From an uncultured Spirochaetales bacterium (GTDB taxonomy: Bacteria; Spirochaetota; Spirochaetia; Sphaerochaetales; Sphaerochaetaceae): 64,000 bases of DNA. The DNA lies in the NCBI GenBank assembly GCA_902773355.1, contig CACYEI010000041.1, positions 1 to 64,000 of the forward strand, given 5' to 3'. This document shows, in pieces, positions 1 to 64,000 of the stretch (position 1 is its first letter; the number at the start of each line of letters is the position of its first letter). The notes below the pieces were generated by a model that saw only the letters and a program-made list of their open reading frames with translations, had not been told where the DNA came from and searched no databases. A program made the position numbers and the translations under genes.

Positions 1-1
1 A

Positions 2-1360
2 GTTGAATATCCGGAAGCGATATCAGATGAATTAGTTTATACTGCATTAGTTGAGATGAAAAATGATTATCCTGGGTTAATAGAGGGTACAGGAATCCTT
101 TATAATCACCCTGGTGATGCATTATTAATCATACCGTATAATTTTACAGATGAAGATTTAAACAATGCCCAACCTATGTTACAGGCATTTGTAGATGAAT
201 TCATACCAATGTATTTAGCTTCTTTAAAAGAGCCTGATAATGAAGCACTTGATAATGATGTAAATGATGTTGTAGAGATTGATACTGCGGATAAGATTGA
301 TGAAATTGATAACACTTCTGATGTAGAATCTGATAGCTCAAATACTACTCCTGTTGTTGTAGATAATTCTGACTCTTCAAATGATGATGAATTTAATGAG
401 GACAGAATAAATTTAGATTTGATGACTTATCCTTTAATAATTGAGAAAGTTGATGATCATATTGCTAGAATTCTATATCCTTCTTTTATTGCTGATGAAG
501 AATTCTTTGAAGCAGCAAATAATTTGAAAGACAACGGTTTTGATTTTCTTAATGGCTCTGCATTATTAATAGAAGATGAGGGGGATGCTTTATTAATTTT
601 ACCTAGTAGTATTGATGATGGTTATTTTGAAGAAAACAGGCCAAGATTACAGGCAAGTATTGATGAATATTTGCAATCATTACTTGATGATTACTATGCA
701 ACTATTAAAAATCAGGAAGAAGAAATTGTACCTTCAAGTACATCTGATAACTTAGATAATGCTGAAAATGAACCAAAGACTGAGTCAGAACCAGTTACTT
801 TTACATTACTTGGAGAAACTGTTACTTTAGTAAAGAATAATGATGATAATTTTGTGCTAAATTATCCATCTAATATCAAGGATGATGTATCTAAAGTGAT
901 TGATTTGGCTTTGGAAGAATACCCTGATCTATTTGATCATGCAGAAGTTGATTTAAATGATGATGAAGCTGTAATAATCTTGAATCAAGATGATGTTGAG
1001 CCTGAAGAAGTGGCTCTTTATTTAGCTAGTGTTGAACTTCCTCCTGATGCTGATACTGATGTAGGTTCTGACATTATTAATTCTGATGTTGATGTCCCTA
1101 AGGTATCTGATAATTCTGCAGACGTATCTGATAATACTGATCAACCTGAAAATAATGATATTTCTGATAATTCTTCTAATAATGATAATAGAACGGATAT
1201 TCCTGTTTTAAATCCACCTCAAACTGATGTATCTTCAGAAAATATCTTGATTGAACCTAGTGATGATACACCTATAGCAGTGGCTGCTGCTGTTAGCCTT
1301 CTTTCTTTAGCTTTAGCTACTGGTGCTTACTATGTAACTATGTCAAGTAAAGATGATTAA
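2..1360 (+). CDS. Acidic beta-alpha repeat protein with C-terminal membrane anchor (5' end outside window)
   Basis: I do not recognise the family. The frame is open from base 2, and the residues before the first ATG (56) fit the repeat pattern (a Tyr-Pro followed by an acidic helix). The gene therefore starts upstream and its N-terminus is not seen. The visible part holds three modules, each made of two short beta-strand plus helix units. The first unit usually has Tyr-Pro after the strand, and the second has a strand such as DALLIIP or DALLILP. Modules are joined by linkers very rich in Asp, Glu, Asn and Ser, with a long Asp/Asn/Ser stalk before one hydrophobic segment near the C-terminus and a six-residue tail. 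It overlaps the next gene by 8 nt, and that gene has the same plan. An extracytoplasmic protein anchored at its C-terminus is likely (inference); function unknown. Confidence 0.75.
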   Translation, partial: VEYPEAISDELVYTALVEMKNDYPGLIEGTGILYNHPGDALLIIPYNFTDEDLNNAQPMLQAFVDEFIPMYLASLKEPDNEALDNDVNDVVEIDTADKIDEIDNTSDVESDSSNTTPVVVDNSDSSNDDEFNEDRINLDLMTYPLIIEKVDDHIARILYPSFIADEEFFEAANNLKDNGFDFLNGSALLIEDEGDALLILPSSIDDGYFEENRPRLQASIDEYLQSLLDDYYATIKNQEEEIVPSSTSDNLDNAENEPKTESEPVTFTLLGETVTLVKNNDDNFVLNYPSNIKDDVSKVIDLALEEYPDLFDHAEVDLNDDEAVIILNQDDVEPEEVALYLASVELPPDADTDVGSDIINSDVDVPKVSDNSADVSDNTDQPENNDISDNSSNNDNRTDIPVLNPPQTDVSSENILIEPSDDTPIAVAAAVSLLSLALATGAYYVTMSSKDD

Positions 1361-2462
1361 AAGAATATTAGTATTTTTTGTTTTTTGGGTTTTAATATTA
1401 ATTCCTTCTTTTTGTGTTGATTATAATTTTAAAATTGACATTGAAGAGAAGGATATTAATGTTGAAGTTTCACAATTGGATAATTTGACACTTCAGTTTA
1501 ATTTTTCAGAATCTATTTCATTATTTAGGTTAGAAAAATTTTTTGATTCATTTAAAAAAAGTACAGATAATATTGTATATAATTCTAATGAGAACTTAAT
1601 GATTAATAGTTTTAATATTAAGTTTACAGCCTTTATTCCATCATCTGCATTATTAATACGTGAATTAGAATATTCAGTTAAGACATATTTTGTTACATAT
1701 AATTTTGTAAATTATGGTTCTGTGTCAATTTATCATATAGATTCTAATATGTTAAAATTTTCGTTTAATGATGAAATCTCTTTTGTTGATATGCAATATT
1801 TTTATTCAATTTTTAATAATTTCCCAAGTAAGAATTATTCTGTTTATTTGAATGAAAAAAATTTAATTTTTACATTTAATGAAAATTTTTCAGATAAAGA
1901 TTTAAGTGAATTTATTTCTTCATTAGAAACAGACACTGTTTCTAACTCTATATTTGTAAATTTATATCAGATTTTTAAGTATTTTATAGAAGAAGATCTT
2001 TACTTCGATGAAGTTGATGAAATTGTATCAATTACTAAATCATTTTATAGTATAACAATAACATTTAGAATTGATTTATCTGAATCAAATATTAGTTCAA
2101 TTATTAATAATTTGATTTTTTATTTTAGATCGCTTGGTAAAACTGTAAATTTTTCTTATTCTTCTAAAGAAATAATTATTTCATCTTCTGATAATTCTTT
2201 GGTAGTTTCATTACATGATATAGAAAATCAAATAAGATTATCTTTAAATCAAATTTCAATAAACAAAAATTCATATGATGATACAGTTTATTTTTCGTAT
2301 AATGATGATTATGCAGCTGGTTTAAAACTTAAAAAAAAGGTACCTGAAAACAATAACCTTGTTTGGATATACATTGTAATTGCTATAATTACTTTTATTA
2401 TTATAATGTTTTTTGTTTTTAAAACATTGAGAAAGAAAAATAATACATTTATTGACAAGTAA
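1353..2462 (+). CDS. Secreted beta-alpha repeat protein with C-terminal transmembrane anchor
   Basis: The family is unknown. The 369-residue protein starts with a clear signal sequence (MIKRI followed by a hydrophobic run) and ends with one transmembrane segment (about residues 333-355) and a Lys/Arg-rich tail, giving a type I topology. The body contains about six beta-strand plus helix units, for example around LTLQFNF, MLKFSFN, LIFTFNE and ITITFRI. They resemble the units of the preceding acidic protein, so the two are probably paralogues. The ATG overlaps the stop of that gene by 8 nt, suggesting translational coupling. Composition is Phe/Ser/Asn/Ile-rich and the codons are extremely AT-rich. 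There is a Cys near the signal-peptide end but no good lipobox. The 3' end of the gene carries the tRNA-Asn promoter. Confidence 0.75.
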   Translation: MIKRILVFFVFWVLILIPSFCVDYNFKIDIEEKDINVEVSQLDNLTLQFNFSESISLFRLEKFFDSFKKSTDNIVYNSNENLMINSFNIKFTAFIPSSALLIRELEYSVKTYFVTYNFVNYGSVSIYHIDSNMLKFSFNDEISFVDMQYFYSIFNNFPSKNYSVYLNEKNLIFTFNENFSDKDLSEFISSLETDTVSNSIFVNLYQIFKYFIEEDLYFDEVDEIVSITKSFYSITITFRIDLSESNISSIINNLIFYFRSLGKTVNFSYSSKEIIISSSDNSLVVSLHDIENQIRLSLNQISINKNSYDDTVYFSYNDDYAAGLKLKKKVPENNNLVWIYIVIAIITFIIIMFFVFKTLRKKNNTFIDK

Positions 2463-2480
2463 AATATTATAGTTTATATT
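2452..2480 (+). promoter_or_regulatory. Promoter of tRNA-Asn
   Basis: A perfect -35 TTGACA (2452-2457) and a -10 TATATT (2475-2480) are separated by 17 bases. Transcription would start near 2487, about 5 nt before the mature tRNA. The -35 box lies inside the last codons of the preceding gene. This is one of the two best promoter matches in the window. Confidence 0.8.
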
Positions 2481-2491
2481 TTTTATGTAAT

Positions 2492-2564
2492 TCCCCTGTA
2501 GCTCAGTAGGTAGAGCAGGTGGCTGTTAACCACCCTGTCGGCGGTTCGAGTCCGTCCGGGGGAG
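2492..2564 (+). tRNA. tRNA-Asn (anticodon GTT)
   Basis: A 73-base cloverleaf can be drawn directly. The acceptor stem is TCCCCTG (2492-2498) with CGGGGGA (2557-2563) and discriminator G2564. The D stem is GCTC/GAGC. The anticodon stem is GGTGG/CCACC with loop CTGTTAA, giving anticodon GTT (2525-2527). The T stem is GGCGG/CCGTC with loop TTCGAGT. The 3' CCA is not encoded; a short T run follows. A near-consensus promoter lies just upstream. No clear terminator separates it from the next gene 23 nt downstream, so a shared primary transcript is possible. Confidence 0.97.
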
Positions 2565-2587
2565 TTTTTCTTTATATGGAGGTTAAT

Positions 2588-3169
2588 ATGAAAAAAGCTT
2601 TTTTGATATTACTTTTTGTAATGATTATACCTGTTTCATTATTTGCTTCTAGTGGTTTTGGGTTCAGTGTAGGGGCTGCCGTAACCATTGATAGAAATAT
2701 TGGAGGTATAATATCTGATGATATAAAAACTATAAAAGCACAAGATTTTTCTTTTGGAATAGATATGGATATGAAAGTATTCATTGTTGATGTAGATTTT
2801 ATTGCTTTTTATAGAAAGGGTTTAGACGATAAATTTGGTGCAGGTGGTATGTTCAGTCTTAATGTTGGACCAGATTTAGGGCCTTTTAGAATTAGTTTAG
2901 GATTAGCTTATGACTGGGCATATAATATTCAGATAGCTAATAAATTTACTTTTGGTTCAAATGAGTCAGATTTAGGTAAAAATTTTACTCATTCCCCTCT
3001 TAATTTAAGGGCTGCTCTAGATATAAATATATCAAAAGTTTTAGTGAAGATTTATGGTGTTTTACCTACAAATTTAACTTTATCATCATTTAAAATTGGA
3101 GAAATGTTCAAAGATTTTAATTATAAAAATATAAAAGTTGGATTAGTTGTTGGTATTAATTTAGTCTAA
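2588..3169 (+). CDS. Small secreted, outer-membrane-like protein
   Basis: The ATG at 2588 is chosen because it follows TGGAGG (2578-2583) and opens a classic signal peptide (MKKAF, hydrophobic core, LFASSG). Longer readings would begin inside the tRNA. The mature part, about 170 residues, alternates glycine-rich and amphipathic segments (GFGFSVGAAV, FGAGGMFSLNVGP, LGPFRISLGLAYDW) and ends in a short strand of hydrophobic character. This resembles small outer-membrane beta-barrel proteins, but the family is not recognised. A strong terminator follows at 3190-3217. No promoter other than the tRNA one is evident between the tRNA and this start. Confidence 0.7.
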   Translation: MKKAFLILLFVMIIPVSLFASSGFGFSVGAAVTIDRNIGGIISDDIKTIKAQDFSFGIDMDMKVFIVDVDFIAFYRKGLDDKFGAGGMFSLNVGPDLGPFRISLGLAYDWAYNIQIANKFTFGSNESDLGKNFTHSPLNLRAALDINISKVLVKIYGVLPTNLTLSSFKIGEMFKDFNYKNIKVGLVVGINLV

Positions 3170-3189
3170 ATTGTTTAATTTTTTGTTTT

Positions 3190-3217
3190 AAGGAGATTCT
3201 GAAGAATCTCCTTTTTT
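3190..3217 (+). terminator. Rho-independent terminator
   Basis: The stem GGAGATTC (3192-3199) and GAATCTCC (3204-3211) encloses a TGAA loop and is followed by six T. Two flanking A/T pairs extend the stem. It ends the tRNA-Asn/outer-membrane protein unit. Confidence 0.88.
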
Positions 3218-3227
3218 AATCTATAAT
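3199..3227 (+). promoter_or_regulatory. Possible promoter of udp, overlapping the terminator
   Basis: A perfect -10 TATAAT (3222-3227) lies 17 bases after a weak -35-like CTGAAG (3199-3204) that sits in the terminator hairpin. A start near 3234 would leave an 11-nt leader before the ATG at 3245, just enough for the AAGGGTG ribosome site. The -35 is poor, so this is tentative. Confidence 0.4.
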
Positions 3228-3244
3228 TGTAAAAAGGGTGTAAA

Positions 3245-4027
3245 ATGTCTGATTATATGAATGGAACAGGGATACAGTATCATCTTCATATAAAAGAAGG
3301 AGATGTAGGTAAATATGTTATTCTTCCTGGAGATCCTAAAAGGGTTCCAAATATTGCAAAATTTTTTGATGATCCTAAATTAATAGCAGATAGTAGAGAA
3401 TTTGTTACATATACTGGGTATCTTAATGGAGAAAAGGTAAGTGTTACTTCTACTGGTATTGGTGGTCCTTCTGCATCAATAGCTATGGAGGAATTAGTTA
3501 AATGTGGTGCAAATACATTTTTAAGAATGGGAACATGTGGTGGAATTAATTTGGATGTTATTGGTGGAGATGCAGTTATTGCTACAGGAGCTGTTAGGAT
3601 GGAAGGAACTTCAAGAGAATACGCTCCAATAGAGTTTCCAGCAGTTGCTAGCTATGATGTAGTCACTGCTTGTAAACAAGCTGCAAAAAAACTTGGTATA
3701 AGGCATCATATAGGTATTGTTCAGTGTAAGGATTCATTTTATGGTCAACATGATCCTTCAGTCATGCCAGTTAGCTATCAACTTCTTAATTTATGGGATT
3801 CATGGAAAAAATTAAATGTTTTAGCTTCTGAAATGGAAAGTGCTGCTTTATTTGTTGTTGCATCATATCTTAAGGTTAGATGTGGCTCTGTTTTTTTTGT
3901 TGTTGGCAATCAGGAAAGAGAGGCTCTAGGTATGGAGAATCCTAAATTGCATGATACTTCACAGGTAATACATTTAGCAGTTGAATCTCTAAAGACTTTA
4001 ATTAATAACGATAAGCAAGTGGATTAA
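3245..4027 (+). CDS. udp: Uridine phosphorylase
   Basis: This cytoplasmic enzyme of the nucleoside phosphorylase I family splits uridine with phosphate into uracil and ribose 1-phosphate. At 260 residues it has the usual length. The phosphate-binding GDPKRV lies near residue 29, GTCGGI near 97, and the nucleoside-binding SEMESAAL near 195, typical of Udp-type hexameric enzymes. The GNQ segment near 220 fits uridine-type rather than purine enzymes. It lies 44 nt before the V-ATPase operon and a few genes before a nucleoside-type ABC transporter, which supports a role in nucleoside catabolism (inference). The start is preceded by AAGGGTG. A related pyrimidine or purine nucleoside phosphorylase cannot be fully excluded. 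Confidence 0.88.
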
Positions 4028-4070
4028 ACTTTTATATTATTATATTATTGTTTGCAATAGTGGAGAAATA

Positions 4071-4649
4071 ATGGAATTACAAATTAATGATTTTATCACT
4101 TCAATAAAAAAAGATGGAGTTGATGCTGGTAAAAGAGAAGCTGAGTTGATTATTTCTGAAGCAAAATCAGAAGCTGAAAAAATTCTTTTAGATGCAAAAA
4201 AAAATGCGGACTTACTGCTTGATTCATCTAAGAAGGAAATAGAATTACAGAAAAATGCAGCTTATTTGACTATTCAACAGGCTAAAAGAGATGCTGTTCT
4301 TTCTTTTAAACAAGAAATAGAGTTGCTATATAAAAAAGTATTAAAAAATCATGTAGATTCTATTCTTAATGATAAAACAGAGCTTACAAAAATAATTAAA
4401 GCCGTTTTAACAAATGAAGATGTTAATAAATACAGATTAGAAATTAGTCACGTTTCTGATTTAATAAAACAAGATTTACAAGACGAAATAAATAATGGCT
4501 TAGAAATAAAAATATCTGATTCACTAAATTATGGATTTAAATTATCACTAAAAGACAATTCAGGATTTTTTGACTGTTCAGATGATGAAATATCTAAAAT
4601 GATTTTTTCTTTTATTTTTAATAATGCTTTTTGGGGAGATAATTTATAG
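4071..4649 (+). CDS. atpE: V-type ATPase subunit E (peripheral stalk)
   Basis: This is the first gene of the V/A-type ATPase operon. The 192-residue protein has a long, charged N-terminal helix (Lys/Glu/Ala-rich, about residues 15-95) and a smaller alpha/beta C-terminal part, as in E subunits that form the stator holding the A3B3 head. The ATG follows GTGGAGAA. The stop is directly adjacent to the next start. Sequence conservation of E subunits is low, so the call rests on shape plus operon position, which matches the known spirochaete order E, DUF2764, A, B, D, I, K. No G/H partner gene for the stalk is visible here. Confidence 0.85.
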   Translation: MELQINDFITSIKKDGVDAGKREAELIISEAKSEAEKILLDAKKNADLLLDSSKKEIELQKNAAYLTIQQAKRDAVLSFKQEIELLYKKVLKNHVDSILNDKTELTKIIKAVLTNEDVNKYRLEISHVSDLIKQDLQDEINNGLEIKISDSLNYGFKLSLKDNSGFFDCSDDEISKMIFSFIFNNAFWGDNL

Positions 4650-5171
4650 GTGGCATATTATTACTACTTGATTTCAAGCCTTCCGTCAATCAAATTTGAT
4701 TATCCCTTACCTATATCATATGCTCAGTTTTTGAATCAGTGTGAAAAAGAAGTTTCTGATTCAATTTTAATTAAATTAAAACATCTTACTTTAGGGGCAA
4801 ATGATGATGGTATTCCTTTGGAATGGAGTGTTTTTTATTCAAACTTATACAATGAATTAAATTATCAAAGAGCACTGAAATTAAATAGACCACAGTTGTA
4901 TAAAAAACAAGATAGCCTTGAAATTGTAACAATAGTTAATCAAGTTTTAAGTGCAAAAAATCCATTAGATGCAGAGATTATATTATTAAAATCTCAATTT
5001 GAGTTTTTAGATAAAATTATATCAACTCATTATTTTGATTTACAAGTTTTGATGGTATATGCAATAAAAATTAAATTAAAAGAAAGATATGATTTATTTA
5101 ATAAAGAAAGTGGAAAAAAAGAATTTAAAAATTTATTTATGAAAATAAACAATATTATGCAGGAGCTGTAA
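4650..5171 (+). CDS. DUF2764-like V-ATPase operon protein
   Basis: This 173-residue protein starts with GTG immediately after the stop of subunit E. The N-terminus MAYYYYLISSLP is typical of the DUF2764 family found in spirochaete and some Bacteroidetes V-ATPase operons between E and A. It is mostly helical, soluble, and has no signal sequence. Its biochemical role is unknown. By position it may stand in for the missing C/d, F or G subunits, or help assembly (inference). A GGGGAG ribosome site lies 11 nt upstream inside the E gene. Confidence 0.8.
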   Translation: MAYYYYLISSLPSIKFDYPLPISYAQFLNQCEKEVSDSILIKLKHLTLGANDDGIPLEWSVFYSNLYNELNYQRALKLNRPQLYKKQDSLEIVTIVNQVLSAKNPLDAEIILLKSQFEFLDKIISTHYFDLQVLMVYAIKIKLKERYDLFNKESGKKEFKNLFMKINNIMQEL

Positions 5172-5174
5172 AAC

Positions 5175-6905
5175 ATGGAAACTAAGAATGGTTATGTAAC
5201 TGGTGTAAGTGGAAATATGGTTTCAGTTAAGTTTGATTGTTCTATAAGAAAAAATGAAATTGGATATATTATTTTAAATAATCTAAAACTAAAAGGAGAA
5301 GTTATAAGAATTAATTCCGACATAGCAAAGATGCAGATTTTTGAAATGACTGATGGAATTAAAGTTGGAGACATTGTTGAATTTACAGATGAACTTATGA
5401 GTGTAGAGTTAGGACCTGGCCTGTTAACTCAAGTTTATGATGGATTACAAAATCCTCTCCCAGAACTTGCTAAAAATTGTGGGTTTTTTCTTCAAAGAGG
5501 TGTTTATTTAAGTGCAATACCAGATAGAGAATGGGACTTCACTCCTTTAGTTAAAGAAGGAGATAAAGTTAAACCTGGTTATGCAGTAGGTAGTGTACCA
5601 GAGGGACTTTTTACACATAAAATAATGGTTCCTTTTGGTCTTCCAAACAAAGAATATGTTGTAAAAAAGATTTGTCCAAGTGGAAAATATAATGTAAGAG
5701 CAACTATAGCTGTAATAACTGATTCTGATGGTAAAGATAAAGAACTATCAATGGTCTTTACTTGGCCAATAAAAAAGCCTATTAATTGTTATAAGGAAAG
5801 ATTAAGACCAGATGAACCTTTGGTAACAAAAATTAGATGTATTGATGGTTTTTTCCCTGTAGCTAAAGGTGGTACATTTTGTGTTCCAGGACCATTTGGA
5901 GCAGGGAAAACAGTTCTTCAACATATGGAAGCAAAAAATGCTGAAGTAGATGTTGTTATAGTGGCAGCATGTGGAGAAAGAGCTGGTGAAGTAGTTGAGG
6001 TATTAAAAGAGTTTCCAGAATTAACTGATCCAAGGACAGGACGTTCATTGATGGAAAGAACAGTAATTATCTGTAATACATCTTCTATGCCAGTTGCTGC
6101 TAGAGAAGCATCTGTATATACAGCAGTTACTATTGCTGAATATTTTAGACAGATGGGTTTAGATGTCCTTCTTTTGGCAGATTCTACAAGTAGATGGGCT
6201 CAAGCTATGAGAGAAATGAGTGGAAGACTTGAAGAGATTCCAGGTGAAGAAGCTTTTCCTGCTTATTTAGAATCAGTAATTGCGTCATTTTATGAAAGAG
6301 CTGGTAAAGTTTTATTATATGATGGTAAGGTTGCCTCCGTTACAATAGGGGGAACAGTTTCTCCAGCAGGGGGGAATTTTGATGAGCCAGTAACTCAAGC
6401 TACATTAAAAGTTGTAGGTGCATTTCATGGACTTTCTAGAGAGCGCTCTGATTCAAGAAAATATCCAGCTATTCATCCATTGGATTCTTGGAGCAAGTAT
6501 GATGGTATAATTGAAAAGAATAAAATTAATGTAGTTCACAACATTTTATATAGGAGTAATGAAGTTAATCAGATGATGAAAGTGGTTGGAGAAGAAGGAA
6601 CTTCTGCAAAAGATTATATTGTATATCAAAAAGGTGAGTTTTTAGATAGTGTTTATTTGCAACAAAATTCTTTTGATCCAATTGACGCTGCTGTCACACC
6701 TGAAAGACAGATTTATACCTTTAATTTATTATATCAAATATTGACTTCAGATTATGATCTCAATGATAAAAAAGAAATAAGAAATTTTTTCAATAAGCTT
6801 AGACAAGAATTTTTGGATTGGAATAATACAGAATGGAATTCAATTCAATTTAAAATACATGAAAATAATTTAAAAGAGCTTTATACATCTGTTAGGGAGA
6901 ACTAG
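5175..6905 (+). CDS. atpA: V-type ATPase catalytic subunit A
   Basis: This is the catalytic subunit of the A3B3 head, hydrolysing or making ATP while coupled to ion movement. At 576 residues it has the usual length. The N-terminal beta-barrel (to about 75) is followed by the long non-homologous region typical of A subunits (about 110-190). The P-loop GPFGAGKT is at about residues 239-246. GERAGEV follows, and the Walker B stretch LLLADSTSRWA is near 335. The C-terminal helical domain is complete. AGGAG precedes the ATG. Three nucleotides separate it from the previous gene and six from atpB, so one transcript is expected. Confidence 0.97.
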   Translation: METKNGYVTGVSGNMVSVKFDCSIRKNEIGYIILNNLKLKGEVIRINSDIAKMQIFEMTDGIKVGDIVEFTDELMSVELGPGLLTQVYDGLQNPLPELAKNCGFFLQRGVYLSAIPDREWDFTPLVKEGDKVKPGYAVGSVPEGLFTHKIMVPFGLPNKEYVVKKICPSGKYNVRATIAVITDSDGKDKELSMVFTWPIKKPINCYKERLRPDEPLVTKIRCIDGFFPVAKGGTFCVPGPFGAGKTVLQHMEAKNAEVDVVIVAACGERAGEVVEVLKEFPELTDPRTGRSLMERTVIICNTSSMPVAAREASVYTAVTIAEYFRQMGLDVLLLADSTSRWAQAMREMSGRLEEIPGEEAFPAYLESVIASFYERAGKVLLYDGKVASVTIGGTVSPAGGNFDEPVTQATLKVVGAFHGLSRERSDSRKYPAIHPLDSWSKYDGIIEKNKINVVHNILYRSNEVNQMMKVVGEEGTSAKDYIVYQKGEFLDSVYLQQNSFDPIDAAVTPERQIYTFNLLYQILTSDYDLNDKKEIRNFFNKLRQEFLDWNNTEWNSIQFKIHENNLKELYTSVREN

Positions 6906-6911
6906 AAATCT

Positions 6912-8198
6912 ATGGAAAAGATATATACAAAAATTGAATCTATAGTTGGTAATGTTGTTGTTGTCAGGGCTACAGGTGTCTGTAATGGTGATTTAGCTTT
7001 AGTAGGTGACAGTTATGCTAATGTTATAAAACTAGATAATGATTTAGTATCTCTTCAAGTTTTTTCTGGTGGAGTAGGTGTAAAAACAAATGATCCAGTT
7101 AAATTTTTAGGCAGATCCATGGAAATATCATATTCTGAAAATTTGCTTGGCAGGGTTTTTTCTGGTTCAGGAGTTCCTAGAGATCATGGTCCTGTACTTA
7201 CAGATAATATGATTAAAATTGGTGGACCTTCCGTTAATCCAAGCAAGAGAATTGTTCCAAAAAATTTGATTAGAACGGGAATCCCAATGATTGATGTCTT
7301 TAATACTTTAGTGGAAAGTCAAAAATTACCTATATTTTCTGTTTCAGGAGAACCTTATAATCAATTATTGGCCAGAATTGCCATGCAAGCAGAAGTAGAT
7401 ATTATTATTTTAGGTGGTATGGGTTTAAAATATGATGATTATTTATTTTTTAAAGATACATTAGAAAAATCAGGAGCTATGAGTAGAACAATAATGTTTG
7501 TTCATACCGCTTCTGATCCAACTGTTGAATGTACTTTAGTCCCAGATTTATCGTTAGCGGTAGGTGAAAGATTTGCATTAGATGGGAAACGTGTTCTTGT
7601 TCTTTTAACTGATATGACTAATTTTGCAGATGCACAGAAAGAGATGGCAATAACCATGGAACAGGTTCCATCAAATAGGGGATATCCTGGTGATTTATAT
7701 TCATGTTTAGCTTCTAGATATGAAAAAGCAGTTGATTTTGAAGGTGCTGGTTCTTTAACAATATTAGCTGTTACAACCATGCCTGGAGATGACGTTACTC
7801 ATCCTGTTCCTGATAATACTGGTTATATCACAGAGGGACAGTATTACTTAAAAAATGGTCGTATTGAACCATTTGGTTCATTGTCTAGGTTGAAGCAGAA
7901 TGTAAATAAGGATACAAGAGATGATCACAGAGCGCTCATGGATGCTATGATTAAACTTTATAGTTCATATAAAGAATCTTTAGAAAAAAAATCTATGGGT
8001 TTTTTAATGACTGATTGGGATAATAAACTTTTAAAGTATGGAGCACTTTTTGAAGAGAAGCTTATGGATCTTTCTGTTAATATTCCTTTAGAAAAAGCAC
8101 TTGATTTAGGTTGGGAAATTTTGGCTGATTGTTTTGAACCAAATGAAACAGGGTTAAAGTCAACTTTAATAAAGGAAAGATGGCCTAAGAACTTATAG
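6912..8198 (+). CDS. atpB: V-type ATPase subunit B
   Basis: This is the non-catalytic partner of subunit A in the A3B3 head, 428 residues long. As expected for B it has no Walker A motif; the corresponding loop reads [15 protein letters not shown]. The SRYEKA segment near 275 contributes the arginine that reaches into the catalytic site of A. The N-terminal barrel and C-terminal helical bundle are both present. It follows atpA by 6 nt and precedes atpD in the same operon. Confidence 0.96.
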
Positions 8199-8230
8199 TA
8201 TATGAAAGAAAAGTATTATGGTGTTTGTTT

Positions 8231-8857
8231 ATGGCAGTTAAATTAACAAAAAATGAGTTAAAGAATCAGAGGGATCAACTAAAGCAGTTTGAAAGATACC
8301 TTCCAACTTTACAGTTGAAAAAGCAACAGTTACAAACAGTTATAAGACAAATAAATTTAGAATTAAGTCAGAAAGAAATGGAAAAAAACGAGCTAATATC
8401 TAATTTAGATAATTGGATTGATGTTTTTGCAGAGAACGGTATATTTTCTGAAGAATTAAAATTAGATAATCTGATAAAACCAAAAAATGTTGAATATGGA
8501 AAACAAAATATTGCTGGTGTAGATATTCCTGTATTTTATGATCTTAAATTTTATGATGTAGATTATGATATAAATGTTTATCCTTTATGGGTAGATAAAG
8601 CAATAATAAAACTTAAGGAAATAGCAAAAATTGATGCTGTAGTTAATACCTTAAATAAACAAGTTGAATTATTGGGTATGGAATTAAAAACTACTACACA
8701 GAGGGTTAATCTTTTTGAAAAAGTAAAAATACCAGAAGCCAAAGAAAATATTAGGTTAATTGGTATTTATTTAGGAGACCAACAAACATCTTCAGTTGTA
8801 AGGGGAAAAATTGCTCAAAAAAAACTTCATAATAATAGTGAGGCATTAAATGATTGA
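8231..8857 (+). CDS. atpD: V-type ATPase subunit D (central stalk)
   Basis: Subunit D is the rotating central shaft inside A3B3. The 208-residue protein is built of a long N-terminal helix (KLTKNELKNQRDQLKQ) and a long C-terminal helix with a small domain between them, and it contains the typical NLFEK/RVNLFEK-like stretch (RVNLFEKVKIP near 174-184) of D subunits. I prefer the ATG at 8231, giving MAVKLTKNEL; a TTG two codons earlier is also open. Neither has a strong ribosome site. The stop overlaps the start of atpI by 8 nt. The usual F subunit partner is not encoded in this operon. Confidence 0.93.
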   Translation: MAVKLTKNELKNQRDQLKQFERYLPTLQLKKQQLQTVIRQINLELSQKEMEKNELISNLDNWIDVFAENGIFSEELKLDNLIKPKNVEYGKQNIAGVDIPVFYDLKFYDVDYDINVYPLWVDKAIIKLKEIAKIDAVVNTLNKQVELLGMELKTTTQRVNLFEKVKIPEAKENIRLIGIYLGDQQTSSVVRGKIAQKKLHNNSEALND

Positions 8858-10688
8858 AAAGATGAAAGAACTTTTCTTGGTTGCTCCAGCTAATAAAAAA
8901 GAAGAAATGCTTTTAAAGATACGTGAACTTGGAATTATTCATTTAAAAGAAAAAAAGAACGCTTCTGAAAATTTAATTAAAAATTTTAATTCTGTTACTA
9001 AAGTTTATCAAATTTTAAAAGAATCAAAAAATGCTTCAGCTTCATTAGAAAAAAATAAAATACTAACTGATGAAGAATTTAATTCCTTTAATTTAAAAGT
9101 AACAGAAGCAATAGATAATAAAAAAAACTATTTATCTGAAATTTCAAAATTAGGTATTATTAGAGATAATTTGGTTAAATGGGGTGATTTTAATATTGCT
9201 TTAATAAAAGAGCTAAAAGATTCAGGATATAATTTTTATATATATACATTATCAAAGAAAGATTATAATGAAATAAAAAAAAGTAAAGAAATAAAGTTTG
9301 TTTTACTTAAGTCTGTTGATAAACAAATAACAGTAGCGGTTTTACATGACAGACTTTCTTCTAACATCATTGCTTCAGAATTTATTATTCCAGACAAAAG
9401 TCTTAGTGATATTAATAGTGAAATTGATAAATATAAAAAATTAGTTAAAGAAGCAGATATGATTATTAAAGAAGCAACTTCATATCTTTCTTTGTATAAA
9501 AAACAAATTAGTAAATGTATAAATGATATTAATTTTTCTTCTGCAGAAAACAGTACTAATTCTGATTCGGATTTAGTCTGGATTTCAGGTTATATCCCGC
9601 AGTCAGAGATTGATAATTTTAAATCTATATCATTAAATGAGAAATGGGCTTATGCATTAGGTGAAGTTAAAGAAGATGATGACTTTGTACCAACAAAGGT
9701 CAAATATAGTAAGATAACTAAAATAATAAAACCTGTATTTGATATTTTAGGAACTGTTCCAGGATATAGAGAGTATGATATTTCCTTTTGGTTTCTATGT
9801 TTTTTCTCTTTATTTTTTGCCATGATTATAGGTGATGCTGGATATGGATTTTGCTTTTTATTTGTTGGTGTTATTCTTAATCTAAAAAGTAAGAAAGTTA
9901 CAGATACAGTATTGCTTATTTATGTGGTATCAATTTCAACTATAGTTTGGGGTGGAATAACTGGGACATGGTTTGGATTAGAGTCCGCTATGAGGATACC
10001 ATTTTTTAAAATGTTTGTTATTAAAAGTATAGCAAGTTATCCTGAATATTTTGGTAATACAGCACTAAATCAGCAAAATACTATAATGAAATTTTGCTTT
10101 TTAATTGGAATGATTCAATTAGTTTTGGCTTGTTTAATAAATATTAAACGAAAAATAAAAGAAAAAAATTTATCATTTATAGCTGATATAGGTTGGATGT
10201 CTAGTATAGTTGCTTTGTATTTTGTAATCTTACTTCTAGTAATTGGGGAAGAAGTTAATATAAAGATTTCTGCTATTATGGTAGGAATAGGTTTTGTTTT
10301 TGTAACTCTTTTTGGAGGTATGAATCCTAAATTATCTTTTATACAAGGCTTAAAGGCTGGATTAGCAGGTGTATTCACTAATTTTTTAAATACAATAAGT
10401 TCTTTTGGAAATATTATGAGCTATATTAGACTTTTTGCTGTTGGTTTAGCAAGTTTAGCTATAGCTCAAAGTTTTAATGATATGGCTTTAAGTTTAAATG
10501 GGTTTATGAAAATTTTTGGTTATGTTATTTTTGTTTTGGGGCATACACTTAATTTGGTAATGGGATTGCTAAGTGTTGTTGTTCATGGTGTTAGATTAAA
10601 TTTACTTGAATTTTCTGGACAGCTTGGAATGGAGTGGTCTGGTATAGAATATGATCCGTTTAGGATTAAAGATGGAGGGGTAAAATGA
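8850..10688 (+). CDS. atpI: V-type ATPase subunit I (a-type membrane stator)
   Basis: This subunit forms the ion half-channels facing the K ring. The 612 residues comprise a long cytoplasmic coiled-coil N-terminal half (to about 310) and a C-terminal half with about seven or eight membrane segments. The essential arginine is seen in SYIRLFAVGLA (Arg527), and the segment GHTLNLVMGLL/VHGVRLNLLEF typical of the family follows. It overlaps atpD by 8 nt and atpK by 4 nt (ATGA), indicating tight translational coupling. Confidence 0.95.
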   Translation: MIEKMKELFLVAPANKKEEMLLKIRELGIIHLKEKKNASENLIKNFNSVTKVYQILKESKNASASLEKNKILTDEEFNSFNLKVTEAIDNKKNYLSEISKLGIIRDNLVKWGDFNIALIKELKDSGYNFYIYTLSKKDYNEIKKSKEIKFVLLKSVDKQITVAVLHDRLSSNIIASEFIIPDKSLSDINSEIDKYKKLVKEADMIIKEATSYLSLYKKQISKCINDINFSSAENSTNSDSDLVWISGYIPQSEIDNFKSISLNEKWAYALGEVKEDDDFVPTKVKYSKITKIIKPVFDILGTVPGYREYDISFWFLCFFSLFFAMIIGDAGYGFCFLFVGVILNLKSKKVTDTVLLIYVVSISTIVWGGITGTWFGLESAMRIPFFKMFVIKSIASYPEYFGNTALNQQNTIMKFCFLIGMIQLVLACLINIKRKIKEKNLSFIADIGWMSSIVALYFVILLLVIGEEVNIKISAIMVGIGFVFVTLFGGMNPKLSFIQGLKAGLAGVFTNFLNTISSFGNIMSYIRLFAVGLASLAIAQSFNDMALSLNGFMKIFGYVIFVLGHTLNLVMGLLSVVVHGVRLNLLEFSGQLGMEWSGIEYDPFRIKDGGVK

Positions 10689-11122
10689 TTTTATCTTATA
10701 TTGGTATGGTTTGTGCTCTTGGTTTTTCAGCTATAGGTTCTTGTTTTGGTGCAGGTGCAGCAGGTTTGGCAGCTGTTGGTTCTTGGAAAAAATGTTATTC
10801 AAATGGTAAACCAGCTCCATTTATTTTTATTGCTTTTGCGGGCGCACCTTTAACTCAGACTATTTATGGATTATTACTTATGACGTTTATTAGATCACGT
10901 TTTAATGTAGATCCTACTAGAGAGCTTTTATATTTGTCCACGGGTGTATTAGGTGGCTTAGCAATAGGTCTATCAGCTTTATTTCAAGGAAGAGTGGCTG
11001 CGTCTTCAGCAGATGCTCTAGGTGAGACTGGAAAAGGTACAGCAAATTACTTTATTACTATAGGAGTTGTTGAAACAGTAGCTTTGTTTACATTGGTTTT
11101 TAGTTTACTAATGCTACAGTAA
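10685..11122 (+). CDS. atpK: V-type ATPase subunit K (ion-binding rotor proteolipid)
   Basis: Four hydrophobic segments in 145 residues make this the duplicated 16-kDa-type proteolipid. Only the second hairpin keeps the ion-binding carboxylate, Glu130 in GVVETVAL. Thr57-Gln58 (PLTQTIYG) and Gln101 (LFQGRVAA) occupy the same places and spacings as Thr64-Gln65, Gln110 and Glu139, the sodium ligands of the Enterococcus hirae NtpK ring as I recall them. This suggests sodium rather than proton binding (inference). It is the last gene of the V-ATPase operon. An 83-nt gap with a new promoter follows. Confidence 0.95.
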   Translation: MILSYIGMVCALGFSAIGSCFGAGAAGLAAVGSWKKCYSNGKPAPFIFIAFAGAPLTQTIYGLLLMTFIRSRFNVDPTRELLYLSTGVLGGLAIGLSALFQGRVAASSADALGETGKGTANYFITIGVVETVALFTLVFSLLMLQ

Positions 11123-11141
11123 ATACTTGCAATAATATAAG

Positions 11142-11170
11142 TTGCAAATTAGCTTGTTTAGTTTTAAAAT
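11142..11170 (+). promoter_or_regulatory. Promoter of the nucleoside-binding protein gene
   Basis: TTGCAA (11142-11147) and TAAAAT (11165-11170) are 17 bases apart. A second TTGCAA lies just upstream at 11127-11132. Since TTGCAA is its own reverse complement, the pair could also be an operator or a small hairpin. The ATG at 11206 would have a leader of about 30 nt. Confidence 0.5.
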
Positions 11171-11205
11171 TATTTAATATGGTTTATCCATATGGAGGAT
11201 TTTTT

Positions 11206-12309
11206 ATGAAAAAATTTGTTGTAGTACTTATGGTACTAGCAGTGGCACTTTTTTCTGTTTTTGCAGGACCAGGTGCAGAGTCTAAAAAAACAGATAAAGT
11301 AGCTATGATTACGGATTCTGGTGATATTACAGACCAGTCTTTCAATCAGACAACTTGGGAAGCTGTTCAGGCTTTTGGTACAGATTATAAGGTAGATTAT
11401 AACTACTATAAGCCTACAGGAGATTCAGATGAAGCTAGAATCACTCAGATTGAAAAAGCTATTGATGATGGGTATACATACATTGTAACTCCAGGTTTCT
11501 TATTTGCTCCCGCTGTAAAGGCAACTGCTGAAAGAAATCCAGATATCAAATTTATCACTCTTGATATTGGAGCTGGAGATTGGGGTGATTATAAACTTCC
11601 TAATAATATTTATGCAGCTGTTTATGCAGAACAGTATTGTGGATATATGGCAGGTTATGCTGCTGTTAAGCTTGGATATACTAAACTTGGTTTCTTGGGT
11701 GGTATGGCTGTTCCAGCTGTTGTTCGTTATGGTTACGGTTTTGTACAGGGTGCTGATCAGGCAGCTAAAGAACTTGGAATTAATATTGAATTAAAATATG
11801 TTTATGGCGGTCAATTCTTTGGCGATGTTGATATTACAGCTGTTATGGATAGTTGGTATGCTGCAGGTACTCAGGTTGTTTTTGCATGTGGTGGTGGTAT
11901 TTATACTTCTGCAGGAGAAGCAGCTCAGAAATATAAAGGAAAACTTATTGGTGTTGACGTAGATCAGAGTGGAATAATTGATGGTGCATATGGAAAAGGT
12001 GTAACAGTAACTTCTGCTATGAAGGGATTAAGACCTACTACTTATAATACTTTGGTTGAAACAGTTATAAATGGTAAGTGGGCTAATTATGGTGGTAAGC
12101 TTGAAACACTTGGCTTAGTTTCTACAAATGTTGAGGAAAATTATGTTCAGATTCCAACGGCTTCAACTCAGTTTGGTAAGGGTTTCACACAGTCTGATTA
12201 TCAAACATTAGTTGGAAAATTGTTAAATGGAACTTTAAAAGTAACTGATGACTCAGTTACTCCTAAGGTCACAAATACAAGATGGGATCAGCAAGGAAGT
12301 ATTAAATAA
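11206..12309 (+). CDS. BMP/PnrA-type nucleoside-binding protein of an ABC transporter
   Basis: This is the periplasmic binding protein of the basic membrane protein (BMP) family, whose characterised members (PnrA/TmpC of Treponema pallidum) bind purine nucleosides. The ATG at 11206 follows TGGAGGA and starts a signal peptide ending VFA-GPG. The mature start carries the family pattern VAMITDSGDITDQSFNQ, and further family stretches such as YGYGFVQGAD occur. Unlike many spirochaetal BMP proteins it has no cysteine at the signal end, so it looks soluble rather than lipidated. A terminator follows, and the ATPase and permeases have their own promoter, which would allow the binding protein to be made in excess. 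The exact ligand is not provable from sequence. Confidence 0.9.
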   Translation: MKKFVVVLMVLAVALFSVFAGPGAESKKTDKVAMITDSGDITDQSFNQTTWEAVQAFGTDYKVDYNYYKPTGDSDEARITQIEKAIDDGYTYIVTPGFLFAPAVKATAERNPDIKFITLDIGAGDWGDYKLPNNIYAAVYAEQYCGYMAGYAAVKLGYTKLGFLGGMAVPAVVRYGYGFVQGADQAAKELGINIELKYVYGGQFFGDVDITAVMDSWYAAGTQVVFACGGGIYTSAGEAAQKYKGKLIGVDVDQSGIIDGAYGKGVTVTSAMKGLRPTTYNTLVETVINGKWANYGGKLETLGLVSTNVEENYVQIPTASTQFGKGFTQSDYQTLVGKLLNGTLKVTDDSVTPKVTNTRWDQQGSIK

Positions 12310-12331
12310 GTTTTAATAAAAAGTTAAATTT

Positions 12332-12362
12332 TTGGCTACTGTAAAAGGTAGCCAATTTTTTT
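12332..12362 (+). terminator. Rho-independent terminator between binding protein and ABC ATPase
   Basis: TTGGCTAC (12332-12339) pairs with GTAGCCAA (12348-12355) around an 8-nt loop and is followed by seven T. It separates the binding-protein transcript from the transporter genes; partial read-through is possible. Confidence 0.85.
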
Positions 12363-12375
12363 GCATTTTTTTTTC

Positions 12376-12403
12376 TTGAAAAAGATTAATTGTGGTATAT
12401 ACT
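12376..12403 (+). promoter_or_regulatory. Promoter of the ABC ATPase/permease genes
   Basis: TTGAAA (12376-12381) and TATACT (12398-12403) are separated by 16 bases; each differs from consensus at one position. The transcript would start near 12410, shortly before the GGAGGAG ribosome site of the next gene. Confidence 0.6.
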
Positions 12404-12434
12404 CAATAAAGATAACAGTTTAAGGAGGAGAGAA

Positions 12435-13976
12435 TTGAGCTCAGAGTACGCTATTGAAATGCTTAATATTACAAAGCGTTTTCCTGGTATTGTTGCAAAT
12501 GATAATATTACACTTCAATTAAAAAAGGGAGAAATTCATGCACTTTTAGGTGAGAATGGTGCAGGGAAATCTACTCTTATGAGTGTCCTTTTTGGTATGT
12601 ATCAACCAGAAGAAGGTGTAATAAAAAAAGATGGAAATGTTGTTCATATTAAAGATCCAAATGATGCAAACGCACTAGGAATTGGAATGGTTCACCAGCA
12701 TTTTAAGTTGGTAGAATGTTTTACTGTTCTTGATAACATTATTTTAGGAGCAGAAACTACAAAATTTGGTGGACTTCTTGAAAAAAATGAAGCAAGGAAA
12801 AAGGTTCTAGCTTTATCAGAAAAATACGGTTTGTCTGTAGATCCAGATGCTAAAATTGAAGATATTACTGTAGGCATGCAACAAAGAACTGAAATACTTA
12901 AGATGCTTTATAGAGATAATGAAATACTTATTTTTGATGAACCAACAGCAGTATTGACTCCTCAAGAAATTTCTGAATTGATGCAAATAATGAAGAACCT
13001 TGTAAAAGAAGGTAAATCCATTCTTTTCATTTCTCATAAATTAAATGAGATAATGGAAGTGGCAGATAGATGTTCTGTCCTAAGAAAAGGTAAATATATT
13101 GGTACAGTTGAAACATCAAAAACTACACCTGCAGATCTCTCAGCTATGATGGTTGGAAGAAATGTTAACTTTCACGTAGAAAAATCTGAGATGAAGAAAG
13201 GAGATGTTGTTTTTAGTGTGGAGCATTTGACGGTTGCATCTAAGTCTCATAAGAAAAATGCTGTTAATGATGTAAGTCTTGTCGTTCATGCTGGAGAAAT
13301 AGTTTGTATAGCCGGTATTGACGGAAATGGGCAGTCAGAATTGGTTTATGGGATTACTGGACTGGAGCCTATTGCTAGTGGGAAGATTTTTTTGAAGGGG
13401 AAAGATATTACACATCTTTCAATTAGAAAAAAAGTTGAATCAGGAATGGGACATATTCCAGAAGATAGGCATAAACATGGTTTGGTTTTGGATTATTCAT
13501 TAGAAAACAATATTATTCTTCAAACGTATTATAAACCTGAATTTTGTAATACTGGTTTTATGAGAAAGGATGCTATCCGTAATTATTCCGATAAAATGAT
13601 AGAAAATTATGATATAAGAAGTGGACAGGGATCAATAACTCAAGCTAGAGCTATGTCTGGAGGTAACCAACAAAAAGCTATAGTTGGAAGGGAGATAGAT
13701 AGAGATCCAGACTTATTGATTGCAGTTCAGCCAACTAGAGGTTTGGATGTTGGTGCTATAGAAGGTGTACACAAACATTTAATAGCTCAAAGAGATAAAG
13801 GAAAGGCTGTGCTTCTTGTTTCTTTAGAACTTGATGAAGTTATGGATGTACCTGATAGAATTTTAGTGATGTATGAGGGGGAAATTGTTGGAGAGTTTGA
13901 TCCTAAAAAAGTTACTCAAGAAGAACTAGGATTGTATATGGCAGGTGCAAAAAGGATGGAATATAATGGAAAATAA
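12435..13976 (+). CDS. Nucleoside-type ABC transporter ATP-binding protein (two fused ATPase domains)
   Basis: This is the energy-coupling subunit of the BMP transporter, like NupO/PnrC, with two ABC domains in 513 residues. The first domain has Walker A GENGAGKST and a switch/Walker B region ILIFDEPTAVL. The second has the degenerate GIDGNGQSE instead of a canonical Walker A and AMSGGNQQKA as signature, as is normal for this subfamily. I place the start at TTG 12435, because AGGAGGAG (12423-12430) lies directly before it. The longer open frame from ATG 12390 would put the ribosome site and promoter inside the gene. The 3' end overlaps the first permease by 11 nt. Confidence 0.92.
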   Translation: MSSEYAIEMLNITKRFPGIVANDNITLQLKKGEIHALLGENGAGKSTLMSVLFGMYQPEEGVIKKDGNVVHIKDPNDANALGIGMVHQHFKLVECFTVLDNIILGAETTKFGGLLEKNEARKKVLALSEKYGLSVDPDAKIEDITVGMQQRTEILKMLYRDNEILIFDEPTAVLTPQEISELMQIMKNLVKEGKSILFISHKLNEIMEVADRCSVLRKGKYIGTVETSKTTPADLSAMMVGRNVNFHVEKSEMKKGDVVFSVEHLTVASKSHKKNAVNDVSLVVHAGEIVCIAGIDGNGQSELVYGITGLEPIASGKIFLKGKDITHLSIRKKVESGMGHIPEDRHKHGLVLDYSLENNIILQTYYKPEFCNTGFMRKDAIRNYSDKMIENYDIRSGQGSITQARAMSGGNQQKAIVGREIDRDPDLLIAVQPTRGLDVGAIEGVHKHLIAQRDKGKAVLLVSLELDEVMDVPDRILVMYEGEIVGEFDPKKVTQEELGLYMAGAKRMEYNGK

Positions 13977-15090
13977 TTTCTTTAAAAAAAGTTGGATTCA
14001 AACACTAATTTCATCATTATTATGTATTATACTTGGTTTGGTTTTGGGATTAGTTGTTCTATTGATAATAAATCCTTCAGGTGCTTTTGATGCAATTAAA
14101 AGTGTTATTGGGAATTTCCTTACATGGAAAAGAGGATCGTATAAATTATATTATTTAGCAGATACATTAGTTAGGATGGTTCCATTATTAATGTGTTCTC
14201 TTGCTGTTCTTTTTTCATATAAAGTTGGTTTGTTTAATATTGGTACATCTGGTCAGTACTGTGCTGGAATATGTGCTTGTCTGTTTGGTGCTATTTTTTT
14301 ACATTTACCGTGGTACTTATGTCTATTGCTTGCTATTATTGCAGGTGCATTAGTTGCGGCTATAGTTGGTGTATTAAAAGCTTATCTTAATGTTAATGAA
14401 GTAATTTCAGGTATTATGCTTAACTGGATTATGCTTTATTTGACTAATTTAGTTCTTGATCAGCCAGATGTGATAAAAAATACACGTACTTTGGAAACTT
14501 TTGATCTATCGGAAAAAGCACCGCAGGCTTTATTACCTAAACTTAATCTTTTTGGAAACAATTTTACTTCTATAGCTATTCCCTTATCCATTATTCTTGC
14601 AGTTTTAATTTTAGTGATTTTAAACTATACAAAATTTGGCTATGAACTTAAAGCTACAGGTTATAATAAAAATGCAGCCAAATATTGTGGTATGATGGAA
14701 AATACTAATATTATTTTAAGTCTTGTAATTTCTGGTGCGTTGGCAGGTGTTGGAGCTGCGTTTTATTACTTGTCTGGAATAGAAAACTGGAACTGTTCTA
14801 CTGCTACTGTGCCTGCCATGGGGTTTAATGGAATTGCTGCTACATTTTTGGGTGGACTTCATCCAATAGGAACCATTTTTTCCTCTTTTTTTATAGAGCA
14901 GATAACTTTAGGTGGAAGTTATGTAAATATGAGAATGTATAGTTCTCAAATTTCTGATTTGATTTCATCTTTGATTATTTATCTCTGTGGTTTTGTTATG
15001 TTTATAAAAGTTACTATAAACTCAATTATTAGTAAGGTTACTTCAAATAGAGAGAATAAGAATATCAAAATAGAGGGAGATAAGAAATGA
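13966..15090 (+). CDS. Nucleoside-type ABC transporter permease 1
   Basis: This integral membrane protein of 374 residues has about nine or ten hydrophobic segments and belongs to the BPD_transp_2 (LivM/RbsC-like) permeases, corresponding to NupP/PnrD. Conserved stretches include FNIGTSGQYCAG and a loop of the EAA-like type around GYELKATGYNKNAA. The ATG at 13966 lies within the end of the ATPase gene after GGATGGA, so translation is probably coupled. The ATGA overlap with the next gene continues the operon. Confidence 0.9.
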   Translation: MENNFFKKSWIQTLISSLLCIILGLVLGLVVLLIINPSGAFDAIKSVIGNFLTWKRGSYKLYYLADTLVRMVPLLMCSLAVLFSYKVGLFNIGTSGQYCAGICACLFGAIFLHLPWYLCLLLAIIAGALVAAIVGVLKAYLNVNEVISGIMLNWIMLYLTNLVLDQPDVIKNTRTLETFDLSEKAPQALLPKLNLFGNNFTSIAIPLSIILAVLILVILNYTKFGYELKATGYNKNAAKYCGMMENTNIILSLVISGALAGVGAAFYYLSGIENWNCSTATVPAMGFNGIAATFLGGLHPIGTIFSSFFIEQITLGGSYVNMRMYSSQISDLISSLIIYLCGFVMFIKVTINSIISKVTSNRENKNIKIEGDKK

Positions 15091-16097
15091 TTATAGCCAA
15101 TATTTTATTACTAATTCAGTATACATTAATTTTTGCCTCAGTTTTAATATTAGTTGCTTTAGGTGGTTGTTTCTCTGAACATTCTGGAGTTATAAATTTA
15201 GGATTAGAAGGTATTATGGTTATGGGTGCTATGGGTGGAGCTCTAGCCATGAAAATACTACCAGCTAGTATGCCTGGAATATTTATAGTTCTAATTACAT
15301 TAATTGTTTCATTGTGTATTGGTGTTCTTTATTCTTCACTTTTGGGTGTTGCCTCTATTCAGTTCAAAGCTGATCAGACAATAATTGGAACAGCCTTAAA
15401 TATGTTAGGAACTGCAGCTTCAACAGTAATTGTAAAAGCTATTAATAATGCTGAGAGTTTAGCATTAAACGGAACTGTTAGTCAGAGTTCTGCTGTCCAG
15501 TACAATATTCCAAAATCTAATTTCATAATGAATATAAATTTTAAAGTTTCTAGCGCTAATGGGGATACTTCATTTGCCAGATTTGAATTAAACTGGTTTA
15601 TGATAATTACAATTATTATTTTAGTTTTAGCTTACATTGTTTTATATAAAACTAAGTTTGGATTACGATTAATGGCTTGTGGGGAACATCCTCAGGCAGC
15701 AGCTTCTGTAGGTATTAATGTATTAAAGATGAGATGGGCAGGGGTTTTGATTTCTGGAGCATTAGGTGGCCTAGGCGGTATTTGCTATATAATGGCAGGT
15801 GTCAGTGAATGGAGATTTGAAAATGGGGTTGTTGGATTTGGTTTCTTGGCTTTGGCTGTAATGATTTTTGGTCAATGGAAACCTCAACGTATAGCGTTAG
15901 CTGCACTATTGTTTGGATTTTTAAGAGCTTTAGGAAATTTATATTCTAGTTTTGGCTTTTTAAAAGCCTTAAATTTGCCGTCAGCTGTATATAATATGTT
16001 ACCATATGTTATATGTCTTGTTGTTTTAGCTCTTACGTCAAAAAATTCAAAAGCACCTAAGGCTGAAGGTATCCCGTATGATGCAAGTACAAGATAA
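15087..16097 (+). CDS. Nucleoside-type ABC transporter permease 2
   Basis: This second membrane subunit of 336 residues corresponds to NupQ/PnrE. It shows the family stretches GVINLGLEGIMVMGA at about residues 34-48 and LRLMACGEHPQAAASVGI near 195-212, with eight to ten membrane segments. It starts in an ATGA overlap with permease 1, so the two are made together and presumably form the heterodimeric channel. A strong terminator 28 nt downstream closes the unit. Confidence 0.9.
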   Translation: MIIANILLLIQYTLIFASVLILVALGGCFSEHSGVINLGLEGIMVMGAMGGALAMKILPASMPGIFIVLITLIVSLCIGVLYSSLLGVASIQFKADQTIIGTALNMLGTAASTVIVKAINNAESLALNGTVSQSSAVQYNIPKSNFIMNINFKVSSANGDTSFARFELNWFMIITIIILVLAYIVLYKTKFGLRLMACGEHPQAAASVGINVLKMRWAGVLISGALGGLGGICYIMAGVSEWRFENGVVGFGFLALAVMIFGQWKPQRIALAALLFGFLRALGNLYSSFGFLKALNLPSAVYNMLPYVICLVVLALTSKNSKAPKAEGIPYDASTR

Positions 16098-16124
16098 TTT
16101 ATAATTTTAGTTAATTTTATTTTT

Positions 16125-16157
16125 AGCATGAACTATTACAGTTCATGCTTTTTTTTT
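16125..16157 (+). terminator. Rho-independent terminator of the ABC transporter operon
   Basis: AGCATGAACT (16125-16134) and AGTTCATGCT (16140-16149) form a perfect 10-bp stem with a five-base loop, followed by eight more T. It is the strongest terminator in the window. Confidence 0.92.
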
Positions 16158-16162
16158 ATAAT
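16135..16162 (+). promoter_or_regulatory. Promoter of ispG, overlapping the terminator
   Basis: TATAAT (16157-16162) lies 16 bases after ATTACA (16135-16140), which sits in the loop of the terminator. Only 8 nt separate the -10 box from the ispG ATG, so the transcript would start at or within a few bases of the start codon. No Shine-Dalgarno sequence is present. Confidence 0.5.
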
Positions 16163-16170
16163 ATTAACTT

Positions 16171-17196
16171 ATGAGTAAATTAGCCAAGGTTGGTAATATC
16201 TTAGTTGGAGCTGATAATCCAGTGACAATTCAAACTATGTATGATAGATCTCTCAGAAATATAGATAAAAATTTTAAAGAAAGAATGATTAATCTTAAAC
16301 TTATGGGTTGTGATTTAATCAGGTTTTCTTTTCCTAATATTAACGAAAAAGAACTTCTAGAATATGTAGTAAAAAATACTCCTATGCCTGTTATTGCGGA
16401 TATACATTATGACTATAGAAATGCACTAACAGCTATTGAATGTAATGTGGCAGCTATTAGAATTAATCCAGGAAATATAGGAGCATGGTGGAAAACTGTT
16501 GAGATAATAAAGAAAGCTTCTGATTATAATTGTGCAGTGAGGATTGGATTAAATAGTGGATCTTTACCTTTAGGAAACAATGGTACTATAAATACTATGG
16601 TTAATAGTGCGTTAGAATACATAGATGGTATGGAAAAAATGAATTTTCATAATATAATAGTTTCGTTAAAATCTTCAGATGAAAAGGAAACCATAGAGGC
16701 AAATAAGTTGTTTCATAAAATGTCAGATTATCCAATTCATCTTGGTTTGACTGAGGCTGGTGGTGTAATTTCATCATGCATAAGATCTACTTGGGTTTTA
16801 GCCAGCCTTTTAACCAATCATATTGGAGATACTTTAAGATATTCAATCAGTGGTAGTATAGAAGATGAAGTTTTAGCTGGAGCTGAACTTTTAAGAATGT
16901 TAGGATTAAGAAATAAAGGTATAAGATTGATTAGTTGCCCAACTTGCGGTAGAAATAGTTTTAATACTATTGAATTCTTAAATAGTATATATTCTGAATT
17001 AGCTGTAATTAATAAAGATATAACTGTTGCTATAATGGGATGTGTTGTAAATGGTCCTGGAGAAGCAAAAAATGCAAATTTAGCTGTATGTGGAATTGGA
17101 AATAAAGTTTATATATATAAAGATGGGTCTATTATAACGGAAATTGATAAAACAGATGCAAAAAAACAACTTCTTAAACAGATAGAGGATTATTAA
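16171..17196 (+). CDS. ispG: 4-hydroxy-3-methylbut-2-enyl diphosphate synthase IspG (GcpE)
   Basis: This iron-sulfur enzyme of the MEP isoprenoid pathway converts methylerythritol cyclodiphosphate to HMBPP. At 341 residues it is the short, two-domain bacterial form. Cluster ligands Cys256, Cys259 (CPTCGR) and Cys291, with catalytic Glu298 (MGCVVNGPGE), show the same spacing (3, 32, 7) as in E. coli. The TIM-barrel start IQTMYDR is at about residues 20-26, slightly different from the usual MT. The start has no ribosome site, and a -10 box lies 8 nt upstream, so leaderless translation is likely (inference). The stop overlaps the uvrA start by one base. Confidence 0.95.
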   Translation: MSKLAKVGNILVGADNPVTIQTMYDRSLRNIDKNFKERMINLKLMGCDLIRFSFPNINEKELLEYVVKNTPMPVIADIHYDYRNALTAIECNVAAIRINPGNIGAWWKTVEIIKKASDYNCAVRIGLNSGSLPLGNNGTINTMVNSALEYIDGMEKMNFHNIIVSLKSSDEKETIEANKLFHKMSDYPIHLGLTEAGGVISSCIRSTWVLASLLTNHIGDTLRYSISGSIEDEVLAGAELLRMLGLRNKGIRLISCPTCGRNSFNTIEFLNSIYSELAVINKDITVAIMGCVVNGPGEAKNANLAVCGIGNKVYIYKDGSIITEIDKTDAKKQLLKQIEDY

Positions 17197-20009
17197 TGAA
17201 TGATAAATTAATCATAAGAGGTGCTTCAGAAAATAATCTGAAAAATATAAATTTGGAACTTGAAAAAAACAAATTAATAGTAATTAGTGGTTTGTCTGGT
17301 AGTGGAAAATCTTCACTTGCTTTTGATACAATTTTTGCAGAAGGTCAAAGACGCTATGTAGAATCATTATCAGCATATGCCAGACAGTTTTTAGGCCGCT
17401 TGGATAAGCCTGCGGTAGATTCTATAGAAGGTTTAAGCCCTGCTATAGCTATAGAGCAAAAAACAACAAATAAAAACCCAAGATCTACGGTAGGAACTAT
17501 AACAGAAATTTATGATTACTATAGATTGCTTTGGGCACGTGTTGGTGAAGTGCATTGTCCTAATTGCAATAGAGTAATTGATAAAATGTCCACAGATCAG
17601 ATTGCTGATGCAATAATGTCAGAAGGAGGAATTAATAATAAAGTAATGATTATGGCTCCAGTTGTTATGGGGAGAAAAGGTGAATATAAAAAAATTATTT
17701 CTGATGCAAAAAATTTGGGATATGAAAGGCTTATTATTGACGGTGATATGTTTACAGTTGATGATAAAGTAGTTTTAGATAAACAAAAGAAACATAATAT
17801 CAGTGTAGTTGTGGATAGAATTATATTAAGAATAGAAGATCATTTACGTTTAGCTGAAGCAATTGAAAAATCTGCAGATATGACAGATGGTCTTATAGAA
17901 GTAAAATTTATAGGAGACACTGAGCATACTAAAATTTATTCTGAAAAAAACAGCTGTGCGTATTGTGGTATTTCTATTGGAGAAATAGAAAGTAGAACAT
18001 TTTCATTTAATAATCCGTTTGGTGCTTGTTCTGAATGTAATGGATTAGGATATGTTACAAGATATGATATAAGTAAAATTATTCCTGATTCATCTCTAAG
18101 TTTCAATCAGGGAGCAATAGCTAGTATGAGTACTTCTTCTTCATGGAGTAGGTCTTCCTTTGAAGGATTTGCTAAATCTGTAGGTTTTACTTCTGATACA
18201 CCAATCAATCAGTTATCACCAGATCAGTATAATAAACTACTTTATGGTTCAGATGAAAAATTTACTATGGATTATTCAGATAAATCAAGTTCCTTAAGCA
18301 TGAATAGACACTGGTATGGATTAATAAATGATTTAAAGCGTAGATTTGAACAGACTGACAGTATTTCTGTAAAAACATGGATTTCATCTTTTCAATCAGA
18401 ATTAATATGTCCGCTATGTAAAGGTGAAAGATTAAAAAAAGAAGCTTTATCTGTATATATTTCTGGAAAAAATATAAATCAAGTTTCTGCATTAAATGTA
18501 AAAAATAGTCTTGATTTTTTTAATAATATAGAGTTGTCAAAAACAAAAAAAATAATCAGTGAACCAATTTTAAAAGAAATTAGAGCAAGACTAAATTTTT
18601 TAAATAATGTTGGTCTAGATTATTTAAATATTAATAGAAGTTCAGGAACACTGAGTGGCGGCGAGTCTCAAAGAATAAGATTAGCTACACAGATAGGTTC
18701 TGCATTAAGTGGTGTTCTTTATGTTTTAGACGAGCCTTCAATAGGTCTTCATCAGCGTGACAATAGAAAATTGATACAAACATTAAAGGAACTTAGAGAT
18801 TTAGGAAATACAGTAATTGTTGTTGAACATGATAGTGAGACTATACTTAGTGCTGATTATGTAGTAGATATTGGTCCTGGGGCGGGAGAAAATGGTGGAT
18901 ATATTGTAGCTCAAGGGACGCCAAGACAGATTATTAATAATGAAAAAAGTTTAACAGGTTTATATCTTTCTGGTAAATTACAGATAAAATTTCCAGATAA
19001 AAGAAGAAAAGGTAATGGTAAATATATTAAACTTATTGGTGTTGATAAGAATAATGTAAATAATGTTGATTTTAGTTTTCCACTAGGAAAATTAATTGCT
19101 TTAACTGGAGTATCTGGCAGTGGGAAAAGCACAGTATTAAATCAAGTATTGACACCTGCAATCAAACAAAAATTGTATAATACAAATGGACCAATATACT
19201 GTAAAGAAGTTCTTGGCTTAAAGTATATAGATAAAATTATACAAATTGATCAAAGCCCAATAGGAAGAACTCCTAGATCTAATCCAGCAACTTATGTTGG
19301 TTTATATACACAAATAAGGGACATTTTTGCAAGTTTACCTGAAAGTAGGGCAAGAGGTTATACCAGTGGCAGGTTCTCATTTAATGTACCAGGTGGAAGA
19401 TGTGAAAATTGTCAAGGAGATGGAAAAATTAAAATAGAAATGAATTTTTTACCTGATGTTTATGTCTTGTGTGATGTTTGCCATGGTAAAAGATACAATA
19501 AAGAAACTTTAGCTGTAAAATATAAGGGGAAGAGTATAAGTGATGTTTTAGATATGACAGTAGAAGAAGCTTTAGTCTTTTTTGAATCCTATCCACCTCT
19601 TAAAAGAAAGCTTCAGACTTTAGCTGATGTAGGTTTAGGATATATTAAGCTAGGGCAGAGTGCACTTACTCTTTCAGGAGGAGAAGCCCAAAGAATTAAA
19701 TTATCTTTAGAGCTTAGTAAAATAGGTACTGGTAATACCTTGTATATCTTAGATGAACCAACTACAGGGCTTCATTTTGACGATATAAAACATTTAATGG
19801 ATGTTTTAAATAAACTTGTTGATAAAGGAAATACCGTTATTCTTATTGAACATAATTTAGATGTAATAAAAATGGCGGATTATGTTATAGATTTAGGTCC
19901 AGAAGGAGGAGATGGAGGAGGGCATATTGTAGCAGAAGGAACTCCTGAAGATGTTGCTCTTTCCAAAGATTCATATACAGGTTATTATTTAAGACAGGTT
20001 TTAAGCTAG
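17196..20009 (+). CDS. uvrA: Excinuclease ABC subunit A
   Basis: UvrA is the damage-sensing ATPase of nucleotide excision repair; UvrB is encoded in this window at 41 kb. The 937 residues contain two ABC ATPase modules. The first Walker A is GLSGSGKSS near residue 32, and the second is GVSGSGKST near 640. Both signature sequences appear (TLSGGESQRI, TLSGGEAQRI), and zinc-finger cysteine pairs occur (CPNC, CAYC..CSEC, CPLC, CENC..CDVC). It starts in TAATG at the end of ispG, so the two genes are co-transcribed. The length is normal and no domain is missing. Confidence 0.97.
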   Translation: MNDKLIIRGASENNLKNINLELEKNKLIVISGLSGSGKSSLAFDTIFAEGQRRYVESLSAYARQFLGRLDKPAVDSIEGLSPAIAIEQKTTNKNPRSTVGTITEIYDYYRLLWARVGEVHCPNCNRVIDKMSTDQIADAIMSEGGINNKVMIMAPVVMGRKGEYKKIISDAKNLGYERLIIDGDMFTVDDKVVLDKQKKHNISVVVDRIILRIEDHLRLAEAIEKSADMTDGLIEVKFIGDTEHTKIYSEKNSCAYCGISIGEIESRTFSFNNPFGACSECNGLGYVTRYDISKIIPDSSLSFNQGAIASMSTSSSWSRSSFEGFAKSVGFTSDTPINQLSPDQYNKLLYGSDEKFTMDYSDKSSSLSMNRHWYGLINDLKRRFEQTDSISVKTWISSFQSELICPLCKGERLKKEALSVYISGKNINQVSALNVKNSLDFFNNIELSKTKKIISEPILKEIRARLNFLNNVGLDYLNINRSSGTLSGGESQRIRLATQIGSALSGVLYVLDEPSIGLHQRDNRKLIQTLKELRDLGNTVIVVEHDSETILSADYVVDIGPGAGENGGYIVAQGTPRQIINNEKSLTGLYLSGKLQIKFPDKRRKGNGKYIKLIGVDKNNVNNVDFSFPLGKLIALTGVSGSGKSTVLNQVLTPAIKQKLYNTNGPIYCKEVLGLKYIDKIIQIDQSPIGRTPRSNPATYVGLYTQIRDIFASLPESRARGYTSGRFSFNVPGGRCENCQGDGKIKIEMNFLPDVYVLCDVCHGKRYNKETLAVKYKGKSISDVLDMTVEEALVFFESYPPLKRKLQTLADVGLGYIKLGQSALTLSGGEAQRIKLSLELSKIGTGNTLYILDEPTTGLHFDDIKHLMDVLNKLVDKGNTVILIEHNLDVIKMADYVIDLGPEGGDGGGHIVAEGTPEDVALSKDSYTGYYLRQVLS

Positions 20010-20043
20010 AATAATTACAATACTTGAAATATTTATAATATTT

Positions 20044-23000
20044 ATGAAAAAATTTTTTATTTTATTTTTATTTTTATTATCACTCATGTCTGTATATGCA
20101 GATTCATATTCAGTAAAAGTTGTAAATGCAGAATATCTTGAAAAAACAGAAGATATAATAGAACTTGGTGGAAAAGTAGAACTTGATTTTACGGTAGTAG
20201 ATGAAAATGAGAATTCTGTTAAAAGAGTGCTTTCTGCTGATAAGGTGATAATTGATTTCCCAAATAAAAATTTAAATGCATTAGGTAGTGTTGTCTTAAA
20301 GGAAGGAGAAAATTCTACTTTTTCTGGAGATGCTATAAGTTTAAATTGGGATGAATTAGATGTTTTAGTTTTTATAGGTAAAAGCTCTACAGATAGAAAG
20401 AATGCTGATGGAAAGAATATAAAGTTTTTTTCTTCAGGAGATTCTATTTCATATGAAGGAAGTAAAAATATTATTTTTTATACTGAAGGTAAGATAGCAA
20501 CTCAGGAAGATGATCCTTATTGGAGTGTTGAAGCAGATAGATTAGCTTTAGTGGAATCTGATTTATTTTTTGAAAATGCTGTAATAAAAATAGGTAGAGT
20601 TCCGTTATTTTATTTTCCTGTCTTCTTTTATCCAAGTACAAAACTATCATTTAACCCAGCCATAGGTTTTGACAGCTCTAAAGGTAGTTTTATTAATACA
20701 ACAACTGAAATATATGGAAAATATCCAAATTTAGGAATTTCTGGAACCCCTAAAACAAATTCTTCAACTTCTTCATCATCTACATCAAATTCATCCTCTA
20801 ATTCAAATGGAGATAGTGTAAGTGATTTAGTTCCTGCTTCTTTATTTAGCCTATTATCCAGTTCTGATGGTCAGGAACAAATTAGAGATGGAATTATCTA
20901 TAGAAACATAAAGGAAGGTGAGGAATTAAGTTCTTTAGAAAAATGGGCAAGAGATTCTGGAAGTTATTTAGCTGCATTTTTAGATATATATTCAAATGTT
21001 GGAGTGGATTTTGGTTTTGATACAAAAAATGTTTTATTCAATAAAGCGTTTACACTTTCAGCAACTGGTTTAGTAGCATATAAACATATGTCTTCTTTTC
21101 TTGCCAGTAGTTCATTTAGGTATTATTTTAGACTTAATCTTGGTTATTCTTACAAAGGTTTGAAACTTAACTTAGATATTCCTATTTTAAGTGACAAGAC
21201 TGTTGCATCTGACTTTTTGAATAGGAATACAGTTTTTGGTTTGGATTCTGTTTTAGGAGGAACACAATATTTTCCAACAAAATTTAATAGTAATGAAAAG
21301 ATAAAACTTTTGCTTTCTGCCTCATGGAGTAAATCTGTTGGTGCATATAATTTTAATTTAAAAACAGCCGAATCATATATAGAACTAATGGTTCCACAAA
21401 CTAGTTTAAAGCAAAGAGAAAAAATTAGTAATCGTGTATCAGAAGCTTTGTTACCTTCTATATCTTTTACATCTAATGGTACGTTTGTTTCTAAAACGCT
21501 AAACAGTAATAAAAAAACAACTAAAGAAGAGAAAAATATATATTCAAGTGATTTAGCTAATTCTTTTGTTATTGAACAAGATAATATCAATCAAATCAGT
21601 TCAAGTAATTCTAATTCAGATACAACAGAAATTACTTCAGAAGCATCTTCAACTATTTCAAATGAAAGTAACAGACCTGATTTTTATTCTTTTTCTTATA
21701 ATAAACCTACTGAAAATTCTACTAATGGTCAAATTACATTAAAATATGATTTTAAGCAGACCTTAGATAATATATATAAATCTAAATTTACGTTTAGTAG
21801 TCTTGAATCAAAAACATCAGGCTTAATAGATTTTAATTTAACTTTACCTGATAATTACTTTTTGTTAAGTGAAAAAATTACTCCAGATTATACCTATAAA
21901 AAGGATACCGTGAATTCTGATCAGAAATTAACAATAAAGTCTGAATTTGAAATGGGGAGTAATTTTCTAGGTTTAACATACAAACTAAAATTTAATATTT
22001 ATACTTTTAACCAGACACGTTCATTATTATCGGATTATGTTAACAATCAATCACATTTAGTTGATTGGGATAAAAAAGATATAACAATTCACAGTGTGGA
22101 TTTTAAGAAAAAGATATGGAATTTTACTCTAGGTCTAAATGCAGTATTGCCACCGTTGGATACAATAATTACTCCTAATTTAGGTTTTTCAATGTATGGA
22201 TATTCTTTTTATGTATCAGTACCTTTCTATTTAACGGATAATCAGATATTCAAAAAGGGGGTTGCTTCATTAAATTTTTCTTATAAAAATGATTACATGA
22301 ATTTTAGCTTCAATAATTCATATGATTTTGGTAGTATAAATTCAAAATATTCTTCAAATGAACGTTTGGAATTAAGTTTTTTAGAATCTAGATTTTTAAA
22401 ATTTACACAAGAAATGAAAGTGAAGGATAAATTTGAATTACAGTCCTTTTTGCTTGAAGTTTCATATAGCAAAAATAGTTCTAAGGACAATTCTCTTTCC
22501 ATTTCATTTAAAGATAAAAATTTCACTCCGGATAAGTTGAAATTAGCTTTAAAATATACAGCACCCGAATTCTTTTTTTGGAGAGATAGAATAGGGTTAA
22601 CGGGTTCAGCTGGTTTGCAGTTTATATATGATTTTCAATCAAAATATAATTCTAGTTTAAAATTTAGTTTTAGCTTTGAATTTGCAATTTCAGAATTACT
22701 TGATTTAAAGATTTCTTTGGTTTCGGCAAATAACAGTTTTTACAGATATTATGAAGATGATAAGTTTAATTTTGGACTTATGTTTAATGATTTTTGGAAA
22801 TCTTTTGACATTTTTAAAAATGGAAACAAACAATCATCTTTCATTATGGATTCTTATTCAATAAGTCTGATTCATTATATGAATGACTGGACATTAACAC
22901 TTACTTCAACTGGTAAAGCTGTAAATACTAGCGGAAAAATTAAATGGCAACCAGAATTTACAGCTTTAATAAGATGGAACGACATACCAGAGCTTAAATC

Positions 23001-23052
23001 TCAGATTAGAAGGTCAGAAAACAATGATAAAATCATTTGGGAGAAGTTATAA
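20044..23052 (+). CDS. LptD/OstA-like outer-membrane barrel protein
   Basis: The 1002 residues begin with a signal peptide (MKKFF to VYADS). An OstA/LptA-like beta-jellyroll region follows at about 25-165, with ADKVIIDFPNKN and ADRLALVE-type repeats. A long C-terminal part of alternating aromatic beta-strands is typical of the LptD barrel. Spirochaetes including Treponema carry such proteins after uvrA although classical LPS is often absent, so the transported lipid is unknown. Two low-complexity inserts rich in Ser/Thr/Asn lie near residues 238-262 and 500-545. There is no Shine-Dalgarno sequence, and TATAAT lies only 4 nt before the ATG. The stop overlaps the phoH start. Confidence 0.82.
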   Translation: MKKFFILFLFLLSLMSVYADSYSVKVVNAEYLEKTEDIIELGGKVELDFTVVDENENSVKRVLSADKVIIDFPNKNLNALGSVVLKEGENSTFSGDAISLNWDELDVLVFIGKSSTDRKNADGKNIKFFSSGDSISYEGSKNIIFYTEGKIATQEDDPYWSVEADRLALVESDLFFENAVIKIGRVPLFYFPVFFYPSTKLSFNPAIGFDSSKGSFINTTTEIYGKYPNLGISGTPKTNSSTSSSSTSNSSSNSNGDSVSDLVPASLFSLLSSSDGQEQIRDGIIYRNIKEGEELSSLEKWARDSGSYLAAFLDIYSNVGVDFGFDTKNVLFNKAFTLSATGLVAYKHMSSFLASSSFRYYFRLNLGYSYKGLKLNLDIPILSDKTVASDFLNRNTVFGLDSVLGGTQYFPTKFNSNEKIKLLLSASWSKSVGAYNFNLKTAESYIELMVPQTSLKQREKISNRVSEALLPSISFTSNGTFVSKTLNSNKKTTKEEKNIYSSDLANSFVIEQDNINQISSSNSNSDTTEITSEASSTISNESNRPDFYSFSYNKPTENSTNGQITLKYDFKQTLDNIYKSKFTFSSLESKTSGLIDFNLTLPDNYFLLSEKITPDYTYKKDTVNSDQKLTIKSEFEMGSNFLGLTYKLKFNIYTFNQTRSLLSDYVNNQSHLVDWDKKDITIHSVDFKKKIWNFTLGLNAVLPPLDTIITPNLGFSMYGYSFYVSVPFYLTDNQIFKKGVASLNFSYKNDYMNFSFNNSYDFGSINSKYSSNERLELSFLESRFLKFTQEMKVKDKFELQSFLLEVSYSKNSSKDNSLSISFKDKNFTPDKLKLALKYTAPEFFFWRDRIGLTGSAGLQFIYDFQSKYNSSLKFSFSFEFAISELLDLKISLVSANNSFYRYYEDDKFNFGLMFNDFWKSFDIFKNGNKQSSFIMDSYSISLIHYMNDWTLTLTSTGKAVNTSGKIKWQPEFTALIRWNDIPELKSQIRRSENNDKIIWEKL

Positions 23053-23975
23053 TGACAGAGATCTTTAAGTTTAAAGATTTAAAATCTCTGACTCTTGTAT
23101 GTGGTGTTAATGATAAAAATATTTCTTATATAGAAGATTTATTGTCTGTTAAATTAGGGCTTAGAGGAGATGTTGTTTTACTCATTTCAGACGACATGTC
23201 TAAAACACAGATATTAATAGATTTATTACAAAGATTGCAGGTTATTTCTTTGCTTAAAGATAGTATCCTAGAATCTGATATTTATATGGAATACAAAAGA
23301 ATCATAGATTCTTCTGAAAAAATGGAAGATATTTGTTTAAATGTTGGTAATAAGTGTATTTATCCAAAAACAAAAAATCAAAGTTTGTTTATATCTTCAT
23401 TAAAAACTTCAAGTATTGTTTTTTCATATGGACCTGCGGGTACAGGTAAAACTTTTTTAGCGGTGAGTTATGCATTAGCGGAATTGTTACAAAACAAGAT
23501 TCAAAAAATTGTTTTTACTAGACCTGTGGTGGAAGCAGGTGAAAATTTGGGTTTTTTACCTGGAGACTTAACACAAAAATTAGATCCTTATTTAAGACCA
23601 TTTTATGATAGTTTAGAGTTTTTCTTACCTTCAAATGTTATTCATAGGTATATTGATAATAACCAGATAGAAATAATTCCCTTGGCATACATGAGGGGTA
23701 GAAGTTTAAATAATGCTTTTATCATCTTAGATGAAGCTCAGAATACTATTGTTACGCAAATGAAGATGTTTTTGACTAGAATTGGTGAGAATAGCACAGC
23801 AGTTATTACAGGGGATTTAACTCAAACAGATTTAACAAATAAAGATAAAAGTGGTTTGTATGATGCTATTAAAAGATTGCAAAATATAGAGGGAATTAAC
23901 TTTATTGAATTTTCAAGTAAAGATACTGTAAGATCGCGTATTGTTCAAAGGATTCTAGATGCATACCAATCATAA
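23052..23975 (+). CDS. phoH: PhoH family ATPase
   Basis: This is a cytoplasmic P-loop ATPase of the PhoH family, related to superfamily 1 helicase cores and commonly encoded beside ybeY. The 307 residues from ATG 23052 include Walker A GPAGTGKT (127-134), FTRPVVEAGE, and Walker B FIILDEAQN near 235. The start is set by the TAATG overlap with the lptD stop; the longer frame from 23037 would run into lptD. It overlaps the following pgpH by 17 nt. Its N-terminal KH-like part is shorter than usual. A role in RNA or ribosome metabolism with YbeY is inferred from the conserved neighbourhood. Confidence 0.93.
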   Translation: MTEIFKFKDLKSLTLVCGVNDKNISYIEDLLSVKLGLRGDVVLLISDDMSKTQILIDLLQRLQVISLLKDSILESDIYMEYKRIIDSSEKMEDICLNVGNKCIYPKTKNQSLFISSLKTSSIVFSYGPAGTGKTFLAVSYALAELLQNKIQKIVFTRPVVEAGENLGFLPGDLTQKLDPYLRPFYDSLEFFLPSNVIHRYIDNNQIEIIPLAYMRGRSLNNAFIILDEAQNTIVTQMKMFLTRIGENSTAVITGDLTQTDLTNKDKSGLYDAIKRLQNIEGINFIEFSSKDTVRSRIVQRILDAYQS

Positions 23976-26145
23976 CAAAAATAGCTTAATAAAAATTTTA
24001 ATTATATGTGTTTTGATAATTACTGTTTCTGTTGTAGCTGTTAGAGTTTTACTGCAGTTGCAGACTTTGCAGCCATTCAAAAAGTATTTGACAGAATTTA
24101 AAGTAGGACAAATTTCAGATGTAGATGTGTCTGTAAATTTTACTACTGATATAATAGATAAAAATGCAACAACTCAATTGAAAGAAGAAAATAAAAAAAA
24201 GATTCTACCATATTTTTCATATTCAGTATCAACATCTCTTCAGATTATTTCATCTTTTGATATGTTTAGAACTTTTGTTGAAAACAAAAATTATCCTCAT
24301 GCATATAATCAAGTTGGAAAAAATATTTCTATTCAAAACATTTCCATGTATTCAAATCTGGTGTTAGATATTTCTTCAGAGATTATAAGTAAAGCCTGTA
24401 ATATTGGTTTTTATAATTCAGACGAAATAAGTATGGTTTTAGCTCAAGGATATAATCAAATTAACACATCTTCTTCATTCTTGTCAGATAATTCAGGTGA
24501 AGTAATTGTTGATATAGATGATATTATTCTAACTGATAAGACGTTTGAGTCATTTATTTCTGATAGTATAAAAGCATATTCAGATATTTTGGATAATATA
24601 CAAATCTACCAAATACACGAAATAACTAGGAATTTTATTAAGCAGAATGTTTTTTATGATAGTTTGATTACAGCTGAAAGAAAATCTTATGCTTCAGATA
24701 TTACAACACCTGTAGTCTTACATTTTAATAGAGGAGATAAAATTATTAATAAAGATCAGATTATAACATCTGATATGCTTGATCTGTTGAATTTATTGAG
24801 TATTCAAAAGGTTGTTAGTTTAAATGATACGTTAAGTACTGCAATTTTATGTATTTTAGGTTTTTCATTATTATTTTATGAATTTTTAATATTTGGCTCA
24901 AAAGAGAATTATAACATTAAGCATTTTACATATTATTTTGTTATTTTGACTGTAGGTATTTCTCTTTCATGCTTTTTATCATATTTTTCGTTAAGATTAA
25001 TTAATTACAATTATATAAGCTATGACTTATCAATACTGCCTGCGTGTTTTATGCCAATTCTAATAACTATGATGCTTAATAAAAAAAGTTTCGGTATCAT
25101 TACTTCTGTTGTAACTTCAGTATCTTTGACTCTAATTTCTAATACTGATATTGTTGGTTTCTTTTATTTACTTATAACTGGAATCAGCTCTGTTTTTTTG
25201 GTTACGGTTTTTAATAAAAGAACTGCCATGATTATTCAGTGGGCACTAACAACTGTTTTTATTATTCTTGAAACTATATTATTTATGTTTATAAGTGCTG
25301 TTTCCTTTAGTTCACTTTTTTATGTTACACTAAGCGTATTTTTAAATATCTCGGCTTCTATGCTTTTAATATCTGTTTTAATGCCTCTTTTAGAAGAAAT
25401 TTTGAACTTACCAACAGTTTTCAGATTGTATGAATTAGCCTCAACGGATAATAAACTTTTAATAAGATTAAAAACCGTGGCTCCAGGAACATATACTCAC
25501 AGTGTTTCAGTTTCAGAACTTGCTTATCAGGCTGCTAAAGAAATTTCTGCTAATGCTTTATTAGCTAAGGTTGGTGCATTATATCATGATGTCGGAAAGA
25601 TGGAGCATCCTGATTATTATACAGAAAATCAGACAGGAGAGAACAAGCATGATATTTTAAATCCTGCCTTATCAGCCTCAATAATAAAAAACCATGTTAA
25701 AAGCGGGGCAGAAATGGGTAGAGTAGCAAGGTTGCCAGAAGAGGTAATTGATATAATTGCAAATCACCATGGTACAAGTATTATAAGATATTTTTACCAT
25801 GAAGCCAAAAATGAAATTCAAAAAGATGGAAACGCTAATAATGAAACAGTTTCAGAGGAAGATTATAGATATAATGCAGAAATTCCAAATACAAAAGAAT
25901 GTGCAATTGTTTCATTAGCAGATTCTGTTGAAGCTACAGCTAGATCTATATCTGAGCCAAATTTAATAAAATATCAAAAAATGATTTCTAAAACTATAAT
26001 GAACATGTTTGAAGCTGGTCAACTTGATAATAGCAATCTTACAATAAATGATTTGGCTATAATAAGTAAATCATTTTTATCTACTCTTTCAGCACAGAAT
26101 CATTCCAGAATTGTCTATCCTGATGAGGAAAAGAATGTCAAATAA
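23959..26145 (+). CDS. pgpH: 7TM-HD phosphohydrolase (PgpH-like c-di-AMP phosphodiesterase)
   Basis: The 728-residue membrane protein has an N-terminal transmembrane helix, a large extracytoplasmic 7TMR-HDED domain (about 40-290), about seven membrane segments (290-480) and a cytoplasmic HD domain. The HD motif is seen at His543-Asp544 in LYHDVGKMEHP, with further metal-ligand stretches HDILNP and ANHHGT downstream. In Firmicutes, proteins of this plan (PgpH) degrade cyclic di-AMP; the same role here is inferred. It lies between phoH and ybeY and overlaps both, an arrangement seen in many bacteria. Confidence 0.93.
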   Translation: MHTNHNKNSLIKILIICVLIITVSVVAVRVLLQLQTLQPFKKYLTEFKVGQISDVDVSVNFTTDIIDKNATTQLKEENKKKILPYFSYSVSTSLQIISSFDMFRTFVENKNYPHAYNQVGKNISIQNISMYSNLVLDISSEIISKACNIGFYNSDEISMVLAQGYNQINTSSSFLSDNSGEVIVDIDDIILTDKTFESFISDSIKAYSDILDNIQIYQIHEITRNFIKQNVFYDSLITAERKSYASDITTPVVLHFNRGDKIINKDQIITSDMLDLLNLLSIQKVVSLNDTLSTAILCILGFSLLFYEFLIFGSKENYNIKHFTYYFVILTVGISLSCFLSYFSLRLINYNYISYDLSILPACFMPILITMMLNKKSFGIITSVVTSVSLTLISNTDIVGFFYLLITGISSVFLVTVFNKRTAMIIQWALTTVFIILETILFMFISAVSFSSLFYVTLSVFLNISASMLLISVLMPLLEEILNLPTVFRLYELASTDNKLLIRLKTVAPGTYTHSVSVSELAYQAAKEISANALLAKVGALYHDVGKMEHPDYYTENQTGENKHDILNPALSASIIKNHVKSGAEMGRVARLPEEVIDIIANHHGTSIIRYFYHEAKNEIQKDGNANNETVSEEDYRYNAEIPNTKECAIVSLADSVEATARSISEPNLIKYQKMISKTIMNMFEAGQLDNSNLTINDLAIISKSFLSTLSAQNHSRIVYPDEEKNVK

Positions 26146-26596
26146 GTATAATATTTCCATTGATACTAAAACAGAACTTGAATTTAATGATATAATTAAT
26201 CTGGGGAAAGTCAAAAAATTTCTTGATTTTATATGTGATTATTTAAAAATAAAAAATTGTGAAATAAGTGTTATATTTTCTGATTCAAATACAATCAAAA
26301 CTTTGAATAATCAGTATAGAAATATAAATGAGCCTACAGATGTGCTTAGTTTTCCGTTTGAAGGTGATGATTTTATTGTTGGAATAAAACATTTAAGATA
26401 TTTAGGAGATATTATTATCTGCCCTAAAATATGTAATCAGAATGCTCTAGATTATAGTGAAGAACCAGAAAAAGAATTATTAAGATTAATAGTTCATGGA
26501 GTTTTACATTTGTATGGTTATGATCACAATACAAATCAGGCCACAGAGCCTATGATTATTTTACAAGAAAAAATATTATTATCTTTCATAAATTGA
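26135..26596 (+). CDS. ybeY: Endoribonuclease YbeY
   Basis: YbeY is a zinc-dependent RNase acting in 16S rRNA maturation and 70S quality control. The 153 residues carry the signature HGVLHLYGYDH with zinc ligands His121, His125 and His131. The upstream region NEPTDVLSFPF near residues 65-75 is also typical. I use ATG 26135, preceded by GATGAGGAAAAG. An in-frame ATG at 26111 would add eight residues that are not typical of the family. The gene overlaps pgpH by 11 nt. Confidence 0.95.
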   Translation: MSNKYNISIDTKTELEFNDIINLGKVKKFLDFICDYLKIKNCEISVIFSDSNTIKTLNNQYRNINEPTDVLSFPFEGDDFIVGIKHLRYLGDIIICPKICNQNALDYSEEPEKELLRLIVHGVLHLYGYDHNTNQATEPMIILQEKILLSFIN

Positions 26597-26645
26597 AAAT
26601 CTGTTGTAATATTGTTCTCATCTCACATTAAGGAGGAGAGTCTTA

Positions 26646-28265
26646 ATGAAAAATAAAAAGATTCTTAGTGTTTTAATTCTATCACTGCTTTTTATTTCTA
26701 CTGTATTTGCGCAGACAGTAGTTGAAAGAAGTGATAAGCCGTATATAGCTAAAACAGTTATTCTCCATACTAATGATGTTCATGGAGCTTTAGAAGGATA
26801 TGCATATATCCCTGCTCTAAGATCACAATTTGAAGAACTAGGAGCTAACGTGTTTGTAGTTGATGCTGGGGACTACAGTCAGGGAACAACGTATGTCAGT
26901 ACATCAAGGGGTCTTAATGCAGTAACCATGATGAATGCAGCTGGCTATGACTTAGCTACTCTTGGTAACCATGAATTTGATTATGGTTATGAGCAGTTAC
27001 AGTCAAATTTAAACAGGGCTAATTTTATGGTATTATGTAATGATGTTCTGGATGCAGATTTTAATACTTTATTTTATCCTGCAGTTGTTGTTGATTGTGG
27101 ATATGGCCTTAAGATAGGTTTTGTAGGGGTAGAAACTCCAGAAACCTGGACCAAGGTTAATCCTGCTTTGATTAAAGGACTACATTTCCTGTCTGGTAAT
27201 GATTTTTATCAGGTCTCTCAGGAATCAATAGATACACTGAAAGCTCAGGGTGCTAATATAATTATTGGTCTAACTCATTTAGGTGTTAATTCTAGTTCAG
27301 AACCATATACTTCTTATGATTTATATGCTAATACTAATGGCTTTGATTTGTTGTTAGATGGACACAGTCATACAGTTATGGAAGAAGGACCACATGGAGA
27401 ACCTATACAGTCAACTGGAACAGCTTTTAAATATATTGGAGTTGTAGTTGTAGATAATCTTACCAAAAAGATTGAATCTCATTATTTGATTTCTACAGAG
27501 GCGCTTGAAAAAGATCTTGAAAAAGATCCTGAAACTCTTTCCGTTGCTCAGAATTTAATAAATATTGTAAAAGAAGAGTATGGACAAGTTTTTGCTACTT
27601 CACAGGTAGAACTTAATGGTAATAGAGATCCAGGAAACAGAACTCAGGAAACAAATTTAGGAGATTTAATTACAGATGCAATGAAATGGTATATTACAAA
27701 AGATGGAGATAGTTTGACTGTACCAGCAGAAAATGTAGTGGCTATAACAAACGGTGGAGGAATCCGTGCTGGAATTACAACTGGAGATGTAACTAAAAAT
27801 GATGTAAATATGGTGTTACCATTTGGAAATACAGTAACAGTTATTTATGTAACAGGTGCTGAATTGCTGGAAGCATTAGAAGCTTCAACATATGCTACAC
27901 CTGTAGCTTCAGGTGCTTTTCCACAGGTTTCTGGAATTAGGTTTACCGTAGATACTTCTGTTGGGTATGATGCAAATTTAACAACCTATCCTAATTCTGT
28001 GTACTATGGTCCAGCTTCAATAAGGCGTGTTTCAATACAGGATATAAATGGTCAACCTTTTGATGTGAATGCTAGATATGCTGTTATAACAAATAACTTT
28101 ATATCTGCAGGCGGAGATACATATTATGTATTTGGAAATGCAGTTGATCAGTTTGATACTGGATTACCATTGGATGAAGTAATAATGCTTTACGTACAGG
28201 AAGAGTTAGGTGGAGTCATAGGTCAACAGTATGCTAATACAGAAGGAAGAATAACGGTAATATAA
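26646..28265 (+). CDS. Secreted 5'-nucleotidase / 2',3'-cyclic phosphodiesterase family protein
   Basis: This secreted metallophosphatase has 539 residues and a signal peptide ending VFAQT. The metal-binding motifs of the UshA/CD73 family are present: HTNDVHGA near 40, GNHEFDYG near 105, and DGHSHTV near 240. The C-terminal substrate-binding domain has TNGGGIRAG near 375 and FGNTVTV. It would release nucleosides outside the inner membrane, fitting with the nucleoside-type ABC transporter and uridine phosphorylase in this window (inference). A near-perfect ribosome site AAGGAGGAGAG precedes the ATG, and a strong terminator follows, so the gene is probably monocistronic. Confidence 0.93.
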   Translation: MKNKKILSVLILSLLFISTVFAQTVVERSDKPYIAKTVILHTNDVHGALEGYAYIPALRSQFEELGANVFVVDAGDYSQGTTYVSTSRGLNAVTMMNAAGYDLATLGNHEFDYGYEQLQSNLNRANFMVLCNDVLDADFNTLFYPAVVVDCGYGLKIGFVGVETPETWTKVNPALIKGLHFLSGNDFYQVSQESIDTLKAQGANIIIGLTHLGVNSSSEPYTSYDLYANTNGFDLLLDGHSHTVMEEGPHGEPIQSTGTAFKYIGVVVVDNLTKKIESHYLISTEALEKDLEKDPETLSVAQNLINIVKEEYGQVFATSQVELNGNRDPGNRTQETNLGDLITDAMKWYITKDGDSLTVPAENVVAITNGGGIRAGITTGDVTKNDVNMVLPFGNTVTVIYVTGAELLEALEASTYATPVASGAFPQVSGIRFTVDTSVGYDANLTTYPNSVYYGPASIRRVSIQDINGQPFDVNARYAVITNNFISAGGDTYYVFGNAVDQFDTGLPLDEVIMLYVQEELGGVIGQQYANTEGRITVI

Positions 28266-28285
28266 ACTATAATCCTTCTTATAGG

Positions 28286-28317
28286 AGCTACCAGGTGATT
28301 AACTGGTAGCTTTTTTT
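28286..28317 (+). terminator. Rho-independent terminator
   Basis: AGCTACCAG (28286-28294) pairs with CTGGTAGCT (28303-28311) and is followed by a run of T. It ends the nucleotidase gene. Confidence 0.9.
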
Positions 28318-28318
28318 A

Positions 28319-28347
28319 TTGATTTATTTCTTCAAATTTTTTATTAT
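28319..28347 (+). promoter_or_regulatory. Promoter of the HExxH lipoprotein gene
   Basis: TTGATT (28319-28324) and TATTAT (28342-28347) are separated by 17 bases. The ATG at 28355 follows 7 nt after the -10 box without any Shine-Dalgarno sequence, suggesting a leaderless transcript. It lies immediately after the preceding terminator. Confidence 0.55.
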
Positions 28348-28354
28348 CTAATAG

Positions 28355-29989
28355 ATGTCAAAAAGTTTAAAAAAGGAAATTCTAGTTTTATTTTTATTAT
28401 TTTTATTATTATTTTGCTCATGTAATTTTATTATTGATACAGGTATAGAATCAAAAGATACAGCTGTTGAAGTTGTTGATTCAGAAGGGGCATATGAATC
28501 TGATAGTAAGAACCATTGGCTTATAGATGAAGATGGAAATCGTACTAGTGAAGAGTCTCATATGTATTATAATTCTTATGAAGTTGATGGAAGTGGAAAA
28601 TATATTAAAGAATGTTCTGTTTGTCATTATAAAAGAATATATGAAAAAATAGTTAATATTCCTGAGTATGATAAGAATAAAGGCATGTATAGTTTAACTA
28701 TATACGCTCCAAGTATATATGATGATGAATATGACCCCTCTTCTGTAAAAACTGGTTCATTTACATTAAATGCCTCTGAGCCGTTAGATTATTTTAATTC
28801 CAGTAATTCTACTTCTAAAAGTTTAGATGAAAATATATTTAATGAATTAATAGAAGTAAAAGCATCAGATACGTTATATTTAAAAGGTAATTTTAAAGAT
28901 AATAATCCATTAACTTTTTGGTTTGATGAAAATATAAGTAAAACTAGATTTTATATTAATGAAAAACTTAAAACAGAATCATTTGTTGATACTTCTTATA
29001 TTGGTATTGGTAAGCTTTCACCTGAAGAATTTTATGCAGAATTTAAAACAGCTTTAATAAAGGAATTGAAAAAAAACTATCTAGCTAAAGAAGAAAGAAT
29101 TTTTGATATTAAAGCTTGGGATTATGATGGAGATGGATTTTTTAGAATTGTAGTTATAGATTTTGGTGAGGGTACAGTTAATTTATCTGGAGCAGGGATA
29201 TCTGGAACTGCTGGAATGTATATTACAAATAACTTATCAAATAATACTAGTTCAAATCAATCTGACATGTTTTTTGTAAATGCAAGATTTATAGTTCCAT
29301 GTTATTATAAGCTTAATTACTCTGTTGAAAAATGTGCTCAGACCTTCATGACTACGCTTTCCCATGAATATATGCATTATTTACAAGATGCATATTGGGT
29401 ACAACAATATAATACAACTATACATGGAAGTAGTTTTTTACTTGAAGGTTTAGCTAATACTGCGGCTTTCTATACTTTAAAAGATTCAAATATAATTAAT
29501 TTTTCAGGTCAGATGTCTTTTATGCTTAATAAAAGTAAAACATTTTATCCATATTTAGAAACTCAAAATGAAACGTCTGTGAATTTATTGGATTATTCAT
29601 TAGGACCTTTGTTCTTTATTTATGTAAAAAATAATTTTGGACAGAATTTTGTTAATGAATTTATAAAAAGTGGAGAAGGGAATATTGATAAGGCTACTAG
29701 AAGTATTCTAAAAGTTCCATTTACAAAGGTTTATATTGATTGTTTAAGAGAGGCTTTTTCTCAAGCAAATAATAAAACATCTGATTATTATTTATTTGGA
29801 TTAACAAAAGATATTATAGATCAATATTTTTCCTATGATGGTGTTGGTGAGGTTTTTACTTTATCTAATAATTCGTATAGCGCTTCAAATTTATACCAGT
29901 TAAGTTTTGTTATTAATAAATTTGATAAAAAATATAATGAAATTTATTTAACAGGTTCAGGTTTTAAAACATTTATATTTTTTCTTTAA
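28355..29989 (+). CDS. Lipoprotein with HExxH zinc-metallopeptidase motif
   Basis: The N-terminus (MSKSLKKEI, a Leu/Phe run, then FCSCN) is a lipoprotein signal, so the 544-residue protein is probably anchored to a membrane by its lipidated cysteine. A central zinc-protease motif His337-Glu338-Tyr-Met-His341 is followed by Glu364 in FLLEGLANTAA, the arrangement of gluzincins. It most resembles hyicolysin-like (M30) peptidases, which fold the active site into a similar SHEYxH helix. A short Cys-x-x-Cys pair (ECSVCHYKR, about residues 88-96) lies near the N-terminus. The next gene starts 2 nt after its stop and encodes another exported protein. Activity is inferred from the motif only. Confidence 0.75.
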   Translation: MSKSLKKEILVLFLLFLLLFCSCNFIIDTGIESKDTAVEVVDSEGAYESDSKNHWLIDEDGNRTSEESHMYYNSYEVDGSGKYIKECSVCHYKRIYEKIVNIPEYDKNKGMYSLTIYAPSIYDDEYDPSSVKTGSFTLNASEPLDYFNSSNSTSKSLDENIFNELIEVKASDTLYLKGNFKDNNPLTFWFDENISKTRFYINEKLKTESFVDTSYIGIGKLSPEEFYAEFKTALIKELKKNYLAKEERIFDIKAWDYDGDGFFRIVVIDFGEGTVNLSGAGISGTAGMYITNNLSNNTSSNQSDMFFVNARFIVPCYYKLNYSVEKCAQTFMTTLSHEYMHYLQDAYWVQQYNTTIHGSSFLLEGLANTAAFYTLKDSNIINFSGQMSFMLNKSKTFYPYLETQNETSVNLLDYSLGPLFFIYVKNNFGQNFVNEFIKSGEGNIDKATRSILKVPFTKVYIDCLREAFSQANNKTSDYYLFGLTKDIIDQYFSYDGVGEVFTLSNNSYSASNLYQLSFVINKFDKKYNEIYLTGSGFKTFIFFL

Positions 29990-29991
29990 CT

Positions 29992-30747
29992 ATGAAAAAA
30001 TTTTTATTTATTGTTTTTATATTTCTTTTTTCAGTTTTTTCTGTTTTTTCTCTTCTGCTGATAGATACTACTGAAGATTATTTTGTATTGGAAAAAGAAA
30101 AATGGGATAGATTTTATAAGGCGTATAAATTAAATGATACAGATGAAATATTAAATATTATTAACTTTGGTTATTTACCAAATGTTTTTTCAACCTTTGA
30201 AGGTTCATTATCTGTTTTTGATATGATTATGTCTATGAATGATCCAAGATGTATTGATTCATTATATAAATATGTTATTCAATATGTTGAATTTAAAAAA
30301 GATCAAAGTCTTATACGCTCAGAATCTGAACAGCCAATTCAATTAGATATATCACTATATATCGGTAAAAAAAAATTGGATATTCCAGTATATTTATCTG
30401 GTTCTAAAGATGTGATTGAGGCTGATAAAAGAAAAGAAACATTTGTAGAATTTTCTTGTAAAAACAGTATAGATTTTGTACCCGATGAAGAAGATTTTAT
30501 TTTTTTATCTTCAGATAACGGTACAATTTCATTAGTAAATTATAAAAAAAAAATAAATAAAGTAATTGAGAGCAGTCTTAATAAAGACATCCTAAGAAAT
30601 ACTGTTTTAAAAGTTGTTTATCATAGTCATGGTTATTTATTTACGTTTGAAACAAAAAGCATTCCTATAAAACAATTAAAAGATATAAAAAATGGGAATT
30701 ATGTATATGATTATTCAATAGATTTCATAGATAAATCTATAGTATGA
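29992..30747 (+). CDS. Secreted protein of unknown function
   Basis: I do not recognise this 251-residue protein. It has a strong signal peptide (MKKFLFIVF, Phe/Ser-rich core, cleavage probably near FSLLL). It carries no lipobox, no further membrane segment and no known motif. The mature part is a helical N-terminal region with ankyrin-like spacing (DEILNIINFGYLPN, around residue 52) and a C-terminal beta-rich part. The gene follows the HExxH lipoprotein by 2 nt and precedes an MFS transporter by 7 nt, so it is in one transcription unit with them. No ribosome site is visible, so translation probably depends on coupling. Confidence 0.65.
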   Translation: MKKFLFIVFIFLFSVFSVFSLLLIDTTEDYFVLEKEKWDRFYKAYKLNDTDEILNIINFGYLPNVFSTFEGSLSVFDMIMSMNDPRCIDSLYKYVIQYVEFKKDQSLIRSESEQPIQLDISLYIGKKKLDIPVYLSGSKDVIEADKRKETFVEFSCKNSIDFVPDEEDFIFLSSDNGTISLVNYKKKINKVIESSLNKDILRNTVLKVVYHSHGYLFTFETKSIPIKQLKDIKNGNYVYDYSIDFIDKSIV

Positions 30748-30754
30748 GGTTGGA

Positions 30755-32383
30755 ATGAAATTAAATTATAAAAGAGTCCTTTGTGTAGGTTTTGCTTTCT
30801 TTCTCATTTGCCTTTTTTGGCAGGCTTATGACAACATAATACCTAAGATTTTGATTGATAAGTTTGGAATGAATCAGACATGGAGTGGTTTTATAATGGC
30901 TCTGGATAATATTTTATCCTTATTTTTATTACCATTTTTTGGTTCTATATCTGACAGAACAAAAACTAAACTTGGTAAAAGAACACCTTTTATATTGGTA
31001 GGAACTATTTGTGCTGTAATTTTTTTTATTATTCTTGGTTTTATAGATAATTCACAGAAAAAAAACCTAGGTTATGTTACTGAATATGTTGTAGATGATA
31101 ATGGATTAAAAAAAATGGACAGTAGAGGTATGGATAGTATATGGAATGAAGAAAAAGATAAGATTTTAAGTACTTCTACAGGTGTTTTATTTACTCTAAG
31201 TAATAATTTATCAGAAAAAGAAATTAAATCAAATGGTATTAAATTATTTACAGAAACTGAATTTAAATCTATTAAAGTAGAAATATATACAAATGATGGA
31301 AAAATAGTAGATAACCCAGATTTTGTTGATTTTGTAACTTCTGCCAGAAGGGCTTATGCTGCAGATATTACGTCCAAACATAAAAGTACCCTTGTTTTAT
31401 TTATTGTTTTCCTTCTCTTAGTTTTAATTTCTATGTCATCTTTCAGATCTCCAGCTGTAGCTTTAATGCCAGATATTATAGTTAAGCCATTAAGATCAAA
31501 AGCTAATGCAATAATAAATTTAATGGGATCCATAGGTGCTATATTTGTTCTTATTATGGGCATATTGTTTTCTACTGGTAAATCATTAAATCTAACTATG
31601 AGTTATTTGGTATATTTTTCTACTATTGGAATACTTATGCTTTTAGCATTATTCATTTTTAAGTTAACAGTAAATGAAGAGAAGTTTGTAAAGGAGATGG
31701 AAGAAGAGACTGGTAAATATTTACATAATTTATCTTCTGAAAAGCAAACAGGGAATTATTATAAGGAAAGACTTACTAAAGAAGAAAAAAGAAGTCTTAT
31801 TTTCTTAATTATTTCAATTATTTTTTGGTTTATGGGTTATAATGCAGTAACATCAAAATATTCTGTTTATGCCGGAGCTGTTCTGAATAGAGATTATAAT
31901 TCTACTTTAATAATTGCACAGGCAGCTGCTGTTTTAGCATATATACCTGTAGGATTTATTTCTTTTCATTTAGGTAGAAAAAAAACAATTTTAATAGGTA
32001 TATCAGTACTTACCTTATCTTTTTTTGTTGCTTCATATTTGAATGAATTTAGCAATCCTATAATAATGAATGTTATGTTTGCATTAGCAGGAATTGGATG
32101 GGCTGCTATAAATGTAAACAGCTATCCTATGGTTGTTGAATTAGCCACAGGAACTGATGTTGGAAAATATACAGGGTATTATTATACTGCATCCATGGCC
32201 GCTCAGACTATAACTCCATTTCTTAGTGGTTTCTTAATGGATAGTTTTAAAAAAATGACAGTACTTTTTCCTTATGCTGTTATTTTTACATCTCTATCCT
32301 TTATTACTATGTTATTTGTCAAACATGGAGATTCAAAGCCTGAAATAAAAACAGTCATATCAGATGCATTTTCTGAAAATTAA
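30755..32383 (+). CDS. MFS sugar transporter, SLC45/GPH-like, with inserted domain
   Basis: This 542-residue major facilitator has the loop 2-3 motif SDRTKTKLGKRTP at about 66-78, typical of sucrose-type SLC45 and GPH carriers, and about twelve membrane segments. Unusually, a hydrophilic stretch of roughly 110 residues (about 99-210) is inserted after the third membrane segment, where related carriers have a short loop. It should lie outside the cytoplasm. The gene precedes a GH31 glycosidase and a second sugar symporter, so uptake of a disaccharide or glycoside is likely (inference). The ribosome site (GAGGTTGG) is moderate. Confidence 0.85.
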   Translation: MKLNYKRVLCVGFAFFLICLFWQAYDNIIPKILIDKFGMNQTWSGFIMALDNILSLFLLPFFGSISDRTKTKLGKRTPFILVGTICAVIFFIILGFIDNSQKKNLGYVTEYVVDDNGLKKMDSRGMDSIWNEEKDKILSTSTGVLFTLSNNLSEKEIKSNGIKLFTETEFKSIKVEIYTNDGKIVDNPDFVDFVTSARRAYAADITSKHKSTLVLFIVFLLLVLISMSSFRSPAVALMPDIIVKPLRSKANAIINLMGSIGAIFVLIMGILFSTGKSLNLTMSYLVYFSTIGILMLLALFIFKLTVNEEKFVKEMEEETGKYLHNLSSEKQTGNYYKERLTKEEKRSLIFLIISIIFWFMGYNAVTSKYSVYAGAVLNRDYNSTLIIAQAAAVLAYIPVGFISFHLGRKKTILIGISVLTLSFFVASYLNEFSNPIIMNVMFALAGIGWAAINVNSYPMVVELATGTDVGKYTGYYYTASMAAQTITPFLSGFLMDSFKKMTVLFPYAVIFTSLSFITMLFVKHGDSKPEIKTVISDAFSEN

Positions 32384-32433
32384 TTCTTGTGTTATTGAAT
32401 ATCTGGGTTTAGAATGTATGTAATATTCAAAAG

Positions 32434-32449
32434 GTTTAATTAATTAAAC
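32434..32449. promoter_or_regulatory. Perfect 16-bp palindrome upstream of the GH31 gene, candidate ROK operator
   Basis: GTTTAATTAATTAAAC is its own reverse complement. It lies just after possible -10 sequences (TAGAAT 32410-32415, TAATAT 32421-32426) and before the AAGGAG ribosome site, a good place for a repressor. A ROK-type repressor is encoded at the end of this locus. A related but different inverted repeat, TTTAA-T-TTAAA, lies at 35958-35968 upstream of the repressor gene. Binding is inferred, not shown. Confidence 0.45.
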
Positions 32450-32458
32450 TTAAGGAGT

Positions 32459-34447
32459 TTGCATATCATAAACAATATAATCAAAGACTTAAAGGTGGCA
32501 GTAGGGCATGTAGATAATGATTTTTCCATGTCCAGAGGTAGCTTTAAATATAAAAAGAAAATATCAAATAAAACTTGGCTGGATTTACAGGAAATTTCTG
32601 AAAGTGATTTTGGATATATATTACGTTATTCTTATCCAAAGACTAGTGAGGAGTTTTTAATTCATGTATTAATTAAAGGCTCAGATATGCATATATTTAT
32701 GCTTCCTAATAAAATGATTGATAACGGTGTGTGTAATTGTTATTGGATATCAATTATTGCTGATCCTTCAGAATATATTTATGGTTGTGGAGAGAATTAT
32801 TCAATTTTAAATTTAAAAGGTGAGAATGTTAGAATTTGGGTCGCAGAACATCAGAATACGTTAAGAATAACAAAAAAACTTATTAAATGGAAACTTTTTG
32901 GAAAAAAACCTGATAAAATACTTAATTTTTCTAAATATGAAACATATTATTCACAGCCAACTTTTATATCTAGTAAGCTTTTTTTTGTTCATGTTAACAC
33001 TACTTCATATTCAGAATTTGATTTCAGAGATGGAAATAGAACGGTTTTATATTTACAGGACTTACCAGATTTGCATATTTGTTTTTCTGATAATTTTACA
33101 GGCTTATCCAAAAAATTATCAAATTTTTTAGGGCATCAGAATATACTTCCGGATTGGTTATATGATGGAACTATTATAGCAGTTCAGGGGGGTACGGATA
33201 AAATTGAGGAAAAAATACGTATTTCCAATCAGTATGATATTAAGGTTTGTGGAGTTTGGTCTCAGGATTGGTGCGGATGCAGAAAAACAGCATTTGGATA
33301 TCAGGTAATGTGGAACTGGGAATGGGATAAGGAACTTTATCCTAATTTGGATCAAAAGATAAAAGAATGGAATCAAAAAGGAATTAAGTTCTTAGGCTAT
33401 ATAAATCCATTTATTGCAGTAGAAAAAGATTTATATAAAGTAGCTTCAGAAAGAGGTTATTGTGTTAAAAATAAATCTGGTGAAGATTATATGGTAACAA
33501 TAACTACATTTCCTGCTGCTATGGTTGATTTTACTAATCCAGATGCTTATGAATGGTATAAAAATATAATTAAAAATAACATGATAGGTCTAGGTATGGC
33601 TGGCTGGATGGCAGATTTTGGAGAATATTTGCCTGTTGATTGTGTTCTTTATTCAGGAGAAGATCCTGAAAAAATGCATAATACATGGCCTTCTCTTTGG
33701 GCTAAAATGAACCATGAAGCTATATATGAAACTAAAAAAGAATCAGAAGTTTTCTTTTTTACCAGATCTGGTTTTACAGATACAATCAAGTATTCATCTA
33801 TGATGTGGACAGGAGATCAGCATGTGGACTGGTCCAAAGATGATGGTTTACCTTCTGTTATTCCTGCAACATTATCACTATCATTAAGTGGATTTGGAAT
33901 AACTCATTCAGATGCAGGCGGTTATACTACAGTTATGCAAATGAGACGAACCAAAGAACTTCTAATGCGCTGGGAAGAAATGAATGTTTTTTCTCCATTA
34001 CTTAGACTTCATGAAGGAAATCAGCCTGAAAATAATATACAGTTTGACGCAGATAGTGAAACATTGACTCATTTGTCCAAAATGTCATATATGCATTATA
34101 AACTTAAAAATTACCTTAAATATCTAGTTAAAATGTGCTCTGAAGAAGGTACTCCTGTAATGCGTCCGTTATTTTATCACTATAATGAAAAACAATCCTA
34201 TGAAGAAAAGACAGAATATTTGCTTGGACGGGACATACTTGTTGCTCCAATTATAGATGAATCTACATATGAAAGAAGTGTTTATTTACCAAACGATAAT
34301 TGGGTGCATTTATTTTCTAAAACAGGATATGAAGGCGGAATATATAAATTAAAATCACCTATTGGAGAGCCTTTGGTCTTTATTAGAAAAAACAGTGATT
34401 ATTTTTCTGAATTAATTCAAATTACGGAGGGGAGAGTTAATGAGTAA
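32459..34447 (+). CDS. GH31 alpha-glycosidase of the YihQ (sulfoquinovosidase-like) subgroup
   Basis: This is a cytoplasmic retaining alpha-glycosidase of about 662 residues without a signal peptide. The nucleophile is Asp386 in GWMADFGEYLP and the acid/base is Asp453 in WTGDQHVDW; both motifs are those of YihQ-type enzymes. Measured from these, Gln243, Gln269, Trp285 and Tyr489 match the YihQ positions Gln262, Gln288, Trp304 and Tyr508 as I recall them, but position 282 is Gln where sulfoquinovosidases have the sulfonate-binding Arg301. Substrate is therefore uncertain: an ordinary alpha-glucoside is as likely as a sulfoquinovoside. The start is doubtful. TTG 32459 lies only one base after AAGGAG, and GTG 32495 or a rare ATC/ATA start are alternatives. 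Confidence 0.88.
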   Translation: MHIINNIIKDLKVAVGHVDNDFSMSRGSFKYKKKISNKTWLDLQEISESDFGYILRYSYPKTSEEFLIHVLIKGSDMHIFMLPNKMIDNGVCNCYWISIIADPSEYIYGCGENYSILNLKGENVRIWVAEHQNTLRITKKLIKWKLFGKKPDKILNFSKYETYYSQPTFISSKLFFVHVNTTSYSEFDFRDGNRTVLYLQDLPDLHICFSDNFTGLSKKLSNFLGHQNILPDWLYDGTIIAVQGGTDKIEEKIRISNQYDIKVCGVWSQDWCGCRKTAFGYQVMWNWEWDKELYPNLDQKIKEWNQKGIKFLGYINPFIAVEKDLYKVASERGYCVKNKSGEDYMVTITTFPAAMVDFTNPDAYEWYKNIIKNNMIGLGMAGWMADFGEYLPVDCVLYSGEDPEKMHNTWPSLWAKMNHEAIYETKKESEVFFFTRSGFTDTIKYSSMMWTGDQHVDWSKDDGLPSVIPATLSLSLSGFGITHSDAGGYTTVMQMRRTKELLMRWEEMNVFSPLLRLHEGNQPENNIQFDADSETLTHLSKMSYMHYKLKNYLKYLVKMCSEEGTPVMRPLFYHYNEKQSYEEKTEYLLGRDILVAPIIDESTYERSVYLPNDNWVHLFSKTGYEGGIYKLKSPIGEPLVFIRKNSDYFSELIQITEGRVNE

Positions 34448-35942
34448 TTTAGATATTAAAGAGAAAGATGTTAAAGAGAAAGAAAATAAGCTATGGTCTA
34501 AAATATCTTATGGATTTGCTGATATATATGGTGGGGGAGCTTTTGTTGTAATAAGTACTTTTTTTACAGTTTTCTTGACTAAAGCTCTAGGTATGCCAAC
34601 AGCACTGGCAGGTTCTATTCCTCTAGTTGGAAAAATATGGGATGCTATAACTGATCCTCTTATGGGTAATATAGCTGATAGGACTAGGTCAAAGCATGGT
34701 GCTAAACGTTTTTGGATTTTAATTGGTAGTATTATATCAGCCATTACATTTCTTGTAATGTGGATTCCTTTATCTTCAATATCAAGTAGATTACAATATA
34801 TTTTCTATATTCTGATGTATATGCTTTTCTCTACCGGTTTTACTATTGTAATGGTTCCATATAACGGACTTCTTCCTGATATGATAGATGATTATACTAT
34901 GAGATCAAAATACTCCAGTGTACGCATGGTTTTCTCATCATTAGGAGCTATTTTAGCAGGATTAATTCCAACAATTCTAATTAAGGATAATACAAATCCA
35001 AAACAGTATCTGTCTGTTGCCATAATATTTGGTATTATCTTTCTTTTTTCTATATTGCTAACGTATTTTGGTACGTGGGAATCCGATAAGAAAATTGAAA
35101 AAATTAGTGTTAAGGAAACTTTTACACAATCATTTACAGTATTTAAAAGTCGTTCATTTTGTTTATTCTTAGCAATCTTTGTTTTTGGTCAGGTGGCTGC
35201 AGATTTTGTAACAGGACTAGCAGTTTATTATGTAGATGATGTATTAAATGCATATAAAGGTGGAAATTTTACTATTCTTATGGCTGTTATTCTTATTTCT
35301 CAATTTATTGGTATGATGGTATTTGGTCCTATAATGGCTAAAACTTCAAAAAAATTTCCTATTATTTTAGGTATTCCTATTAGGATAATTGCAGTATTTA
35401 CCATGCTTTTCTTCTCACATGAGGGAACTAATTTTACCATAATTTTATTTTTGTCTTTTATTGTTGGTCTCTCTATGGCGGGAACTTCATCAAGTATTTA
35501 TGCCATGTTATCTGATATGTCTGATATAGATGAATTAATAACATCTATAAAACGGCCAGGAATTTGTTCAGGAATGGCAACATTTATCAGAAAAATATCT
35601 GCAGGTTTATCTTCTGCATGTATAGGAATCCTTTTGGCTTTGGTGGGCTATAATGAAGTTGCAGCCAGTGAAGGTTTAAGACAGGCTGCATATGTACAGT
35701 CAGGTATTGCTTATATTTATGTATTTGCCCAAATATTCTTTTTAATTATAACTCTTGTGTTTACTGTTTTTTTCCCTATGACTAAAAAAGAATTTGAAAT
35801 TATTAGAAGAGAAGTTAAAAGACGTAAGGGGTTAGATGAATCAATATGTACAGAAGAAGAAAAGAGAGTATGTGAAAAAGTTACTGGTTTTGAATATGAA
35901 AAATTATGGAATAGAAATAATGCTTTGAAATTTAAAGCATAA
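34440..35942 (+). CDS. MelB-like GPH family sugar:cation symporter
   Basis: This is a twelve-segment glycoside-pentoside-hexuronide symporter of 500 residues. Near the second membrane segment it has IWDAITDPLMG, with Asp68 and Asp72 spaced like the sodium-site Asp55 and Asp59 of E. coli MelB. The loop ADRTRSKHGAKR follows. Sodium-coupled uptake of a glycoside is thus plausible (inference). E. coli uses GPH carriers (YihO, YihP) next to YihQ, so the pairing with a YihQ-like enzyme is familiar. The ATG overlaps the end of the GH31 gene by 8 nt and follows GGAGGGGAG, so it is translationally coupled. Confidence 0.9.
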   Translation: MSNLDIKEKDVKEKENKLWSKISYGFADIYGGGAFVVISTFFTVFLTKALGMPTALAGSIPLVGKIWDAITDPLMGNIADRTRSKHGAKRFWILIGSIISAITFLVMWIPLSSISSRLQYIFYILMYMLFSTGFTIVMVPYNGLLPDMIDDYTMRSKYSSVRMVFSSLGAILAGLIPTILIKDNTNPKQYLSVAIIFGIIFLFSILLTYFGTWESDKKIEKISVKETFTQSFTVFKSRSFCLFLAIFVFGQVAADFVTGLAVYYVDDVLNAYKGGNFTILMAVILISQFIGMMVFGPIMAKTSKKFPIILGIPIRIIAVFTMLFFSHEGTNFTIILFLSFIVGLSMAGTSSSIYAMLSDMSDIDELITSIKRPGICSGMATFIRKISAGLSSACIGILLALVGYNEVAASEGLRQAAYVQSGIAYIYVFAQIFFLIITLVFTVFFPMTKKEFEIIRREVKRRKGLDESICTEEEKRVCEKVTGFEYEKLWNRNNALKFKA

Positions 35943-35986
35943 ATCAATTGTGCATAATTTAATTTAAAAAAATAATGCTAGACAAT

Positions 35987-36015
35987 TTCATTTTTTCAAT
36001 GTAATTTTTTATAAT
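35987..36015 (+). promoter_or_regulatory. Probable promoter of the ROK repressor gene
   Basis: TATAAT (36010-36015) lies 17 bases after TTCATT (35987-35992), a -35 with three matches. The inverted repeat TTTAA-T-TTAAA (35958-35968) lies just upstream and may be part of autoregulation. The leader would be about 28 nt with AAAGGG as ribosome site. Confidence 0.45.
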
Positions 36016-36049
36016 ACATAAATATTATTTTCAATAAAAGGGTATCAGT

Positions 36050-37192
36050 ATGGTAAAAAATGGTATGAATATGAGCACAATTAAGAATAAGAATAAAAAT
36101 GCCATTTTGAGCTATATAAATGATATTGTTGCTGTTTCTAGAATAGATGTTGCAGAGGCTACAGGTTTAACTGGTGCCTCTGTAACTCAGCTTACTACTG
36201 AACTTATAAGAGATGGTTATTTAAGAGAAATTGGACTTTCAGATGAAGTTAGACATAAAGCTGGAAGAAAAAAGATTTTATTAGAGCTTAACCCTGAATA
36301 TGCTTATGTCATCACTGTTAATATTGAACCAGAGATTACATCATTGGCTTTGGTAAATTTTCAAGGTAAAGCTCTTACCATTAAAAAACTTAAAACAAAT
36401 AAAGCTATTGCTGCAGAAGAATATTTGAATTTTTTAATATTAGAAATTAAAGAGATTATAAATTCTCTTTCATCTAGAAACAAAAATAAAGTAAAGGCTG
36501 TATCTGTAGGAATAACGGGAAACGTAGATAAAGAAAAAGGCATATCAATATTTGCAAATGGTATCTGGAATAAAAGCGTATCTATTAAAGATATACTGGA
36601 GAAAGAATTAAATATTCCTGTTTTAGTGGAAAATAATATTAAGGCTTTATCTTTGGCTGAATTACTTTATGGTATTGGAAGAAAATGCAATAGTTTCATG
36701 GTAATTAAATGGGGACCAGGATTAGGAAGTGCCTTTATAACGGATAATAAAGTATATGAAGGTTACAATGGACAAACTGCAGAAATAGGTCATGTTATAG
36801 TTGATTCAAATGGTGAAAAGTGTTCGTGTGGACGTTCTGGATGTCTGGAAACCAAAATTTCATATACTGCTCTTAGAAATATTATGAATTTTAATCCGGA
36901 TACTTTTGAATCTGATTATTTAAATTCAAATTTAGAAACTAAAAAAAGAATTGATGAAATTATTTCTTTATTAGCTAGAACTATTGTTAATTCTGGTGTT
37001 TTGTTTTTCCCTAAATATATTATTTTAGAGGGGAGCCTGTTTAGTAATAAAATAATTAGAAATAAATTAATAGAGTATTGTAAATCTTTTGATCAAGAAT
37101 ATGATGAAAATAGAATCTTATTTTCAGAATTATATAATCAAGAAGAATACATTGGCTTAGCAGCTGTTTTTGTTAATAAATTTCTATATTAG
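36050..37192 (+). CDS. ROK family transcriptional regulator
   Basis: The 380 residues combine an N-terminal winged helix-turn-helix (about 15-65; VSRIDVAEATGLTGASVTQL is the recognition part) with a ROK sugar-kinase-like domain. The zinc site of the family is complete: His248, Cys258, Cys260 and Cys265 (CSCGRSGC). Such proteins (XylR, NagC, Mlc types) repress sugar genes and respond to sugars or their phosphates. Its position at the end of the MFS/GH31/GPH locus suggests it controls that locus, perhaps through the palindrome at 32434. The first of three nearby ATGs (36050) fits the AAAGGG site best. The stop overlaps that of the convergent glnS. Confidence 0.9.
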   Translation: MVKNGMNMSTIKNKNKNAILSYINDIVAVSRIDVAEATGLTGASVTQLTTELIRDGYLREIGLSDEVRHKAGRKKILLELNPEYAYVITVNIEPEITSLALVNFQGKALTIKKLKTNKAIAAEEYLNFLILEIKEIINSLSSRNKNKVKAVSVGITGNVDKEKGISIFANGIWNKSVSIKDILEKELNIPVLVENNIKALSLAELLYGIGRKCNSFMVIKWGPGLGSAFITDNKVYEGYNGQTAEIGHVIVDSNGEKCSCGRSGCLETKISYTALRNIMNFNPDTFESDYLNSNLETKKRIDEIISLLARTIVNSGVLFFPKYIILEGSLFSNKIIRNKLIEYCKSFDQEYDENRILFSELYNQEEYIGLAAVFVNKFLY

Positions 37193-38856
37193 TTTTTTGC
37201 TTTTATCTTTGCCCAGCTATCTTTAAGTGTCACTGTTCTGTTATATATTAATTTACTTGGCGTTGAATCTTTATCAGGAGTAAAGTAACCGTTTCTTATA
37301 AATTGAAAATATTTGCTTTTACTTTTGGTTACAAATGTTTCAATTTTTGCATTCTCTAATATTTTTAAGCTGTTTTCATTAAGATCATCTAAATAATTAC
37401 CTGTTTTTTCTCCAGGATTTGGATTTTTAAAAAGTTTATCATAAAGCCTGATTTCTGCATTTAAAGAATCTTTGGCATTCACCCAATGGCTTGTTCCTTT
37501 AACTTTTCTTTTATCAGGTGTTTCCCCACCTCTTGATTCTGGGTCATATAGAGCATGAATTTCAGTTATTTTTCCATCTGTATCTTTTTTTATACTTATT
37601 GCAGTAACGTAGTAAGCGGATTTAAGTCTAACTTCATTACCAATATATAGTCTATGATATCCTTTTATTGGCTCTTCCATAAAATCTTCTCTTTCAATAA
37701 ACAATTCTCTTGAAAATGATATTAAGTGTTTTTCTGAATCAGGATCTTCTGGATTATCAGTTAACTCAAAGTATTCAGTTTTATCTTCTGGATAGTTATC
37801 AATAATTAATTTAACGGGATCAAGCACTGCCATAATACGAGTAGCTCGTTTATTTAAATCATCTCTAACACAGAATTCCATAAGTGAAAAATCTACAACA
37901 GATTCAACTTTAGCTATACCAATTTTATTAATAAAATCAATCATGGATTCAGGAGAATATCCTCTTCTGATTATTCCACTTATAGTAGGCATTCTAGGAT
38001 CATCCCAACCAGAAACCAAACCTAATTTTACCAAATTTAATAGCTTCCTTTTACTCATAACAGTGTATGAAATATTAAGTCTGGCAAACTCATATTGATG
38101 AGGAGTGTGTTCTATTTCATCAATTGAACATGCCCAATCATACGCTGGTCTGTGATCTTCAAATTCCAAAGTGCATAAGGAATGGGTTATCCCTTCAATA
38201 GCATCACTTATGGGATGTGTAAAATCATACATTGGATAAATACACCACTTATCTCCTGTTCTAGGATGAACAGCATATTTGATTCTATATAAAGCTGGGT
38301 CTCTCATGTTTATATTAGGACTACTCATATCAAGTTTTGCTCTTAAAAGATATTTACCTTCTGGATGTAGGCCCTCTTTCATTTCGTTAAATAGTCTTAA
38401 ATTTTCACTAACAGATCTATCTCTATCTGGGCTGTTAATACCAGGTTCAGTTAAAGTACCTCTATTAGCTTTTACTTCTTCTGGAGTTTGACCATCAACA
38501 TATGCAAGTCCTTTTTCAATTAAATGAACAGCAATAGAGTAAAGTTTGTCATAGTAATCTGATGCATAGTATTCATTTTTACCCCAGTCAAAACCAAGCC
38601 ACTTAATATTTGATTTTATAGATTCTATATATTCCTTATCTTCTTTTTCAGGATTGGTATCATCAAATCTAAGATGGCATACTCCATTATATTTCTTTGC
38701 AAGACCAAAATTAAGGCATATAGATTTAATATGCCCTATATGAAGATATCCATTTGGCTCTGGAGGAAATCTGGTTACAATCTTGTTGTTTTTGATACGT
38801 CCTTTTTCTAAATCATCAATGATGATTTTTTCAATAAAATTAATAGTTTCAGCCAT
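37189..38856 (-). CDS. glnS: Glutaminyl-tRNA synthetase
   Basis: This is a class I aminoacyl-tRNA synthetase that charges tRNA-Gln directly. The length of 555 residues nearly equals that of the E. coli enzyme. The HIGH motif is PPEPNGYLHIGH at residues 31-42 and the KMSKS-like motif is VMSKRKL near 268. The C-terminal anticodon-binding beta-barrels are present. It is read on the minus strand with AAGGAG before its ATG. The gene is convergent with the ROK regulator (3' ends overlap by 4 nt) and divergent from the PfkB gene across 54 bp. The presence of GlnRS means this bacterium need not rely only on the Glu-tRNA-Gln amidotransferase route. Confidence 0.96.
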   Translation of the reverse strand: MAETINFIEKIIIDDLEKGRIKNNKIVTRFPPEPNGYLHIGHIKSICLNFGLAKKYNGVCHLRFDDTNPEKEDKEYIESIKSNIKWLGFDWGKNEYYASDYYDKLYSIAVHLIEKGLAYVDGQTPEEVKANRGTLTEPGINSPDRDRSVSENLRLFNEMKEGLHPEGKYLLRAKLDMSSPNINMRDPALYRIKYAVHPRTGDKWCIYPMYDFTHPISDAIEGITHSLCTLEFEDHRPAYDWACSIDEIEHTPHQYEFARLNISYTVMSKRKLLNLVKLGLVSGWDDPRMPTISGIIRRGYSPESMIDFINKIGIAKVESVVDFSLMEFCVRDDLNKRATRIMAVLDPVKLIIDNYPEDKTEYFELTDNPEDPDSEKHLISFSRELFIEREDFMEEPIKGYHRLYIGNEVRLKSAYYVTAISIKKDTDGKITEIHALYDPESRGGETPDKRKVKGTSHWVNAKDSLNAEIRLYDKLFKNPNPGEKTGNYLDDLNENSLKILENAKIETFVTKSKSKYFQFIRNGYFTPDKDSTPSKLIYNRTVTLKDSWAKIKAKN

Positions 38857-38895
38857 TAATATCTCCTTAGGTTATTTAAATTGGTCACTTAGTTA

Positions 38896-38904
38896 TGATA
38901 TACT
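38896..38904 (+). promoter_or_regulatory. Extended -10 promoter of the PfkB kinase gene
   Basis: TGATATACT (38896-38904) is an extended -10 element. A weak TTAAAT lies 17 bases upstream of TATACT. The ATG follows after 6 nt, so the predicted start of transcription coincides with the A of the start codon, and no ribosome site exists. Confidence 0.5.
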
Positions 38905-38910
38905 TTAAGC

Positions 38911-39819
38911 ATGTTTGTTTCAATTGGAGAAGCACTTATAGATTCAGTTAAAACTGGTAATGAGGTAAAAACTTATATTGGTGGAGGTCCGTTAAACACT
39001 GCTTATGCATTAGCATGTTTGAATAATAGTAGTGCATTTTTTGGTGAAATATCTACTGATAGCTATGGAAAAAAAATAGTAGATTTTCTAATTAATTCTT
39101 TTGTGATTTTTGATCCATTGTTATGTAATTCAGAAAAGAAAAGTATGATTTCCCATGTGGATAATAATACTGAACCACCTAAATATTCTATACAGTATGA
39201 AAATACTTCTGTATTTGATCTGAAATTGGATAACCTTCTTACTGCATTAAGTGTACACTCTAACATAGATGTAATAATTTCAGGTTCTGTTTATATTACA
39301 GATGAAAACTCAATTAATAACCTTATTTCTGTTTTAAATTCTTATAGTAAATCACTTTTTTATTTAGATTTAAACATCAGACTAAGTGTCATAAAAAATA
39401 TGGATGTTTATTTTGAAAAAATTATACCTTTAATTAATAGAGCACATTTTATTCATGCAAGTCATGAAGATTTGTACAATTTAAAAATAGATTTAAAAGA
39501 TTTTTTAAACTTAATAAACCACAATTTTTTATACACATGTGGTGATAATGATAGTTCATGGTATATAAAACAAGAAAAAATTTGCAGTGAAAAAGTGATT
39601 AAGATGAATGGCTTTAAAAGTAGTGTAGGGTGTGGAGATGTTTTTAATGCAGCCGTTCTTTCTTATTTAAAGGCAGAAGATTTACTTCATGCTAATTTGA
39701 AAATAAAAGACTGTAAAAAGGCACTTTCATTTGCAAATACAGCAGCATCATTAAATACGCTATATGAAGGTGTTAAACCACCAACAATGGATGAGGTTAT
39801 GAATGAATGGCTTAAATAA
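38911..39819 (+). CDS. PfkB family carbohydrate kinase (fructokinase-like)
   Basis: This ribokinase/PfkB-type sugar kinase has 302 residues. The first family pattern appears near the N-terminus (GEALID and YIGGGPLNTAYALA, about residues 6-42). The second, with the catalytic base, is SVGCGDVFNAAV (Asp243), where the usual GAGD is GCGD. Fructokinase is the best guess, but sugar specificity is not readable from sequence. It would fit the neighbouring sugar locus although glnS lies between. No ribosome site precedes the ATG, and a -10 element 6 nt upstream suggests a leaderless mRNA. The gene overlaps the following protease by 17 nt. Confidence 0.82.
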   Translation: MFVSIGEALIDSVKTGNEVKTYIGGGPLNTAYALACLNNSSAFFGEISTDSYGKKIVDFLINSFVIFDPLLCNSEKKSMISHVDNNTEPPKYSIQYENTSVFDLKLDNLLTALSVHSNIDVIISGSVYITDENSINNLISVLNSYSKSLFYLDLNIRLSVIKNMDVYFEKIIPLINRAHFIHASHEDLYNLKIDLKDFLNLINHNFLYTCGDNDSSWYIKQEKICSEKVIKMNGFKSSVGCGDVFNAAVLSYLKAEDLLHANLKIKDCKKALSFANTAASLNTLYEGVKPPTMDEVMNEWLK

Positions 39820-41044
39820 AATTATAAAAATTATTTTTTTAAGCGTATGTATTATAGTTTTTATTGTTTTTATCTTATTTCTTATAAATTTAACAAGAAG
39901 GTATGAAGCTAAAAAAAGAATAGAAGATTTAAAAGATATTTTAACGGAATACTTAGATCAAAATGGAGAAAAGGGTTTACTTGAACTTGTGGGAATTCCT
40001 ATAGAAGATCTTTATTACAAAAATGAATTTACTCCATTATATAATCATAATCAGCCATCATGGAAACTATCAGAAGAAGAACTTAATAACATTTATGTAT
40101 ATAATAAATGTAACCAAGCAATAGTCTATATTTCTGATAATAATTCAAGAACAGGGAGTGGTTTTTTTATTTCTGAAGACGGATTAATTTGTACAAATTA
40201 CCATGTAATTCAATCGTTGAACAATATTACAGTTGTTACCTCAGATGGGGAAGAGTATTCTGCTCAGATTATAGGATATGATGAAGAAAATGATGTGGCT
40301 GTTTTAAAGGTAAATTCAGAAAGAATTTTTAGTTATTTAAATTTTTCATCTTCAGAAGATCTATATGTTGGTCAGTCTGTGTATATTATTGGTAATCCTT
40401 TTGGTTATACTGGATCTATATCTAAAGGTATTATTTCTGCTTTAGGAAGGCAAGTAAGAGATTTGAAAGGTAATGTAGTTATGGGGATGATTCAAACAGA
40501 TGCTATTATAAGTTTTGGTAATTCAGGTGGTCCATTATTAAACACATCAGGAGAAGTTATAGGTATGGCATCTTCAATATATAGATCATCTGAACAAAAT
40601 AATTCTCTAAATTTTTGTTTATCTTCCAATGTAGTATCAGAAACTGTTGATGTACTGAAAAAAAATGGTTTGATAAATAGAGGCTGGATTGATTTTTATG
40701 GAGTTCAACTTAATAAAAATATAGTGGATTTTGGTTCGTTGAAAGTGAAAAATGGTATTTTGGTTAGCAGTGTAGTTCCAAATGGTAAAGCTTATTCAGC
40801 GGGTCTGAAAGGTGGTAATAAAATTGTTGAATATGGATCTTATCAGATTAAATTGGGTGGAGATATTATTACTTCTGTAAATGGGATTGATGTTAAAACT
40901 TTTGATGATTTATTTAATATTTTGAGTTCTTCTAATGTAGGAGATTTTGTTGATGTTACTGTTAATAGGAATGGTTCAAATGTAAAATTAAAAATAGAGC
41001 TGGTTTCTAGGACAGAAGAGTTAATTTCAAATGTAATTATATAA
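39803..41044 (+). CDS. HtrA/DegS-like membrane-anchored serine protease
   Basis: The 413 residues have one N-terminal membrane anchor (about 9-30), a trypsin-like domain and one C-terminal PDZ domain (about 290-395). The catalytic triad is visible as His134 (TNYHVIQ), Asp164 (ENDVAVLK) and Ser241 (GNSGGPLL). The single PDZ and uncleaved anchor resemble DegS or spirochaetal HtrA forms acting on misfolded periplasmic proteins. GAGG at 39793 and the overlap with the kinase gene support this start. A regulatory role like that of DegS cannot be inferred without an anti-sigma partner. Confidence 0.92.
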   Translation: MNGLNKIIKIIFLSVCIIVFIVFILFLINLTRRYEAKKRIEDLKDILTEYLDQNGEKGLLELVGIPIEDLYYKNEFTPLYNHNQPSWKLSEEELNNIYVYNKCNQAIVYISDNNSRTGSGFFISEDGLICTNYHVIQSLNNITVVTSDGEEYSAQIIGYDEENDVAVLKVNSERIFSYLNFSSSEDLYVGQSVYIIGNPFGYTGSISKGIISALGRQVRDLKGNVVMGMIQTDAIISFGNSGGPLLNTSGEVIGMASSIYRSSEQNNSLNFCLSSNVVSETVDVLKKNGLINRGWIDFYGVQLNKNIVDFGSLKVKNGILVSSVVPNGKAYSAGLKGGNKIVEYGSYQIKLGGDIITSVNGIDVKTFDDLFNILSSSNVGDFVDVTVNRNGSNVKLKIELVSRTEELISNVII

Positions 41045-41064
41045 AGCAATAAAGAGATTTAAAA

Positions 41065-43137
41065 ATGGAAAAAGAAAAGATAAAGGTAGATTTGAGTTGG
41101 GGTGGGGAGCAGATTATAAATGTTCATGGTGATGTTAAATGGATAGATAGACCATTTAAAGTTTTTTCTCATTTTCTTCCTTCTGATGAACAGTTAAAAG
41201 CAGCAGAAAAATTAGCAGAAGGAGTAGTTAGAGGTGATAGATTTCAGACATTAAAAGGCGTTACAGGTAGTGGCAAGACTTTTACTATGGCTAAAATTAT
41301 AGAAAAAGTTCAGCGTCCAACTTTAATATTGTCACATAATAAAACTCTTTCTGCACAGTTGTATAGGGAATTTAAAAGTTTCTTTCCAGAAAATAGGGTA
41401 GAGTATTTTGTTTCTACATATGATTATTATCAGCCTGAAGCATATGTTCCAGGAAAAGATTTATATATTGAAAAAGATGCAGATGTAAATGAAGAGATTG
41501 ATAGAATGAGAATGAGTGCAGCATTTAGCCTTATGGAAAGAAGAGATGTAATAGTTGTTTCTACTGTTTCATGTATATATAGTTTAGCAAATCCTGTATC
41601 TCTTAAAGATATGACCCATGTTTATAAAGTGGGAGATGTATTTAAACATGTCTATGAACTAGAACAGCTTTCAAGAATGCAGTATGAAAGAAATGATGTA
41701 GTTTTAAGTCCAGGAATTTTTAGAGTTCATGGAGATACAATTGATATTTGGCCACCATACCTTCAGTCTGCTATACGTATAGAATTAGATTGGGATGAAA
41801 TTAAAAATATGGTTTGGTTTGATCCAGTTTCAGGAGAAAAACAAAGTACTCAAGAGTTCTTTACTTTGTATCCTGCTAAACAATTTGTCATGCCTAAAGA
41901 ACAGGTTATGTCTGCCTTAGATGCTATAAGAAAAGAAATGGAAGATCAGTATTCTCTTTTTATGAATACTGGTAGGCCATTAGAAGCTGAAAGAATTAAA
42001 ACTAGAGTAGAATATGATTTAGAATTGCTTCAAGAAATAGGATATTGTCCAGGTATTGAAAATTATTCAAGACCTTTATCTGATAGAGCTCCTGGAGAGA
42101 GACCTGCTGTTTTATTAGATTATTTCCAACCAGATTTTTTAACTTTTATAGATGAAAGTCATGTAACTTTACCTCAGATATCTGCCATGTACCAAGGTGA
42201 TCATTCTAGAAAAGAAAATTTGGTTAAATATGGTTTTAGATTACCATCTGCCTTAGATAATAGACCTTTAAAATATGAGGAATTTGACAAGGTGGCAGGA
42301 CAGAGAATATTTGTATCTGCAACTCCAGGGAAAACAGAAAAAGCGTGTTCAAGTCAAATTGTTGAACAGGTTATTAGACCTACTGGTTTACTTGATCCAG
42401 AAATAAAAGTTTTACCTTCAGAAGGACAGATTGAGAATTTATATGGTGAAATAAAAAAATGTTCTAGTAATGGTGAAAGAGTTTTAGTAACAACTCTTAC
42501 TAAAAGGATGGCTGAGGATATTTCTGATTTTTTTGCTAATAAAGGTGTTAGAGTAAAGTACTTGCACTCAGATATAGATACAATTAAGAGGGTAGAAATT
42601 TTAAGAGATTTAAGGAATGGAGATTTTGATGTTTTAGTAGGAATAAATTTGCTGAGAGAGGGGCTGGATCTTCCAGAAGTTGCATTGGTTGCTATCTTGG
42701 ATGCTGATAAAATAGGGTTTTTAAGAAGCACAACTTCATTAATCCAAACTGCTGGGAGAGCGGCACGTAATGCAAATGGCAGGGTTATAATGTATGCTGA
42801 TAGAATTAGTGAAGCCATGGAAGAAGCAATTAATGAAACAAATTATAGACGTCAAATTCAAATGAAATATAACAAGGAACATAATATTACTCCTAAGACA
42901 ATAAATAAAGCTGTTCAGGATATTTTGGAAACAGAGCATAAGAACAAGTTACAGGATGCTGAGCAAGATGTACAAATAATTAAAGCATCTTATAATTTGT
43001 TAGATCCAATTCAAAGAAAAAAATATGTAAAAGAACTGGAATCAGAGATGCTGAAGTGCGCAAAAGATCTAAACTTTGAACAAGCAGTTATTCTTAGAGA
43101 TGAAATAAAATTAATCAAAGAAAAATATAACTTGTAA
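41065..43137 (+). CDS. uvrB: Excinuclease ABC subunit B
   Basis: UvrB is the helicase-like subunit that verifies damage and recruits UvrC. The 690 residues contain Walker A GVTGSGKT near 65-72, the beta-hairpin YDYYQPEAYVP near 114-124, helicase motifs DESH and TAGRAARN, and the C-terminal UVR coiled coil (about 650-690). The length is close to the usual 670. The start ATG has AAAGAG upstream. The gene is convergent with serC, with a small bidirectional hairpin between the stops. UvrA is encoded at 17 kb in this window. Confidence 0.97.
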   Translation: MEKEKIKVDLSWGGEQIINVHGDVKWIDRPFKVFSHFLPSDEQLKAAEKLAEGVVRGDRFQTLKGVTGSGKTFTMAKIIEKVQRPTLILSHNKTLSAQLYREFKSFFPENRVEYFVSTYDYYQPEAYVPGKDLYIEKDADVNEEIDRMRMSAAFSLMERRDVIVVSTVSCIYSLANPVSLKDMTHVYKVGDVFKHVYELEQLSRMQYERNDVVLSPGIFRVHGDTIDIWPPYLQSAIRIELDWDEIKNMVWFDPVSGEKQSTQEFFTLYPAKQFVMPKEQVMSALDAIRKEMEDQYSLFMNTGRPLEAERIKTRVEYDLELLQEIGYCPGIENYSRPLSDRAPGERPAVLLDYFQPDFLTFIDESHVTLPQISAMYQGDHSRKENLVKYGFRLPSALDNRPLKYEEFDKVAGQRIFVSATPGKTEKACSSQIVEQVIRPTGLLDPEIKVLPSEGQIENLYGEIKKCSSNGERVLVTTLTKRMAEDISDFFANKGVRVKYLHSDIDTIKRVEILRDLRNGDFDVLVGINLLREGLDLPEVALVAILDADKIGFLRSTTSLIQTAGRAARNANGRVIMYADRISEAMEEAINETNYRRQIQMKYNKEHNITPKTINKAVQDILETEHKNKLQDAEQDVQIIKASYNLLDPIQRKKYVKELESEMLKCAKDLNFEQAVILRDEIKLIKEKYNL

Positions 43138-43154
43138 AAAGTTACATATTTTTT
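43128..43154. terminator. Small bidirectional terminator between uvrB and serC
   Basis: TAACTT (43128-43133) and AAGTTA (43139-43144) form a 6-bp stem. T-rich runs follow it on both strands (toward 43154 on +, toward 43121 on -). The stem overlaps the 3' ends of both genes. It is weak but well placed. Confidence 0.4.
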
Positions 43155-44224
43155 TCAATGTTTTTTAAGCAATCTACTAAAGCTTCAACTCCTTCAATAG
43201 GCATGGCATTATAAATAGATGCTCTTAAACCACCTACAGATTTATGTCCTTTCAAATTTTCAAAACCTGCTTCTTTTGTTAATTTAATAACTTTTGCATC
43301 AAGTTCATCAGACTCAGTTCTAAAAGGTATGTTCATAAGTGATCTAGAATTTTTCTCTGCAGTTCCTTTAAACAGTTTTGAGCTATCTAAGTATTCATAA
43401 AGAATATTTGCTTTTTTTATGTTGTTTTGTTTTACTTTTTCTAGACCGCCTAGTTTTTTCAGATATTTAAATACTTTTCCACAGCAGTAAATGGCCCAAC
43501 AGTTTGGAGTATTGTACATTGAATCATTATCAGCGTGTATTTTGTAATTTAAATAAAGAGGAACATTATTTAGGTCATCTCTAATTAAATCCGTTCTTAT
43601 TATAACAATAGACATTCCAGCAGGACCTACATTTTTTTGTATTCCACCGTATATTAATCCATATGAAGCTACATCTGTAGGTTCTGATAAAAACATGGAA
43701 GATTGATCAGATACCAAAATGCTGTTTTTTACATTGGGTAATTTATTATATTTTACACCGTTAATTGTCTCATTTTCGCAGATATAAACATAATCAGTGT
43801 TAGGTGTTATTGGTAAATCAGAACAATCAGGTATATATGTATAGTTTTTATCAGCAGAGGAAGCACCTGTTATTATTTTGCCAAATTTTTTTGCTTCTTT
43901 TAATGCTTTACCAGACCATGATCCAGTATCAATATAGACTGCTTCACCCTTTTTCAGAAGATTCATTGGAATCATTGAGAACTGAAGAGTACCTCCACCC
44001 TGAATGTACAAAATGGTATAATTGTCAGGTATATTCATTAGTTCTCTTAAATCTTTCTTGGATTCAGCTAGAATTTCAGAAAAAACAGTTGATCTATGAC
44101 TCATTTCCATAACTGACATACCACTGTTGTTGTAATTAAGGACTTCTGATTGAATTTCTTCAAGAACTGGAAGTGGCATTATAGCCGGTCCTGCAGAAAA
44201 ATTATATACTCTTCCATATTTCAT
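43142..44224 (-). CDS. serC: Phosphoserine aminotransferase
   Basis: SerC is a PLP enzyme of serine biosynthesis converting 3-phosphohydroxypyruvate and glutamate to phosphoserine. The 360 residues start with the typical YNFSAGPA. The PLP lysine is Lys197 in GGIQKNVGPAG, and GMSVMEMSHRS near 35-45 and the phosphate-binding arginines are in place. It is the standard length. TTAGGAG lies before the start on the minus strand. It is divergent from rpe with about 105 bp between the starts. No serA or serB is nearby. Confidence 0.95.
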   Translation of the reverse strand: MKYGRVYNFSAGPAIMPLPVLEEIQSEVLNYNNSGMSVMEMSHRSTVFSEILAESKKDLRELMNIPDNYTILYIQGGGTLQFSMIPMNLLKKGEAVYIDTGSWSGKALKEAKKFGKIITGASSADKNYTYIPDCSDLPITPNTDYVYICENETINGVKYNKLPNVKNSILVSDQSSMFLSEPTDVASYGLIYGGIQKNVGPAGMSIVIIRTDLIRDDLNNVPLYLNYKIHADNDSMYNTPNCWAIYCCGKVFKYLKKLGGLEKVKQNNIKKANILYEYLDSSKLFKGTAEKNSRSLMNIPFRTESDELDAKVIKLTKEAGFENLKGHKSVGGLRASIYNAMPIEGVEALVDCLKNIEKNM

Positions 44225-44329
44225 AATAAACTCCTAAAAAGTGTTTTTCTTTAATCCTACAATGATGTATTGAATCTGACAACAAAGAATTATAGATTAA
44301 AAATTTTTTTTTCTTTATTATTTTCAATT

Positions 44330-44998
44330 ATGGATAGAAAAATAATAGTTGCACCATCTGTTTTATCAGCTGATTTTTGTAATATCAAAAATGAAGTTAA
44401 GGAAATAAAAGAATCTGGTGCATCATGGATTCATCTAGATGTTATGGATGGTAGCTTTGTACCACAGATTACATTTGGCTCAAAATTTATAAGGGATTTA
44501 AGACCTCATACTGATTTGTTTTTAGATGCACATCTTATGGTCTTACATCCTGAAACATTTATTTCTGATTTTTCTAAATCTGGCTGTGATTCCATTACAG
44601 TTCATTATGAAGCATGTACTCACTTAGATAGAGTTATAAATTCAATAAAGAAAACTGGATGTAAAGCAGGAGTTTCTATTGTTCCATCTACTCCTGTATG
44701 GGTATTGGAACCAATTCTAAATATAGTTGATTTAGTCTTAATTATGTCTGTAAATCCAGGTTTTGGCGGACAAAAAATTATTCCATATACGTTGGATAAA
44801 ATCAAAGAACTTATAAAAATAAGAAAAGACAAGAAATATCAATATTTAGTGTCAATTGATGGTGGAGTGAATGAAAATACGCTAACTGATGTTTTAAAGA
44901 CTGACTTAGATGTAGCTGTAACAGGTTCAGCTTTTTTTGCTTCAAAAAATAAAACTGAATATGTTGATAAGTTTTTTATAAAAAATAGTAGTTTATAA
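44330..44998 (+). CDS. rpe: Ribulose-phosphate 3-epimerase
   Basis: This pentose-phosphate enzyme interconverts ribulose 5-phosphate and xylulose 5-phosphate. From ATG 44330 it has 222 residues and the canonical start IIVAPSVLSADF. Further family motifs are HLDVMDG near 36, DAHLMV, SVNPGFGGQ near 142 and DGGV near 176. An upstream TTG (44270) would add 20 non-conserved residues. The ATG has no ribosome site. TATTAT (44316-44321) lies 8 nt before it, again suggesting a leaderless transcript, though the -35 is weak. recA follows after 36 nt. Confidence 0.94.
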   Translation: MDRKIIVAPSVLSADFCNIKNEVKEIKESGASWIHLDVMDGSFVPQITFGSKFIRDLRPHTDLFLDAHLMVLHPETFISDFSKSGCDSITVHYEACTHLDRVINSIKKTGCKAGVSIVPSTPVWVLEPILNIVDLVLIMSVNPGFGGQKIIPYTLDKIKELIKIRKDKKYQYLVSIDGGVNENTLTDVLKTDLDVAVTGSAFFASKNKTEYVDKFFIKNSSL

Positions 44999-45034
44999 TT
45001 ATTCTAAAACAAATGGCCAAATAGGAGAAGAAAA

Positions 45035-46090
45035 ATGGCAAAAGAAAAAGAGATGGATATAGATTTAATTAAACAGCAAAAGTTAGAAGCTTTAGAAGTT
45101 GCAAGAGCCCAAATTGATAAAGCGTTTGGTAAAGGTTCAATTATGAAGCTTGGAGATAGCATTGTTGCCAGAAATGTTCAGGTTATTCCATCAGGTTCAA
45201 TTCTATTGGATGAAGCTTTAGGAGTAGGTGGATATCCGAGAGGTAGGATAATAGAAATATATGGACCTGAATCTTCAGGAAAAACCACACTTGCACTTCA
45301 TGCTATAGCTCAGGCTCAAAAAATAGGAGGTATAGCTGCATTTATAGATGCAGAGCATGCATTAGATCCCGTTTATGCTAAAAAAATTGGAGTAGATATA
45401 GATGAATTGTGGATTTCTCAGCCTGATAATGGAGAGCAGGCTCTAGAAGTAGCAGAATCACTTGTCAGAAGTGGAGCTGTAGATATTATAGTTGTTGATT
45501 CTGTTGCTGCTCTTACTCCTCAAGCTGAAATTGAAGGTGATATGGGAGATTCCCATATGGGACTTCAAGCTAGACTTATGAGTCAGGCTTTAAGAAAACT
45601 TACAGGTATTTTATCAAAAAGTAATACAACCATAATTTTTATAAATCAAATCAGAATGAAAATAGGTGTTATGTTTGGTAATCCTGAAACTACAACTGGG
45701 GGAAATGCACTCAAGTTTTATAGCACCATAAGGATGGAAGTAAGAAGAACTGAATCAATTTCCAAGGGTTCTGATGAATATATTGGTAATAAGGTCAGAG
45801 TAAAAATTGTAAAAAACAAAGTTGCTCCACCATTTAAAAAAGCTGATTTAGATTTATATTTTAATGAAGGTATTTCATATGTTGGTGGTATTCTGGATGG
45901 AGCGGTAAAATACAATATCATAGAAAAAACAGGCTCATGGTTTTCATATAACGGAGAAAAGATTGGTCAGGGAAGAGATAATGTCATATCTTATCTCAAG
46001 GATAATTCTTCCATTACTTCAGAGATTGAAAAAAAATTACGATCATTAATGTTCAAATCTGATGACAGTACGGAGAATAAAACTGAGTAA
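45035..46090 (+). CDS. recA: Recombinase RecA
   Basis: RecA forms filaments on single-stranded DNA for homologous recombination and, where present, the SOS response. The 351 residues include Walker A GPESSGKT (77-84), the [10 protein letters not shown] region, Walker [13 protein letters not shown], and the L2 loop [19 protein letters not shown], which is intact. TAGGAGAAG precedes the ATG. No LexA-type box was recognised upstream. TATAAT at 44994-44999 may be a -10 but lacks a good -35. The stop overlaps the scpA start by one base, so recA, scpA and scpB are probably co-transcribed. Confidence 0.97.
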
Positions 46091-46896
46091 TGGAATTTAA
46101 TATACACCTAAGTCTAGTTGGTAAAACTTTTGACGGACCACTTGATTTATTACTCCATCTTATCAGAAATAATGATTATAACATTTACGATATACCCATT
46201 TCTGAAATTACATCCCAATTTATAAATTACATTAATTATGCTGAATCAGTTGGATTAAATTTATTATCTGATTTTTATAGAATGGCGGTAGATTTACTTA
46301 GAATAAAAGTGCAGATGCTTTTACCTAATGAAAAAATTGAATTTGAAGATGATGAATATATGGATCCAAGGGCAGAACTGGTAGAGCAACTTTTAGAATA
46401 TTCAAAATTCAAGAAATATGCAGATTTATTAACGGAAAGTGGAAACTCTGCGCAAGTAAAATTTATAAGAAATGAGTCAGATTACAAGCTACCTGTTACA
46501 GATGAAGAATTATTTGAAAATGTAAATATTAAGGTGATATTTGAAACATTTCTAAAAATCCTTAAGTCATATAATGTTATAGATTCAAAAGTTTTTAACG
46601 TCTATGAGGAAGTAACAGAAAATGAAAAACTTTCACTTATGTTAGAGCTTTTAGAAAATAAAGAATTTATTTACTTTACTGATCTATTTATTGGGAATGT
46701 AACACCTATACATATTGTCTGTTCCTTTTTAGCTGTTCTTTCCGCTATTAAAGATGGGATGATTAGTGTAGTTCAAGAAGTTGCATACGGAAATATAATC
46801 ATAAGAAGAAAAAACAATCCTATTGAAAGTGATAATTTTGAAGATGAAAATGAATTTGAAGATTATGATCAATCAGAAGAAGATATGGAGGAATAA
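46090..46896 (+). CDS. scpA: Segregation and condensation protein A
   Basis: ScpA is the kleisin of the bacterial SMC condensin. Of 268 residues, the N-terminal FDGPLDLLLHLI at about 14-25 is diagnostic, and the C-terminal winged helix lies near 190-245. The tail is acidic. The gene starts in TAATGG at the recA stop. scpB follows after 3 nt, the usual pairing. The SMC subunit is not in this window. Confidence 0.94.
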   Translation: MEFNIHLSLVGKTFDGPLDLLLHLIRNNDYNIYDIPISEITSQFINYINYAESVGLNLLSDFYRMAVDLLRIKVQMLLPNEKIEFEDDEYMDPRAELVEQLLEYSKFKKYADLLTESGNSAQVKFIRNESDYKLPVTDEELFENVNIKVIFETFLKILKSYNVIDSKVFNVYEEVTENEKLSLMLELLENKEFIYFTDLFIGNVTPIHIVCSFLAVLSAIKDGMISVVQEVAYGNIIIRRKNNPIESDNFEDENEFEDYDQSEEDMEE

Positions 46897-46899
46897 CAT

Positions 46900-47472
46900 A
46901 TGGCAGATACGTTGACCAATAATGCTAGATTAATAGAAGCTCTTCTGTTTCTTGAGAATGAACAAATTTCTATGGTACAGCTTTGTAGCTTAAGTCATCT
47001 GCCAGAGGATGAGGTAAAAAAAGCCCTAAATGAATTATCAGAACAATACTTTGAGAGAGGTAGTGGTCTGATTTTACATGAAGAGAATAATTTTTGGTCT
47101 TTTATTCCAGCTGTTGACTTAAATGAAAAATTAAAAGAATGTTATGGTAAAAAGGGCAATAAGGGAATTACAAGGTTAAGTAGATCTGCTGTTGAAGCAT
47201 TATCTATAATTGCTTATTCGCAACCAATAACCAGAAGAGAAGTTACAAAGATAAGAGGTGTTGGTTCTGATAATATAATAAAAATGTTAAGAGAAAGAGA
47301 ATTTATTAAGGTTGTAGGTAGAAAAAGTGTCCCTGGAAGTCCTTGTCTTTATGGAACAACAAGAAAATTTCTATATACCTTTAATCTGGAATCCCTTTCA
47401 GATCTGCCAAAGTTATCAGAAATTGATAGAATTCGTTTTGAAAAGGTTGATTCAGATGCAGAAGAGAATTGA
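46900..47472 (+). CDS. scpB: Segregation and condensation protein B
   Basis: ScpB is the dimeric winged-helix partner of ScpA in the SMC complex. Among 190 residues the typical stretch SAVEALSIIAYSQPITRREV near 92-111 and RGVGSDNII are clear, with RKSVPGSPCLYGTT near 137. AGGAATAAC lies just before its start. It overlaps the following pseudouridine synthase by 17 nt, an arrangement common in many bacteria. Confidence 0.95.
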   Translation: MADTLTNNARLIEALLFLENEQISMVQLCSLSHLPEDEVKKALNELSEQYFERGSGLILHEENNFWSFIPAVDLNEKLKECYGKKGNKGITRLSRSAVEALSIIAYSQPITRREVTKIRGVGSDNIIKMLREREFIKVVGRKSVPGSPCLYGTTRKFLYTFNLESLSDLPKLSEIDRIRFEKVDSDAEEN

Positions 47473-48169
47473 TTATCCTGTAAGATTAAATTTATTTTTA
47501 TCTAAATGCGGATTTGGTTCAAGAAGGTTTTGTGATAATTTAATCAAATCTGGTAGGGTTAGTATTAATAATAAAATCAATACTGAACTTGGAATAAAAG
47601 TAAATGAAGAAGATGTTGTTTACGTAGATTCTTCTTTAGCTGAACCAATCTTGAAATTATACTATTATGCGCTTAACAAACCTAGAGGATATGTTTGTAC
47701 AAATTATGATCCATTTGAAAACCTTTATGCTAGAGATTTGATAAATGTTAATGAAAAAGAACTTTTGTTTAATGTAGGACGGTTGGATAAAGATTCTTCA
47801 GGTTTGATTTTTTTTACTAATGATGGAGATTTTGCTAACAGAATATCTCATCCGTCAAATATGATTGAAAAAGAATACGTAGTTCAAACAACACAGCCAA
47901 TTATTGAAAAGGATATTTACACTGCGTATAGAGGAGATTTGAAGCCATATAAAATTAAATCATTTAAAATTATTTCAAAATATTCAGTAAGTGTAGTTGT
48001 TACTGAAGGCAAGAACAGGGAGATAAGGAATATATTTGCCATGTTAGGTTATGATGTAAAATCTCTTATTAGAGTTCGCATAGGGAAGGTTGTCCTTGGA
48101 GATTTACCTACGGCTAAATATAGAAAACTTAGTTCCTCTGAATTAAATTCATTCGGGGTGTTGATATGA
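47456..48169 (+). CDS. RluB/RsuA-type pseudouridine synthase
   Basis: This enzyme isomerises a uridine of rRNA to pseudouridine. The 237 residues have an N-terminal S4 RNA-binding domain (RLNLFLSKCGFGSRR near 10-24) and a catalytic domain with the active-site Asp in GRLDKDSSGLI. I choose ATG 47456 because it has AAAAGG upstream and gives the usual start; the open frame from 47327 lies inside scpB. The position between scpB and cmk favours the RluB (23S rRNA) type. It overlaps cmk by 4 nt. Confidence 0.9.
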   Translation: MQKRIDYPVRLNLFLSKCGFGSRRFCDNLIKSGRVSINNKINTELGIKVNEEDVVYVDSSLAEPILKLYYYALNKPRGYVCTNYDPFENLYARDLINVNEKELLFNVGRLDKDSSGLIFFTNDGDFANRISHPSNMIEKEYVVQTTQPIIEKDIYTAYRGDLKPYKIKSFKIISKYSVSVVVTEGKNREIRNIFAMLGYDVKSLIRVRIGKVVLGDLPTAKYRKLSSSELNSFGVLI

Positions 48170-48807
48170 TTATTGCAATTGATGGTCCTGCTGGAGTTGG
48201 TAAAAGTTCTATTTCCAAAATTATAGCGGATAAGCTTGGTTTCTATTATTTAAATTCAGGAGAATTTTATAGAGCTATCACATATAAAATACTCAAATTG
48301 AATTCTAAAGATGAACCTATAGATACGTTAATAAGTATAGCTTATTCTTGTGATATAAAAATAATAAATAATAGAATTCACCTAGATGGTGAAGATGTAC
48401 AAAATTTTTTACATACTCCAGTTTTAGATTTGGAAACATCAAAAATTTCATCAATTGGTAAAATCAGAGATTTTGTTAATGATTTAATTTACAAAATTAC
48501 AGATTCACTGAATATAGTTGCAGAAGGAAGAGATATGACTACAGTTGTATTTCCTAATGCTGAATATAAGTTTTATCTAGATGCAGAACCAGAAATAAGA
48601 GCTAAAAGAAGATATGCTCAAAACAATCTAGCAGGTTATGCAAATGATAGTATGAAAACAATTTTGAATAATCTGATTTTAAGGGATAAAAATGATAAAA
48701 ATAAAAAAGATGGGGCATTGAAAATTGCTGAAGATGCTGTTTATATTGATACATCTTACTTGACTATTGATGAAGTTTGTGAAAAAGTGTTAAGTGTAAT
48801 AAAATAA
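48166..48807 (+). CDS. cmk: Cytidylate kinase
   Basis: Cmk phosphorylates CMP and dCMP using ATP. The 213-residue protein starts with IAIDGPAGVGKSS (P-loop about residues 7-14). Further family features are NSGEFYRAITYK, AEGRDMTTVVFPNA near 123, and the lid arginines KRRYAQN. It lies before rpsA, the conserved cmk-rpsA order, with an ATGA overlap to the preceding rRNA enzyme gene. Confidence 0.94.
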   Translation: MIIAIDGPAGVGKSSISKIIADKLGFYYLNSGEFYRAITYKILKLNSKDEPIDTLISIAYSCDIKIINNRIHLDGEDVQNFLHTPVLDLETSKISSIGKIRDFVNDLIYKITDSLNIVAEGRDMTTVVFPNAEYKFYLDAEPEIRAKRRYAQNNLAGYANDSMKTILNNLILRDKNDKNKKDGALKIAEDAVYIDTSYLTIDEVCEKVLSVIK

Positions 48808-48812
48808 TAATT

Positions 48813-48844
48813 ATTACCTAAAGTATTTATTACTTAAAGTTTTA
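48813..48844 (+). repeat. Tandem 16-bp direct repeat in the rpsA leader
   Basis: Two adjacent copies, ATTACCTAAAGTATTT (48813-48828) and ATTACTTAAAGTTTTA (48829-48844), are identical at 13 of 16 positions. They lie between cmk and the rpsA ribosome site. They may be a binding site for a regulator or for S1 itself, or chance in AT-rich DNA. Confidence 0.55.
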
Positions 48845-48872
48845 AAGAAGTTATAAGGATCAGGAGAATAAA

Positions 48873-50567
48873 ATGTCTGAAAAAATAGAAAATAAAGATA
48901 CCCAAATGCAAAATATAATGCAGGAAGAGTATCTGAAATCTCTTGATGGAATTGAAGACGGTCAGCTTATTACCGGATCTGTAGTACAGATTAATAATGA
49001 GTATGTTTTTGTTGATGTGGGCTATAAATCAGAAGGAAGGCTCTCTATTGATGAATTTGATCAAATTCCAAGCGTAGGTGATTCAGTTACTGTTCTTATT
49101 GTTAACAAAGAAGGTAAAGGTGGTCAGATAATAATATCTAAAAGAAGAGCTGATGCATTATCAAAAGCTAAAGAATTAAAGAAAGCCGCTGATGAAAAAA
49201 CTCCAGTAGAAGGACGTTTTGAAAAATTGATTAAAGGTGGATATGAAGTAAGTTTTGGTAAAGATTATTCTGGTTTTTGTCCATTATCCAAGGCTGATAT
49301 TAATAAAATAGAAAATCCGGAAGATTTAGTTGGAATCAGTGATTATTTTATTTTAGAAAAGTTCAGAATTGGCTCCAATTTGAAAACTGTTGTATCAAGA
49401 AGAGCATACTTGGAAAATAAGATTAAGGAAAATAAAGAAAAATTTTTTAGTACAGTTAAAATTGGAGATGTTGTTGAAGGTACAGTTAAGTCATTTACTT
49501 CCTTTGGAGCTTTTATAGATTTAGGAGGTTTTGATGGGTTATTGCATCTTAATGATATGTCATGGGGGCATGTAACAAGAGCTAAGGATTATGTAAAAAA
49601 AGGTGAAAAGATAAGACTTAGATTATTAAATTTGGATCCAGAAACCAAAAGAATAAATTTATCCCTGAAGCATATGAAAGAAGATCCATGGCTGTCTTTT
49701 GAAAATAATTTTAAAGTTGGTGATGTTATTACGGCTCCTGTAACAAAGATGGCAGATTTTGGTGCCTTTATTGAAATAGCTCCTGATATTGAAGGTTTAG
49801 CTCATATTTCGGAATTGAGCTGGACTAAACATATAACTAATCCATCTGAAGTACTGAAAGTGGGAGATGTTGTTCAGTGTAAAATACTTGGGTATGACTT
49901 GGATAAAAAAAGAGTATCTTTGGGAATTAAACAATTAGAGGAAAATCCGTGGGATACAGTGTCCAAACGTTATCCTATAGGTATGCAGTTGTCTAGACCA
50001 GTTGTTAAAATTACCAATACTGGAGCTTTTGTCAATTTGGAAGAAGGAATAGATGGTTTTCTTCATATTGATGATGTTTCATGGACTAAAAAAATCAAAA
50101 ATATCTCTGAATTTTGTAAAGAAGGGGATGTTATAGACGTAGTTATTACTAGAGTTGAGCCTGAAAATAATAGAATAAGATTAGGTGTAAAACAGCTTGA
50201 GAATAATCCATGGCAGAAACTTAGGCATGATTATCCCAAATATTCTGTTATTACTGGGACAGTGTCTGAAGTAAATGATTTTGGGGTATTTGTAAAAGTT
50301 TTAGGAGATATTGAAGGTAGAATTCCAAAATATAATCTTGTTGGACCTGATGAGGAATATAATGATTCAGTTTTGAAGAAATTCAAAATAGGTGATGAGG
50401 TTTCTGCTATGGTTATGGATGTGGATCCTAAAAATCAGAAGTTATCTCTTTCTATTAAGGAATTAATAAAAAAGAATCAGGAATCAGAAGTTGAAAAATA
50501 TATGTCAAATAATAGTGATGATGATACAGTAACTTTTGCTGATTTGATTTCATCAAAGGAAAGATAA
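48873..50567 (+). CDS. rpsA: 30S ribosomal protein S1
   Basis: S1 is the mRNA-binding ribosomal protein. The 564 residues hold six S1 domains. The first two are divergent, beginning near residues 32 and 108. The next four are well conserved, each with a GAF(I/V) or GVFV strand and a typical KxxxLSxK end (about 195, 280, 367 and 453). CAGGAG precedes the ATG. The leader carries a tandem direct repeat (48813-48844) that may be regulatory, since S1 controls its own mRNA in E. coli; here that is conjecture. Confidence 0.95.
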   Translation: MSEKIENKDTQMQNIMQEEYLKSLDGIEDGQLITGSVVQINNEYVFVDVGYKSEGRLSIDEFDQIPSVGDSVTVLIVNKEGKGGQIIISKRRADALSKAKELKKAADEKTPVEGRFEKLIKGGYEVSFGKDYSGFCPLSKADINKIENPEDLVGISDYFILEKFRIGSNLKTVVSRRAYLENKIKENKEKFFSTVKIGDVVEGTVKSFTSFGAFIDLGGFDGLLHLNDMSWGHVTRAKDYVKKGEKIRLRLLNLDPETKRINLSLKHMKEDPWLSFENNFKVGDVITAPVTKMADFGAFIEIAPDIEGLAHISELSWTKHITNPSEVLKVGDVVQCKILGYDLDKKRVSLGIKQLEENPWDTVSKRYPIGMQLSRPVVKITNTGAFVNLEEGIDGFLHIDDVSWTKKIKNISEFCKEGDVIDVVITRVEPENNRIRLGVKQLENNPWQKLRHDYPKYSVITGTVSEVNDFGVFVKVLGDIEGRIPKYNLVGPDEEYNDSVLKKFKIGDEVSAMVMDVDPKNQKLSLSIKELIKKNQESEVEKYMSNNSDDDTVTFADLISSKER

Positions 50568-50583
50568 AAGGAAATATATTATT

Positions 50584-51255
50584 ATGAAAACAAAAAAAAA
50601 TGATGCATCTAATTCTTCTAATTCTTTGGAAGTTCTAAATAAAGTTAATGGCTTTATTCGTATTCATTTTGTACGAATTCTTGTTGTAATTATACTGCTT
50701 GTATTATCCTTAGTTGTTTTTTTAACTGTAAGAAGTATTTCACTATCTAGTGAGCAAAAAGCTTTAGATAGAATATCAGCTTTAGAAGAGAGATTTGATA
50801 ATTATGATTCTGAAAATACGGAAGAAGAGCTTTCTTTGTTGATTTCAGATCTTGAAAATGAAATTAAGGTTGGTACTAAGTATTCTTCTGCTAAAGCTGC
50901 TTATGTTTTGGGTAGGTTATATTTTAAAAATAATGATTATGATAATGCTGTTAAGGCATTTGATAGAGTTATTAGCAAACAAGATGATACTTATCTAGCA
51001 GGTTTAGCCTACTTATATATGGCTGAATGTTATGAATTATCAGATAATTCTTTAGTTGCTATTGAGACATACGGTAAAGCAGCGGATTTGGATGTAGAAT
51101 TTGGAATCAGAGCCAAGGCATATCTGAATATGGGGGCAATAGCTGAAAAAATTGGTGAAAATGATTTGGCTGTATCATATATGAGGCAAGCAGCTGAGTT
51201 AGAAAGTTATTCAGAATATGGTAAATTAGCTAAAAACTGGTTAGCTTTACATTAG
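50584..51255 (+). CDS. Membrane-anchored TPR protein
   Basis: The 223 residues have one membrane segment (about 30-49) and a C-terminal part with at least three tetratricopeptide repeats (for example AAYVLGRLYFKNNDYDNAVK near 101 and AYLYMAECYELSDNS near 137). The plan resembles YfgM-type tetratricopeptide proteins that assist SecYEG, but that is only a structural analogy. It follows rpsA by 16 nt. AAAGGAAAT lies upstream as ribosome site. Confidence 0.78.
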   Translation: MKTKKNDASNSSNSLEVLNKVNGFIRIHFVRILVVIILLVLSLVVFLTVRSISLSSEQKALDRISALEERFDNYDSENTEEELSLLISDLENEIKVGTKYSSAKAAYVLGRLYFKNNDYDNAVKAFDRVISKQDDTYLAGLAYLYMAECYELSDNSLVAIETYGKAADLDVEFGIRAKAYLNMGAIAEKIGENDLAVSYMRQAAELESYSEYGKLAKNWLALH

Positions 51256-51283
51256 TAAAGAAGGTTTATGTTGGAGATAAGTT

Positions 51284-51937
51284 TTGAATAGAATAAAACA
51301 CATTCTTTTTGTTCTACTTTTTTTATCTTTTCTGTTTTATTCATGTGGCATACCATCATTTTGTACTTTGAATAATTTATCAGTTAGTGCATCAGCTGCT
51401 AATCATAGTATTTCAATAAGTGGTGTAGATACTGATTTATCTAAAATCACAGTTGGTCCAGGGTTGTTAATCTGTTATGTGCCTTTTAAAGATGGGGAAT
51501 CATTAACTAAACCAGAAACGTCAAATAATAAAGTGTACAGTGCATTTTCTGAACTGGTCAAATCTAAACTACTTATTGAAGATAATTTTATTTTAACAAC
51601 AAAAGATGAAAATACAGACTTTTCGTTGTATGCTTTTGAATTAGGTTCTACTTCAGTAAACGGACCATCTTACACATTAGATCTTAATAATGCGGGTTTT
51701 ATTTCAAATAATTCTATTAATACAGGTTTAATTACTATAGAAAAAGATGAAAGTGATGAAACCGGTAAGAAATTTGTTTTAAGATATAGTGGTGATAAAT
51801 TCGTTTCTTTGACTGCTGATAATGTCACTGATGAAACCGTGGGTTATTATATTTTTGCTGCTTTTTCTGCGGAAGTAGGCTTATTTAGTAATAACTGGTG
51901 GTCTAATTTATCATATCTTGGTAGTTTTGAAATATAA
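51284..51937 (+). CDS. Putative lipoprotein of unknown function
   Basis: Starting at TTG 51284 with GGAGA (51273-51277) upstream, the 217-residue protein begins with a lipoprotein signal: positive MNRIKH, hydrophobic core, then FYSCG (Cys near 21). The rest is beta-rich and shows no family motif. A second Cys follows near residue 27. It lies between the TPR protein and dprA, 28 nt after the former, likely in the same transcript. No function can be assigned. Confidence 0.7.
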   Translation: MNRIKHILFVLLFLSFLFYSCGIPSFCTLNNLSVSASAANHSISISGVDTDLSKITVGPGLLICYVPFKDGESLTKPETSNNKVYSAFSELVKSKLLIEDNFILTTKDENTDFSLYAFELGSTSVNGPSYTLDLNNAGFISNNSINTGLITIEKDESDETGKKFVLRYSGDKFVSLTADNVTDETVGYYIFAAFSAEVGLFSNNWWSNLSYLGSFEI

Positions 51938-51972
51938 TTTTTTATTTTTTTCTAGTATTTATTATTAGAAAA

Positions 51973-52917
51973 ATGTTTGATTTATTAAAACGACAAATAG
52001 CTGTAGGTTTTTTATATAGTTTGACTCTTGATGAAAGAAAAAAAATTATAGATTCTGGTATTAGTGAAAATGAATTTTACAGATTGTATGGCAGGAAAGT
52101 AAAAGAGTCAGATGTATTTTCTGTGATAAACTGGTTGGATAAAACTGATGGAGCTTATATTTGGAGCTATAATGATCCTGATTATCCTATAAATGATACT
52201 TTTGGTACGGTTTTGCCATATAATTTATTTTGTTTAGGAAAACGGAGTTTATCAAAAAACATTGCCATAATTGGTTCTAGGCATGTAAATTATAATGCTT
52301 TAAAAAAATCATTCTGTTTAGGATTAGAAACTAATTGTAATTCTTTAAGAGTAATTTCTGGTATAGCAGAAGGATGTGATCAAGCAGCTTTATCAGGAAG
52401 TATTGAAGCAGCTAAAAAAGGAATGGGAATTGCTGGTATTTCTGTTCTAGCTCATGGATTTCTTATAGATTATCCTTCTAATTCAAATGGGTTCAAAACA
52501 TCACTTTTAGATAATAATGGGTTGCTTATTTCTCAGTTTCCTCCATATATGCCACCTTTAAAATATAATTTTTTATATAGAAATTTCCTAATAGGAGCAT
52601 TGTGTAATTCTTTAATAAATGTTCAATCAGGTAAAAAATCCGGTGCAAATATTACATTAAATTTAACTTTAGATATGGGGAAAGATGTTTATGTTGCAGA
52701 TGTAGGATGTGCTGATAATGAAATATGCCTAGGAAGTAGAGGTTTTTATTTGGAAGGATGTAAGCAGATATCTAATATTTCAGATGTATATAAAAATGCT
52801 AGTTATAGATGTAAAGAAGAAAATATTTTTATAATGTCTGCTAATTCTAATAACTATTTCAGATTTGGAAATTCATTGTATTCTATAGAAAAAATAATTA
52901 ATAACTGTAATAATTGA
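51973..52917 (+). CDS. dprA: DNA processing protein DprA/Smf, divergent
   Basis: DprA binds single-stranded DNA and loads RecA during DNA uptake, and is widespread beyond competent bacteria. The 314 residues have the Rossmann-like core with IIGSRHVNY near 97, VISGIAEGCDQAAL near 131, and the arginine FLYRNFLIGAL. However, the usual SGSLITA and GMDPxSxGxNxLI regions are altered (KSGANITL, then CLGSRGFYLEG). It heads a dprA-xer-hslV-hslU cluster. There is no ribosome site; TATTAT (51960-51965) lies 7 nt before the ATG. Confidence 0.85.
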   Translation: MFDLLKRQIAVGFLYSLTLDERKKIIDSGISENEFYRLYGRKVKESDVFSVINWLDKTDGAYIWSYNDPDYPINDTFGTVLPYNLFCLGKRSLSKNIAIIGSRHVNYNALKKSFCLGLETNCNSLRVISGIAEGCDQAALSGSIEAAKKGMGIAGISVLAHGFLIDYPSNSNGFKTSLLDNNGLLISQFPPYMPPLKYNFLYRNFLIGALCNSLINVQSGKKSGANITLNLTLDMGKDVYVADVGCADNEICLGSRGFYLEGCKQISNISDVYKNASYRCKEENIFIMSANSNNYFRFGNSLYSIEKIINNCNN

Positions 52918-52920
52918 ACA

Positions 52921-53808
52921 ATGAACCATTTAATGGAATCTTTTTTGTCTGAACTTAAATTAACTTTAAATTATTCAGATAATACTATTAAGTCATATGA
53001 AAATGACCTTAATAAATTATTTTTTTTTCTTAATAAGATTAATTTGGATTTAGTTGATATGGTATATGAAGATGCTAGAGAATTTACCTTACTATTGTAT
53101 GAAACAGAATCAAATAAAAATTCTATTAATAGAGCTTTAAGTACATACAGACATTTTTTTCAGTATTTATGTGAAATAAATATAATGACAATAAATCCAT
53201 TTAAAAGGATACATAATGCCTCTGTAATAAAAAAAATTCCAACAGTACTTACAGAAGATGAAGTGTCATTGTTAATAAATTATAATTATTCAGATTATAC
53301 ATCACTTATGGAAATAACTATGTTTAATATTTTTTATAGTACAGGCTGTAGATTAAGTGAAGTAATAAATATGAAAGTAGAAGATTTAGACTTAAAACAA
53401 AAAAGAGCAGTTGTAACAGGAAAAGGGAAGAAACAAAGATATGTTTTTTTTTCAGATAAATGTTTGAAAATTTTACTAGAGTATCTAGAAGAAAGAAACA
53501 ATATTCTTTTTACACTTGGAATTAATAATCAGAATATTTTATTAATAAATAAAAAAGGTAAACAGTTGCCACTTTCCAGCGTTCACGTTATTTTTGATAA
53601 TTATGGAAAGATATTAGGTTTTAAAAAAAAGTTTACACCTCATGTCTTTAGACATACATTTGCAACAACACTTATGGATAATAACATGGATATAAGGTTG
53701 ATTAAGGAAATTTTAGGGCATGAAAGTATAGGTACTACACAGATCTATACCAAAGTCAGTAGAAAACATCTTGAAGATGTTTATAAGAAATCCCATCCTC
53801 ATTCATGA
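52921..53808 (+). CDS. Tyrosine recombinase of the XerC/XerD type
   Basis: This site-specific recombinase resolves chromosome dimers at dif. The 295 residues carry an N-terminal SAM-like core-binding domain (to about 90) and a catalytic domain with all expected residues: Arg in TGCRLSE, Lys in GKGKKQR, His-Arg in HVFRHTF, His in LGHESI and the nucleophile Tyr in TQIYTKV. XerC or XerD cannot be told apart here. It sits between dprA and hslV as in several bacteria. No dif-like site was found. Confidence 0.93.
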
Positions 53809-53845
53809 TTTATATAAAAGGTGTGGAATTTATTTGGAGGATACA

Positions 53846-54379
53846 ATGAGTTTTAAAGGAACTACTATAGTAGCGGTAAGAAAAGATGGTCATGTAGCTA
53901 TAGCAGGAGACGGGCAGGTTACTGCTGGTGATACCATTATGAAAGGAAATGCTAGAAAGGTAAGGAGAATTTATAATAACAAAGTTATAGCTGGTTTTGC
54001 AGGAACTACAGCGGATGCTTTTGCTCTTGAGGAAATATTTGAAAAGAAACTTGGAGAATATAAAGGTGATTTAAAAAGAGCTGCAGTTGAATTAGCTAAA
54101 GATTGGAGGATGGATAGAAATCTCAGAAGATTAGAAGCTATGATTTTAGTTACAGATGGAAAAGATATTTTTTTAATTTCTGGAACTGGAGATGTTGTTG
54201 AACCAGAATTTGATGCTTTAGCAATAGGAAGTGGAGGGAACTATGCTTTAAGTGCAGCTAGAGCCTATTTAAACTGTGCTAAAGAATTAAGTGCAAAAGA
54301 AATTGCTTTAAAGTCTATGGAAATTGCTAGTTCAATTTGTATTTATACAGATAATAAATATATAGTGGAGGAAATATAA
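53846..54379 (+). CDS. hslV: HslV, proteolytic subunit of the HslUV protease
   Basis: HslV is a proteasome-like threonine peptidase forming dodecamers with HslU caps. From ATG 53846 (after TTGGAGGA) it has 177 residues, MSFKG followed by [10 protein letters not shown]. The catalytic Thr would be residue 6 after removal of a five-residue propeptide, longer than the single Met of E. coli. The open frame from 53771 would overlap the recombinase gene and is not favoured. GDGQVT and [10 protein letters not shown] motifs are present. One base overlaps hslU. Confidence 0.94.
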
Positions 54380-55782
54380 TGTCAGGTACTGAAATAGTTA
54401 AAAGTTCTTTAGGGTTAGAAAATAAAATTTATAATTTAGATGAAATGGTTCCATCTCAAATAGTTGGAGAGTTAGATAAATATATTATTGGTCAAGAAAA
54501 AGCAAAACGTACTATTGCTGTGGCTATTAGAAACAGAACAAGACGAAAAAAACTTCCTGATCAGATTAAAGATGAAGTTTATCCAAAAAATATAATAATG
54601 ATAGGACCTACAGGAGTGGGAAAGACTGAAATTGCTCGTAGAATAGCAAAGTTATCAAATGCACCATTCATTAAGGTAGAAGCAACAAAATATACTGAAG
54701 TTGGATATGTTGGTAGAGATGTTGAATCTATGGTAAAAGATTTAATGAGTAGTGCAGTGGCTATGGTAAAAAAAGAATTAGCTTCAAAAAATGAAAACGC
54801 AGTAAAATCTATAGTAGAAGAAAGACTTTTAGATATTATCATGCGTTATATTGATAGGAATCCTGATTCAAATTCTGTATTAAAAACAAGTGTAGGATTA
54901 ACTAGAGAAGAGGTTAGAGAAAAATTAAGAAAAGGAGAATATGACTCTTTGGAAGTTGAAGTTGCATTTAATGCTAAGCCTAAAGGGTTTGAAATTGGAA
55001 TGATGGGCTCAAATATTGAGGATTTACAGAATGCAATGCAAAATTTGGGAAATATTTTTCAAGGAGTTCAGAAAAGGGGCAAAACTCACTTTATTCAAGT
55101 AAGACAGGCTAGGGCTATGTTTATGGATGAGGAACTTGAAAAAAGTGTAGATGAAGAAAATGCTATAGAGATTGCTAAAGAAAGAACAGAACAAATGGGT
55201 ATTATCTTTATAGATGAAATTGATAAAATAGCAGGTAAACAATCTGCTTCTGGTGGTCCAGATGTCTCCAGAGAAGGAGTTCAGAGAGATATTCTTCCAA
55301 TAGTTGAAGGAACAAAAGTTAGTACAAGATATGGAATGATAGATACTTCACATATCTTATTTATTGCTGCTGGTGCTTTTCATGTTTCTAAACCTAGTGA
55401 TTTGATTCCTGAATTACAAGGTAGATTTCCATTAAGGGTAGAGCTTGAAGATTTAAAAGCAGCAGATTTTTTCAAAATTTTACAGGAGCCTGAAAACGCT
55501 ATTATTAAGCAATACTGTGAGTTATTAAAAACTGAAGGTGTTATACTTGATTTTACTCAAGATTCTTTAAAAACAATAAGTGAAATTGCTTATAAAGTTA
55601 ATTCGGATACTGATAATATTGGAGCTAGACGTTTATATACTATAATGGAAATTCTTCTTGAAGAGTTAAGTTTTAGTGCTAATGAACTTTCTGGACAAAC
55701 TGTAACTATAACACCAGATTATGTTAATTCTAGATTAACTGATGTGATAAAGAATCAGGATTTATCAAGATATATACTGTAA
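54379..55782 (+). CDS. hslU: HslU, ATPase subunit of the HslUV protease
   Basis: This AAA+ unfoldase feeds substrates to HslV. The 467 residues contain Walker A GPTGVGKTE near 75, the pore loop GYVG, the intermediate I-domain (about 115-255) with many charged residues, Walker B IIFIDEIDKI near 276, and the C-terminal segment ending SRYIL that docks into HslV. It overlaps hslV by one base. A degenerate FlhF-like gene follows after 19 nt. Confidence 0.95.
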   Translation: MSGTEIVKSSLGLENKIYNLDEMVPSQIVGELDKYIIGQEKAKRTIAVAIRNRTRRKKLPDQIKDEVYPKNIIMIGPTGVGKTEIARRIAKLSNAPFIKVEATKYTEVGYVGRDVESMVKDLMSSAVAMVKKELASKNENAVKSIVEERLLDIIMRYIDRNPDSNSVLKTSVGLTREEVREKLRKGEYDSLEVEVAFNAKPKGFEIGMMGSNIEDLQNAMQNLGNIFQGVQKRGKTHFIQVRQARAMFMDEELEKSVDEENAIEIAKERTEQMGIIFIDEIDKIAGKQSASGGPDVSREGVQRDILPIVEGTKVSTRYGMIDTSHILFIAAGAFHVSKPSDLIPELQGRFPLRVELEDLKAADFFKILQEPENAIIKQYCELLKTEGVILDFTQDSLKTISEIAYKVNSDTDNIGARRLYTIMEILLEELSFSANELSGQTVTITPDYVNSRLTDVIKNQDLSRYIL

Positions 55783-55801
55783 TTTAAGAATTTAATAACT
55801 T

Positions 55802-56854
55802 ATGAATTTAATAACTATAGAAGGTAAAACATATGAAGAAGCTATAAAAAAGGCTCATCTTCAATACGGAGATAATCTCAGGTTTATTAGTAGAAAAATT
55901 GTTCAGAAAAATGGTTTTCTAGGAATAAAAACAGGTAAATATTGTGAACTGACATGTTATTTGATAGATGAAAACAAAACAGATAAAGTAAGTAGAATTG
56001 AAGGAGCTGGAGAAACAGAAAATATTTTGATAGAAAGATTTGTTAAGGAAGCAAAAACTCCTGATCCTAATAAAATAACTGATAACACTAATACTTTACC
56101 TGAGTATGTATCTGAACATATAAAAAAAATAATAGCAGAAAATTATTTTTCATCAGATTTTTCTGAGTTTATTTCACAGCAAATAACAGAAAAATTAAAA
56201 AAATATTTAGGTTCTGTCGATACTAATATAGTAGATAAGTGTTTTGTAGATTGTTTATCAGAAATACTTACATTTGATAATAAAGCTCTTTTTAAACCTT
56301 CTTCTCAAATAATGTTAGTTGGGCCACCTGGTTCAGGTAAAACATTAAATTCTGCTAGGCTAGCGTGTTTATATAATTCAGGAGAAAATACAAATGCTCA
56401 TCTTGCATATTTTGGTAAAAAATATGTTTCAGAAATACAAAATGTTGGTGTAAGACAGATTAAGAATATTAATGATTTTAAAAATATTATGATTAATCAG
56501 AAGCCTAGGGTTTTAATTATAGATTCAAATGAAAGTGTTGATGATATTGGTAGAGGAATTATTTCCTTTTCTAACAATATTCCTGAACCCGATTTTAGCA
56601 TTTTTTTGAATGTGCCTAGTACAATGAAGTATCAAGATATGCTCTTATTTTTGGATAAATACAAAATTTTAAGGCCATCAGGTCTTGTCTTTAGTTTTAT
56701 GGATTTGACATCTGATATAGGAAATGTTATTTCTTTTATTTGGAAATCTAATCTGCCAGTACTTTTTGTGTCAGAAAGCAATAATCTTTCATCTGGTATT
56801 CAAAGTCCTGTTCCGTCATATTTCACGGGGAAACTAAAAGGTTTGACTTGTTGA
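55802..56854 (+). CDS. Degenerate FlhF-like SRP-type GTPase
   Basis: The N-terminal part (YEEAIKKAHLQYGD near 11-24 and KNGFLGIKTGKYCELTCYL near 36-54) matches the start of FlhF, the SRP-like GTPase that places flagella. The P-loop GPPGSGKT (174-181) is intact. Other GTPase motifs are altered: the G3 DTxG position reads DSNE (241-244), and the G4 TKxDE position reads SFMDL (298-302), losing the guanine-specific Lys. At 350 residues it is slightly short. No flagellar gene lies nearby. The protein may have lost GTPase function or changed ligand, and the gene may be a relic; the reading frame is nevertheless intact. No ribosome site is seen. Confidence 0.7.
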   Translation: MNLITIEGKTYEEAIKKAHLQYGDNLRFISRKIVQKNGFLGIKTGKYCELTCYLIDENKTDKVSRIEGAGETENILIERFVKEAKTPDPNKITDNTNTLPEYVSEHIKKIIAENYFSSDFSEFISQQITEKLKKYLGSVDTNIVDKCFVDCLSEILTFDNKALFKPSSQIMLVGPPGSGKTLNSARLACLYNSGENTNAHLAYFGKKYVSEIQNVGVRQIKNINDFKNIMINQKPRVLIIDSNESVDDIGRGIISFSNNIPEPDFSIFLNVPSTMKYQDMLLFLDKYKILRPSGLVFSFMDLTSDIGNVISFIWKSNLPVLFVSESNNLSSGIQSPVPSYFTGKLKGLTC

Positions 56855-56879
56855 CGTGTTTTATTCATTTCATTATAGT
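56851..56879 (+). promoter_or_regulatory. Promoter of the gap-pgk-tpiA operon
   Basis: TTGACG (56851-56856) and TATAGT (56874-56879) are separated by exactly 17 bases; each has one mismatch. The start near 56886 leaves a leader of about 23 nt with TATGGAGGA as ribosome site. The -35 box overlaps the stop of the FlhF-like gene. Confidence 0.8.
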
Positions 56880-56887
56880 AAAATTGA

Positions 56888-57916
<1,029 letters not shown>

Positions 57917-57923
57917 TATTTAA

Positions 57924-57948
57924 ACAGGTCTGAGTTATTCAGACCTGT
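57924..57948 (+). terminator. Intercistronic hairpin between gap and pgk
   Basis: ACAGGTCTGA (57924-57933) and TCAGACCTGT (57939-57948) form a perfect 10-bp stem with a GTTAT loop. The downstream sequence AATTTATTTT is only moderately T-rich, so it may be a partial terminator or an mRNA-stabilising element rather than a full stop. Confidence 0.6.
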
Positions 57949-57970
57949 AATTTATTTTGGAGATATATTT

Positions 57971-59152
57971 ATGAATCTTAGAACTATTAAAGAAGCTGAC
58001 TTAAAAAATAAAAAAGTTATTATGAGGGTGGATTTTAATGTACCGTTGAAAAATGGAGAAGTAAAGGATGATACTAGAATTAGAGCTGCTCTACCTTCTA
58101 TTGAGTATATTTTAAATCAATCTGGTAGTTCTTTAATTGTTATGAGTCATTTAGGAAGGCCTAAAGGAACAAAAAATTTAGACTATTCTATGGCTCCAGT
58201 TGGAAAAAGATTTGAAGAACTTTTAGGTAAAAAAGTTAAAATAGCCAAAGATGTGATTGGTGCTGAAGTTGAGAAAGATGTGTCTTCATTAAAACCAGGT
58301 GAGGTTTTGCTCCTTGAAAATGTTAGATTTTATCCAGATGAAGAAGAAAATAACCCAGATTTTGCAAAAAAATTGGCATCATATGCTGATGTTTATGTTA
58401 ATGATGCTTTTGGTACAGCTCATAGAGCCCACGCATCAACTGAAGGCATAGCTCATTTTTTACCTTCTTATGCTGGCTTTTTAATTGAAAAAGAAATACA
58501 TTTTCTTGCTCCTTTAATAGAAAATCCAGAAAAACCATTTGTTTCTATAATAGGAGGTGCAAAAGTTTCTTCAAAAATTACTGTATTAGAATCACTTTTA
58601 AGAACTTCTTCTACTGTAGTAATTGGTGGTGGAATGTCTTATACATTTCTTAAAGTTCTTGGCTATAAAATAGGTAATTCATTGGTTGAAGATGAATTTT
58701 TGAAAACTGCTGAATCTTTCTTGGAAAAAGCAAAAAAACAGAATGTAAATGTTATTTTACCTTCTGATCATGTTTGTGCTAAAAATTTTTCTGAAGATGC
58801 TGAACCTGTAAAAATAGATGATATAAACATTCCAGATGGATTGATAGGTATGGATATAGGTCCTAAAACAGTCAATAATATTATAAATTGTTTAAAAGCT
58901 GCAAAAAGTGTGGTATGGAATGGGCCAATGGGGGTTTTTGAGTTTGATAATTTTTCTAAAGGCACAGAAAGTGTAGCTAAAGCGTTAGCTAGCATTAATG
59001 CTGTAACTGTTGTTGGAGGTGGTGATTCAGTTTCTGCAATAAACAAATTTGGTCTTTCTTCTAAAATAAGTCATGTTTCCACTGGAGGTGGTGCTTCATT
59101 GGAATTTTTAGAAGGTAAAACTTTACCTGGTATTCAAATACTTACTAAATAA
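57971..59152 (+). CDS. pgk: Phosphoglycerate kinase
   Basis: Pgk makes ATP from 1,3-bisphosphoglycerate. The 393 residues show the start RVDFNVPL near 20, MSHLGRPKG near 57, the nucleotide-site region [10 protein letters not shown] near 316, and GGGDSVSA near 350. The length is normal. TTGGAGATA precedes the ATG. It is separated from gap by 54 nt including a hairpin and from tpiA by 25 nt. Confidence 0.97.
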
Positions 59153-59177
59153 ATTTTTAAAATAAAGGGTAGATTTA

Positions 59178-59930
59178 ATGAGAAAACTTTATATTGCTGG
59201 TAACTGGAAAATGAATATTACACCTTCTCAGGCTGTAGAGTATGCAAAGAAACTGAAAGATTCAGATATTGATAAAAATGTGAAAGTTATGATTGCACCT
59301 TCTTTTGTATGTTTGCCTGATGTATGTAGGGCTTTAAACAATACAGGCATTATTGTTGCTGCACAGAACGTAAACAATAATCAAAAAGGTGCTTTTACGG
59401 GGGAAGTATCCTGTGAAATGCTTAAAGATTTAGGTATTAATGATGTGATTATTGGACATAGTGAAAGACGTCAGTATTATTGTGAGTCAGATGAATTAAT
59501 TAATGAAAAAGTAAAAATTGCATTAGACAATAATATGGATGTAATTTTATGTATTGGAGAAACGTTAGAGCAGAGAGAGAACGGTGAACTTAAAAGTGTT
59601 TTGAAGAAACAAGTTTATACAGGATTAAAAGATGTTTCAGATTCAGATATTTTCAAGATTACATTAGCATATGAGCCTGTGTGGGCAATAGGTACAGGAA
59701 AAACAGCAACTCCAGAAGATGCACAGGAAGCACATTCATATATTAGATATTTAATCAATTCTCTTTACGGTGAGAAGGTTAGCGAAAAAATAATAATTCA
59801 GTATGGTGGATCAGTAAAACCAGAGAATGCAAAACAGCTTATGGCTTGTCCAGATATAGATGGAGCTCTCGTTGGTGGTGCTTCTTTAAAAATTGATCAG
59901 TTTTTATCTATAATAAATGTGAATAAGTAA
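59178..59930 (+). CDS. tpiA: Triose-phosphate isomerase
   Basis: TpiA interconverts dihydroxyacetone phosphate and glyceraldehyde 3-phosphate. The 250 residues contain the substrate lysine in AGNWKMN (Lys11), the catalytic His in IGHSERR near 95, the catalytic Glu in AYEPVWAIGTG near 167, and the phosphate loop GGSVKPEN near 210. AAAGGG precedes the start. secG follows after 12 nt, a frequent arrangement in bacteria. Confidence 0.97.
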   Translation: MRKLYIAGNWKMNITPSQAVEYAKKLKDSDIDKNVKVMIAPSFVCLPDVCRALNNTGIIVAAQNVNNNQKGAFTGEVSCEMLKDLGINDVIIGHSERRQYYCESDELINEKVKIALDNNMDVILCIGETLEQRENGELKSVLKKQVYTGLKDVSDSDIFKITLAYEPVWAIGTGKTATPEDAQEAHSYIRYLINSLYGEKVSEKIIIQYGGSVKPENAKQLMACPDIDGALVGGASLKIDQFLSIINVNK

Positions 59931-59942
59931 AGGGAATAAATT

Positions 59943-60320
59943 ATGTCAGTAATTAGTATTATTCTATTGATTTTTTTTGTATTAGTTAGTTTCATAACTG
60001 TATTTATTATTTCAATTCAGAGTGAAGATAGTACAGGTTTAGGTGGTGTTTTTGGCGGAGGCAGTGATACAGCATTTGGTGGACAATCAAATAAAACAAT
60101 CAATAAACTTACCGCAATCTTAATTGGTCTTTTTATGTTTATCACTATCTTATATGCTGCAGTTAATAAACCTAGAAATGAAGATTTAAGTAAATACGTA
60201 ACTCCAACAACAGAAAACACAGAGAGTATTGAAGAAACTAATGGTGATTCTGTAGTTACTGATGAAACAAATGTTAATATAGTAGAAAATTTAGAACCAT
60301 CTAATGATGAAGTAAATTAA
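59943..60320 (+). CDS. secG: Protein-export membrane protein SecG
   Basis: SecG is a small subunit of the SecYEG translocon. Two membrane segments (about 4-25 and 54-74) flank the typical loop GLGGVFGGGSDTAFG at 32-46. The 125-residue length exceeds the usual 75-80 because of an acidic Asn/Thr/Glu-rich cytoplasmic or periplasmic tail of about 50 residues. It sits after tpiA as in many genomes. AAAGGGAAT is the ribosome site. Confidence 0.92.
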   Translation: MSVISIILLIFFVLVSFITVFIISIQSEDSTGLGGVFGGGSDTAFGGQSNKTINKLTAILIGLFMFITILYAAVNKPRNEDLSKYVTPTTENTESIEETNGDSVVTDETNVNIVENLEPSNDEVN

Positions 60321-60341
60321 ATAGTAGAGAATAATATTTTT

Positions 60342-60761
60342 ATGAAAGTTGCAGTTTTATATGCTAATGTTAAAAATATTGTTAATAATCAGCTTAAAAC
60401 TATAAGTGAAAACTTATCACATGGTGTTTCTTCAAATGGTCATGATGTAGATTTATTTAATATATATCTGTCAAATAATATTAAATTGACTTTTTATGAT
60501 TATATAGTGGTTATTACAAAGGCTGTTTCTTTTTTTTCTGCTTCTGTGCCAAATGTTATCTCAGATTTTTTGGCTACTTCTGGAATGGTTTCTGGTAAGA
60601 AAAGTAGTTGTTTTATTGTTCCTGTATCACTACGTAAACAAGCGGTTTTATTGTCTTTAATGAAAGTGCTTGAATCAGAAGGTATGTTTGTTAGAACTTC
60701 AGATTATATTAAAAATTTAAATATGGCTTATATAATAGGAAAACATTTAAGAATTGAATAA
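60342..60761 (+). CDS. Flavodoxin-like fold protein of unknown function
   Basis: This 139-residue soluble protein has the alternating beta-alpha plan of a flavodoxin-like fold: KVAVLYANVKN at the start, DVDLFNIY near 36, DYIVVITKAVSFFSASVP near 53, and a late strand SCFIVPVS. The typical FMN-binding loops (TxTGNT) are not present, so cofactor binding is doubtful. It lies between secG and the parvulin gene. The upstream GTAGAGAA is a weak ribosome site. I cannot name a function. Confidence 0.65.
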   Translation: MKVAVLYANVKNIVNNQLKTISENLSHGVSSNGHDVDLFNIYLSNNIKLTFYDYIVVITKAVSFFSASVPNVISDFLATSGMVSGKKSSCFIVPVSLRKQAVLLSLMKVLESEGMFVRTSDYIKNLNMAYIIGKHLRIE

Positions 60762-60777
60762 ATATAGGAGAACAATT

Positions 60778-61989
60778 ATGAAGCATGTTAATAAATTTCT
60801 TATAACCTTTTTATTGTTATTTTTTATTTCTATTCCTGTTTTTGCAAATCCTCAAGTAGAGGATTCTGGTTCAAACACTAATACAAACACTAATACAACA
60901 ACTATAACTACCACTGATTCAAATAAAAATACAAATAGTTCATCTAATCAATCAAATATTACGCCAATAAATGTAAAACCAACAACCATAACTACTGGTA
61001 GTACTATTTTAGCTAGTGTTTATGGTACAAATATAACAAAAAATCAGGTGACATCTACATTAGCTGAATTAAAGGAAAGCAATGAAACTACAGAAGATTA
61101 CACAGAAACTGAAGCATTAGATTATCTGATTTATCAGGTTCTTTTACAGCGTAAAGCTGAAGAGTTGCTGTCTGAACTTTCAGAAGAAGAAGTTAATTAT
61201 CTAGTTATGGCAGCATTAAAGGAAATTTCTGATTCTTATAATGTTACTTTTTCTTCAAATGAACAAATAGAATTATTCTTAAAAACTTATTACGGCATGA
61301 CTGTTAATGATTTTGCAAATGCTGTTGTACCTCAATATCTAATTCAGAGCTACGTTCTGGATAATTATTCTGATTATTTAAAATCAGTTGAAGATTTTAC
61401 TGAAGATGACATAATTGAGTTTTATAATGAAAATAAGGATTCCTTTAAAGTAGGTGCTTTTGCACGTGTTGCACATATTTACAAAATAGCAGGTGATACT
61501 CCTGAAGAAGATGCTGCTAATAAAGCATTTATGGAACAACTTTACAGACAGATTAGGCTAGGAACTACTACATTTGAGAAGGCTGCCAGTGAGCATTCGG
61601 ATGATTCTTCAAGTGCTAAGGACGGAGGTCTTATTAGTGGTTGGCTATTACAGGATAGTGAAATAGGGAAATTAAGATTTGGTGATGATGCTTGTAAAGT
61701 TATTTTTAATCTTGGCATAGGTCAGTATAGTCCTGTAACTGTAGGTTATCATTCATCAGGAGATGATGAAGAACCCATTAAAGGATACCATATCTTTAAA
61801 TTAATCGGTTTAAGGCCAGCAATGACTTTAACTTTAGATGATGTAATTGATCCAAATTATACAACAACTGTAAGAGAGTATATTTCTAATAGTTTATCTC
61901 AGTCTGTTCAGTCTTTAAATTATGGAATAGCTTATAACAAAATGCTAAGTGATTTAAAAGAACAATCAGATTTAGTTTATTATAATTAA
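60778..61989 (+). CDS. Secreted parvulin-type peptidyl-prolyl isomerase (PpiC/SurA-like)
   Basis: This exported folding factor has 403 residues from ATG 60778 (after TAGGAGAA). The signal peptide ends PVFANPQ. A low-complexity stretch rich in Asn and Thr follows (about 33-72). Next come a SurA-like N-terminal helical domain (about 78-215) and a parvulin domain (about 223-345) with ARVAHIYK, ASEHSDDSSSAKDGGLISGW, and GYHIFKLIG near its end. It probably helps outer-membrane protein folding in the periplasm (inference). The earlier ATG at 60754 would overlap the previous gene. nusB starts at its last base. Confidence 0.9.
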   Translation: MKHVNKFLITFLLLFFISIPVFANPQVEDSGSNTNTNTNTTTITTTDSNKNTNSSSNQSNITPINVKPTTITTGSTILASVYGTNITKNQVTSTLAELKESNETTEDYTETEALDYLIYQVLLQRKAEELLSELSEEEVNYLVMAALKEISDSYNVTFSSNEQIELFLKTYYGMTVNDFANAVVPQYLIQSYVLDNYSDYLKSVEDFTEDDIIEFYNENKDSFKVGAFARVAHIYKIAGDTPEEDAANKAFMEQLYRQIRLGTTTFEKAASEHSDDSSSAKDGGLISGWLLQDSEIGKLRFGDDACKVIFNLGIGQYSPVTVGYHSSGDDEEPIKGYHIFKLIGLRPAMTLTLDDVIDPNYTTTVREYISNSLSQSVQSLNYGIAYNKMLSDLKEQSDLVYYN

Positions 61990-62429
61990 TGAAATCCAGA
62001 CATTTATCAAGAAGTTTAGCTGTTCAAACTTTATATGCTCTAGATTTTAATTCTAAGTTATCTGAGTCTTTATATCCATATAATGATTTTTTTCCTTGTA
62101 GAGATGAATCTGAAGTAAATAATTTGGAAACAGATATAGTTTTATACTCATATTATTTAATTAATGGAGTTTTACAAAACTTAAAAGAAATTGATTTTTT
62201 AATAAATAAATTCTCTTCAAGAAACATTGAAAGGATATCTATTGTTGATAGAAATATACTGCGTATTTCATTTTTTATGCTTAGATATGAAAATAAGGTT
62301 TCATATGCCATTATTATTGATGAAGCTGTAAAACTATCTAAAGAATTTAGTAATGAAATTAATTTTAAGTTTATTAACGGTGTTTTAGACACATTTTGTA
62401 AAGGGTTAAATGATACATATAAAAACTGA
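61989..62429 (+). CDS. nusB: Transcription antitermination factor NusB
   Basis: NusB is an all-helical RNA-binding protein that acts with NusE in rRNA antitermination. The 146 residues start with SRSLAVQTLYALDFN and contain the conserved RISIVDRNILRISFFML near 84-100 and IIDEAVKLSKEFS near 111. No ribosome site is visible; the ATG overlaps the last base of the parvulin gene, so coupling is likely. map overlaps its 3' end by 20 nt. Confidence 0.93.
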   Translation: MKSRHLSRSLAVQTLYALDFNSKLSESLYPYNDFFPCRDESEVNNLETDIVLYSYYLINGVLQNLKEIDFLINKFSSRNIERISIVDRNILRISFFMLRYENKVSYAIIIDEAVKLSKEFSNEINFKFINGVLDTFCKGLNDTYKN

Positions 62430-63165
62430 AGAACAGATAAATGGAATAAGACTTAGCTGTAAACTTTTAGCAAAACTATTGAATAATTTAGAAGGATTTA
62501 TAACAGCAGGTATCTCAACAAAGGACATTGATAATTATTGTTATGAATATATAAAAAAAAATAATGCGCTTCCTGCTTTATTAAATTATGAAGGTTTTCC
62601 TAATACCGCATGCGTCAGTATTAATGATGAATTAATTCACGGGATACCTAGAAGTAAGCATATAATTCAGAATGGTGATATTGTAAGCGTAGATTTATGT
62701 ATTAACAAAGATGGATTTATATCAGATAGTGCTAAAACATATTTGGTAGGAAATGTCCCTGAAGATGTAAAAAGATTAGTTAAAGTCACTGAAGAGTGCC
62801 TGTATAAAGGAATAAATGCTGCCTCAAAAAATGGAGCTAGATTACAGGATATAGGAGCAGCAGTCAGCAAACATGCAGAAAATAACGGATTTAGTGTAGT
62901 TAGGGATTATACAGGACATGGAGTTGGACTTAGAGTACACGAAGAACCAAGTGTCCTTAATTTTACCAGTAAACGTTTTCCCAATCCAAAATTAGTTAAA
63001 GGCATGGTTCTGGCTATAGAACCAATGATTAATATGGGTTCAAGAGGCGTTACTGTTTTAGATGACGGTTGGACTGTAGTTACTGTTGATGGCAAGATGT
63101 GTGCTCATTTTGAACATACTGTTGCTATTACCGGTAAAGGATTAGAAATACTAACTCAATTATGA
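62410..63165 (+). CDS. map: Methionine aminopeptidase
   Basis: Map removes the initiator methionine. The 251-residue type I enzyme shows the five metal ligands in order: Asp in VSVDLCINKDG, Asp in ISDSAKTY, His in GHGVGLRVHEEP, Glu in LAIEPMI and Glu in FEHTVAIT. The length is standard and there is no N-terminal extension. It overlaps nusB by 20 nt and precedes a phosphoribosyltransferase by 20 nt. Confidence 0.96.
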   Translation: MIHIKTEEQINGIRLSCKLLAKLLNNLEGFITAGISTKDIDNYCYEYIKKNNALPALLNYEGFPNTACVSINDELIHGIPRSKHIIQNGDIVSVDLCINKDGFISDSAKTYLVGNVPEDVKRLVKVTEECLYKGINAASKNGARLQDIGAAVSKHAENNGFSVVRDYTGHGVGLRVHEEPSVLNFTSKRFPNPKLVKGMVLAIEPMINMGSRGVTVLDDGWTVVTVDGKMCAHFEHTVAITGKGLEILTQL

Positions 63166-63185
63166 AGTTATAGGATAAATAATCT

Positions 63186-63797
63186 ATGAAAGAATTTATT
63201 GAACATAATGTTATTAGAGATAGTGCAATAAAATTAACATATAAAATGTATCATGATGATCATTTTATTCCAGATGTTATATATGTTTCACTGAGAGGTG
63301 GAGTATATATGGCTAATGTTATTTCAGATTTTTATAAATTAATTTGTAAAAAAGAAAATAGACGTCCAGTACTGTATGCTGCTGTTGTAGCTAGGAGTAG
63401 GTATGCACAAAAGCCAGGTGAACAAACTAAGGTTTTTATAGATGGTTGGACTTATTCTCCTGATTATCTGCGTTTAGGTGATAAAATTTTAATAGTTGAT
63501 GATATTTTTGATACTGGTAATACAGTAAATAAACTTACTGAAGTAATAATGGATAAAGGGATTCCTAGATCTGATATAAAAATAGCAGTTTATGATTATA
63601 AGATTCCTCTTTATAAAAATATAAAACCTCTTCCAATTCAGCCTGATTATTATTGTAGAAAACATGTTCTAAATTCACCTGATGAAGAAGTTTGGATTCA
63701 TTATCTATGTCACGAGATTGTTGGGCTTACAAAAGATGAAATAAAAAAAGCATTTAAGGATTCAGAAGTTCAATATATACTTTCTAAATATATTTAG
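63186..63797 (+). CDS. Phosphoribosyltransferase (hypoxanthine/xanthine type probable)
   Basis: This is a cytoplasmic type I phosphoribosyltransferase of 203 residues. The PRPP loop is ILIVDDIFDTGNTVN near 101-115, and an early SLRGG loop near 37 acts on pyrophosphate. A basic YYCRKH segment lies near 156. Overall it resembles Gpt or xanthine-guanine salvage enzymes, so purine base salvage is likely, which fits with the nucleoside-type uptake encoded in this window (inference). Specificity cannot be read directly. TAGGATAAA lies upstream as a weak ribosome site. Confidence 0.82.
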   Translation: MKEFIEHNVIRDSAIKLTYKMYHDDHFIPDVIYVSLRGGVYMANVISDFYKLICKKENRRPVLYAAVVARSRYAQKPGEQTKVFIDGWTYSPDYLRLGDKILIVDDIFDTGNTVNKLTEVIMDKGIPRSDIKIAVYDYKIPLYKNIKPLPIQPDYYCRKHVLNSPDEEVWIHYLCHEIVGLTKDEIKKAFKDSEVQYILSKYI

Positions 63798-63908
63798 TTT
63801 TTAATAAACAAATTCAAAAATAACAATAATGATACACAATTTTAATAATATATATATGTATACATGATATTCTTCTTGAAAATTGACTAAAGGAGATATA
63901 TTTTTATT

Positions 63909-64000
63909 ATGAAAAATCGCTTATTTCTTTCAATTCTTCTTTTTTTAATGGTTTTTGTATCATGTCCTAACGGGCCAGATGTACCGTTAGCAAATGTGAA
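63909..64000 (+). CDS. Lipoprotein gene, 3' end outside window
   Basis: Only about 30 codons are present. They start at ATG 63909 with AAAGGAGATA upstream and encode a lipoprotein signal: MKNRLFLS, hydrophobic core, then VFVSCPNG with the lipidated Cys near residue 19. The frame is open to the window end. The 111-base gap before it is very AT-rich and contains the palindrome ATGTATACAT, but I see no convincing promoter. The product is unknown. Confidence 0.7.
   Translation, partial: MKNRLFLSILLFLMVFVSCPNGPDVPLANV

Follow-up and report, generated by a model that had tools for sequence, protein, structure and literature searches.

Can a GH31 glycosidase serve as a sulfoquinovosidase when the position of its sulfonate-binding arginine is occupied by glutamine? 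The question is raised by a gene at 32459-34447 (forward strand) of the 64,000-nucleotide stretch of Sphaerochaetaceae DNA analysed here, hereafter the window. A sequence-only reading had seen in its product a YihQ-type enzyme with Gln in place of Arg301, possibly an evolutionary intermediate or a new specificity. Work on YihQ and AtSQase is said to have established that the sulfonate-binding Arg separates sulfoquinovosidases from other GH31 enzymes, and YihQ Arg301 mutants reportedly lose most activity. The window protein is outside the family as defined by that Arg motif; we nonetheless consider it likely, on the evidence below, that it works like a sulfoquinovosidase of a distinct, Gln type.

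The gene presents an intact frame of 662 codons, full length relative to E. coli YihQ, in which residues 18-649 align with YihQ 44-669 (phmmer, E 2.6e-189, 633.8 bits), and the same search places every solved sulfoquinovosidase above all other GH31 structures. The NCBIfam YihQ equivalog NF007746 is matched above its cut-off at 757.6 bits, and the YicI-type model NF007940 scores 200.6 bits, below its cut-off of 606. An AlphaFold model of the protein (pLDDT 93.9) features the GH31 fold and domain order nearest to the sulfoquinovosidases: its best 23 PDB chains belong to the four solved members of that family (TM 0.88-0.92), with the next GH31 enzyme at 0.77. Neither sequence nor fold groups the protein with ordinary alpha-glucosidases or alpha-xylosidases of the YicI type (TM 0.77 against 0.91). 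The true start codon is uncertain: within 32450-32470, the TTG at 32459 sits only 1 nt 3' of an AAGGAG motif, to which ATC (32465) or ATA (32468) would have normal spacing, so that translation may begin at a rare codon or at what was once an ATG.

Alignment with YihQ shows the residue mapping proposed from the sequence to be exact. Gln243 (33185-33187), Gln269 (33263-33265), Trp285 (33311-33313) and Tyr489 (33923-33925) occupy the positions of Gln262, Gln288, Trp304 and Tyr508, and the catalytic pair is retained as Asp386 (nucleophile position, 33614-33616, YihQ Asp405) and Asp453 (acid/base position, 33815-33817, YihQ Asp472), all on the forward strand. The alignment runs free of gaps through the FG-x-[RQ]-[VL]-x-W frame around position 301, confirming Gln282 (codon CAG, 33302-33304, +) at the Arg301 position, and no Arg was found elsewhere in the aligned sulfonate site. 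The signature is therefore QQQWY rather than the QQRWY or KERWY that include the sulfonate-binding Arg, which is present at position 301 in the three aligned sulfoquinovosidases (YihQ, 8R56 and E. rectale SftG). Together, the phmmer and fold results and the other four signature residues uphold the description of the protein as YihQ-type, its pocket otherwise preserved.

The surroundings of the pocket differ as well. A TTFPAA loop (residues 349-354; 33503-33520, +) replaces the GEF loop (YihQ 368-370) of all Arg-type proteins, and His455 (33821-33823, +), two residues past the acid/base Asp, stands at the position of YihQ Asn474; both the window clade and its Bacilli/Tenericutes sister conserve it. 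In the N-terminal domain, the GVGR stretch of the Arg enzymes gives way in the window clade to HQN followed by a cationic helix; this loop and helix (residues 125-153 with R125, H131, Q132, N133, R136 and K140; 32831-32917, +) are conserved across the clade and missing from Arg-type enzymes. The basic N-domain residues and His455 could supply positive charge for a sulfonate or an aglycone, and the window enzyme probably does not clamp a sulfonate as the Arg enzymes do, as the sequence-only reading proposed. Where Gln enzymes of different clades occur in sulfo-transketolase clusters of spirochaetes, they have no such basic loop, so Gln alone may suffice there, or another solution exists.

The Gln form is widespread. 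A single scan of 84,980 species genomes with a degenerate DNA pattern written for the Gln variant matched at least 119 stretches, and 80 of 80 stretches examined among the matches listed encode YihQ-type GH31 proteins. A lone substitution or sequencing error at Gln282 is rejected by this conservation of Gln across many phyla. Among 295 genomes of a Lachnospirales sample, 16 carry the Gln type and 13 the Arg type. We found no Gln-type enzyme among solved structures or in the literature surveyed, and no measured activity for any. The GEF loop follows the Arg form strictly, being present in 42 of 42 Arg and 0 of 134 Gln proteins over all those collected, and, across 150 related genomes, in all Arg proteins and no Gln protein; since Arg arose once, the association counts as a single joint event and not as a series of independent ones.

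The family also has outlying members. Long Gln-type forms of about 750 aa (L046, L047, L059, L063, L075, L087, L091, L101, L111, L117 and L126) keep the same QQQWY residues. They come from Chloroflexi, Actinobacteria, Leptospiraceae, Pseudomonas and other groups, and an N-terminal signal or membrane segment is present in several. A core sulfoglycolysis gene lies near a long Gln form in 3 of 41 loci (8 kb). As unlinked long forms are also QQQWY, the QQ-WY residues alone are not diagnostic, and we dropped them as proof of sulfonate binding. Inside the window clade, an EQQWY sub-group (L076, L198, L199, L200) has Glu at the Gln262 position, and one relative of the clade (L204, genome G363) combines Q288R, R301H, W304C and Y508Q with replacement of the acid/base Asp472 by Tyr in an open frame, and is likely an inactive or repurposed enzyme. 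In two Lokiarchaeota MAGs (L060, L073) a Gln-type GH31 gene adjoins an SftI-like isomerase gene, a pairing that suggests sulfosugar use in Asgard archaea.

To which side does the Arg/Gln change point? In a tree of 129 proteins, from which position 301 and the loop had been masked out, a single Arg/Gln change separates the two types and the Arg clade has a support of 99. A second tree of 69 rows, which includes two GH31 outgroup rows, recovers the Arg clade at 100/98 with one Arg origin in 100% of bootstraps, and both outgroup rows root on the Gln side. The window protein is placed outside the Arg-type clade, in a 100/98 group of proteins from gut and rumen Lachnospiraceae, Erysipelotrichaceae and one Treponemataceae genome. 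Together with proteins of Bacilli and Tenericutes, this group makes up a larger clade (100/99), possibly the sister of the Arg clade (support 90/65). With this unnamed Gln-type clade the window protein shares Gln at position 301, an ITTFPAA-type loop, His at position 474 and a GPH neighbour. Most likely, Arg is nested and Gln ancestral, a direction that depends on the outgroup rooting. Because the Arg forms make up one nested clade derived by a single change, the window protein kept Gln and did not lose Arg. The proposed intermediate is not supported by this placement, Arg marking one derived clade and Gln the state around it; a recent loss of Arg, whose only support is the presence of Arg in the characterised sulfoquinovosidases, is very improbable given the single change on the site-masked trees, the nesting, the outgroups and the bootstraps.

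Gene neighbourhood, on which the substrate assignment of Gln-type enzymes rests, ties the window clade to sulfosugar breakdown. Its Gln genes are adjoined by genes for a GPH carrier, a 226-aa transaldolase-like protein (SftT-like) and a 3-hydroxyisobutyrate-dehydrogenase-like reductase (SftR-like), the latter two named from sequence reading and operon position, and further by DUF4867, an SftI-type isomerase, an exporter and a ROK regulator. Transporter details apart, this gene set is that of the sulfo-transaldolase operon described in E. rectale (PMC11968277). SftI-family genes were recovered from 29 of 30 genomes of the window clade but from 0 of 3 genomes with a long unlinked Gln form, and in 28 of the 30 the Gln type is the sole GH31 of the YihQ-type family. 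At least 33 of 59 8-kb loci of the window-plus-Bacilli clade, many of them incomplete, hold a core sulfoglycolysis gene.

That the Gln enzyme supplies such a pathway with the same sugar is most strongly supported by an exchange of glycosidase type within one operon. Between an Arg-type locus (L272) and the Gln-type locus of Butyrivibrio sp. MB2005 (L229), the exporter is 82%, SftT 93%, SftR 93%, DUF4867 84%, SftI 74% and the ROK regulator 52% identical, whereas the GH31 proteins share 42% identity and are of opposite type; the comparison looks alike for L228 and L230. Since the operon is conserved and the glycosidase type exchanged, both types very likely free the same sugar, and gut bacteria appear to use the Gln and Arg forms interchangeably. 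This residence of the window-clade enzyme in sulfo-transaldolase operons, exchangeable with the Arg type, also speaks against Gln as a loss that removes sulfoquinovoside specificity. We considered whether Gln clusters handle a different sulfosugar, given the presence of another isomerase family, "isomB" (about 24% identical to the SftI-like gene), but dropped the idea because isomB accompanies the Arg type too and window-clade clusters mostly carry SftI.

In the window itself, the GH31 stop codon is overlapped by a GPH-type sugar:cation symporter gene (34440-35942, +), the carrier already recognised directly downstream, which is 65-75% identical to the GPH genes adjoining Gln-type GH31 genes in sulfo-transaldolase operons. 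A ROK/NagC-type regulator gene follows (36050-37192, +), whose product reaches at most 48% identity to the ROK regulators that accompany Gln-type GH31 genes. The MFS transporter gene upstream of the GH31 gene (30755-32383, +) has no more than weak or partial matches beside other Gln-type genes, and its membership of the cassette is uncertain. Just upstream of it, 28355-30747 encodes proteins of 544 and 251 aa with no Pfam or NCBIfam match. No sulfoquinovose isomerase with a transaldolase or transketolase lies beside the GH31 gene within the window. The absence of sulfo-EMP genes, pointed out in the sequence-only reading, thus holds for the window, but another contig of the host genome (C18, locus L031) carries a full sulfo-transketolase operon: an SftI-like isomerase, a split transketolase, an SqwI-like isomerase, an iron alcohol dehydrogenase, DUF4867, a TauE exporter, a ROK regulator, an ABC importer and an Arg-type GH31. 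These genes make up the sulfo-transketolase set that yields isethionate (PMC12890257), a pathway reported in rumen Sphaerochaetaceae by Krasenbrink et al. (PMC13219744).

Contamination of the window contig is not supported, its UvrB being 78% identical to the same family and about 53% to Lachnospiraceae. As the contig is genuine and no close relative of its GPH carrier was found in 100 related genomes, Firmicutes are the probable source of GH31 and GPH, and the GH31-GPH-ROK cassette as a whole is probably an acquisition of the Sphaerochaetaceae spirochaete. In other spirochaete sulfo-transketolase clusters (L032, L036, L039, L040), genes for a Gfo/Idh/MocA oxidoreductase and for amidohydrolase-like and sugar-phosphate-isomerase-like proteins recur, possibly GH188-like or a side branch.

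The coexistence of both types in one genome follows a pattern. In 11 genomes with both (G000, G153, G166, G393, G188, G189, G070, G048, G022, G005 and G054), the Arg gene adjoins an ABC importer, its Gln counterpart a GPH carrier, and in two Acholeplasma relatives (G188, G189) both gene/importer pairs flank one sulfo-transketolase cluster. No GPH gene was seen beside the Gln gene in G088 and G082. The Gln copy of Sphaerochaeta is a member of a different Gln clade and sits apart from genes of the pathway; a different substrate is thus possible for it.

These data are consistent with a model where the GPH symporter would import an alpha-sulfoquinovoside, with sulfoquinovosyl glycerol or a close relative of it as the likeliest candidate. 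From this the Gln-type enzyme, as a retaining GH31 alpha-sulfoquinovosidase with Asp386 as nucleophile and Asp453 as acid/base, would free sulfoquinovose, a sulfur sugar of plants. The ROK regulator would be the third member of this acquired uptake-and-hydrolysis cassette. The freed sugar would then enter the host's separate sulfo-transketolase pathway on C18, a link made within the genome only, where the Arg-type sulfoquinovosidase may be served by the ABC importer. In the pocket, the sulfonate would be held by Gln282 with Trp285 and Tyr489 instead of by the Arg301 guanidinium, possibly aided by the basic N-domain loop. Against this reading, Gln offers no charge as Arg does, and a possible GH188-type enzyme elsewhere in these genomes has to be counted. 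Tentatively, the Gln type may represent a second, older and widespread GH31 solution for sulfoquinovosides, working through Gln and a basic loop or through tuning to a different glycoside, with Arg301 and GEF as a later, single innovation.

A narrower form of the sulfoquinovosidase reading, somewhat doubtful but to be taken seriously, is that the enzyme prefers a different sulfoquinovose glycoside, for example one with an acylated or charged aglycone, and that Gln and Arg enzymes split substrates, each with its own importer. The pairing of Arg with ABC and Gln with GPH in one genome, even around the same cluster in G188 and G189, and the clade-specific basic loop would fit such a split, whereas other genomes have the Gln type alone, in replacement of the Arg type, and Arg types are paired with GPH carriers in E. 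coli and others. That the Gln type instead cleaves a neutral alpha-glycoside accompanying the sulfolipid (an alpha-glucosyl- or alpha-galactosyl-glycerol head group), its gene residing in sulfoglycolysis operons since both substrates derive from plant membrane lipids, is unlikely. It would account for the missing charged clamp, for a TTFPAA loop unlike GEF, for the Gln-type and GPH pairs apart from sulfoglycolysis genes in Sphaerochaeta (L041, L043, L044) and for the long proteins unlinked to sulfoglycolysis, but in many window-clade operons the Gln enzyme is the only glycosidase among the sulfosugar enzymes, it stands in for the Arg type where the remainder of the operon is conserved, and the window model is nearest to the solved sulfoquinovosidases. 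Nor does the state of the gene suggest a decaying or unused acquisition: the 662-codon frame is open, catalytic and clade-typical residues are all kept, and GPH and regulator are intact, making this quite improbable despite the lack of an adjacent pathway, the poor TTG-AAGGAG spacing and the existence of a degenerate family member with Tyr for the acid/base Asp.

If Gln types are functional sulfoquinovosidases, the Arg rule overlooks about half of the sulfoquinovosidases of Lachnospirales, and the count of gut and rumen bacteria as sulfolipid users changes. Judged from their names, the yihQ amplicon primers 1201F/1526R of a cow rumen study (PMC13219744) span roughly YihQ residues 400-509; as such an amplicon leaves out position 301, surveys of this kind cannot separate the Gln from the Arg type. 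Furthermore, the swap of types within one operon offers a natural system for how glycosidases recognise a sulfonate.

Among known systems, E. coli YihQ (PDB 5AED, 5OHT) resembles the window protein in fold (TM 0.90-0.91), in the Asp pair and in the positions of Q262, Q288, W304 and Y508 at about 44% identity, from which the window departs by Gln for Arg301, TTFPAA for GEF, a rebuilt basic N-domain loop and His for Asn474. AtSQase (PDB 5OHS, 7OFX), of the KERWY type, shares the GH31 sulfoquinovosidase family and fold, and plasmid-borne relatives of it, though K and E take the places of the two Gln residues, keep Arg and GEF and fall inside the Arg clade. An NAD-dependent sulfosugar glycosidase group parallels that of the window in its changed sulfonate site and distinct gene clusters, but is unrelated to GH31; as the contact there is made by a backbone amide, the sulfonate site stays intact. 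Finally, SftG of Eubacterium rectale (PDB 6PNR) has the role and the sulfo-transaldolase operon type seen among relatives of the window clade but, unlike the window protein, is of the Arg type, and gene order differs between the types: Gln-type genes stand at the operon start with GPH, whereas Arg-type genes follow DUF4867.
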